Assembly: GCA_014237965.1 (NCBI GenBank)
Contig: JABABZ010000004.1
Location: 1-46,092 of the forward strand
Reading direction: 5' to 3'
DNA length: 46,092 bases
From: Phycisphaerales bacterium
Lineage (GTDB): Bacteria > Planctomycetota > Phycisphaerae > Phycisphaerales > SM1A02
Below the pieces are notes generated by a model that did not search any database, was not told the origin of the DNA, and was given only the letters and a program-made list of their open reading frames with translations. This document shows, in pieces, positions 1 to 46,092 of the stretch (positions are counted from its first letter, which is position 1; every line of letters starts with the position of its first letter). The position numbers and the translations under genes are program-made.

Positions 1-2
1 AG

Positions 3-119
3 GTGGAGTTCTCGAGCGACGTGGCGAAGCGGGTGCATGTTCGACCGCCGAACGACGATCGTCTCGTCGAGATGGGCGAACGTGACGGGCGGATGACGTT
101 CATGTTCAAGCGACGATGA
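3..119 (+). CDS. C-terminal fragment of an unidentified CDS truncated by the window start
   Basis: Open frame from base 3 to TGA at 117-119 (VEFSSDVAKRVHVRPPNDDRLVEMGERDGRMTFMFKRR*). A strong hairpin follows. Confidence 0.5.
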   Translation: MEFSSDVAKRVHVRPPNDDRLVEMGERDGRMTFMFKRR

Positions 120-144
120 ACCCCCGGCACCGCCCGACGAAACA

Positions 145-175
145 GGCCCATCGAAATCGTCGATTTCGATGGGCC
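145..175. terminator. Perfect inverted repeat between a + strand CDS end and the tRNA 3' end; putative bidirectional terminator or processing hairpin
   Basis: GGCCCATCGAAATCG-T-CGATTTCGATGGGCC, 15-nt arms with no mismatch. No clear T-run. Confidence 0.5.
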
Positions 176-179
176 CGAA

Positions 180-253
180 TCAGGGCGACAGGATTCGAAC
201 CTGCGACCTGCGACTCCCAAAGCCGCCGCTCTACCAAGCTGAGCTACGCCCTG
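180..253 (-). tRNA. tRNA-Pro (anticodon UGG)
   Basis: Minus strand folds as a cloverleaf: acceptor CAGGGCG/CGCCCTG, D-arm GCTC/GAGC, anticodon arm GCGGC-TTTGGGA-GTCGC, T-arm GCAGG-TTCGAAT-CCTGT, discriminator A. CCA is not encoded. Confidence 0.95.
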
Positions 254-494
254 AATTGATCGGGGATTGTACGCGGCCCCTCGGGCTCGCCAAGGTCCCC
301 GACCGCACCGAATATCGAGTTCCGCGAGATCTTCCACGGGATTCGGGGTGATCCGATGCCATGAATCGACGGCGATCATCGAGAAGGGGGGGCATGATCG
401 GAATTTCGGCTCTGCCGACCACCTCCGCAAGCACTCTGCGGGGGGGTGAGGCCGGGAAGCGATCAGAAGGGTGATGGTCCGGGGCGACGGTGGT

Positions 495-2540
495 TCAGCA
501 GGCACCCCAGGCGGCCAGCAAGAGTCCCATGTCGGCACCCCCGACCTCGCCGTCACCATCAAGATCCGCGGCGCCGTCGGCGCCCCACTGACTCAGAAGA
601 AGTCCCATGTCGCTGCCATCGACAAGTCCGTCACCGGTGAGATCGGCGAGGCACTCATCGATGGCGCAGGGTTTTTCCGAGTCGTTGTTCTCCTTCTCGC
701 CGGTCAGCACTTCGAGAGAGAGGCGAAGGAACCGGATGGTCGTGTATCCCCCTCCCTCATAGAGGAGGCCGACGTCCTTGCACGGGTCGAGGACGGCGAG
801 TTGGCTGTATCCGAAACCTCCGGGTACCACGGTCGTGACCAGTGGCCACGTTTCCCCCCCGTCTTCGGAGATCACCACCGATCCGTTGGACCGCGAACTC
901 GTCGACCATGGTCCCGCATAGAGCAGTCGACTGGTGGAGAATCCGTCCGAGGTGTCGTTGAACAGAACGATGGAGGCCATGCAGGTCGGCGTGATCAGTT
1001 CATCATCGGGCTCGAGGGTCGTCCAGTTCCGGCCTCCGTCGATGGAACGTGATCGGAGGCGGAAGTGAGGTGAACCGTTGCCGCGTGCATTCAGGAGAAT
1101 CGTTCCGTCGTCGAGTTCCGCGATGGAGACTTCATCACCGGTACCGTTCCCGGAACCGTTGTCGACGTCCACGCCTCGCGTCCAGCTCTCTCCGCCGTCG
1201 TCCGAGTAGAGCATGAAGATGCGCATCGAACTCGGTGGTCCCTTGCGGAGGGGAATGACGAGGCGGCCGGCGGCATCTCCATGCCGAAGTTGTATCCCCA
1301 CGCCGGGGCTTCCGGCGAAGTTCGACGAGGCGGGCCGGGCGATCTCCGTGATGTCCAGGGGTTCCGTCCACGTCGCGCCCTGATCGTCGGAGTGCATCAT
1401 CCAGTTTCGGGATGTGCCCTCGCCGTATCCGGTCGGTACGCAGTGGGTATGACATCCCTCCGGAAACGACATGTAGAAGAGATACACGCGACCGGTGTTG
1501 GGACCGGCCCGGACCTCGACCGCGAGCGGATCGTTGAGCGATGTGCCACCCTGATCATCCAGCAGTTGCAGAGGCCCCCAGGTTTCTCCGCCGTCGGTTG
1601 AACGCTTCAGAATGATGTCGTTCTTCGCATGGTCGCCACCAAAGCGGCCTTCGGCGAAGGCGAGGATGGTTCCGTCCTGAAGACTGAGCAGTGACGGAAT
1701 TCGAATGTTGGGATAGGTATCGACGCCGACCTGAAAGACGATCGAGGTGGGTGGAGGCGGGGGAGGTTCCTGGAGTTCGTATCGCCCCTCGAGATACGTC
1801 TCGATCGCATCGCGATCGCTCGCGTCGAGCGCCGATGCATAGACCAAGATCTCGCAGATGCCTCCGGAGAGATGCTGGCTCAGGGAATACCGCGACCCCA
1901 GGATGAACCCGGCGAGATCGCTGACGGAATTGGCCCCGAGGGCCACGGTCTTCCCATTGAGCCGCAACTCCTGCTCACCGGGCGACATGACGCTCGTCAC
2001 CATGGTCAGCGCGCCGGGACCGATCGGGTCGGAGGTGATCGTGGGGTTCGATCCGGTGAACAAGGTCCAGACGCCCGGATTGGCCGATTCGCCGGTGAAG
2101 AGCGCGTTTCGGCCGACGCTTGAACTGGAGTCGAAGACGTATCCCCCATTGGCGGAATCGGGACGAGTCACCACGAAGATCGTTCGCGGCCCAGATAGCG
2201 TGCCGAATTCACTGCTCGACGCCCAGATGAGATCGTTGCCATCGAATTCGAGGGAGGGCATTCCGTTTCCGGCATCGTGGCGGAGGATCGGTCGCGCCCT
2301 GGCGTTCGACGCGACTCGAGTCAGATCGTGCCCGTGGGAACTCGCGTCATCCCATCGTTCGACGACGGTTCCATCGGGTGGAAGTCCGGCGATGCCGTTG
2401 ACGCCGGAGTCGGGTTTGTACCAGGCGTGCAGATCAGAGAACGCGGGATTCGGATCCCCGTTTTTCAGCACGATGGACTGTCCGAAGGACATGGCGCTGG
2501 AGCAGACAAGGACGAGTACGCCGACGACAAGGGCTCGCAT
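495..2540 (-). CDS. Secreted LamG-like + sialidase (GH33/BNR) protein with C-terminal dockerin-like repeats
   Basis: Start at MRALVVGVLVLVCSSAMSFGQ (signal peptide). N-terminal LamG/ConA-like domain; RIP motif (YPNIRIPSLL) followed by five Asp-boxes (STDGGETW, SDDQGATW, SDDGGESW, SIDGGRNW, SEDGGETW); tail DLTGDGLVDGSDMGLLLSQWG...DLDGDGEVGGADMGLLLAAWG. Confidence 0.85.
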   Translation of the reverse strand: MRALVVGVLVLVCSSAMSFGQSIVLKNGDPNPAFSDLHAWYKPDSGVNGIAGLPPDGTVVERWDDASSHGHDLTRVASNARARPILRHDAGNGMPSLEFDGNDLIWASSSEFGTLSGPRTIFVVTRPDSANGGYVFDSSSSVGRNALFTGESANPGVWTLFTGSNPTITSDPIGPGALTMVTSVMSPGEQELRLNGKTVALGANSVSDLAGFILGSRYSLSQHLSGGICEILVYASALDASDRDAIETYLEGRYELQEPPPPPPTSIVFQVGVDTYPNIRIPSLLSLQDGTILAFAEGRFGGDHAKNDIILKRSTDGGETWGPLQLLDDQGGTSLNDPLAVEVRAGPNTGRVYLFYMSFPEGCHTHCVPTGYGEGTSRNWMMHSDDQGATWTEPLDITEIARPASSNFAGSPGVGIQLRHGDAAGRLVIPLRKGPPSSMRIFMLYSDDGGESWTRGVDVDNGSGNGTGDEVSIAELDDGTILLNARGNGSPHFRLRSRSIDGGRNWTTLEPDDELITPTCMASIVLFNDTSDGFSTSRLLYAGPWSTSSRSNGSVVISEDGGETWPLVTTVVPGGFGYSQLAVLDPCKDVGLLYEGGGYTTIRFLRLSLEVLTGEKENNDSEKPCAIDECLADLTGDGLVDGSDMGLLLSQWGADGAADLDGDGEVGGADMGLLLAAWGAC

Positions 2541-2575
2541 GTTCGGAGTTCCACTAGGGAGAGATCGGGTGATGA

Positions 2576-3781
2576 TCAGGGGCAGTTCTTGGCCTGTGCG
2601 ACGCACGATGCATCCCATTCGACGTCGCAGCAGAACACATCGATCTCGCAGACGAAGGAGCAGCACGATGGATCATCGCAGCCGGGAGTGCCGTTGTCCT
2701 CATGGCACGATCCGGAAGCAGGATCGCCGCATCCCGGGAAACATCCTTCGATCGGGGTGTGAATGCATCGGCCGTCAACACAGGTGTCCGTCGTGCATGG
2801 GTCTGAGTCATCGCAGTCGATTCCGTCGCAGGGATCGGCGGGACAAGGACCCCAGTAGGCGAGCAGGAGTCCGACATCGGCGCCGTCGACCATGCCGTCT
2901 CCATTGAGGTCACCGATGCCATCGGTGCTCCAGCCGGCGAGGAGCAGGCCCATGTCGGCGCCGTCGACGGATCCGTCGCCGTTCAGGTCGCCGAGGCAAT
3001 CGTCGTCGACGAATCCGTACTTGGAGAGCAGATAGTCCATCACGGCATCCCGAGCGTCCGGGGAGAGTGCTTCGTCATAGATCACGGCTTCGCTGACGGC
3101 ACCGGCCAGACGGTTCTCGACGTTGTAGCGGGATCCGAAGATGATTCCGGCCTGACTTTCCGGTGTGCCGCTGCTCGACCCCGTGTCGTCGCCATTGACC
3201 TGAATGTTCTGCGTGCCGTCGGGGTGGAAGATCATCGTGACGATCGAGATTTCACCGACGGCGATGTCGCCGCCACCGAACACGTTCGATCCGCCCGCAT
3301 AGCCGACCCATTGTTCGGGCATCGAGATCTGTCCGGTGAAGATCGCGCTTCGTCCTGCGATCGAACTCGAGTCCATGACGTAACCCCCGTCGGCCAGGTC
3401 GGGTCGGGTCACGAGGAAGAACGTTCTCGGCCCGGAGAGGCTCCCGTACTCGCCACTCGATGCCCAGATGAAGTCGTCGGTGAATTCGACACCGGGAACG
3501 CCCGCACCGGAGTCGAGGCTGTAGGTGGGTTGGGAACCGAGCGTGGTTCGCGTCAGGTGTCGATCATTGATGCTCAAGTCGTTCCAGGAGATCACGAAGG
3601 CGCCATTTTCTGCGAGGCCATCGGCACCGTTGACACCATTGGTGCCGCTATACCAGGCGTAGAGCGCGGAATACTCCGGATTCGGGGTACCGTCTCGGAG
3701 CGTGACGCCGTCTCCGGCCAAGGCGGCGGTCGAGAGGCCTGCAATCGCGAGCCCAGAGCATGCTTTGGTGAGTTTCTTCAT
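2576..3781 (-). CDS. Secreted LamG-like protein with internal dockerin-like repeats and a cysteine-rich C-terminus
   Basis: Signal peptide MKKLTKACSGLAIAGLSTAALAG. LamG-like domain is paralogous to the downstream gene. GDLNGDGSVDGADMGLLL..GDLNGDGMVDGADVGLLL, then CTTDTCVDGRCIHTP and CHEDNGTPGCDDPSCCSFVCEIDVFCCDVEWDASCVAQAKNCP. Confidence 0.85.
   Translation of the reverse strand: MKKLTKACSGLAIAGLSTAALAGDGVTLRDGTPNPEYSALYAWYSGTNGVNGADGLAENGAFVISWNDLSINDRHLTRTTLGSQPTYSLDSGAGVPGVEFTDDFIWASSGEYGSLSGPRTFFLVTRPDLADGGYVMDSSSIAGRSAIFTGQISMPEQWVGYAGGSNVFGGGDIAVGEISIVTMIFHPDGTQNIQVNGDDTGSSSGTPESQAGIIFGSRYNVENRLAGAVSEAVIYDEALSPDARDAVMDYLLSKYGFVDDDCLGDLNGDGSVDGADMGLLLAGWSTDGIGDLNGDGMVDGADVGLLLAYWGPCPADPCDGIDCDDSDPCTTDTCVDGRCIHTPIEGCFPGCGDPASGSCHEDNGTPGCDDPSCCSFVCEIDVFCCDVEWDASCVAQAKNCP
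2582..2707 (-). repeat. Cysteine-rich repeat, copy C (42 aa)
   Basis: CHEDNGTPGCDDPSCCSFVCEIDVFCCDVEWDASCVAQAKNC; same Cys spacing as copy A except the last Cys. Confidence 0.85.
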
Positions 3782-4080
3782 GAATTCAAGATACCGTTGT
3801 CGCCCTTGTGATCAACGAGCGTTTTGGAGGACTGGGGAGAAAGGCCGTTCCGGGTGATCTGTCGCTGGTCTGGAAGGGTCTGAGGATCGGAACAACCGTA
3901 AGGACTCGAGGCCTCGAAATGGCCGGCAAGACCGTCGATCTCCCCTCAGGCCTCTTCGGGATTCCCGCCGGGGATCTGGTGCTTCTGGACGCTTTACGGC
4001 TGTGTCGCCGGTCCGTCGAGGTGGCCTGTACTCTGGTCCTCGCCTCGAGCGAGTCACGTATTCAACCTGGAGATCGGCTT

Positions 4081-5400
4081 ATGCGACCCACCGCGCGAAC
4101 CAACGGGATTCCTTCACCGATCATCCGGGGATTCCTGACGTCGATCCTGCCCTCGATCCTGGCCGTGGTCTGGATCACTCCGATCTCAGGCTGCAACGTG
4201 ACAACGCCTCGGGTTGAACAGTACGACGCGTATCCGGCGATCCGGAATGACCTCTCTCCCGAACTGGCGCAGTTGCTCCTTCAGGACTACGCGGCGTCGG
4301 CGACCTCCGGGGTCGATGAAGCGATGCAGGAGATCATCAATACCTCCGATGATCCCGAGGCGATCGACCACGCGCTCCGATTCAGGAGTGCGGCGGTCTC
4401 TGAGATTCGCCGGGCCGCGCTTCGGGTCAATCCCATCGCAGGAGCACTTGATTCGTGGGTGCTGTTGGAGCAACTTCGGACATTCCTGTTCGACGGTCCC
4501 GGCAAGACGGCATTCGATGGGCAGATGGGGATCATCGATCAAATGATGGTGACGCTCGATCGCGATCTCGACATCGCCGTCGAGCGAATGCTGGAAGACC
4601 GCGAGCTCGCCGAGGAGACCGTGGGTTCCTTCGCGGATGCCCATCCGATTTCGAGCATCAACCTCGCGCGTCCTTCAGTGATCTCACCGGTCGCGAATGA
4701 TGATGATCGACTTCGCACCCTGATGGACGCCGTGGCCTCTTTCGAGTTTATCGCCAATGCGGCCTACTATCGGCTCGGCTCCGCGATCGACGATCTTCCG
4801 CAGGATGTCCGTTGGCAGTCGGAGATCGTCATCCGCGAAGTCCTCGCTGATCCGAGGGTCGCGGAAGCGATCACGAGTCTGGATGAACTCGACGGTCACA
4901 TGCGGGATGTCGCCACCGCGATCGAGGCGATTCCGACGTCACTCGATGAGAACGGGGAAGGGATCATGGAGTCGATCAATCTCCTCTCGAAGCAGGTGGC
5001 GGACGAGATCGCCGTCACGGTCGATGAGGGGGTCGAGCGGATCGGAGAGATCGCCGAGGTCGAGCGGGTGGGGGCGCAGCGCGACATCGAACGCCAGCGT
5101 CTCGAGACGATCGAGGTCCTGCAGGCGGAGCGCGAGGTGATTCTGGAGGCGATCGCCAAGGAGCGGGTGGCGTTGGTCGAGGATGTCTCCCGCGAACGTG
5201 ATGTGACGATCACGATGCTTCAGGACATGATCGCGTCGCAGACCGACACCGCCATCGAAGCGGCGGGAAGCAGGGCCGAGACGGCGATCGACCGGGCGAT
5301 CGGCGGGATGCTGGTGGTGATGGGCGTCGGACTCGGTGGTGCCGTCATCATCATGGTCGGGTTGACGCTCTACATTCGTCGGTCCGTCAGGTCGACCTGA
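4081..5400 (+). CDS. Predicted lipoprotein with a long coiled coil and a C-terminal transmembrane helix, function unknown
   Basis: SD-like GGAGA upstream of ATG 4081. Lipobox-like ITPISGC; charged coiled coil (EIAEVERVGAQRDIERQRLETIEVLQAEREVILEAIAKERV); terminal TM helix (MLVVMGVGLGGAVIIMVGLTLYI). Confidence 0.65.
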   Translation: MRPTARTNGIPSPIIRGFLTSILPSILAVVWITPISGCNVTTPRVEQYDAYPAIRNDLSPELAQLLLQDYAASATSGVDEAMQEIINTSDDPEAIDHALRFRSAAVSEIRRAALRVNPIAGALDSWVLLEQLRTFLFDGPGKTAFDGQMGIIDQMMVTLDRDLDIAVERMLEDRELAEETVGSFADAHPISSINLARPSVISPVANDDDRLRTLMDAVASFEFIANAAYYRLGSAIDDLPQDVRWQSEIVIREVLADPRVAEAITSLDELDGHMRDVATAIEAIPTSLDENGEGIMESINLLSKQVADEIAVTVDEGVERIGEIAEVERVGAQRDIERQRLETIEVLQAEREVILEAIAKERVALVEDVSRERDVTITMLQDMIASQTDTAIEAAGSRAETAIDRAIGGMLVVMGVGLGGAVIIMVGLTLYIRRSVRST

Positions 5401-5417
5401 TTTCACAGGCGATCGTG

Positions 5418-6227
5418 TCAGTCGAATGTCGTCCGAAGCGGGCCGGATTCAAGCCAGGTCCGGGCCAGCTCCGTTGCGAAGACGTGGGGATAGTGCCCGG
5501 TTCCGGGGCAATGATCCACTCTTGCGTCGGGGCGGATCTTCCGCAGTTCCTCGACGGGCATTCGGCCCGCCTCGCCCGCGAGTCCGAACACCGGACAGGT
5601 GATGGACGCCACGGATTCGGAGATCGGCCATTGGACGCCGCCTGCGATCATCAGGGCGGCTTCGACGACCGGGGCGAACATGAATCGCCGTTCGATCCGG
5701 AGTCTCCAATCCCCCTGATCCTCGAGGGAGAAGAAGTCGGGCACCCATGAAGACGCTTCGGCGATCCACCCGGCTTGAGTCGCCAGGCGTCCGGCTTCGG
5801 CGGCTCGATCCACCCAGGGGATCATCTGATCGAGATACGTCTGGCGGAGTCGATCGGGCAACGGGACGCTCGATTCCAGCATCACCACACGGTCGATCGA
5901 GAGGGCCGGGTCCGCGGCGAGAACGCAGGACATGCCACCACCCAGCGAGTGGCCCACCAGACTCGCGCCGGCGAACCCAGCGTCGAGGATGGTTCGTCGG
6001 ACCCGTGCGAGGACACCGTCCGCGAACTGGCGGGCGATCGCGTTCTTCGCCTCGAGATCAGGTTCCGACGGCCATTCTTCGAGGTTGAACTCGCCTCCCG
6101 CAGGCATCCAGGAGATCGGCAGAACCGGCCCGGGAAGGGCGGATCGGATGAACTCGACCTCGTTGGCATGTCCGCACCATCCGTGAAGGAACACCACCGG
6201 ACGCGGATTCGAGGGGTTGGAGGTCAT
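5418..6227 (-). CDS. Alpha/beta hydrolase
   Basis: VVFLHGWCGH oxyanion region, GHSLGGG nucleophile elbow, GTGHYPH catalytic His. Start chosen at MTSNPSNPRPVVFLHG. Confidence 0.85.
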   Translation of the reverse strand: MTSNPSNPRPVVFLHGWCGHANEVEFIRSALPGPVLPISWMPAGGEFNLEEWPSEPDLEAKNAIARQFADGVLARVRRTILDAGFAGASLVGHSLGGGMSCVLAADPALSIDRVVMLESSVPLPDRLRQTYLDQMIPWVDRAAEAGRLATQAGWIAEASSWVPDFFSLEDQGDWRLRIERRFMFAPVVEAALMIAGGVQWPISESVASITCPVFGLAGEAGRMPVEELRKIRPDARVDHCPGTGHYPHVFATELARTWLESGPLRTTFD

Positions 6228-6369
6228 CGCAGGAGGGTATTCCAAGACGCAGATGTTCGCTTGTCGCATCCACAGCCCCGTCGTGATCGAGCCGGGATCG
6301 GTATCCTCTCCGAACCCGCCACCGGCTTTGGCGGGACGCTCAGCAACGTTCCCGGATCCAGGCCCACTC

Positions 6370-6765
6370 ATGACCACCTTCGCCCTCGACGGCATCACCA
6401 GTTATCTCCCGGTCGGCGTCATCATCTTGATGGCGTTCGCCTTCATCGCCATGAATCTCATGCTCACCACGATCATCGGGCCGAAGGCGCAGGGTGCGGT
6501 CAAGGGGCTTGCTTACGAGTCCGGCATGGATCCGATCGGATCGGCGCGGAAGCGCTTCAACGTGCGGTTCTACATCCTCGCGATGACCTTTCTGGTCTTC
6601 GACGTCGAGATCATCTTCCTCTACCCGTGGGCGGTGACGTTCTCGAAACTCGAGCCGCGATCATCCGAGTCGGCCTTGTTCCTCGGTCGGATCATGTTCT
6701 TCATCGCGACCAGCGTCGTGGCATACGTCTACGCCTGGAAGAAGGGCGTCTTCCGCTGGGATTGA
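6370..6765 (+). CDS. nuoA: NADH-quinone oxidoreductase subunit A
   Basis: Three TM helices with the signature YESGMDPIGSARKRFNVRFYILAMTFLVFDVEIIFLYPWAV. Confidence 0.93.
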   Translation: MTTFALDGITSYLPVGVIILMAFAFIAMNLMLTTIIGPKAQGAVKGLAYESGMDPIGSARKRFNVRFYILAMTFLVFDVEIIFLYPWAVTFSKLEPRSSESALFLGRIMFFIATSVVAYVYAWKKGVFRWD

Positions 6766-6790
6766 AGACCGACCTCTTCGATTGAAAATT

Positions 6791-6830
6791 GAACGACGCC
6801 CGCTGTTCAGCGAGCGTCGTTCTTTTTCTT
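6791..6830 (+). terminator. Intrinsic terminator after nuoA
   Basis: GAACGACGC..CGCTGTTCAGCG..GCGTCGTTC hairpin followed by TTTTTCTT. Confidence 0.8.
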
Positions 6831-6853
6831 CGGACGGAATCTCGAGGTTCTCT

Positions 6854-8518
6854 TCAACCGGTCCAGTCGACGAGCAGGAGCCCCAGATCGGCGCCGTTCA
6901 CCACGTCGTTTCCATCGAGGTCGGCGATGCAGTCGCGCCCGCACGGACCCCATGCGACCAGCATCAGTCCCAGGTCGGCACCGTTCACCAGACCATCGTC
7001 GTTCAGATCGCCGGGGATTTCGGGGGTGTTGTTGCCACCATTGCTCATCACGATCATCGAATCATCGAGTTCGTCCACGAAGATCAGGTCGAGATCTCCG
7101 TCGTTGTCCATGTCGACGGGCAGCGAGCAACTGGCGGCGATCGGTGAGGGGAACGACTCATGGAAGTCGAAGTTGCCTTCGCCGTCGTTCAGGAAGAGGA
7201 ACCAATCCCCCGAGTAGCTCGAGGTGATCCAGTCCATGTCCCCATCACCATCCAGGTCGCCGAGATCACTGGCGAGCGGAAAAGGATCCGTCGAGTAGGT
7301 GACTCCGTTGGCAAGATCGCCCGAACCGTCGTTGCGGAAGACCTGACCGGCATTCGCGAATGAATTCACCGTGGTCACATCGACGTCGCCATCGCCGTCG
7401 AGATCGGCGAGATTGAGTTGCCAGCATCGGCCGGCGACGCTTCGCGTTCCAGCGGTGATGAAGTTTCCGTTTCCGTCCGCGACCAGGACTCGAATCTGGC
7501 TGGCGCCTCCGATGACCAGGTCGAACAGGCCGTCACCATTCATGTCATCCGCCTGAATGCTCCATTCGCCGCTGATGCCCGGTTGGATCGTGGTGGGCGG
7601 ATCGAAGACCCCGTCGCCTTGATTCCGGAGAAGCGTCACATTGCTGGACGAGTAATTCGTGCTGGCGATGTCGAGATCGCCATCTCCATCAAGGTCGAGG
7701 GTGGTGATCCCGCGCGGGGCGTTCCCGGTACCGAGCGTCTGGGCGCCACCGTACGAGCCATCGCCTCCGCCGATCAGAATCGAGACGTTGTCTCCGGTGA
7801 TGTTGGCCGTGCAGAGATCCGCATGCCCATCGAGATCGAAGTCCGCTGGCTCGGAAGGACTCGGCACCGATCCGACGGGATTCGTCGGCGTGAGAAACGG
7901 TTGGATCCGACCGGTTCCATCGCCCGTGTTGAGAAACACCCGGACATCGTCCGTCGCTTCGTTCACGATCGAGAGATCGATCCATCCGTCCTCGTCGAGA
8001 TCGGTGGCACTGCCGCCATACGGGATCACGTCTTCGCCGGGAAAGGCGCTGGTCGTGATCTCCTGAAGAATGAAGAAGTCCATCTCGGCGGCCGCCGCCG
8101 CGGTCCAGAATCGAAACTGATGTCCGGCCGTACGAAGCGTCGTCCGATCGGTCCCGCGAATCGTGTTGGCGAGGGTGACGGTCACGGGTTCGCCGGGACT
8201 GGCGTCTCTGATCGGGTCGAGGGTGACCGTGCGGCCATCCTCGGAGAACGAAAACGCTCCCCGAAGAGAACCGGCGCCGCGGCTGAACGCGTGGAAGGAC
8301 CTGACATCGATCGAGTCGGGGTCGATCGCTCGATCGAACGTGACGCTGATGCTCCCGTCCGTCGGCGCATCGAGGACCGCTCGAACCGGTGATGTCTCGA
8401 CGACCGAGAGGGTTCCTTCCAGAAAGGTGGAGGCGGCGGCCGGCATGGCGGCGAGAAGGGAGACGAGGAAGAGTGCAGGTGATCTCACGAGAGGCTCCGT
8501 GGAACGCGCGCTCGGCAT
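6854..8518 (-). CDS. Secreted SbsA-type Ig-like + FG-GAP/VCBS repeat protein with C-terminal dockerin-like repeats
   Basis: N-terminal signal sequence; ISVTFDRAIDPDSI...TLDPIRDASPGEPVTVTLANTIRG (bacterial Ig-like); multiple DLDGDGDLDI repeats; tail GDLNDDGLVNGADLGLMLVAWG...ADLDGNDVVNGADLGLLLVDW. Confidence 0.85.
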   Translation of the reverse strand: MPSARSTEPLVRSPALFLVSLLAAMPAAASTFLEGTLSVVETSPVRAVLDAPTDGSISVTFDRAIDPDSIDVRSFHAFSRGAGSLRGAFSFSEDGRTVTLDPIRDASPGEPVTVTLANTIRGTDRTTLRTAGHQFRFWTAAAAAEMDFFILQEITTSAFPGEDVIPYGGSATDLDEDGWIDLSIVNEATDDVRVFLNTGDGTGRIQPFLTPTNPVGSVPSPSEPADFDLDGHADLCTANITGDNVSILIGGGDGSYGGAQTLGTGNAPRGITTLDLDGDGDLDIASTNYSSSNVTLLRNQGDGVFDPPTTIQPGISGEWSIQADDMNGDGLFDLVIGGASQIRVLVADGNGNFITAGTRSVAGRCWQLNLADLDGDGDVDVTTVNSFANAGQVFRNDGSGDLANGVTYSTDPFPLASDLGDLDGDGDMDWITSSYSGDWFLFLNDGEGNFDFHESFPSPIAASCSLPVDMDNDGDLDLIFVDELDDSMIVMSNGGNNTPEIPGDLNDDGLVNGADLGLMLVAWGPCGRDCIADLDGNDVVNGADLGLLLVDWTG

Positions 8519-8638
8519 GGAGATGCCGCAGAAGGATGACCCCGGACACGGAGATCATCCATGTTCTTTGATCCGCTCAGGAGCGATCAGGTTCCTTCGA
8601 ATCAGGATTCCGAGCGTCCGAGAAGGCGGAAATCCGCG

Positions 8639-8905
8639 TCAGGCGGTCTTTGGGGAATTTTCGAGTCGTCGAGCCGTGGCGACCAGGGTCTGGGTGTGGC
8701 ATGCCACGCAAGGGCCATACTCGGCCAGAAGGAGGCTGCGAGCCGCCTTCAGGTGTTCGGCGCTCGGCAGGGGACCATCCTCGATCGATGCCTCGGCATC
8801 CGTCGGAAGACCATTGCAGGACATGCCGACGCCCGCGGAGGGCAGATCGATTTCGACCATGGGTCGGTCGGGCGGTCGGAGTCTGGTCGGCATGACTTCT
8901 TGCAT
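8639..8905 (-). CDS. Small hypothetical protein with one CxxCH haem-binding-like motif
   Basis: ORF containing EYGPCVACHTQT near its C-terminus. Start uncertain; 8905 (MQEVMPTRL) avoids overlap with the neighbouring gene. Confidence 0.45.
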   Translation of the reverse strand: MQEVMPTRLRPPDRPMVEIDLPSAGVGMSCNGLPTDAEASIEDGPLPSAEHLKAARSLLLAEYGPCVACHTQTLVATARRLENSPKTA

Positions 8906-9017
8906 CGGCGAAAACAGGTCGCGAGCGTTCAAGCATCGCGCATGATTTTGGTTGGTGCTCTTCTCAAAGGTGTCCGGAACGATCGAATCATCCTTTTCGA
9001 CGTGGCGGTCCTCGGGG

Positions 9018-10268
9018 TCAGAGCGACAGAGGTTCCTCGAGAACATCGCACAAGCGATCGATTTCGGACAGGGTGTTGTAATGCACTGCGGAGATTCGGA
9101 CCACTCCCGACTCGACCGGAATTCCCATTTGTTCGCAGAGCCGATGGGCGTACATGTGTCCGTGGCGGATGCCGATTCCTGCAGAATGGGCGATTTCGAC
9201 GATACGTCGCGGATCGAGGGAGTCATGGACCATCGACACCGTTGAAACACGGAGAGCGATGTCTGCGGAGTCGGGTCCGATGATTTTCACGGAATCATGT
9301 GCACCGAGTCTTTCCAGGAGCCTCTTCTGGACCGGCGCTTCCAAGGCGGCCATCGTGTCGAAGGCTTGCCGGACGACGTCGAAGTCGCAGGTTTCCGCGT
9401 CCGCGGCGGCCGGGCGTTCGTCACCGGCCAGGAACGCGAGGAGGTTCGGAAGTGCGCAGAGGCCGGCGCATCCTTCATGGCTGACTCCGCCGAGTTCGAA
9501 CTTGTAGGGGATCTCGTCCGCCGGAATGAAGAAGTGATTCGGACCCTCGAGTTCGGCGATCGCTTCGTGTCGAGCGAAGAGCCCACCCATGTGAGGTCCG
9601 TAGACCTTGTACGTGCTCCAGGCGTAGAAGTCGACGTCCCAGGCACGAACATCGATCGCCCGATGCGGGGCATAGGCGACGCCATCGACGACGACGCGTC
9701 CGCCCGCCGCATGGACCATGGCGGTGGCGGCCTGAACGTCCACGATCTCCCCGAGGAGGTTGGAGACGTGTGGAAAGGCGACGATCCGGGTTCGTTCGGA
9801 GAGAACGGTTTCGAGGTCCTTCAGATCAAGTGATCCGGTTTCGGGGTTCACTCGCCACCATCGGATCACGGCGCCCTGTCGTTCGAGTTCGACCCAGCAA
9901 CCGATGTTCGCCTCATGGCCCTGTTCGCAGACCACGATCTCGTCGCCGGGGCGGATCGTTCGAGCGATGCTGTGTGCAAGAACGTGCATCAGGCTGGTGC
10001 AGCTCGAACCGAGGATGACTCGGCCGATTCCTTCGCCGTTCACGAATCGGTCCATGAACCGGTGTGCTCGTTCGACGGTGGCAGTCGCGCGATTGCTCGC
10101 GGGGTAACCAGCGCCGAGTTGAACGTAGTCGTCGAGAAGGTGAGCGCGGATCGCATCCGCCACTTGTACGGGGACCTGCGAGCCGCCGGCGTTCTCCAGC
10201 AGCACGGTCCCTCGGGCGAGCGCCGGGAACTGCGAGCGGAGTGCATCGATGTCGGGGGTGTGCGGCAT
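9018..10268 (-). CDS. Class V aminotransferase / cysteine desulfurase-like protein
   Basis: LENAGGSQVP N-terminus, VCEQGHEANIGCW, VVVDGVAYAPH, PLP-lysine region WSTYKVYGPHMGGLF. Confidence 0.85.
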   Translation of the reverse strand: MPHTPDIDALRSQFPALARGTVLLENAGGSQVPVQVADAIRAHLLDDYVQLGAGYPASNRATATVERAHRFMDRFVNGEGIGRVILGSSCTSLMHVLAHSIARTIRPGDEIVVCEQGHEANIGCWVELERQGAVIRWWRVNPETGSLDLKDLETVLSERTRIVAFPHVSNLLGEIVDVQAATAMVHAAGGRVVVDGVAYAPHRAIDVRAWDVDFYAWSTYKVYGPHMGGLFARHEAIAELEGPNHFFIPADEIPYKFELGGVSHEGCAGLCALPNLLAFLAGDERPAAADAETCDFDVVRQAFDTMAALEAPVQKRLLERLGAHDSVKIIGPDSADIALRVSTVSMVHDSLDPRRIVEIAHSAGIGIRHGHMYAHRLCEQMGIPVESGVVRISAVHYNTLSEIDRLCDVLEEPLSL

Positions 10269-10327
10269 GCTTGTTCTTTCGATCAGGTGGCGGGATTCGT
10301 TTCAAGGGGGTCGATGGAAATCAGGAG

Positions 10328-12247
10328 TCAGTCTTTCTTCCCGCCACCGAAGAGATCACCCAGGCCATTGCCGATCACGTCGCCGAGGCCCTTCTGAAGG
10401 TCTTCAGGGATGGTGATTCCCGTCTCTTCCTCGAGTTTCTTGAGGCCTCGGCCGAGTTGCACGTCCGCCTCTTCCCGGGCGCGGGAGGCGAGTGCGTCCG
10501 CGCCGGCGGCCTTCAACGCGTCCGCGAGCCGAGCGTCGTCGATCAGAATGGAGGGATCTTCGAGTCTGCCCAGGACATCGATTCGGATGGGAAGTTCACG
10601 GATCGTCGCCTGTTCTCCACCGATGCTGATCGTGGAATCCCGGAGCACGACGTCGAGGGGCGCCGCGATTCTCACCTTCGGTCGGAGCATGAACACGCCG
10701 GACATCGCGGCGTCGATCGTGCCGCCTCGGAACGCCGGGGGATCCGACTTGACCAGTTGATTCACGATGCGGCCCGCTTCCATTCGTCGAACGGCGAAGT
10801 CGAATCTGTTCTCGGTCGGCGTCGATGAGAGCCTGCCGAGGCGGATCACCAGGTCCAAGGACTCGTCGCTCGAGGCAAGCGAGAGCGACGGAGGTTCCTC
10901 GACCAGCAGTGGTTGGGTCGAGAACGACTCCAACACGATGTCGTACGTGGGTGTTGCGGCATCGAGACGTCGTCCCCGGCGAAGCCCGGAGGCTTCGATT
11001 CGTCGCACCAGCAGGGTCGGTGTCTCGTCGATGAGGTGCGTGGCTCGAACCCCGGCGTACCCATGCAGATCGACCTGTTCTCGCAACCACGCTTCAAAGG
11101 ACGGCGAATCGGGTCCCTGGATCTTCCCCTCGGCGGTGTCGTCGCCGTCGGCCTGATCGGGTATTCGGTTCGCGAGTTCTTCGATGCCTCGACGGATCTG
11201 TTCCAGCCGCTCACGCCAATCACGGGCGTTCTTGAGGTAGTCCCCGAGTCGGCCGCCGGGGAGCGATTCTTCATCCAGGATCTCCTCTTCCGGCCTCGTC
11301 TCGATCTTGCCGTCGTCACCGGGATCGATGAAGACCACGCCGGGAGTGGTTCGGACTTCGTCGTTCAGGGCATCGACCACAAGGACGAGATCGACACTGA
11401 GTCGGCGACGAAGAATATCCGCAAGGTCGAGATCCGCAGTGATCATCGCGGCCTGAAGCAGGTTTCGATCGAGATTCGAGGTGTCACAGACCTGGAGATC
11501 CCGGACCTCGGCCCGGCCATCGAGCCAGCGAATCTCGACGGCCCCGACGTCGACGGTCGATCCGTTGAGCCGAGTCAGTTGCGACTGAAGGAGGCCGCGT
11601 GCCATCTCGCCGGAGAATGACCACATGCCCAACGCGATCAGGCCGATGAGGGTCACCACGACGGCGAGTCCGCTGACTCGGATCGGTGAGCCGCGTCGAT
11701 CCGCGATCGCACTGAACCCACCTTTGGGAATTCCACCGAAGAGGATCCAGGCGGCCAACCGGGTGCTTCTTCGGGCGGTGATCGCCTTCACTGCATCGCG
11801 ATCGCTCTCCAGAGATGCCAGAGTCTGCCGAAGGCGGATGACGGCTCGGCCCACGATCAGGCCCAGTAGGACCCCCGTGACCAGGCCGAGCACCAGCCCG
11901 CCGACCGCGAAGTAACTCTCGAATCCCATCCAGGCGGTCACCGGCCCGTTGGCGAGCGCACGCACGATGGGTTCCGTCGGGCCGTCGATGAGCACCCGTC
12001 CGATCCAGAAGGCGAGGGGCGCCAGTGCGATCGAGAGCAGCTTCGTCCCGGCAGCGACGAGGCCCGCCAGAAAGATGTTCGCATGGAGGACGAGCAACAG
12101 GAACATGACGAGGATGCCCGGCACCAACCCCGATCCGGCGATCGGTAGAAAGCCCAGGAGGGACCCCAGAAGGCACGCCAGCATGATCTGTGTGGGGGTC
12201 GCGACGCCGATCATGGTCTTGAGAAAACGTCGGATCGTGAGCATCAT
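10328..12247 (-). CDS. Membrane protein: TIGR03546-like N-terminal domain fused to TIGR03545/AsmA-like region
   Basis: N-terminus MLTIRRFLKTMIGVATPTQIMLACLLGSLLGFLPIAGSGLVPGILVMFLLLVLHANIFLAGL (TIGR03546/DUF2062-like), then a second TM and a long periplasmic AsmA-like region ending in Leu/Glu-rich sequence. Confidence 0.65.
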   Translation of the reverse strand: MMLTIRRFLKTMIGVATPTQIMLACLLGSLLGFLPIAGSGLVPGILVMFLLLVLHANIFLAGLVAAGTKLLSIALAPLAFWIGRVLIDGPTEPIVRALANGPVTAWMGFESYFAVGGLVLGLVTGVLLGLIVGRAVIRLRQTLASLESDRDAVKAITARRSTRLAAWILFGGIPKGGFSAIADRRGSPIRVSGLAVVVTLIGLIALGMWSFSGEMARGLLQSQLTRLNGSTVDVGAVEIRWLDGRAEVRDLQVCDTSNLDRNLLQAAMITADLDLADILRRRLSVDLVLVVDALNDEVRTTPGVVFIDPGDDGKIETRPEEEILDEESLPGGRLGDYLKNARDWRERLEQIRRGIEELANRIPDQADGDDTAEGKIQGPDSPSFEAWLREQVDLHGYAGVRATHLIDETPTLLVRRIEASGLRRGRRLDAATPTYDIVLESFSTQPLLVEEPPSLSLASSDESLDLVIRLGRLSSTPTENRFDFAVRRMEAGRIVNQLVKSDPPAFRGGTIDAAMSGVFMLRPKVRIAAPLDVVLRDSTISIGGEQATIRELPIRIDVLGRLEDPSILIDDARLADALKAAGADALASRAREEADVQLGRGLKKLEEETGITIPEDLQKGLGDVIGNGLGDLFGGGKKD

Positions 12248-12369
12248 CGGGTCCTCCGGAGTTGCACGGTACACGCCGCGGTCGTGACTCGCGGCGCGGT
12301 ACGCTCTCCGCGGAGTCATCCACCAGAGTCTCAAGACCACCACCTATCGCCGTTTCGAAGGAATCCAAG

Positions 12370-13014
12370 ATGAAGAGCCGCCGATCCGCACGGAATCACC
12401 TGATGTCGACGCTCGTTCGGTGGGGCGTGCTCCTTGGTTTGTCGCTCTCGATCGGATGCTCGTCGCAGGATCCGGCGGGCCTTCGTTTGACGCTCCGAGA
12501 GGATGGAAAGGGTTCGATCGCGGTGGCGGCGTTGACCTTGCCGGCGATGGCGTCGGTCGAGCAACGCGACACGACCGGAGTCGATTGGGATCTCGCGGCG
12601 AAGTTGACGTTCACGACCGGAGCCTTCGACTCGCTCGATGCGGTCGCGTTCGAAGACCTCGAAGTCGACTCCGTGGAGTTCACCGACCCGGGTGGGACGA
12701 TTCGAATCAGTATTCCCCGTGGACCCGATGCGAAGTGGTACAAGACGATCCATGCATCGGCCAAGGATCGAGGGCGTTTGCAGAAGGCCCTCGATGGCGC
12801 GATCGATCAGATCGAGATCCATGAGAACGTGACGATCGCCGTGGAGGTCGAGAAGGCACGAGTCGCGGCCAGCCTGGTCCGAACCGTGCCTCAGGTGACG
12901 GTGAGCGAGAAGCGAGGAGTGGTCTCCGTGGTGATACCGCTCGAAGTTCTCGAAGCACCCGGGTCACCCATGATCTTGGTGATCAACTGGGAAGCGATGG
13001 CCGCCAAGAAGTGA
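12370..13014 (+). CDS. Predicted lipoprotein, function unknown
   Basis: Lipobox LGLSLSIGCSSQ; the remainder has no recognised motif. Confidence 0.65.
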   Translation: MKSRRSARNHLMSTLVRWGVLLGLSLSIGCSSQDPAGLRLTLREDGKGSIAVAALTLPAMASVEQRDTTGVDWDLAAKLTFTTGAFDSLDAVAFEDLEVDSVEFTDPGGTIRISIPRGPDAKWYKTIHASAKDRGRLQKALDGAIDQIEIHENVTIAVEVEKARVAASLVRTVPQVTVSEKRGVVSVVIPLEVLEAPGSPMILVINWEAMAAKK

Positions 13015-13047
13015 GGGTGTTGATCCAGCTCCCTTGATCCGGACGGG

Positions 13048-15384
13048 TCAGGGTGCCGTCGGCACGAGGTCGATCACGTTCACCGGCGGTCCGGGCAGCA
13101 GCGGCGACGGTGTTCCCGCAGCCCAGGCGGCGTGACGATCCGCGAAGTGCGGCGATCGCGGGTCGCCGGATTGTCCTCCCGGCACGGTGAGGATCGCCTT
13201 CGATCGATCCGACGGCGACACGATCATTCGGGCCGAAGCACCGAACGATCCGCTCTGCACCCGCACCGCGCCCCAATGTCCCGCCTGCGGCACCGAAGGA
13301 AGATCGAAGCGGTCGCCGATCAGCGGATTGACCGCGCCGAGGGGATTCGGGAACACGCCCCGATTCCGTTCCGACCACGGCGTGTCCGGATCCTCGACGT
13401 ACGCGTCGATCGCTTTCGCCGCCGCGTCACGAAGCAACTGATCCCAGGAATCGAGATCGCCGGGGAGCAGGGAAGGGAAGCGACGTTCCAGCGTGGCGAG
13501 ACAGATGTTGTTGCCGATCGCGGAAGCGGCCGTCCGTCGTCTCGACTCGTCGATGTCGGCTTCCGACGTCACGCGGTCGAAGATCGCCGTCCGGGTTCGT
13601 CGAATCGCCGCGCGACGAAATGCTTCGATCACGGGTACCGCGAGGCTCTCGGCGGTGGCGGAGCCGTCCCAGGCGCGGACGATCTCGAGGGTGGCGTCGC
13701 GATCAGGCTCGACGGGCATCGACTCGAGCGTTTCGATCAGGAGCCGTCGGTAGGGGACGAATCGCTGGATCGTCTCGTCGAGCTGGATCGCGAGCAGATC
13801 GAGTTCGGAGGCCGGTTGCGTCGCCGCCAGGTCCTGCCGGATCCGCCAGGCGCGACCGCCGTCGGCCCAGTTGCTGCCGAGCCTCGCGGCGGATTCGAGC
13901 GGAACGAGCCGGTTGTTCGCGGTGAAGAGGAAACCCGACTCGGGATCGACCACCCGAGGGCGATCGGTTTCGGGCAGCGGACCGAACCAGCCGGTGGTCG
14001 CGTCGTGGGTCACGGGGCTTCGCCCGTCGTAGCCACGGCGATCGGGAAGCCAGCCGCTCAACGTCCAACCGATGCGACCGTCCCGATCGGCGACCAGAAC
14101 GTTCTGCGATGGGCCGTACCATCGGGCGGCCACGTCGAGTGCCGACTCCACATCGTCGACGCCACCGAGGTCGACGAGTCCGAGATTCACGGCGCCGGGC
14201 TGGTCGGAGACCCGAAGAAGACTCACCGGTCGATCCGACCAGGGTGTGTTCTCCAGCACCGGTCCCCATCGCGTCCATCGACTCTCGATGACGACGGGAT
14301 CGGCCCCGCGAACGGTGATCTCGACCTTCCGTACGTCGAACGCCTCCCATCCTTCCGGGACCCGGTATCGACCGGAATCTTCGGGATCGACGTCGATCAG
14401 CACCAGGTCCTCGAAGTCACCGGTGGTGTTGGTCAGTCCCCAGGCGATCGACTCGGTCGATCCGATCGGGAATCCCGGTACGCCCGGGATCGTGATGCCG
14501 ACCAGCTCGATCTGGTCCCAGGCGAGCGCGGCGGGGTACCAGATACCCGGGGTCGAGTACCGAAGGTGTGGATCGTTCGCGAGAATCGCGCGCCCATCGG
14601 ACGTCCGCGTTCCCGCGACCGCGAAACTGTTCGATCCGGGTCGAAGATCGGGGGCCGGCGGGTCGGCGAGCCACGCCTGCCCGTCGTCGGGTGCGGGCTT
14701 TCCGGTGGCGGGAGGGTCGGGAATGAACTCCGCGTCGGTCGGATCGATCAGCAGGGCGTCCCAGCGGCCCTGCACGCTCAGGAGCCAGGCGGCGACCTCC
14801 GCGGGAACCGTTTCCCGAAGCAGTCCGACGTTCGGTTCACGGTTCGCCGACCGCTGCAGGGTGTCGAAGAGGGCGAGCATCACGAGCACCGAGTCCGATG
14901 GACGCCACGCTTCGGGGCGGATGTTCAGCAGTCGGTATTCGGCGGGCGGAGGATCCATCGTCGCGACCGCGGCATTCACGCCCCGGGTGTAGTGCTCGAG
15001 CAACGAACGCTCGTCGGCGGGAAGCTCGGTGACGATCCGTTCGGCGATCGCGCGGCGTCGTCGGAGCGCCGGCGTTCGATCGGCGCCCACCATCGCCGGA
15101 CCGATGAGGGCGGCGAGTTCGCCCGCCACGCTTCTCCGGGTCAGGTCCATCTGGACGAGTCGATCCCGGGCATGCATGAACCCGAGTGCCGCATATGCGT
15201 CGTTCCGGTGGTCGGCGTGGATCGACGGCATCCCCAGTGCGTCCAGATCGATGCGAACCGCGTCGGCGAGGCCGACGACGGGGACGGCTTCGGAGATGGT
15301 CGCCTTCGATGGGTCGACGGGGACGCCAGCATCGAGCGTCAGGATGAGGAGGAGTGCGGAAAGGCCGGCGAGCGGGATCGACAT
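13048..15384 (-). CDS. Penicillin acylase family protein (Ntn hydrolase)
   Basis: PGSNSFAVAGTRTSDGRAILANDPHL (catalytic Ser at the beta-subunit start), GVPGFPIGSTESIAWGLTNT; start MSIPLAGLSALLLILTLDAG. Confidence 0.88.
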   Translation of the reverse strand: MSIPLAGLSALLLILTLDAGVPVDPSKATISEAVPVVGLADAVRIDLDALGMPSIHADHRNDAYAALGFMHARDRLVQMDLTRRSVAGELAALIGPAMVGADRTPALRRRRAIAERIVTELPADERSLLEHYTRGVNAAVATMDPPPAEYRLLNIRPEAWRPSDSVLVMLALFDTLQRSANREPNVGLLRETVPAEVAAWLLSVQGRWDALLIDPTDAEFIPDPPATGKPAPDDGQAWLADPPAPDLRPGSNSFAVAGTRTSDGRAILANDPHLRYSTPGIWYPAALAWDQIELVGITIPGVPGFPIGSTESIAWGLTNTTGDFEDLVLIDVDPEDSGRYRVPEGWEAFDVRKVEITVRGADPVVIESRWTRWGPVLENTPWSDRPVSLLRVSDQPGAVNLGLVDLGGVDDVESALDVAARWYGPSQNVLVADRDGRIGWTLSGWLPDRRGYDGRSPVTHDATTGWFGPLPETDRPRVVDPESGFLFTANNRLVPLESAARLGSNWADGGRAWRIRQDLAATQPASELDLLAIQLDETIQRFVPYRRLLIETLESMPVEPDRDATLEIVRAWDGSATAESLAVPVIEAFRRAAIRRTRTAIFDRVTSEADIDESRRRTAASAIGNNICLATLERRFPSLLPGDLDSWDQLLRDAAAKAIDAYVEDPDTPWSERNRGVFPNPLGAVNPLIGDRFDLPSVPQAGHWGAVRVQSGSFGASARMIVSPSDRSKAILTVPGGQSGDPRSPHFADRHAAWAAGTPSPLLPGPPVNVIDLVPTAP

Positions 15385-15440
15385 GAAAATTGCCCTGAAG
15401 TGTTCGGCGAAGGTCGCTCCCGGCACCGTAGCATGCGGAT

Positions 15441-17111
15441 ATGCCTCAGCATCGAAACAACACGGCATCTCCCTCCTCCCTGCGACCGGTCCGGTCTTTC
15501 ATCGGCGGCCCGCTCGGAATGGTCCCGGCTCAACTGGCGATTCCGGCCTTGCTGGCAGGAATGGTGCTGGCTCAAGGGTGTCGTCAGGACCCGCCTCCGC
15601 CGCCCTCCGGCGATCAGAATTCTCTCGAGAAACCCGTGGCACCAGTCGAGGCCTCCGACGAGTCGGAAACTTCCGCATCAAGACTCGTGATCACCGGGAC
15701 CACGGTCCTGACCGACTTCGCGATGGGTTCTTCCGGCCTGTGGGAATCCATGGTGCTCGAGGAGTCAACGGTGGTCATTCAGGATGGCCGTGTTTCCGGG
15801 ATCGTTCCCTCCAAGAACTTCGTCTTGTTTCCCTCCGACGTCGTGGTCACCGGCCGTGGCCGATTCGTCATGGCGGCGCCGTTGGTCGTGGGCGGCGGTG
15901 ATGGAGCCGAGGTCGGTGCCTGGTTGGAAGGCGGACGGATGATCGACGGATTGCTCTCCGGCATCGGAGGAGTGATCGTGCCGAGAGAGTTCGTCGAATC
16001 ACGCGATGGACGTTGTCTCACCGCGCGGACCCGGGATCGGGAGATCGCCGCTTCCGACCTTCTTCCGCTCGCGGAGGGTGACACGGTGCCTCCAGACGAT
16101 CTCCTGACGCTTCCGATCTCGGGCCGACTGATCGACACCTACGCGTCGGCGTTGAGTGAGCGGGTCAATGCCGGAGAGGATCACATCGGCCTGCTCGCGA
16201 CCCTCACCAGTCTGCCAGCGGCCGCCATCGGGCGCCCTTCTCTGGGTCTGGTCGAACAGGGGTCTTCCGCCAAGCTCCTGGTGTTGGACTCGAATCCCAT
16301 CGACGACCCTCGGGCGGTGTTCGAACCCTTCGCGGTCGTGGTCGGTGATCGAATCCTCCGCCGGTCGGAACTGCTGGTGCTTCGTGAGGCATCCGATCGA
16401 GGCGCGGACATGCGACGCCAGATCGCGGCGGAAGAACCTGAGGGTGAGTGGTCACCTCCCCTGCGACGCTGGCTCAGCAGCACACAGGGGCAGGTCTACG
16501 GCGGATCCGTCGCGGCCGGTGAAGCCGGTGATGTGAAGTTCGCCACGCGGACCGGACAGCCTCGGTTCGACCGGACCGTCGGATCTCTGGTGCGGAGTCC
16601 TTCGGCGGGTCGACCGAATCTCGACCTCACCTACACCGGTCCCCCGGAATCGTTCCGAATCACGACGACGCCCGACGCGGATGGTCTTGCCGTCGATCTT
16701 CAAATCGTCGATCGGCCTCGGATGACCCCCGGTTCGCCGGGACCGAATGGCGTTCCCATCGTCGACCTCGCCCTCGACCTGGATGTACGTCGTGATGCGA
16801 TGATGGCATCCACCGGTGTCTACGAGTTCGACGCTCAGGAACTGCTCTACGGCAGTGGTCCGATCGGACTCGGGCCCCGTCGATTCCGGTTGACGCCGAT
16901 CGATCCCGATTCCTGCCCCCCGTGTTTCGAGGGATTCGAGCGGGTGTGGAATCTGGAGATCTTCGATCTCGATTCAACGCCGCCGACGGTCGCCGGTGTC
17001 GCGACGGTCGCGTTTCGCGCCGGAGCACCGGCACGAGTCCGGTTTGAAGTGGGGATCGACCCGATCTGGCTCGACGAGACACCGTCGGTCGGACGAGCCC
17101 CGTTGAACTGA
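15441..17111 (+). CDS. Lipoprotein with remnant amidohydrolase composite domain, probably non-catalytic
   Basis: Lipobox LLAGMVLAQGC; LVITGTTVLT..TVVIQDGRVSGIVPS..GRGRFVMA and SLGLVEQGSSAKLLVLDSNPIDDP match the two flanks of amidohydrolases, but there is no HxH motif and the barrel is much too short. Confidence 0.6.
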   Translation: MPQHRNNTASPSSLRPVRSFIGGPLGMVPAQLAIPALLAGMVLAQGCRQDPPPPPSGDQNSLEKPVAPVEASDESETSASRLVITGTTVLTDFAMGSSGLWESMVLEESTVVIQDGRVSGIVPSKNFVLFPSDVVVTGRGRFVMAAPLVVGGGDGAEVGAWLEGGRMIDGLLSGIGGVIVPREFVESRDGRCLTARTRDREIAASDLLPLAEGDTVPPDDLLTLPISGRLIDTYASALSERVNAGEDHIGLLATLTSLPAAAIGRPSLGLVEQGSSAKLLVLDSNPIDDPRAVFEPFAVVVGDRILRRSELLVLREASDRGADMRRQIAAEEPEGEWSPPLRRWLSSTQGQVYGGSVAAGEAGDVKFATRTGQPRFDRTVGSLVRSPSAGRPNLDLTYTGPPESFRITTTPDADGLAVDLQIVDRPRMTPGSPGPNGVPIVDLALDLDVRRDAMMASTGVYEFDAQELLYGSGPIGLGPRRFRLTPIDPDSCPPCFEGFERVWNLEIFDLDSTPPTVAGVATVAFRAGAPARVRFEVGIDPIWLDETPSVGRAPLN

Positions 17112-17116
17112 ATCCA

Positions 17117-18034
17117 TCAGGGCCGAGTCTTCGGTCCATCGCCGATGCGTCGCATGAGCCGCTCGATGATGTCCGCGACCTCGTCGGGCTTCTCGACCAT
17201 CGTCGAATGTCCGGCGTTCTCGATGATGGTGCTGTTCGCCGAGGGGATCGCATTCTGCCAGCACTCGACGGCCGACGGATGAATGATGCGGTCGTCGGCG
17301 CCCCAGATGATCTCCGTGGGACATGCGACGTCACGAAAACGATCGGCGTTTCCGAGCATCAGATCCTCGAGATTGCGAAGGATGATCTCGTGGTCTTCGG
17401 CGTGACACGCCGCTTCGGCAGCGACGATCCGCTTCATGAATCGCGGCATCCACGGCGGTCTCGTGAAGTTCAGTGCATAGACCCGCTCGAACGACTCGAG
17501 GGAATCGACGCGAAGCAGGTGTTCGTCTCGTTTCGCCGCGGCGAACACCTCGGTGTCGATCGGCGGTTCGATGCCCGCCGGTCCGATGACCACCAGTCCC
17601 GCCACCGAGGATGGTCGTGATGCCGCATAGCCACCGGCGATGGCTCCGCCCATGCTCGAACCGACGAGCACCGGACGGTCGAGCGGCAAGGCCGCGATGA
17701 GATCGTCGATCGCGGAAAGGAGGAATTCGAAGTCGATGGATGCCGGATCATGATCCGGATGCAGACCGAACCCGGGAAGGTCCGGAACGATCACGTGATG
17801 TCGCCGGACGAGTCGTCTCGCCAGCTGGAGCATGGTCAGTCCATCGACGCCGAATCCGTGTACGAGCAGGATCGGTGGAGTCTGGCCGATCGCCCCGCCT
17901 TCGAAACGAGGCCAACCAAGATCGGAGTGATGCCGAAGACCGGTCAATCTGGCGGCACCGGTCGCAAGGCGTCGGAGAACGCGACCTCCGAAGGTCGCAG
18001 GCTGATGATGAGGGCGGTTCGCGTCGGCGTTCAT
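17117..18034 (-). CDS. Alpha/beta hydrolase
   Basis: PPILLVHGFGVDG, VLVGSSMGGAIAGGYA, IIWGADDRIIH, IENAGHSTMVEKPDEV. Confidence 0.88.
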   Translation of the reverse strand: MNADANRPHHQPATFGGRVLRRLATGAARLTGLRHHSDLGWPRFEGGAIGQTPPILLVHGFGVDGLTMLQLARRLVRRHHVIVPDLPGFGLHPDHDPASIDFEFLLSAIDDLIAALPLDRPVLVGSSMGGAIAGGYAASRPSSVAGLVVIGPAGIEPPIDTEVFAAAKRDEHLLRVDSLESFERVYALNFTRPPWMPRFMKRIVAAEAACHAEDHEIILRNLEDLMLGNADRFRDVACPTEIIWGADDRIIHPSAVECWQNAIPSANSTIIENAGHSTMVEKPDEVADIIERLMRRIGDGPKTRP

Positions 18035-18076
18035 GACAATCCGATTCGGATCCGGGCGGGAGCGATTTCAAGGGAC

Positions 18077-19807
18077 TCAAAGCGTCGGATGCAGTTTCGC
18101 GACGTCGCACCGTCGTTCGAGCTCACGTCCAAGTCGGCAGATCGTCCCTTCGTCGAACAGTCGTCCGATCAGGGTGAAGCCGTGTGGACGCCCCTCGTCG
18201 AAGACGACCGGTTGGACCAGCGCCGGATGGCCGGTCGCATTGGTGATCAGAAGGAGATTGGCCGCGAATGCGGGGGTGGCGAGCGCATCGACGGTGTCCA
18301 TGATTCCGGCCATGGCATCCATCACCTGCCGGCGAACACGCTCGGCCTGCACCGCTTCGATCGCCGGGATGAACCAGCTTCGTCTGAACGTGTTCGGCCA
18401 GGCCTGGCGCGACTGCCAGACCAGCGAATCGTCATCGCCGCTGCGGGTCAGTGATTCGAAGGCCGCGGCGGCTTCGGCATACAACGAGATCAGAAGTGAA
18501 TCGTACGGAAGGTCGGGGAGTTCGACCTCGACGAGTTCACAGCCGGCATCACGGAGATGTTCGAGTGCCGCACGGTCGGCGGGATTCGCGCTCTCGTACC
18601 AGGCCGGGTTCCAACCGATCCGAAGTCCCTCGACGCCCTGAGTCGCGTCGTCGGCGAACGGCACACCGACGCTCGACGCGTCTCGGGTGTCGAGGCCGTT
18701 GATGGTGGCGAGCACGAGTGCGGTGTCGCTCACGCTTCGGCAGATCGGTCCGATCTTGTCGAGGGACCAGCAGAGGCTCATGGCGCCCGCTCGGGAGACT
18801 CGTCCGAAGGTCGGACGCAGTCCGGTGGCACCACAGACCATCGCCGGAGAGATGATCGATCCCAGAGTTTCGGTCCCGAGGCCGAATGCCATGAGGCCGC
18901 CGACCGTACCACTCGCACTGCCCGCGCTTGATCCGCTGGAACCCTGCTTCAGATTCCAGGGATTGTTGGTTCGTCCGCCGAACCAGATGTCGCCGTAGGC
19001 CAGCGCGCCGACCGAGGTCTTCCCCAGCATCACGGCGCCGGCATCGTCGAGCTTCTCGATCACCGTGGCCGTCGTCCTGCCGATCCGGTCCTTGAACGGG
19101 GTGGCCCCCCAGGTCGCTCGGACCTCCGCGACGTCGAGGATGTCCTTGGCGCCGTAGGGAATTCCCTGCAGCGGGCCTCGGTCCCGGCCCTGTTTCCGTT
19201 CCGCGTCTGCGCGGCGTGCCTGCTCGATCGCGCGGTCGCCGGTGACGGTGATCATGCATTCCAGTTTTGGATCGAGCCGGTCGATGCGTTCGAGGTAGAT
19301 CCGGGTGAGTCTCTCGCTGGTGAGTTCGCCTCGCCTCATCCACGTGCAGAGATCTCCCACGGTCGAGAAGGCGATCACCTCGTCGTCGTCGGGAAGCGAT
19401 CCGGGGTTCGCCGCGACCAGCTCGGGATTGCCCGTCGAGGTCACGGGATCGAGTGCTCGATTCGGAGGCATCGCGCGGAAGACCGTGGCCGGGGCCAGTT
19501 CGTTCGGCATGGCGCCGGCATCGACCCGCGCCGCGAAGATCGCCATCTGCTCTCCGACCGTCGCCGCGACCGTCGCCCGTTCCTCTTCCGTGAATCGGAT
19601 TCCCGCGAGACGTTCGGCCGCCGCGATGATCGCCGGCGTGATGTTCGCGTCATCCGGTCCGCCCGGCCAGGCATTCGGCTCAGATTCTTCCTGTGGATCG
19701 ATGGCTCGACTTGCCGGTGCGGTCGTGGTCGCCGCCGCGAGCGGCAGTGCCGCGAGCGTGGCGGTGGAGATGAGGAGTCTGCGACGGTCGGGGTCGTGGT
19801 TGCTCAT
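18077..19807 (-). CDS. Amidase signature family protein with Tat-like signal
   Basis: SNHDPDRRRLLISTATLAALPLAAA twin-Arg leader; GSSGSSAGSASGTVGGLMAFGLGTETLGSI amidase signature; KDILDVAEV catalytic Lys region. Confidence 0.9.
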   Translation of the reverse strand: MSNHDPDRRRLLISTATLAALPLAAATTTAPASRAIDPQEESEPNAWPGGPDDANITPAIIAAAERLAGIRFTEEERATVAATVGEQMAIFAARVDAGAMPNELAPATVFRAMPPNRALDPVTSTGNPELVAANPGSLPDDDEVIAFSTVGDLCTWMRRGELTSERLTRIYLERIDRLDPKLECMITVTGDRAIEQARRADAERKQGRDRGPLQGIPYGAKDILDVAEVRATWGATPFKDRIGRTTATVIEKLDDAGAVMLGKTSVGALAYGDIWFGGRTNNPWNLKQGSSGSSAGSASGTVGGLMAFGLGTETLGSIISPAMVCGATGLRPTFGRVSRAGAMSLCWSLDKIGPICRSVSDTALVLATINGLDTRDASSVGVPFADDATQGVEGLRIGWNPAWYESANPADRAALEHLRDAGCELVEVELPDLPYDSLLISLYAEAAAAFESLTRSGDDDSLVWQSRQAWPNTFRRSWFIPAIEAVQAERVRRQVMDAMAGIMDTVDALATPAFAANLLLITNATGHPALVQPVVFDEGRPHGFTLIGRLFDEGTICRLGRELERRCDVAKLHPTL

Positions 19808-19852
19808 GTCTCCAGACTACCGAGGAGTCGAAGAGAGCCAGAGCCGAAGACG

Positions 19853-20068
19853 TCAGACCGGCGTCTTGAAGCCCATGGCCCGTACCACGCACCAACCGCT
19901 CCAGCCCTCGAAAGCCATGAAACCGCCGCCGATCAGCAAGCAGGCCCCGACGATGGCCGGAATGCCTTCAAGACCTCCGAAGACGAGGGTCAGCAATCCG
20001 GCGACGAGGCAGGAGAGTCCTGAAAGGAGTCGAATGGCCTTGCCTCGGGCATCGATGTTGCATTTCAT
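19853..20068 (-). CDS. Small DUF2892-like membrane protein
   Basis: MKCNIDARGKAIRLLSGLSCLVAGLL..GACLLIGGGFMAFEGWSGWCVVRAMGFKTP, characteristic two-TM DUF2892 layout. Confidence 0.75.
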   Translation of the reverse strand: MKCNIDARGKAIRLLSGLSCLVAGLLTLVFGGLEGIPAIVGACLLIGGGFMAFEGWSGWCVVRAMGFKTPV

Positions 20069-20077
20069 TCCCAAAGC

Positions 20078-20914
20078 CTATCCGTTGGCGTCGCGGTGGT
20101 CCTGCGCGAAGGTCCGCAGCGCCTCCAGATCCTCGACGCCCTCCGGGTAGCTGGGATCGAGCTTTTCGAGGGTCTCGCGGATCAACTGCGACACGAGGAC
20201 GTTGCGAACCCACTTGCGGTCGGCGGGGATCACGTACCAGGGCGCCTGCTTAGTCGAGCAGCGCTCCAGCATGTCCTCGTAGGCCTCCCGGTACTTCGGC
20301 CAGTCGGCACGGGCGGTGAAGTCGGACGGGCTCAGCTTCCAGTTCTTGCGTGGATCGTCGATCCGGGCGTTCAGGCGTTCGAACTGCTCGTCCCGAGAGA
20401 TGTGCAGGAAGCACTTCACGACCGAGGTCCCCTCGTCGTGCAGCATTCGTTCGAAGTCGTTGATGTGGTCGTAGCGACGCTTCCACACCGACTTCTCGAC
20501 GAGCTTCGCCACCCGCGCCACGAGGACGTCCTCGTAGTGGGATCGATTGAAGATCCCGATCCGTCCCCGACGGGGGGTGCGGGCGTGGGCGCGCCAGAGG
20601 TAGTCCTGGGCGATCTCGTGCGGCCCGGGGACGCCGAACTGGTGGATCTCGAAGGCGGCGGGGTTCACGCCGGTGAAGACCTTCCGGATCGTGCCGTCCT
20701 TGCCGGCGGTGTCCATGCCCTGGAGCACCAGCAGGATTGATCGTCGACCTTCCGCCCAGAGGCGTGCCTGCAGTTCGTCGATCCGTTCGACGTTCGAGGC
20801 GAGCAGCGATTCGCCATCCGCCTTCGAGTCGAGCCCCGCATCCTCCCGGCTGGGAATCTTCGAGAGGTCGGGTCGGTCTTCCGGCTTTACCCGGTACCGG
20901 TTCAGATCGATCAT
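20078..20914 (-). CDS. Polyphosphate kinase 2 family protein
   Basis: LVLQGMDTAGKDGTIRKVFTGVNPAAFEIHQFGVPGPHEIAQDYLWRAHARTPRRGRIGIFNRSHYEDVLVARV. Confidence 0.93.
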   Translation of the reverse strand: MIDLNRYRVKPEDRPDLSKIPSREDAGLDSKADGESLLASNVERIDELQARLWAEGRRSILLVLQGMDTAGKDGTIRKVFTGVNPAAFEIHQFGVPGPHEIAQDYLWRAHARTPRRGRIGIFNRSHYEDVLVARVAKLVEKSVWKRRYDHINDFERMLHDEGTSVVKCFLHISRDEQFERLNARIDDPRKNWKLSPSDFTARADWPKYREAYEDMLERCSTKQAPWYVIPADRKWVRNVLVSQLIRETLEKLDPSYPEGVEDLEALRTFAQDHRDANG

Positions 20915-20950
20915 GCCAGCTGCTCCAACGCCGCGGATCGGCAGGCGGAT

Positions 20951-22363
<1,413 letters not shown>

Positions 22364-22770
22364 GACCGGGGCATTCCTGACTGGGATGATTTCAGTGCCG
22401 TTTCGGGCCTGAAATGGAGTCGTGGACGGGACGAAGCGTGGACGGAGATCCTGGCCGATGGCCCGGAGAACTGGCAAGGTATGCGGAAGCGGCCTCCACC
22501 GGCGAGAAGCCGGGCCGGGAGCGTGCCAGTTTGGCAGCGATCAGCCTCCGATTCCGACCGGTTGGGCATCCCGGCAGATGATCGATCTGGATGCACCGAT
22601 GCTGGGAGAACCCCCCTCGATTCAAGTGACGGTCAGGAATCGCCGTTTCGGGCTCGAACGGGGCCGTCACACCGCCCTCGAACTCGATTCTTCGGGATCT
22701 GCGTCTGGGCAACAGATTCGCCTTCTCCGGCGGCGGTTCGGCACGCCGGTTGTTCCCTCTTCAAGACACC

Positions 22771-23253
22771 ATGGACTCCGTTGGCACGCCATTCTCGTCC
22801 ACACGCGCTTCAGCGGCACCCCGCCGATTGAACCTGCTGTTCTCCGCCACTTGGCGAGAGGGTGGACCGACGACGGAACTGCCCCGGTTGCTGGACCCCC
22901 TCGGGGTTCGATGCCTGGAGGCCAGATGCGGCCGAGATGCCGCCAGACTGGTCGAGCAGGAGGAAATCCACATCGCGCTGATCGACCTCGAACTCCCCAT
23001 GGAGGCCGATGGCGACAAGCGCGGGGCGGGCGAGAAGGTGCTTCAGATCCTTCGCAGAGTGGATCCAGCCCCTCCGGTCGTCCTCGTCCGTCCGGCTCAA
23101 CCGAGCCGGCGTGAGAGCGTCCGTGGTCTCAACGACGCCCTTCGAGAGGGTGTCTTCGCCGTACTCGACCGCCCTTTGGGCATCGAGACCATGCTCGAAA
23201 CCCTCCGCCGGGTGGTCCGGCGGCATTATTCGGATCAATGGCCGGTCGCCTGA
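22771..23253 (+). CDS. Degenerate response-regulator receiver domain protein
   Basis: Receiver-like layout with IALIDLELPM (phosphoacceptor-like Asp) and VFAVLDRPLGIETMLETLRRVVRR. N-terminal acidic pair and C-terminal Lys not conserved. Confidence 0.55.
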   Translation: MDSVGTPFSSTRASAAPRRLNLLFSATWREGGPTTELPRLLDPLGVRCLEARCGRDAARLVEQEEIHIALIDLELPMEADGDKRGAGEKVLQILRRVDPAPPVVLVRPAQPSRRESVRGLNDALREGVFAVLDRPLGIETMLETLRRVVRRHYSDQWPVA

Positions 23254-23353
23254 CCATGAGGCACCCTACGCGGGTGCGGCAGTCGAACCACCATCCGCCC
23301 GGCGTCGGACCGGGCAAGTCCATTTCCTGTTTTTCCTTCGGAGTGAAGAACCC

Positions 23354-23644
23354 ATGAACGTGCGACCGCTCGGCGACAAACTCATCGTCCGGCGTGAAGA
23401 GGCCGCGACCAAGACGGAGTCCGGAATCTTCCTGCCGGAATCCGCCAAGGACAAGCCCAAGACCGGCAAGGTCATTGCGCTTGGCAGCGGCAATCTGAAC
23501 AAGGACACCGGTGAATATCTTTCGTTCACCGTGAAGAAGGGCGACGCCGTCATCTTCAGTTCCTATGCCGGTACCGAAATCAAGATCGACGGTCAGGACT
23601 ACCTGATCATGACCGAGGACGACATCCTCGGAATCATCGACTGA
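23354..23644 (+). CDS. groES: Co-chaperonin GroES
   Basis: MNVRPLGDKLIVRREEAATKTESGIFLPESAKDKPKTGKVIALGSG...GTEIKIDGQDYLIMTEDDILGIID. Confidence 0.96.
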   Translation: MNVRPLGDKLIVRREEAATKTESGIFLPESAKDKPKTGKVIALGSGNLNKDTGEYLSFTVKKGDAVIFSSYAGTEIKIDGQDYLIMTEDDILGIID

Positions 23645-23687
23645 CGCTCTGCGTCGATGCGGGATGGTCCCGCGAGGAGTGGAATCC

Positions 23688-23888
23688 GTGAATGCCGATC
23701 AGCTTCGAAAAGCGTTCTCCAACCTGAACGGTCGGGACCTTCGAATCGAATTCGAAAGTGCCGAAACGCTTCTGGTTCGAAATGCCTTGCTGATCCCCTC
23801 CGAGCAGGACGACCTGCTCAAGGTCACCGACGGTTCGCACGAGTACATCATCGAATGCGAACGGGTCGCCTGGGTCGAGATCGGCTGA
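23688..23888 (+). CDS. Small (66 aa) uncharacterised protein between groES and groEL
   Basis: GTG start 8 nt after AGGAG (23675-23679); VNADQLRKAFSNLNGRDLRIEFESAETLLVRNALLIPSEQDDLLKVTDGSHEYIIECERVAWVEIG*; intergenic gaps of about 43 and 70 nt. Confidence 0.7.
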   Translation: MNADQLRKAFSNLNGRDLRIEFESAETLLVRNALLIPSEQDDLLKVTDGSHEYIIECERVAWVEIG

Positions 23889-23958
23889 CGAACCCGAGTG
23901 AGAAACCCCTCGTCGCCGGCGTCGAAAGCCGGGACGAATTTGAATGCAAGGAACAACC

Positions 23959-25605
<1,647 letters not shown>

Positions 25606-25659
25606 TCCGAAGACGAACTCGTCGGAAGAGTGGCCGGCGGGTTCAGAGTCAGTGAAATC

Positions 25660-25697
25660 GACGCCCGGGCGAGAATTCTCGTCCGGGCGTCTTTCTT
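25660..25697 (+). terminator. Intrinsic terminator downstream of groEL
   Basis: GACGCCCGGGCGAGAA/TTCTCGTCCGGGCGTC (16-bp arms, one G-U) followed by TTTCTT. Confidence 0.85.
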
Positions 25698-25712
25698 GCC
25701 AGGAGATTCAAC

Positions 25713-26090
25713 ATGCCTTTCGGAGGTGGTGGTGGCGGTGGACTGGGAGCGATCGGGATGTTCATCCTGCCGATCTCGATCGCCGCGATGTTCTTCCGGC
25801 AGCCATCAGGACCGGTGTCGAAACTGATCAAGGCAGGGGCCGTCGATCCGGAGACCGCCCGGCGGCCGGAGGGAATCGACATTCCACGGCCGTTCATTCT
25901 CGAGCCCGCGCTCAAGCGTCGCATCGTCCAACGGACCTCCGATGGGCGGTACTGGGTCGACCTTCCGCGGAATCGTCGGTATCGAATCCAACTCGCGGTC
26001 ATCGGCGGCGTCGTGGTCTTTGCGCTCGGGGCGGCCGCCTGGGCGCTCTGGCCCCATATCGGCCCACTGCCCGCCGGGAGTGATCGATGA
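25713..26090 (+). CDS. Small membrane protein with poly-Gly N-terminus, unknown function
   Basis: MPFGGGGGGGLGAIGMFILPISIAAMFF and a C-terminal TM segment (IQLAVIGGVVVFALGAAAWALW); ATGA overlap with next gene. Confidence 0.65.
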   Translation: MPFGGGGGGGLGAIGMFILPISIAAMFFRQPSGPVSKLIKAGAVDPETARRPEGIDIPRPFILEPALKRRIVQRTSDGRYWVDLPRNRRYRIQLAVIGGVVVFALGAAAWALWPHIGPLPAGSDR

Positions 26091-26398
26091 CCATCTTCGA
26101 TCAAGCGATTCCGTCGTGGGTCGGGTGGGTCTGCGTGTGGATGGTGTTCGCGAGCCTCGTGGCATTGATCGCGCAGGGTCGGGACAAGAGGGCGGCTCGA
26201 GCCGGACGTCGTAGAACATCGGAGCGAACCCTCCATCTGCTGGAGTTGGTCGGGGGCTGGCCCGGGGCGCTCGTCGGAATGTTCTTGTTTCACCACAAGA
26301 TCCGGAAGCCGTCCTACTTCCTGGTGACGGCGATCATCATCGCCGCCTGGATCGCGGTCGCGATCTGGTGGTCCGGGGTTCTCTCGAATTCTTCTTAG
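26087..26398 (+). CDS. DUF1294 family membrane protein
   Basis: RTSERTLHLLELVGGWPGALVGMFLFHHKIRKPSYF is the DUF1294 signature; ends in TAG. Confidence 0.85.
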   Translation: MTIFDQAIPSWVGWVCVWMVFASLVALIAQGRDKRAARAGRRRTSERTLHLLELVGGWPGALVGMFLFHHKIRKPSYFLVTAIIIAAWIAVAIWWSGVLSNSS

Positions 26399-26457
26399 AG
26401 CGTCACGTCTCGGTGGGCGGCCGTCGTGGCCACCGATGGGGTCGAACGACCCGCCGA

Positions 26458-27606
26458 CTACTTGTTACCCATGACGTCCCGACCGAAGAGGCCGTCGGTG
26501 GTGAGGACGTGATAACTCGTGTTCACGAGGGTGTCGTAGGAGTACTCGCCGTAGTACCCGTCGGCACCCCATTGCGTGTCGCGGCTCCACAAACCGGTCT
26601 GGCACTCGCCGGCGGTGGACGCCTGGCAGAGATTGCAGCTGTTGTTGGCCTCGGCCATCGTCTGAGCCCGGGTGTCACCTTCCATCGCGTCGCTGACGCC
26701 GACCATCGCGACGTGACCGTCGAAGAAAAGGGTGACCGGCATCGAGTTGTAGCCCTGATTGAACATCCAGCTCGGATCATCGCCTTCCGAAAAGCCGGGG
26801 TTGAAGCCGGTCTCCGTGTTCTGAAGCCAGTGGTGCTCGATCATTCGCGTCTTGAGATCGGGGAATCGGCACTGGCCCGCGGCGGGTGACCTGAAGGCCG
26901 CGGGCATCGATCGCGGGTTCCTCCAGCCACAATGGCTGTGAACTTCCGGATTGAACATGGCGGCGCCGCTCCAGACGTAGCTGGACCAGGTGATCTTCGG
27001 GTCATTCGGGTCGAGATAGAACTCGCTGGCCTGATCGAAGAAGGGCTCGACTGCCTCAAGGGCGTAGGTGTCCTTGGGGGCCCAGAACACGGGGTCGTAG
27101 AAGCGGGAGCCGACGTACGAGTTGAAGGCCTTGCCGTTGGGCGTTCGGAATCCGCCGAACTTGTAGATCGGAACGTTGTAGGAGATCGGCTGATAGATCG
27201 TGTGGAAGAAGATGCTCCACGCAAGGGGGTCGCCGGCATACGGCGGGCACAGATCACCGCCGCACCAGGCAGCCCAGGTATCACCGTTCTGATCCGTTCC
27301 AGCCACCGCTTGCGCCATGCAGGCCACGGTGCTGTTGTAGAGAACGGGGTCCGCATTCTCCACCAGCCCGATGTCATCGGGAACGGATGTGAATTGTCGG
27401 CCACCCCAATCAGCGCCATAAGTGTCGTTGGCGATACCGAGGTTTCGGAGATTTGCCGATGACTGGGTCACCCGCGCGGCATCCCGGGCCTTCCCGATGG
27501 CGGGTAGGAGAATGGCGATCAGCAGGGCGATGATCGAAATCACCACCAAGAGCTCGACGATCGTGAAGCCTGGCGATCGGAGTTGGTTGAACTTGGGCGT
27601 TGGCAT
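26458..27606 (-). CDS. Prepilin-like (type II pseudopilin) protein, copy 1
   Basis: [45 protein letters not shown]-methylation/cleavage motif; [29 protein letters not shown] near the end. Confidence 0.88.
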
Positions 27607-27825
27607 CGGGGTCGGACCTCGTCGTGAGTGGCGAATCAGCATCCTGTGGGTACCCACAGCTGGCCATTCGTTCCCTCAAGATAGACCATCTCCAGCGGCT
27701 TCGGAAGCGACGAATGGCGGGTTTTCACGCCGAGACACCGCTCTGGTGCAGGAAGGCGGGTTTCACGTCTGTATAAGTCGGTCGAGCGGGGCCGAACGGC
27801 GGAGTATTCAGCTTTTGGAAAAAGA

Positions 27826-27860
27826 AATCGGGCCGGTCTCTGAGTGGGACCGGCCCGATT
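27826..27860 (-). terminator. Intrinsic terminator downstream of pseudopilin copy 2 (minus strand)
   Basis: AATCGGGCCGGTC-N9-GACCGGCCCGATT; minus strand continues TTCTTTTTCC. Confidence 0.85.
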
Positions 27861-27931
27861 GGATTCTGTCTTCGATCCACTTTCGATCTGCAGCCGTGCC
27901 GTTGTGGGCTCGACTGCAGATCAGTGGTCGA

Positions 27932-29074
27932 TCACTTCTTGCCAAACACGTCACGGCCGAGAAGGCCATCGGTGGTGAGGATGACGGCGCTGGTATCGAC
28001 CAGCGTGTCATAGCTGAGGCTGCCGTAGTAACCGTTGGTACCCTTGGGCGTATCACGACTCCAGAGTCCGGTCTGGCAATCGCCATTGCCGTCGCAGTTG
28101 CCGCAGACGTCGTTGGCTTCGGCCTGCGTCGTTGCACGAGTGTCGCCTTCCATGAAGTCACTCGTACCGATCATGGCGACGTGACCGTCGAAGAATGCAG
28201 TCATGGGCTTCGAGTTGTAGCCATGGTTGAACATCCAGCTCGGGTCGGAGCCACCGAATGACGGGTTCGCGTCGGTCTCGACGTTCTGCAGCCAGTGATG
28301 CTCGATCATGCGGACCTTGAGATCCGGGAATCGACACTGACCGATCGAGGGGCTTCGGAATGCACCGGGGAAGTTGTTGCCGTAGGGGCTGGTGTAGCCA
28401 CAGTGGCTGAGCACTTCCGGGGCCCACATCGCCGCGGGGCTCCAGACGTAACTGGAGTACGCGATGACCTGGCTCGAGGAGTTCTCGGGGCTGTAGGGGT
28501 TGAACTCATCGGGGTAGTTGAAGAAGGGCTCCGCGATTCGCAGCGGATAGGTGTCCTTGGGGGCCCAGAACACGGGGTCGTACCAGCGGTCGCCGACGTA
28601 GCTGGCGAAAGCCTTGCAGGTGGGGACGCGGAATGAACCGAAGTCGCCACCGCTGAAGCCGTAGGCCTGGAAGACGTAGTAGAAGCAACCGTTCCAGTAA
28701 CCGGCATCACCGGGGAAGCCGTTGCAGAGGCTGCCAGCACACCACCAGCCCCAGAGGCGTCCGAGGTAGTCGTAGCCGACGAGCTGCTGCGGCATGCAGG
28801 CGATCTGGTTGTTGTAATCGACGGGTCCGAGGCCGTTCGCGAAGGCGAGGCCCATGTCGTCAGGAAGCGCGGTGAACTGTCGGTCACCCCAGTCAGCGCC
28901 ATACGTATCGTTGGCAACCGAGAGGTTTCGAAGGTTCGCGGCGGACTGCGTGACGCGTGCGGCGTCTCGAGCCTTGCCGATGGCCGGCAACAGAATGGCA
29001 ATGAGCAGTGCGATGATCGAGATCACCACCAGCAGCTCGACAATAGTGAAGCCTGGACGATTCTTTTGCTTCAT
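27932..29074 (-). CDS. Prepilin-like (type II pseudopilin) protein, copy 2
   Basis: [51 protein letters not shown]; paralogous to 26458-27606 throughout. Confidence 0.88.
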
Positions 29075-29569
29075 GATTGAAGACTCCGTTTCTGGCTTGC
29101 CCGGTTGCACACCGACAAACACTTCCGTGAAAGTGGAATGGGGACTGTGGAATCAGGCGGAGAAATGTGTGCAATGCCTGATTGTGGAAGCCCGTGTAGT
29201 TCAAAAGATACCGGATCTGATGCGAATCTCAACCAGCCAACTGCAAAAGTGGATGATTCGTTCGTTGCCGCGACGACGCTTCGTCCGCCGCTGAGTGTGC
29301 ATGAGAGACCGATAAAAAGTACCTCAGGTCAAAAGAAGAGTGGAATTTGTCCGAACGGAATGATGTTGCCTCGGAGTCGAGGCGTCGGGAGGCCCAGGGG
29401 AGATATGAAGAGGGGGCCTCCGCTCTCCTCATGAGTTCGCTCACGAGCGCGGAAAGTTCCCCGATTCTCGCATCTAAGTGCATATTGGGACGGCACTTTG
29501 AGGTTCTCGGGGGTCTGGCCTGCTGGCTGGCGGGGTCACGCGGAGGCCTGTCCGGCTATGTTTCGCCGG

Positions 29570-30703
29570 ATGCCAGAAACCCGCACGTCATCTGATCGCG
29601 GACCGAGCCTGGTGGGGACCTGGTCGTTCTCCCTGGCGGCAATCGAGTCGGCATGGAGCATCCTCCTTGGCGGCAACTCGTCCCAGGATGATCGGGCGGC
29701 GGGTGATTCCGAGTCGAATTCATGCGTGCTCGATGCGATCGAGGCTGCCTGTCGGCATGCCGATCTCGATCAGGGCGTCGACAGCGTCGGGATCGGGGGG
29801 CTTCCGGATTCCAGCGGCCGCATGAGTCTCGATGGAGCCATCATGGAATCCCCAGTCCGATTCGCCGGGGTCGCCGCGCTTCGTCGTCATCTTCATCCGG
29901 TTTCCGTGGCCCGTCTGGTGATGGAGCGGACCGAGCACACGTTGCTGTGCGGAGACGACGCCGATGAATTCGCGGACCGCCATGCCGCGACGGCTCGGGA
30001 TCTGCTCTCGGACGAGGCCAGAGAAGCCTTCGAGAAATGGAAGGCGTCCCGCCGGGATGGCTCCGCCGACCCGATCGATCAGAGCAAGGATGGATCGCTC
30101 CTGGGTCTTCGTCCGCTCGACCCTGGCCTTGGCGGCGAATCCGCCGGAAGACTCTTCCGTCCGAACACCGGCCGGGAAGGGGCGGCGCCAGCGGGACATG
30201 ACACGATCGGCGTGCTCGGTCGCGACGCGGCCGGCAACCTCGCCGCGGGCTGCTCCACCAGCGGACTGCCATTCAAGGTCCCCGGGCGGGTCGGAGATTC
30301 GCCGATCGCGGGCCATGGCCTCTTCGTGCAGCCCGAGGTGGGATCCGCCACGGCGACGGGAACCGGCGAGTTGATTTCAGGAATCTGTGCGAGTTTCGTG
30401 GCGGTCGAGACGCTCCGCCGGGGAGGGACGCTTCTGGACGCGGTGCGCGAAGTCATGTTGCGGATCGATGAGCTCGGGCCATTGCGGCCGCATCATCAAG
30501 TGGCGGTGATCGTGATGGATGCCTTCGGCAACGTCGCCTCCGGCGCCTACCGGCCGGGATTCCTCATCGCGACCCGCGACGAAGGAGGCGGTAGGGTGTC
30601 CGGTCCCGATCTGGTCCATCGTCCCGAGGATGACGGACTCCCGGAATCCGCTCGCGACGGTCTGGCGAAGAACGACCGCCAGGAATCAAAGGACGACCCA
30701 TGA
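29570..30703 (+). CDS. N4-(beta-N-acetylglucosaminyl)-L-asparaginase-like Ntn hydrolase
   Basis: VDSVGIGGLPDSSGRMSLDGAIM; HDTIGVLGRDAAGNLAAGCSTSGLPFKVPGRVGDSPIAGHGLF (autocleavage Thr region); TGTGELI. Start uncertain (29558 or 29570). Confidence 0.85.
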   Translation: MPETRTSSDRGPSLVGTWSFSLAAIESAWSILLGGNSSQDDRAAGDSESNSCVLDAIEAACRHADLDQGVDSVGIGGLPDSSGRMSLDGAIMESPVRFAGVAALRRHLHPVSVARLVMERTEHTLLCGDDADEFADRHAATARDLLSDEAREAFEKWKASRRDGSADPIDQSKDGSLLGLRPLDPGLGGESAGRLFRPNTGREGAAPAGHDTIGVLGRDAAGNLAAGCSTSGLPFKVPGRVGDSPIAGHGLFVQPEVGSATATGTGELISGICASFVAVETLRRGGTLLDAVREVMLRIDELGPLRPHHQVAVIVMDAFGNVASGAYRPGFLIATRDEGGGRVSGPDLVHRPEDDGLPESARDGLAKNDRQESKDDP

Positions 30704-31272
30704 AGCTCTACACCCGAACCGGTGATGATGGAAAGACTGGACTGTTCTCCGGCGATCGAGTCGGCAAGGATCATCCCCGGATCGAGGCCTACGGGACCGT
30801 CGATGAGTTGAATGCCTGCATCGGTCTGGCGATCGCCGGAATCGACGGCACCGATGATGCCGCGGCGATGCTTCGTTCGAGCCTCGTGTCGATTCAGTCG
30901 CGGTGCTTCGATCTCGGTGCCGATCTCGCCACTCCCGAGGGCGCGAAGAACAGCGACAAGGTCGGCCGAATCGATGACTCGGATGTCGTCGTGCTCGAAG
31001 GTTTGATCGACCACTACCAGGCCGCGGCACCGGAGATCCGGTGTTTCGTGCTTCCGGGAGGGTGCGAACTCGCCGCTCGGCTGCACATCGCTCGGACCGT
31101 CTGTCGTCGAGCGGAGCGGTTGATGGTGCATCTGAACCATGCCGAGACGGTGACCCCCGAGGCGATTCGCTGGGTGAATCGACTCAGCGATCTGCTCTTC
31201 GCGATGAGTCGCGCCGTCAATCACGCGGCCGGGCTCGAGGATGTTCCGTGGGAGCCCAAGGGCGGCGCCTGA
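30700..31272 (+). CDS. ATP:cob(I)alamin adenosyltransferase (PduO type)
   Basis: [72 protein letters not shown]; ATGA overlap with the upstream gene. Confidence 0.93.
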   Translation: [190 protein letters not shown]

Positions 31273-31281
31273 CGCGGACTC

Positions 31282-32292
31282 TCAAGAGCGTTTCTTCGAC
31301 CGCGGCTTTCCGATGGCGCTCGAACCGCCGCTCGAAAGCCCTTTTCGCAACATCCCGATCTTCGAGATCCGCTCCCAGGCGTTCTCGGCATTCCCCGCTC
31401 CGAATTCGGTCGTGATCGAACGGCGATTCCAGGCTTTCGCCACGGTGGAGGTCGTTCCGCTTCCGCAGAAAGGATCGAGAACCAGCCCGCCCTCGTTCGA
31501 ACAGGCCAGGATGATCCGCTCCAGGTAGACCTCGGGAATCTGGTTGTGGTGCTGCGGTCGGCGTTCCTTGTTGTTGCCCTGAATTCGACCCCAGTAGGGG
31601 CCGTACCAGACGTCCATCGGTACTCGCATTCCGGCATTGCGGTCCTTGGCCTGGGTTCGCGCGTCGTTGTAGATCGAGGCGCGGTCCGACTGCTAGAGGA
31701 TGGAGTCCGGGTTCCAGATCCGGTTGTCGGCGTCCTTGGCGAAGTACAAGACGTGAACCTTGCTCATGATGAAAGAGCTGTCGCGATGCTGGCCGAATCG
31801 AAAATGCCAGGCGCACCAGTTGATCATCGTGAGACCTCTTCTCTTCAAGTGCATCACGATTTCCGCGGCGGTGTCGTCGGGGATGTTCACCCAGATCGAA
31901 CCGTTCGGCGCCAGGGCGTCGACGCACACGTCGAGCCAGTCGAATGTGAATCGTTCGTATTCGGCGCGAGGCATGCCGTCGGACCACTCGTCGTAGGGCA
32001 CGTCCCAGTTGAACGGAGGGTCCGCGAAGATCAGGTCGACCTGGCCGTGGTCGGGCAGATTCGGAATCACGTCCCGGCAATCGCCGACGTAGAGCCGGGT
32101 GTCGGGATCATCGGAATGGTGGACGGGTTCGACCGCGGTGTTCGCCGGCACGTGGGGCGCGACTTCATCACCGAGCAGTCGGATGTCGGCCGCCGGCATC
32201 CCGGCCGCGGACTCCCGTTGTATCTGAGTCGCTCCGCGGGGGGTCGCATAGCCCCCGGGGCGATCGAATTCGGTGTTCTTCCGTTCGGCCAT
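31282..32292 (-). pseudogene. Site-specific DNA methyltransferase (N6-A/N4-C type) interrupted by an in-frame TAG
   Basis: 5' part has LYVGDCRDVIPNLPDHGQVDLIFADPPFNWDVPYDEW (DPPF motif IV); 3' part has VYLERIILACSNEGGLVLDPFCGSGTTSTVAKAWNRRSITTE (motif I). Same frame on both sides of TAG at 31693-31695. Confidence 0.85.
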
Positions 32293-32385
32293 GCGGCGAT
32301 GATCGCCGATTCCGTGGCCTCGCGCCACTCTCGAACGGTAAACCACAGAACCCGGAGGATTCCGGGTCGCGGAGCGGCCTGGATG

Positions 32386-33030
32386 TCAGATGGTGCCGAA
32401 GACCCGGTCACCGGCATCGCCCAGCCCGGGAACGATGTACGCAAGATCGTTGAGTCGATCGTCCAGCGCCGCGGCGTGCACCTCGACATCGGGATGATCT
32501 TCGATCATTCGCTGCACCCCTTCGGGCGCCGCCACCAGGCAGAGGAATCGGATCGTTCCACAACCTCGCTTCTTCAGGTACCTCACGGCGTAGGTCGCAC
32601 TTCCCCCGGTCGCGAGCATCGGATCGACCACGAGGACCGGACCGTCGGCGATGTCGGCGGGAAGCTTCTCGTAGTACTCGACGGGCTGATGCGTCTCTTC
32701 GTTTCGTTGCACGCCGATGTGGCCGACTCTGGATTCCGGCACGAGCCGGAGCATTCCATCGGTCATGCCGAGGCCCGCGCGGAGGATCGGAACGATGGTG
32801 ACGGGTGCGGCGAGTTCGGTGGCGTCGCAATCATCGATCGGAGTCCGCACGCGGCAGGCCCTGGTCGGTAGATCTCGAAGCGCCTCATAGGTCATGAGCC
32901 CGGCGATTTCGCCGAGCACCCGCCGAAACGTGGGTGGCGGAGTGGTGGCGTCGCGAAGAATGCCCAACTTGTGTCCGATCAGGGGGTGGTCGTGGGTGAG
33001 CAGGTTCGGATGACCGGGCGTTCGTCGCAT
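32386..33030 (-). CDS. upp: Uracil phosphoribosyltransferase
   Basis: [70 protein letters not shown]. Confidence 0.95.
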
Positions 33031-33053
33031 GTGGATTCCCCTTGTTCAGGCGG

Positions 33054-34907
33054 TCACATTCTCGTCGGCGCACCGATGCCGAGCGTTCCGAGTCCGTCTC
33101 GGAGGACGTTCCGAGTGAGTCGGACCAGACGGATCCGGGCGTTTCGCACTCCGTCATCCTCGGCTTTCAGCACCGGGCATGCCGAGTAGAAGGAATTGAA
33201 TTCGGTGGCGACCCCGTAGAGGTAGCGGCAGAGACGACTGGCTTCAAGCGATTGAGCCGCGGCGTACATGGTGGCCGGGTATCGGAGCAGGAGCAGGGCG
33301 AGCCGGCGTTCCTCCGGCGTTTCGACGCGGAATGAAGCGTCGGTGTCCGCGTCGTCGCCCGCCTTCTCGAGCATCGAGCAGAGTCTCGCATGGGCGTATT
33401 GAAGGTACGGCCCGGTGTCTCCCTCGAAGGCGATCATGCGGTCGAGGTCGAATACGTAGTCTCTCGCCGAGTCGCCCGAGAGATCCGCGTACTTGATCGC
33501 GGCGATTCCGACGGCGCGTCCGATCGCGGCGAGTTCAGCCTCGGGAAGTCCATGGGTCGGGGCGTGGGGTTCGGCCGCCCGCATGGTGACCGCTTCGGTG
33601 CCTCGATCGACCGCGGCCTGCAGAAGATCCATCAATTTGAAATTGGCGCCGGACCGCGTCTTGAGGGGTTTCTTGTCCGGGCCGAGCACCGTGCCGAATC
33701 CGAGATGGACGAGTTCGGATTCCACACCGTCCGGGAGCGTGGCCCAGCCGATCTTCCGGCAGGCATCGAAGACGTCTCGGAAGTGATCGCGTTGGCGGGC
33801 ATCGACCACGTAGATGACTTCGTCACTGTCGAGTTCCTGAACCCGGTATCGAAGAGCGGCGAGGTCGGTGGTCGCGTAGAGAAAGCCGCCGTCTCGCTTG
33901 CGAATGAGCATGGGGCGATCCCGGTCGTCGAAACGGACCACCAGTGCGCCGTCGTCTTCGACCGCGAGTTCGGAACGGACGAAGGCATCGACGACTTCCG
34001 AGAGTTCGTCTCGAAAACTGGACTCGCCCCGTTCACTGTCCGGAGCGATTCCGGTTCCGAGAAGGTCGCAGGCGAGGTAGACCTCCTTCATCGTGACTTC
34101 GATCAGGCGTTTCCAGGCGGCGACCATCTCCGGGTCGCCGGACTGCAGGCGGACCAGCGCTTCGCGGGCCGCGGCCTGCGCGTCACCGGCGCTTTCCTTC
34201 TGGGCCTCGAGTTCGGTGATCCGGTGGGGACCACAAAGGTTGGCGATCGCGGCCTCCAGCCCGCGATCATCACCGCGGGCTTCAAGCTGGGCGTCCCGAT
34301 AGGCGACGTTCAAGGTGTCCAGGTCGAGGGCCTCGAAGTCCACCTTCCGACTCAAGAGCGAGTGGAGGGTCATCGCGATGGGGAGCCCCCAGTCGCCGAG
34401 GTGATTCTGTCGATGAACCGTCCGTCCGATCCGTTCGAAGAGCCTGGCCACGGTGTCACCGATGACGGTGGAGCGGAGGTGGCCGACATGCATCTGCTTC
34501 GCGACGTTGACGCCGCAGACGTCGATCGTCACGCCGTGCGGCTTGTCCTCGGGTTCGATTCCGAGCTTCTCATCGTCCATGCCCGCGAGTGCGACCGCCA
34601 GAGCGTCGGGTTCGAGGCGGAGATTCAGAAAACCCGGACCGGCGATCTCCGGCTCGGCGATCACCCCCTGCAGTCCGAGGGCGGGGGCCATCAGGGCGGC
34701 GGCGAGATCCGCCGCGACGTCGCGAGGCTTTCGGCCGAGTTTCTTGGCGAGGGCCATCGCGGCATTCAGCTGGTAGTCGCCGAATTCGGGCTTCGCGCTG
34801 GGCTTGAGGGCGGTGTCGACACCGATCGCGGCATCGCCACCGACCGCTTCAACAGCGGCGACGGCGGCGGCTTCGACCCTGACCACGGGATCCTGGACGG
34901 CGTTCAT
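33054..34907 (-). CDS. argS: Arginyl-tRNA synthetase
   Basis: VNVAKQMHVGHLRSTVIGDTVARLFERIGRTVHRQNHLGDWG; IKYADLSGDSARDYVFDLDRMIAFEGDTGPYLQYAHARL. Confidence 0.95.
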   Translation of the reverse strand: MNAVQDPVVRVEAAAVAAVEAVGGDAAIGVDTALKPSAKPEFGDYQLNAAMALAKKLGRKPRDVAADLAAALMAPALGLQGVIAEPEIAGPGFLNLRLEPDALAVALAGMDDEKLGIEPEDKPHGVTIDVCGVNVAKQMHVGHLRSTVIGDTVARLFERIGRTVHRQNHLGDWGLPIAMTLHSLLSRKVDFEALDLDTLNVAYRDAQLEARGDDRGLEAAIANLCGPHRITELEAQKESAGDAQAAAREALVRLQSGDPEMVAAWKRLIEVTMKEVYLACDLLGTGIAPDSERGESSFRDELSEVVDAFVRSELAVEDDGALVVRFDDRDRPMLIRKRDGGFLYATTDLAALRYRVQELDSDEVIYVVDARQRDHFRDVFDACRKIGWATLPDGVESELVHLGFGTVLGPDKKPLKTRSGANFKLMDLLQAAVDRGTEAVTMRAAEPHAPTHGLPEAELAAIGRAVGIAAIKYADLSGDSARDYVFDLDRMIAFEGDTGPYLQYAHARLCSMLEKAGDDADTDASFRVETPEERRLALLLLRYPATMYAAAQSLEASRLCRYLYGVATEFNSFYSACPVLKAEDDGVRNARIRLVRLTRNVLRDGLGTLGIGAPTRM

Positions 34908-34972
34908 CGGACGAAGGATACCGGGACCGTCGCTTCGGGCGTCGGTGTCCCCTTCATTTCAGAGGGATTGGC

Positions 34973-36580
34973 TCAGTCCCCGGAGTCGACCGTCCACTGG
35001 CCCAGCATGATGCCGATGTCGCTTCCGGTGACGCATCCGTCCCCGGTGAGATCCGCGTAGCCCGGATCTTCGCATCCCCACTGTCCAAGAAGGAGCCCGA
35101 AATCAGCGCCATTCACCACGCCGTCGCGGTTGAGATCCGCCGTCGGCCCGGCCGCGGCGATCAGTTCGTTCCAGATCCGCGAGGCGAAGAATTCGGAGCC
35201 TTCGATATTGGGATGGACGCCGTCGGCCAGCAGATCCATCTCCCACTGCGACCACGTGCCTCGTTCGTCGAGGACGATCTGGTGCAGATCGATGAAGGCC
35301 ACGTCGTCACCGGCAAGATCACGAAGGCCGGCGGCGTATGCGGGGAAGAAGTCGCCTTCATACGTCGCATACGGTGCGACGATGAGGAATCGGATCTCCG
35401 GAAGCGACGGGTCTTCGGATCTGGCTTCGGCATGGGCGAGTCGGTATCGCTCGAGGATCGCGGCGACGTCCTCCACCGGCCGCCAGGGCGCGGAGCCGTC
35501 GATGCCACCGTTGTTGGTGCCGATCCAGAGCATCGCATGCGACGTCTCATGCGCGAGGAAGTGCCGTTGAAGGGCGTGGTCGCTGTACGACCCGGGATAG
35601 GTGGCGCCGATCGGTCCGATGACCGGAACGTCCGGGTGTCCATGCGGATACCGATGATTGCCGGTTAGCCAACCGCCCTGGCCGATGTAGGCCAGCCCGA
35701 GTCCGGTCTCGAGACCGAGATCGGTCAGTATGGTTCCGCCGAGTCCGACTCGTTCGTCAAGCGGAAGCGGATCGTTGAATGGCGTGTACAAGCCTGATCC
35801 CGTGTTTCCAAGTCCTTCGACGCTTCCGGTGAGCACCGAGTCGTGCCAGACGAGTCGCGGGTCGGAGTCGACTTCGAATTGAACATTCTGCTCCGATTGC
35901 TGCCAATCGGTTCCCGCCGCGGAGTTTCGGACGCGTACCTGGAATCGACTGCGGTATCCGGTCGAGTCATCGGCGATGATCATGGCGCGATGTCGATAGA
36001 GGCCATCGGTTCGCAGCATGCGGCCGCCACCGTCGGCGTCTCGGAGCATGCCGGATTCGTACTGGAAGGACTCAGCGCGGAATCCGGCGGCGATCGCCTT
36101 GCCGGACCACGCCCCTTGACCTTGCGGCGTTTGCAGTACGCGAATCGTCCAGGTGTTCGTCCCGGCGAGTTCTTCGAGTCCGGAGACGTCCTTCCCCGGC
36201 AGCAACAGCGGGTACTGCGCGGATCCGGAGTACTCGACCCACGCGCCGACTGGAATTCCTCCCGATGCGACCGCCGTATGGATTTGTCGCCAGTTTCGAG
36301 GTTGCCAGTTCAGGAGGTAGCCCGTGTACATCCAGTTCCACTGCCCGAAATTGTTGATGCTGTCGCCGACGATGCTGAGGTTCGCTTTGCCCCGAACGAT
36401 CTCCGTCGCGAACTCTTCAAGGTTCACCTGATACTCACCATCGCCCATTCGATGTACTGGTCGGTCATTCATCTTCTGCCGGGTCGCACGGGTGCGGGAC
36501 TCGGGATGAACGGCGTCCTGACCGGAAGTCGTTCCAGCGAAGAGGAGAAGCGACGAGAGCAGTGTGGGCAACACGATCAT
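34973..36580 (-). CDS. Secreted SGNH-hydrolase-like protein with C-terminal dockerin-like repeats
   Basis: Signal peptide MIVLPTLLSSLLLFAGTTSGQ; SIVGDSINN, WIGTNNGGIDG, DGVHPNIEGSEFFA; tail ADLNRDGVVNGADFGLLLGQWG...ADLTGDGCVTGSDIGIMLGQW. Confidence 0.82.
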   Translation of the reverse strand: MIVLPTLLSSLLLFAGTTSGQDAVHPESRTRATRQKMNDRPVHRMGDGEYQVNLEEFATEIVRGKANLSIVGDSINNFGQWNWMYTGYLLNWQPRNWRQIHTAVASGGIPVGAWVEYSGSAQYPLLLPGKDVSGLEELAGTNTWTIRVLQTPQGQGAWSGKAIAAGFRAESFQYESGMLRDADGGGRMLRTDGLYRHRAMIIADDSTGYRSRFQVRVRNSAAGTDWQQSEQNVQFEVDSDPRLVWHDSVLTGSVEGLGNTGSGLYTPFNDPLPLDERVGLGGTILTDLGLETGLGLAYIGQGGWLTGNHRYPHGHPDVPVIGPIGATYPGSYSDHALQRHFLAHETSHAMLWIGTNNGGIDGSAPWRPVEDVAAILERYRLAHAEARSEDPSLPEIRFLIVAPYATYEGDFFPAYAAGLRDLAGDDVAFIDLHQIVLDERGTWSQWEMDLLADGVHPNIEGSEFFASRIWNELIAAAGPTADLNRDGVVNGADFGLLLGQWGCEDPGYADLTGDGCVTGSDIGIMLGQWTVDSGD

Positions 36581-36700
36581 GAGAAGGGGTCCCTCTGAAA
36601 CCTCTAGGACTCTAAGCCGTGGAATTCGAAAGTCCAAGAATCATCCGGACTTGCCCGTATTGATCGCCTCCGCACCCCTTGGTCCGGTATCTCAGGCCTC

Positions 36701-37882
36701 TCAGCCTCCGAGAACCCGGCCGTTTCGACTCCGAAGTTTCTTCAGTCGGCGGGAGAGGTCCGACCTGGTCTTGCGGTCGAGGCCCGCGGCGACGACCTCG
36801 AGCATCTCGATGAGGCCGTGATAGTCGGCGATCGAGACGAATTCGCGCCCGACCCGGGCCGGGCGTCGTCCGGCCTGGACTTCGTCGATCGCCTGCATGT
36901 TGTGGTAGTTCCCCAGCGGGAGGCAGAGGCAGGTCGACTGGAATCCGAAGGCGGAGAACGCGGTCGCCTCGCACGCGCCGCCGGCCATCAGCTTCCGTTG
37001 CCAGCGGAACGCGGAATGGTCCGCCGCGTGCGCCATCATCAGGTCGGAGATGTCGTTGGTGAGATCGGGACTGAAGACCGTCATGCGATCACCGACTCGG
37101 ACGATCGGCCCGTCGCCGATCGGGCTCTCCGGAAAAGAGCGACTGTTCTCGAGGCAGATCAGTCGCGCGTTCTTCCTGACGAGGCCGTTGGTGGCCGCTC
37201 CGATGGCGCCGACGAATCCGACCTCCTCCGCGACCGTGAACAACAGGCCGACGTGTTCCATCCCGCGACGCTTTCTGATCCGATCGAAGGAGCACAACGC
37301 CGCCGCCGCCGCCGCGAGGTCATCGCATGCGTGGGTCTTCAAGAGTCGGTCACGGCCTTTCCCGGCGATCACGGGGGCGGGGAACGACCAGCGTCCGATG
37401 TCTCCGACCGAGAGCGAAGGATGTCGCTTGGCGAGGCGGATCGTCGCCACCTTGAACAGGCGGGTCTTCGAGATCGGGGCGAGCGACTCGATGCGGCCTT
37501 TCACCACCTGGTCCGCGGCATCGTGGAACTCGAGCCGAGCGGAGTCGAAGTAGGGATCGTGCACGCCACCCCGGAACTCCGCCTCGATCGTGCGATCGTC
37601 GACGATCCTGCTCACCACGAATGCAGGATGATCGAGATGCGCGGTGATGAGCAGGGGCGCGGTTCGAGTGGCCGGCCGCCTCTTCGAGTTGATCAGGAGG
37701 TTTCCATCGTCATCTCGTCGCCAGACAAGACTGCGCGATCGAGCCGCGAGCCATCGGTCGAGGTACGCCTGGACGCGATGTTCCCGCCCGGCAGCGGTTG
37801 GAAACGAGGTGAGTTCGAGCGCGATTCGCTCGTGCCGACGGCGGTCGGCGGCGAGGGTGCGAAATTGGTTCTTGGCGGCCAT
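36701..37882 (-). CDS. M42/M20-like metallopeptidase
   Basis: LLITAHLDHPAFV, KTHACDDLAAAAAAL, LLFTVAEEVGFVGAIGA, ICLENSRSF; co-catalytic metal ligand pattern. Confidence 0.8.
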   Translation of the reverse strand: MAAKNQFRTLAADRRRHERIALELTSFPTAAGREHRVQAYLDRWLAARSRSLVWRRDDDGNLLINSKRRPATRTAPLLITAHLDHPAFVVSRIVDDRTIEAEFRGGVHDPYFDSARLEFHDAADQVVKGRIESLAPISKTRLFKVATIRLAKRHPSLSVGDIGRWSFPAPVIAGKGRDRLLKTHACDDLAAAAAALCSFDRIRKRRGMEHVGLLFTVAEEVGFVGAIGAATNGLVRKNARLICLENSRSFPESPIGDGPIVRVGDRMTVFSPDLTNDISDLMMAHAADHSAFRWQRKLMAGGACEATAFSAFGFQSTCLCLPLGNYHNMQAIDEVQAGRRPARVGREFVSIADYHGLIEMLEVVAAGLDRKTRSDLSRRLKKLRSRNGRVLGG

Positions 37883-37956
37883 TCGAGCATGGTAGGGCCG
37901 GGATGGGATCCGTTCCGAGGAGGTGAGTCGCGGCGGTCCTGGGTACCATCTCTCGA

Positions 37957-39156
37957 ATGCCCTTCGATTCCATTCCTGAAATCATCAAAGACCTTCGGGC
38001 CGGCCGAATCATCGTGCTGGTCGACGACGAGAATCGTGAGAACGAGGGTGACTTCGTGATCGCGGCCGAGTTCGCGACGCCCGAAGCCGTCAACTTCCTC
38101 GCCCGCATCGGCGGCGGCTATCTCTGCGTCGCGCTCGACGGAGATTCATGTGAACGGCTCGAACTCGGTCCGCAGGGCGCCATCAACACGAGCCTCCGTC
38201 AGACGCCTTTCACGATCAGCGTCGACGGACATCCGCGGCATGGTGTGACCACGGGGATCAGCGCCGCCGATCGAGCGGCCACGATCAAGTTGCTGGCGGA
38301 TCCGTCGTCCCGTTCGGATGATCTGGTCCGTCCCGGGCACATCAATCCGCTTCGAGCCCGCGAGGGCGGGGTTCTGGTTCGAACCGGTCAGACCGAGGGC
38401 TCGGTCGATCTCTGTCGTCTCGCGGGGCTGCATCCCGCCGCCGCGATCATCGAGGTCGTCAAGTCCGACGGCGAGATGGCTCGGCTTCCGGATCTCGAGA
38501 AGCTCTGCGCCGAACATGAACTGAAGATGTGTTCCGTCGAGCAGATCATCGAGTACCGGTTGGGTGAAGAAGCGCTGATCGAACGCATGGCGCCGATCGA
38601 AGGGCGGGAGATCGAGGTTCCAGAGGGTCGGTTCACGCTCTACGCATGGCGAAGCACGATCGACGCGCTTCCGCACATCGCGCTCTGTGCCGGCGGGGTC
38701 GGAGACCGAAACGCGGATGGAACTCCGGTGGAACAGGTCGATCCGACTCTGGTGCGGGTGCACCGTCGCGATCTTCTCGGCGACATCTTCGGGGTTCAAG
38801 CCCGGGAGTCGGCGCACTCCAGCCACGACGATCTTCGGGCCACGCTGCGGATGATCAGCGAAGAGGGCCGAGGCGCGCTGGTGTACATGCGTCCCGAGTC
38901 GGGGAACTTCGAAATCTCAGGCGCACTGCACGAAGTGAATCGGCGGAGCGAAGACGTCAACGCCCCGGACCTCGCGCGGCCCGACGGTATCGGTTCGAAG
39001 GCGATGCCCATGGATCAGCGCGAACTTGGAATCGGAAGCCAGATCCTCCGCGATCTCGGGCTCTCGAAACTCCGACTCCTCACCAATCATCCCCGGCCCT
39101 GGCCCACCCTGCACGGCTTCGGGCTCGAGATCACGGAGTCGGTCTCGATCCGCTGA
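37957..39156 (+). CDS. 3,4-dihydroxy-2-butanone-4-phosphate synthase fused to a degenerate GTP cyclohydrolase II-like domain
   Basis: RibB half intact: VLVDDENRENEGDFVIAAEFAT, GVTTGISAADRAATIK, GHINPLRAREGGVLVRTGQTEGSVDL. RibA-like half keeps MDQRELGIGSQILRDLGLSKLRLLTNHPR but lacks SEC/RCDCG and RQEGRGIGL. Confidence 0.88.
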   Translation: MPFDSIPEIIKDLRAGRIIVLVDDENRENEGDFVIAAEFATPEAVNFLARIGGGYLCVALDGDSCERLELGPQGAINTSLRQTPFTISVDGHPRHGVTTGISAADRAATIKLLADPSSRSDDLVRPGHINPLRAREGGVLVRTGQTEGSVDLCRLAGLHPAAAIIEVVKSDGEMARLPDLEKLCAEHELKMCSVEQIIEYRLGEEALIERMAPIEGREIEVPEGRFTLYAWRSTIDALPHIALCAGGVGDRNADGTPVEQVDPTLVRVHRRDLLGDIFGVQARESAHSSHDDLRATLRMISEEGRGALVYMRPESGNFEISGALHEVNRRSEDVNAPDLARPDGIGSKAMPMDQRELGIGSQILRDLGLSKLRLLTNHPRPWPTLHGFGLEITESVSIR

Positions 39157-39175
39157 TCGAACGTCGATCGCCGGT

Positions 39176-39592
39176 TCAGCCGACCCACGCCTCCGCTTCG
39201 ATTTCCACCATCGCTTCATCGACGAGCCCCGCGACTTCGACCATGACGTTCGCCGGTCGGATGTCCGCGAAAGTCGGGCCCATGATCGAGGCGACCTCCT
39301 CCCAGCGGGAGATGTCGGTGACGTAGATCCGGACCTTGACGACGTGGTCGAGCGACGCATCGAGTGCGGCCAAGGCGTCGCCGATTCGTTCGACGCACCG
39401 CCGGGTCTGATCGGCGAGGCCGGGTGGATACGTCCCATCGGGATTCGTTCCGACGCAGCCGGAGACCCAGATCATCGGTCCGGCCTGCATGGCGCGGCTG
39501 TATCCCATCCGGGGTTCCCAGGGGGATGACGTTTCGAGGCGGCGTCGCCCGTCGGGTTGTGTGACGAGCGTGGGTTGCGAGGGCGTGGGCAT
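39176..39592 (-). CDS. RidA family (YjgF/YER057c/UK114-like) protein
   Basis: GYSRAMQAGPMIWVSGCVGTNPDGTYPPGLADQTRRCVERIGDALAALDASLDHVVKVRIYVTDI...VMVEVAGLVDEAMVEIEAEAWV. Confidence 0.88.
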   Translation of the reverse strand: MPTPSQPTLVTQPDGRRRLETSSPWEPRMGYSRAMQAGPMIWVSGCVGTNPDGTYPPGLADQTRRCVERIGDALAALDASLDHVVKVRIYVTDISRWEEVASIMGPTFADIRPANVMVEVAGLVDEAMVEIEAEAWVG

Positions 39593-39823
39593 GCGTGAAG
39601 TCCCCTGATGATCGGTTGGAGAACGGCTCGAAGGGGTCGATGGCCGATGCTTCCTTCAGACCCGCCCACGAATTCGGCCCGCACATCCTCCCCGGCGGGC
39701 CCTCATCGTGCGACAATCGACCCGGATCGGGGGATCTTCCAGGATCGGAGTGGTCCCGGAGTCGGATCGTGCGAATCATCAGAGCGTGGCCGCCCTGATC
39801 GGCGGCGAACAGGGAGTCTCAAC

Positions 39824-40750
39824 GTGGTTCTTCGCCAAGCCGCCAATCTCGTCTTCGTACTGTCCTTGGCAACGGGACCAGCATTCGCCCATCAGGCGGC
39901 GAACCAGGTCGATGACGATGCAGCAGGTTCCGAGTCGCTCCCGCCGTGCTGCACACCGGCAGGTGGTCCTTTGGCGGCCCGAATCGCCGCCGTCGCGAGT
40001 GATCCTGAGGAGGTCGCCCCGCCGAGCGATCCGGCCGTCATGGCCCTGCTGAACGCCATCGATGCGCAGAGTGCTTCGCTTCAGGACTTCTCTTCCCGGG
40101 TCCGGATGGACTCCTACGACGATCTCGCGGACGAGACCGAGAAGCGATTCGGCCGGGTCTATCTCGTGATGCCTCCACCGGCGGAGCCGGACTCCGGCAC
40201 GACTCGACATCGTCGGGCGGCGATCGTCTTCGAACGGTCGATCGAACCGAGCGGTCGAGCTCGCGAACGGTTGGAGCACTTCGTTCTGGTCGATGGAGTT
40301 CTCAGCGACTACGACCACGAGGCGAAACGGCTCGTGCGTCGCCGCGTGGTCGACCCGGGTGCTCGGCGCGATCCGCTTCGTCTGGGTGAGGGCCCGATTC
40401 CGCTTCCGATCGGTCAGCGGAAAGAGGACATTCTCAAGTATTTCGATGTGACCACGGCGCCGCCGGTCCCGCCTCGGGTGCTCAAGGATTCCGAGGGTGT
40501 CGTGGGACTTCATCTGGTGCCGCGACCCGGCACTGAAATGGCGGACGCTCGAAAGATCATCGGGATCGATCTCTGGGTGCGGAAGGGAACGCATCTTCCG
40601 GTCGCGGTGGAACTCCATGAGCGGGACGGTGATCGAACGTCGGTCCGATTCTTCGATCCGTCGATCAACGCGGGCGTGAACGACGAGGGGCGTCGATGGT
40701 TGAATGCGCCTGATGTCGATCCGAAGGTCTGGAGGATCGAATCAAAGTGA
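39824..40750 (+). CDS. Secreted LolA-like / outer-membrane lipoprotein-sorting-like protein
   Basis: GTG start after AGGGAG; signal VVLRQAANLVFVLSLATGPAFAHQ; SASLQDFSSRVRMDSYDDL...IIGIDLWVRKGTHLPVAVELHERDGDRTSVRFFD. Confidence 0.55.
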   Translation: MVLRQAANLVFVLSLATGPAFAHQAANQVDDDAAGSESLPPCCTPAGGPLAARIAAVASDPEEVAPPSDPAVMALLNAIDAQSASLQDFSSRVRMDSYDDLADETEKRFGRVYLVMPPPAEPDSGTTRHRRAAIVFERSIEPSGRARERLEHFVLVDGVLSDYDHEAKRLVRRRVVDPGARRDPLRLGEGPIPLPIGQRKEDILKYFDVTTAPPVPPRVLKDSEGVVGLHLVPRPGTEMADARKIIGIDLWVRKGTHLPVAVELHERDGDRTSVRFFDPSINAGVNDEGRRWLNAPDVDPKVWRIESK

Positions 40751-43587
40751 ATTCGTCGAACCGTCCATTCCGAGGTCGGTGGTCGGGCCTTCCGCGGAGG
40801 AGGTCGCGCTTGGGTCGAACCGTCTTCGGGTCGCTTCTCGCGGTGGTGATCTGGACCAGCGGCGCCGAGGATGCCGCGGCTCGTCAGGAAGCCAGCGAAC
40901 TCGTTCCGCGAGCCGTCGCCCCTTCACCCTTGCTGGTCGAGGCGATGAAGGCCGAGTGGCTCACGCCGGAAGAGAGATCGGACATGCGGCTTCGGCACGG
41001 GACCTGGGGACCGGAAGATCTCCAGGCGAAGCCCGCGAGCAAGGCCGGTGCCGCGATGATCATCGCCCGCTGGGATCTGGTCGCGGACGATCCTGCGGCT
41101 CCGATCACCGACCGGGCCGAGGCGATGCGCCGGCTCGGGCGTTCGGTCGAAGGGCTGGAACTGCTCGGCGGCCTTGATCTTGAAGCGCAGACGACCGCCG
41201 TCTCTCTCCAACTTCGGGCCGCGCTGCTGCAGTCGCTCGGCCGTCGCCAGGAAGCGCTCGAAGCCGCTTCGGCCGCGATCGCCGCGGCGAAGTCGGAGTC
41301 GCCTTCCGGTCTGCCGGGCCGTCTTGCAGGCATCGATGCGATGCGGATACGGCTTCAGGCGGGCGGCGGACGCCCCGATGACTTTCAGACCATGCTGGAC
41401 GACCTCGGCGATGTGCGTACGTCGATCGATCGACTGGACGCGGCGCCCCGTCTCCTGGAGGGACGCCTGCTGATCGAACGTGCCAACGCGAGCGAAGGAA
41501 TCCCGGCCCTCCACGAGGCGCTGGCCCTGGACCCTCGTCGGGCGGAGGCGTGGTTCGAACTCGGGCTGCTCGCGATTCGTGGGTTCGACTTCGACTCCGC
41601 GGAGCGTGCCGCGGCCACGCTGGATCGGCTCGCGGTCCTGCTCTCTCCGGAAGACGCCGGCTTCGAGTCGAGCCATCCCCTCGCCACGCTCATCAGGGCG
41701 CGCAGCGCGCTCACACGGAACGACCCTGATCTTGCGGTCGAACTTCTCGACGAACTGCTCGCGGAGCACCCGCGAATGCCGGATGCCATCGCCTTGCGGG
41801 CGGCCACCGCCGCGGTCCGCTACGACCGGTCCGACGGGGCCGACTGGCTGTCACTGCTCGACGAGGTCGAGCCGGGGTCGCCATTCGGCTGGTATGAAGT
41901 CGGCTCGGCGCTCTCCTTCGATCGCCAGTACGAAGAAGCGGCGATGGCACTGGCCGAGGCGATCCGTCGCCGGCCCGCGTGGGCGGCGCCGCATGTCGAG
42001 CTCGGCCTCCTGGAGATGCAGTCCGGTCGAGATGGCGCGGCCAGAGCGGCGCTCGACGTCGCGACGGAGCTCGATCCATACAACACCCGCGCCGCGTTCA
42101 GCGAGTTCCTCCTCGAGGAGATCGAGTCGTTCGAGGTTCTGGAGAGCGAGAACTTCATCCTGAAGTATCGGGCCGGCGAGGACGCGGTGGTCGCGAAGGG
42201 GATGCTCGGTCCGCTCGAGGCGATGCACGCCGACCTCGTCGCTCGATTCAAGCACGATCCCGATCAGAAGACGGTCATCGAGCTGATGCCCGACCACCAG
42301 TTCTTCGCGGTCCGCATCACCGGCATGCCGGCGATCCACACCATCGCGGCGTGCACCGGTCCGCTCATCGCGATCGAGGTTCCGCGAGAAGGTCCGCCGA
42401 CGAAGCATCTCGGCCTGTTCGACTGGTTGAAGGTCCTGCGGCATGAATACGCCCACACCATCACCCTGAGTCAGACTCGGAATCGAATTCCCCACTGGTT
42501 GACGGAAGCCGCGGCGGTGAGCATCGAAGGCGTCCCCCGGAAGTACGAGACCACCCGGCAGCTGGCGGAGCGATGGCGACGAGACGATCTCTTCGATCTT
42601 GACGAGATCAACTGGGCGTTCGTTCGACCGAAGAGGCCGAGCGACCGGAGTTTCGCATACGCGCAAGGCGATTGGATGGTCGAGTTCATGAACGAGCGGT
42701 GGGGGGATGACGCACTCGTGGATCTGATCAGCCTGTACTTCGACGGGGTGCAGGAAAAAGACGCGATTCCCCGGGCGCTGGGCATTTCCAGAGCGGACTT
42801 CCATCGTGACTTCGTCGCGTGGGCCGGCGAGCAGGTCAAGGCCTGGGGTCTGGATCCCGAACCGTCGCTCGACGTGTTGGCCGATCGCGTGCGAATGCGT
42901 GATGCGGTGCAGTCCGAGCGGCTCGAAGACGCTCGCCGACTTCGGCTCGAACGAATCGCGGCGTTGATCGCCGGAGAGATCGGTCGTCCGTTGAGGCCGG
43001 GCGAATCACCGGAGCAGATTCGGACCACGGGCGAGGGCTGGCCGGATCTCGAGCGGCCTCCGGTCGAGATCGACGACGAGGCTCTTCGCGAGCTGATTCT
43101 TGAATTCCCCGATCATCCCGACCTGCTCGAGTTGACCATTCGACGAACGCTCCGTGCCGACGAGGTGGTGAGCGAAGACGTCCGGACGATGCTCGAGCGA
43201 TACGCGGAAGTTCGTCCCGTCGATCCATATCCACATCGCGTGCTGGCTCGCGATCTGCTTGAAGGCGATGACCCGGCTCGTGCGATTCCACATCTTCGGG
43301 AGCTCGACCTTCGAAGCGAGAAGGACAACAGCTTCGCACTCGAGATCGCCAGGCTTTCGCGGCAGACGGGTGAGAAGGAAGAGGCTCAGGCCGCGGCGGA
43401 GAGGGCGGTTCGAATGAACCCCTATCACGCCGCGAATCGGGAACTCGCCGCCGCGTGCGCCGTCGAGATGGGCGACCTTGAATCTGCTCGCCGTCACATC
43501 GAAGCCTTGGTCGTTCTCGAGCCGGATCAACCTCGCCATTCGAAGCGACTCGAGGCGGTGGAACGTCTGATCGCCCGGCAGGGATGA
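40747..43587 (+). CDS. Secreted TPR protein with peptidase-MA-like (HExxH) domain
   Basis: GTG start overlapping the previous stop (GTGA); many TPR-like helical repeats; VLRHEYAHTITLSQTRNRIPHWLTEAAAVSIEG. Confidence 0.82.
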   Translation: MNSSNRPFRGRWSGLPRRRSRLGRTVFGSLLAVVIWTSGAEDAAARQEASELVPRAVAPSPLLVEAMKAEWLTPEERSDMRLRHGTWGPEDLQAKPASKAGAAMIIARWDLVADDPAAPITDRAEAMRRLGRSVEGLELLGGLDLEAQTTAVSLQLRAALLQSLGRRQEALEAASAAIAAAKSESPSGLPGRLAGIDAMRIRLQAGGGRPDDFQTMLDDLGDVRTSIDRLDAAPRLLEGRLLIERANASEGIPALHEALALDPRRAEAWFELGLLAIRGFDFDSAERAAATLDRLAVLLSPEDAGFESSHPLATLIRARSALTRNDPDLAVELLDELLAEHPRMPDAIALRAATAAVRYDRSDGADWLSLLDEVEPGSPFGWYEVGSALSFDRQYEEAAMALAEAIRRRPAWAAPHVELGLLEMQSGRDGAARAALDVATELDPYNTRAAFSEFLLEEIESFEVLESENFILKYRAGEDAVVAKGMLGPLEAMHADLVARFKHDPDQKTVIELMPDHQFFAVRITGMPAIHTIAACTGPLIAIEVPREGPPTKHLGLFDWLKVLRHEYAHTITLSQTRNRIPHWLTEAAAVSIEGVPRKYETTRQLAERWRRDDLFDLDEINWAFVRPKRPSDRSFAYAQGDWMVEFMNERWGDDALVDLISLYFDGVQEKDAIPRALGISRADFHRDFVAWAGEQVKAWGLDPEPSLDVLADRVRMRDAVQSERLEDARRLRLERIAALIAGEIGRPLRPGESPEQIRTTGEGWPDLERPPVEIDDEALRELILEFPDHPDLLELTIRRTLRADEVVSEDVRTMLERYAEVRPVDPYPHRVLARDLLEGDDPARAIPHLRELDLRSEKDNSFALEIARLSRQTGEKEEAQAAAERAVRMNPYHAANRELAAACAVEMGDLESARRHIEALVVLEPDQPRHSKRLEAVERLIARQG

Positions 43588-43879
43588 TCGGTCCGGGCTT
43601 CGGGTGAGGAATCATCCGCCCTTCCGTTTTTGAAGAACTCGGAGACCGTCAGGAACGAATCACTCCCGGAGAAGAGTGCGAGCGCGGTCGGCCGCCCTCG
43701 GTCCTGATGGTTCCGGGACGTCGGATGTCCCGAAATCGATTCCTCCGCCGTATTTCGGTCCCGGTCTCAAGATCGCGCGCCGATCGGGCTCCTTCGGGAC
43801 CTACACTCGAATACTCACGTTGGTGGCGCGAGATCTTCGATCCGCGGCACCATTCCCCGGCCTCCTGAGGGAGCTCTTC

Positions 43880-45349
43880 GTGCGGCCAGATCGTCGGATC
43901 ATTCGATCGGTTCCCCGTCTCATCCGCGCTTCGGCGTTCGCCGCGAGCCTGATGATGATCGGCGATTCCATCGCATTCGGCGACGGGCCCTTCCTCTTCG
44001 GCCCTCCGCAGGTCATCACCATGCCGACGCCGCACTCGCCGACCGCGGTCGCGATCGGTGATGTGGATGGCGACGGTGATGTGGACGTGGTGGTCCCGGG
44101 CCGGAACGTCGAGGGCTTCGCGTATCTGATGCTCAACGACGGCGGCGTCCTCGGGACGCCGATCGAGTTGGTCACCGGCGGCCAGACCGACTGGGTGGAG
44201 ATCGTCGATCTCGACGGCGACGGTCACCTGGATCTCTGCTTCGCGGTTCGATCACTTCGGGGCAGGCTTTCGATCCTTCGCGGAAACGGCGACGGCACCT
44301 TCGGAGAGTTCGAGGAGATCGCGCTCGGTCGGGAGCCTCGGGCGGTGGTGGTCGACGATCTCGACGGCGACGGTGACCCGGACATCGCCGCGATGAATCA
44401 CCGGCTTCCGATCATCGACATCCTCCTGAATGATGGTGAAGGCGAATTCGATCCGGCACCGCAGGTCGTGATCAGTCGGTCATCGGTCAGCATTCCGTTT
44501 CCGCAGAGCATCGGGACCGCCGACTTCGACGCCGACGGCGATCGAGATCTGGTGGTCGTCGCAACGGGTGCGAGTCGGGTCTTCATCTGTCGCAATCGGG
44601 GCGATGCCACCTTCGACCCGCCGGAAGGCTGGCGTCCGTCGAGGGTGAATGGTCAGATCGGCGGCATGACCGACCTGGCGGTCGGCGATCTCGATCTGGA
44701 CGGCGACGAAGATCTCGTCGTGCCGCTCATTCTGATCGGCGAGCCGTCGCACGTCGGCATCTTCGGGAATCAGGGCTCGACCGCGTCCATCGAATTCGAT
44801 CGCGAAGCCGCTTTTCCATCGACGGAACTCGGCTACGCCTACGCCGCGGCGACGGGTGATCTCGACGGAGACGAGGATCTCGACGTGATCGTCGGGCATG
44901 CCCTTCCCGGTCCGGTGATGGTGCTCGACAATCGGACCGAGCCGATCTCTGCCGGCGGAGACGGCGTGATCCGTTTCGAACCGCCTCAGCAGATCGCCAA
45001 TGACAGTTTCTTCCGAGGGCTTGCGGTCGCCGATCTTGATGGTGACTGCGATCTCGACGTTCTGGCCGTCGAACTCGTGTCCAACAGCCTCTGGGTTCTT
45101 CCCAACCTCACGCCGCAGGCCAGCGGCTGTGGTGATGGATTCGTCGGACGCGTCGCATCACCGGCCGAGTCGCGGGTTTCATCAGTCCCCTCGGTCTCGC
45201 CGGAGATGGACCCGGCTCGAACGGCGGATCTCGATGGCGATGGCGTGGTGAGCGGTGCCGACATCGCCCTGTTCCTCGCGCGAATGCGGAACGATGGAAC
45301 GCCTCGCGTCGAGCCTGTTCGACGTTCGAAGGAGAGGCGGCGCCGATGA
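43880..45349 (+). CDS. Secreted FG-GAP/VCBS repeat protein with a single C-terminal dockerin-like repeat
   Basis: Repeated VDGDGDVDVVVPG, DLDGDGDPDIAAM, DFDADGDRDLVVV motifs; tail ADLDGDGVVSGADIALFLARM. GTG start inferred from GAGGGAG and the signal-like sequence; ORF can extend to 43676. Confidence 0.75.
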   Translation: MRPDRRIIRSVPRLIRASAFAASLMMIGDSIAFGDGPFLFGPPQVITMPTPHSPTAVAIGDVDGDGDVDVVVPGRNVEGFAYLMLNDGGVLGTPIELVTGGQTDWVEIVDLDGDGHLDLCFAVRSLRGRLSILRGNGDGTFGEFEEIALGREPRAVVVDDLDGDGDPDIAAMNHRLPIIDILLNDGEGEFDPAPQVVISRSSVSIPFPQSIGTADFDADGDRDLVVVATGASRVFICRNRGDATFDPPEGWRPSRVNGQIGGMTDLAVGDLDLDGDEDLVVPLILIGEPSHVGIFGNQGSTASIEFDREAAFPSTELGYAYAAATGDLDGDEDLDVIVGHALPGPVMVLDNRTEPISAGGDGVIRFEPPQQIANDSFFRGLAVADLDGDCDLDVLAVELVSNSLWVLPNLTPQASGCGDGFVGRVASPAESRVSSVPSVSPEMDPARTADLDGDGVVSGADIALFLARMRNDGTPRVEPVRRSKERRRR

Positions 45350-46092
45350 TGTCGGTTCCACGCTCCATCGTCTTGGCGATGACCGCAGCGATCACGCTCG
45401 GCGCTGCGGCCCAGCAGGAGTGCGGGCCGTCGCTCCCACCATGCGACGAGCCGCACGGCGAACCGGGATGCCTCCAGCCGGGATGTTGCGAACTCGTCTG
45501 TGAGAACGACGTGTTCTGTTGCGAAGTCTCCTGGGATGAGACATGCGTGAAGCAGGCGGCCGAGCTCTGCGGAGACGTCGCCTGCCCGAATCTGGGGGAG
45601 TGCCTCGAGGTTCATGACACCCCCGGGTGCCTCGATGAATCCTGCTGCGAGCTCGTTCGATTGCACGATCCCTTCTGTGGCTATGGAACATGGGATTCGA
45701 TCTGCGTCGCGGAAGCCGAGGGATGGTGCGCATCGACGATCGAGTGTCCGATCGATCCGCCGTCCGATGCGATCTTCGAAGACGAACCCTGTCTGGAGCG
45801 GATCAACGACGGCTGCTCACGGGATGCCCTTGAACCGGTGTCGTCGATCATCCAGTGTGGCGATCGAATCCACGGCAAGACCACCACGACGGTGCCACGC
45901 GACGTCGACTGGTTTCGACTTCCGTCGATCACCGACGGCGTCTGGACCGCGACGCTCTCCTCCGAGTTCCCCGCGAGGATGCTTCTGGTGTCCGGTGACT
46001 GTGAAGGACCGATCAGGACGGTCGACCGGAAGCACGTCGACCCGTGCACTTCGGGGGTCTGGTCCTTCGTGGTGCCCGAAGGCGACTGGTAT
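45346..46092 (+). CDS. Secreted cysteine-rich repeat protein, truncated by window end
   Basis: ATGA overlap with upstream gene; MMSVPRSIVLAMTAAITLGAAAQQE signal; two 43-aa Cys-rich repeats; frame open to the last base. Absent from the supplied ORF track. Confidence 0.8.
   Translation, partial: MMSVPRSIVLAMTAAITLGAAAQQECGPSLPPCDEPHGEPGCLQPGCCELVCENDVFCCEVSWDETCVKQAAELCGDVACPNLGECLEVHDTPGCLDESCCELVRLHDPFCGYGTWDSICVAEAEGWCASTIECPIDPPSDAIFEDEPCLERINDGCSRDALEPVSSIIQCGDRIHGKTTTTVPRDVDWFRLPSITDGVWTATLSSEFPARMLLVSGDCEGPIRTVDRKHVDPCTSGVWSFVVPEGDWY
45442..45570 (+). repeat. 43-aa cysteine-rich repeat, copy A
   Basis: CDEPHGEPGCLQPGCCELVCENDVFCCEVSWDETCVKQAAELC. Confidence 0.85.
45601..45729 (+). repeat. 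43-aa cysteine-rich repeat, copy B
   Basis: CLEVHDTPGCLDESCCELVRLHDPFCGYGTWDSICVAEAEGWC, ungapped alignment with copy A. Confidence 0.85.

Follow-up and report, generated by a model that had tools for sequence, protein, structure and literature searches.

Does an in-frame amber codon inside a DNA methyltransferase gene of a marine planctomycete of the Phycisphaera type (order Phycisphaerales) record the loss of an enzyme, a change in the way UAG is decoded, or a base that living cells do not carry? The gene lies in a window of 46,092 nucleotides, the whole stretch of DNA analysed here, from a fragmentary metagenome-assembled genome (326 contigs, 83.7% complete). A first reading, made from the sequence alone, had described a methyltransferase split by a single TAG and had left five causes open: a recent lesion, phase variation, suppression, recoding and sequence error.

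The minus-strand frame 32346-31282 holds a single internal stop, the TAG at 31693-31695, ahead of its terminal TGA at 31282-31284. As the sequence MAERKN is conserved in relatives, the natural start is the ATG at 32292-32290 and not the GTG at 32346, giving a gene of 336 codons (31282-32292, minus strand) which is uninterrupted and of full length in relatives and is interrupted here at codon 200. The stop separates the catalytic motif IV, DPPF (residues 91-94; 32011-32022), which is invariant, from the SAM-binding motif I, DPFCGSGTT (residues 273-281; 31450-31476), which lies 3' of it. The 21 codons 3' of the TAG encode QSDRASIYNDARTQAKDRNAG, continuing into MRVPMDVWYGPYWGRIQGNNKERR. The sequence-only reading was correct in its coordinates, in the 21-codon peptide and in placing the two motifs on opposite sides of the stop. 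Both parts of the gene match PF01555 above its curated cut-off of 26.7 bits: residues 85-193, before the stop, cover profile positions 1-113 (E 5.8e-14, 53 bits), and the part after the stop covers positions 123-212 (E 4.9e-21, 76 bits). The sole in-frame restart considered is the ATG at residue 222, which opens a downstream ORF (31282-31629, minus strand) devoid of motif IV.

Motif IV (DPPF) precedes motif I (DPF.GSGTT), the order of the beta class, and both motifs are invariant but for one residue of motif I. A phmmer search with an intact relative returned the beta-class N6-adenine methyltransferases MboIIA, M.BceJIV, RsrI and CcrM with E values of 1e-17 to 1e-21. The same four enzymes were the top Foldseek matches of an alignment-based model of an intact relative (pLDDT 77.5; a single-sequence model with pLDDT 33 was discarded), which adopts an N6-adenine methyltransferase fold. 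Orthology to CcrM, the cell-cycle GANTC methyltransferase, was rejected, since the NCBIfam equivalog NF050803 gave 89 bits, far short of the 830 set as its cut-off. Elsewhere in the genome a second DNA methyltransferase-like protein, 34% identical to the interrupted one, is encoded near a contig end (G000:C111:50077-50733, where G000 denotes this genome).

The gene sits among housekeeping genes in conserved order. Upstream are upp, for uracil phosphoribosyltransferase (32386-33030, minus strand), and argS, for arginyl-tRNA synthetase (33054-34907, minus strand); downstream, a convergent cobalamin adenosyltransferase gene (30700-31272, plus strand) stops some 10 bases short of the end of the methyltransferase gene and is followed by asparaginase. 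Genes lost at contig ends excepted, this order is shared by the window and 12 near relatives, and no restriction gene adjoins the methyltransferase in any of them. The enzyme is thus a putative orphan by genomic context, as had been proposed from the window alone, and belongs to an orphan family that is widespread in Phycisphaerales, with gene order conserved in the closest relatives. When 36 members of the family were sampled, about 10 had no good orthologue, and eight of those are at least 90% complete; loss of the gene is therefore tolerated, and the methyltransferase appears dispensable in the family. At another place in the window, an 806-residue ORF (13048-15468, minus strand) is 63% identical to its counterpart in the nearest relative whilst its neighbours are 87-95% identical, which suggests replacement or fast evolution.

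Comparison with relatives identifies the codon that the TAG has replaced. Across 83 aligned rows from Phycisphaerales (47-97% identity, including some duplicates where the same record occurs in two collections), the codon at this position reads GAG in 54 and GAA in 29, and is a stop in none; among these rows are the 45 of the curated alignment, all 45 with Glu. GAG is also what the nearest genome has (TMED9, 97% identical in amino acids; G002 below), so the lesion is one private G-to-T transversion. The remainder of the gene is intact. Alignment to G002 and to two further genomes, G005 and G006, uncovered no frameshift or other decay, in agreement with the sequence-only reading; 99 columns are invariant among relatives, and E200 is the only one altered, with none of the other 98 changed. 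Neither a second lesion in the gene nor a simple repeat at the stop site was found. From the nearest relative the gene differs by 9 nonsynonymous and 56 synonymous changes, a ratio like that of other pairs at this depth, and the missense changes fall at tolerant sites, in states mostly present in other relatives. The coding sequence therefore does not have the appearance of a pseudogene that is ageing, and the stop, if real, would be recent. A parsimony count had suggested relaxed selection, with 8 nonsynonymous to 14 synonymous changes on the window branch against 0 to 20 on the sister branch. It was not used to date the stop, since the pairwise ratio is normal and the substitutions fall at tolerant positions. 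The totals that it gave for other genes were left aside as well, because three of the genes (g13, g23 and argS) had been wrongly set up or had diverged badly.

A survey of nonsense changes places this codon in the context of the genome. Some 591 kb of this genome was compared with 1.34 Mb of the nearest one. This sampled about one fifth of the genome and yielded about 61,000 aligned codons from frames whose substitutions follow a coding-like pattern, a part of these frames being antisense. A single other clear interior nonsense change emerged, a GAG-to-TAG at G000:C122:19890 in secA, which lies outside the window and was thus not visible to the sequence-only reading. There, two adjacent codons are altered (19887-19892), GAC to TAC and GAG to TAG, so that a second G-to-T lies three bases upstream of the first. 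Beyond the TAG the frame stays open for 134 codons. Among 40 genomes with a match, no other stop is reported inside secA; the gene is intact at this point in the relatives checked, although the residue at the position varies between Glu, Gln and Arg. Other apparent interior stops (C111:626, C66:403/451, C111:20217, C255:8023/8377, C263:2320, C111:14819 and, in G002, C37:9099) were judged from codon-phase substitution patterns, open opposite frames or position to lie in antisense frames or upstream of the real start, C255:8023/8377 being the least certain.

The secA change is the more difficult to accommodate. SecA is needed for viability, its catalytic core spans approximately residues 1-832, and the truncations shown to complement retain that core (PMC6620043). 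Counted from the alignment, the stop corresponds to about E. coli residue 805, within the catalytic core, and cuts the scaffold domain. It should be damaging, judged from the position of the cut. Since a stop there is hard to square with a living cell, the secA stop, at least, is probably not fixed in living cells.

With two such changes in a fragmentary metagenome-assembled genome, one of them in a gene that should not tolerate it, we favour the view that the methyltransferase TAG arose as an error of base calling or of the consensus, or represents a minority allele, and is not fixed in living cells, and give this a probability of about one half. The simplest account would give both genes one cause, a consensus that contains errors or has picked up minority alleles. 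The private G-to-T would then belong to the consensus of one assembly, whilst the enzyme of the real population, an ordinary orphan N6-adenine DNA methyltransferase made as a single chain, would probably be complete and carry Glu at position 200. Read as it stands, the sequence would instead specify a 199-residue fragment carrying the catalytic motif and missing the SAM-binding motif, which should be inactive. Of the five causes left open by the sequence-only reading, error is thus retained, as is a recent lesion; phase variation, suppression and recoding gained no support.

Nearly as likely as error or a minority allele, though held only tentatively, is a real and recent nonsense mutation which inactivated a dispensable orphan methyltransferase in the species or strain, the fragment being degraded or inert, the downstream half not made and the methylation mark lost. 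A lone substitution with no other decay is what would be expected soon after such an event, and the absence of the gene from part of the family makes a real null quite possible. The spectrum of substitutions also bears on the choice. In about 201 kb of aligned blocks, G>T/C>A changes in the direction from G002 to G000 number 1747 against 1481 in reverse, whereas transitions run the opposite way (4883 against 5474). This excess reflects either a mutation bias particular to the lineage or a slight signal of error. Counted by codon position, the ratio is 231:174 at position 1, 101:91 at position 2 and 618:491 at position 3. It looks more like lineage bias than error, because the excess grows with the divergence of the codon position, as real mutation would have it, while random error would be uniform; this counts against the error reading and for a genuine mutation. 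The secA truncation, too, could be tolerated. Against a recent null, the same class of change in an essential gene of the same assembly is left uncovered, and comparison with pairs of equal depth gives no positive sign of relaxed selection.

Should the bases be genuine and neither protein dispensable, what is left is amber suppression or partial recoding, in which UAG is read as Glu or another residue and both the methyltransferase and SecA are made at full length. Both interior nonsense codons are TAG in place of GAG, one of them in an essential gene, and conserved stretches follow both stops. Two out of two being TAG, where the expected share among one-step nonsense changes is 0.52, gives a weak lean in the same direction. 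The decoding apparatus points the other way. No tRNA with a CUA anticodon, the suppressor that the sequence-only reading had suggested looking for, was present among the 40 tRNAs found in the 83.7%-complete genome; as tRNA-Glu(CUC) and several other tRNAs also escaped detection in a genome that is 84% complete, a suppressor may have gone unseen. Contig C263 of G000 encodes a homologue of RF1 that bears the PAT motif, with a score of 351 bits where the curated threshold is 423, and the genome also has a homologue of release factor 2, which bears SPF. TAG still terminates genes: at 122 positions where the nearest relative's ORFs end, this genome has TGA in 114, TAG in 8 and TAA in none, whilst TAG occurs in frame only twice in about 61,000 codons, far below what reassignment would produce. 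According to PMC8629427, moreover, all known bacterial stop codon changes reassign UGA. None of the marks of amber recoding that were sought (a tRNA-CUA, loss or change of RF1, and TAG that no longer terminates and is frequent in frame) was found in this 83.7%-complete genome, and genome-wide recoding was rejected on the tRNAs, RF1 and TAG terminators, bearing out the argument against genome-wide reassignment already made from the window. Suppression or partial recoding is accordingly improbable. A little less probable again is its early-stage form, in which a suppressor tRNA or near-cognate reading would insert Glu or another residue at UAG at a low level whilst RF1 and the TAG terminators are kept.

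Two observations on stop codons and TAG use may be recorded here. The use of stop codons at the sampled ORF ends, with TGA so dominant and TAA absent, is extreme. Within the window, two adjacent minus-strand genes (26458-27657 and 27932-29122) encode an N-terminal prepilin-type methylation motif, and the first of them terminates in TAG at the place where the nearest relative's ORF ends.

It is very unlikely that the halves are translated separately, the second from the ATG at 31629, and then assembled in the manner of some two-subunit methyltransferases. That ATG does lie 21 codons past the stop and is preceded by AAGGA. However, every relative that spans the site encodes a single chain, in answer to the sequence-only reading, which had looked to relatives for independent subunits; the apparent halves in one genome (G031) sit at contig ends. 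The residue at the restart is Met or Leu across relatives and is not conserved as a start, and the stretch of 21 codons ahead of it, which is itself conserved methyltransferase sequence, would be lost. Some bacterial methyltransferases are phase-variable, but slipped-strand mispairing or inversion is hardly credible here, the lesion being a substitution and not an indel, with no simple repeat at the site and no variant copies in relatives.

Taken together, the locus presents an ordinary single-base nonsense change, whether artefact or recent loss, and the orphan methyltransferase that carries it is typical in other respects. It also carries a caution, namely that an in-frame stop in one draft metagenome-assembled genome needs to be compared with relatives and with essential genes before recoding is proposed. 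Were the TAG to be decoded after all, it would be one of the rare examples of amber suppression occurring naturally in a bacterium that lives freely.

A number of parallels can be drawn with known systems. With CcrM (6pbd), M.BceJIV (8urk), M.MboIIA (1g60) and M.RsrI (1nw8) the methyltransferase shares the PF01555 domain, the placing of DPPF before DPF.GSGTT and the same fold (Foldseek E 1e-15 to 1e-13, TM 0.53-0.60 by query). Identity to these enzymes is only about 25%, and the N-terminal extension, MAERKN...FDRPGGYA, falls outside the alignments to them. Solitary methyltransferases, as surveyed in The Epigenomic Landscape of Prokaryotes (PMC4752239), resemble the present one in having no adjoining restriction gene and in housekeeping neighbours of conserved order; it differs from them in that its activity is predicted and in that the gene is absent from part of the family. 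Finally, the locus resembles pseudogenes that owe their nonsense codon to a single base, and likewise the consensus errors of draft genomes: one substitution creates a stop, the remainder of the gene is intact and relatives are uninterrupted. The only distinction is that secA in this assembly carries another change of that type.
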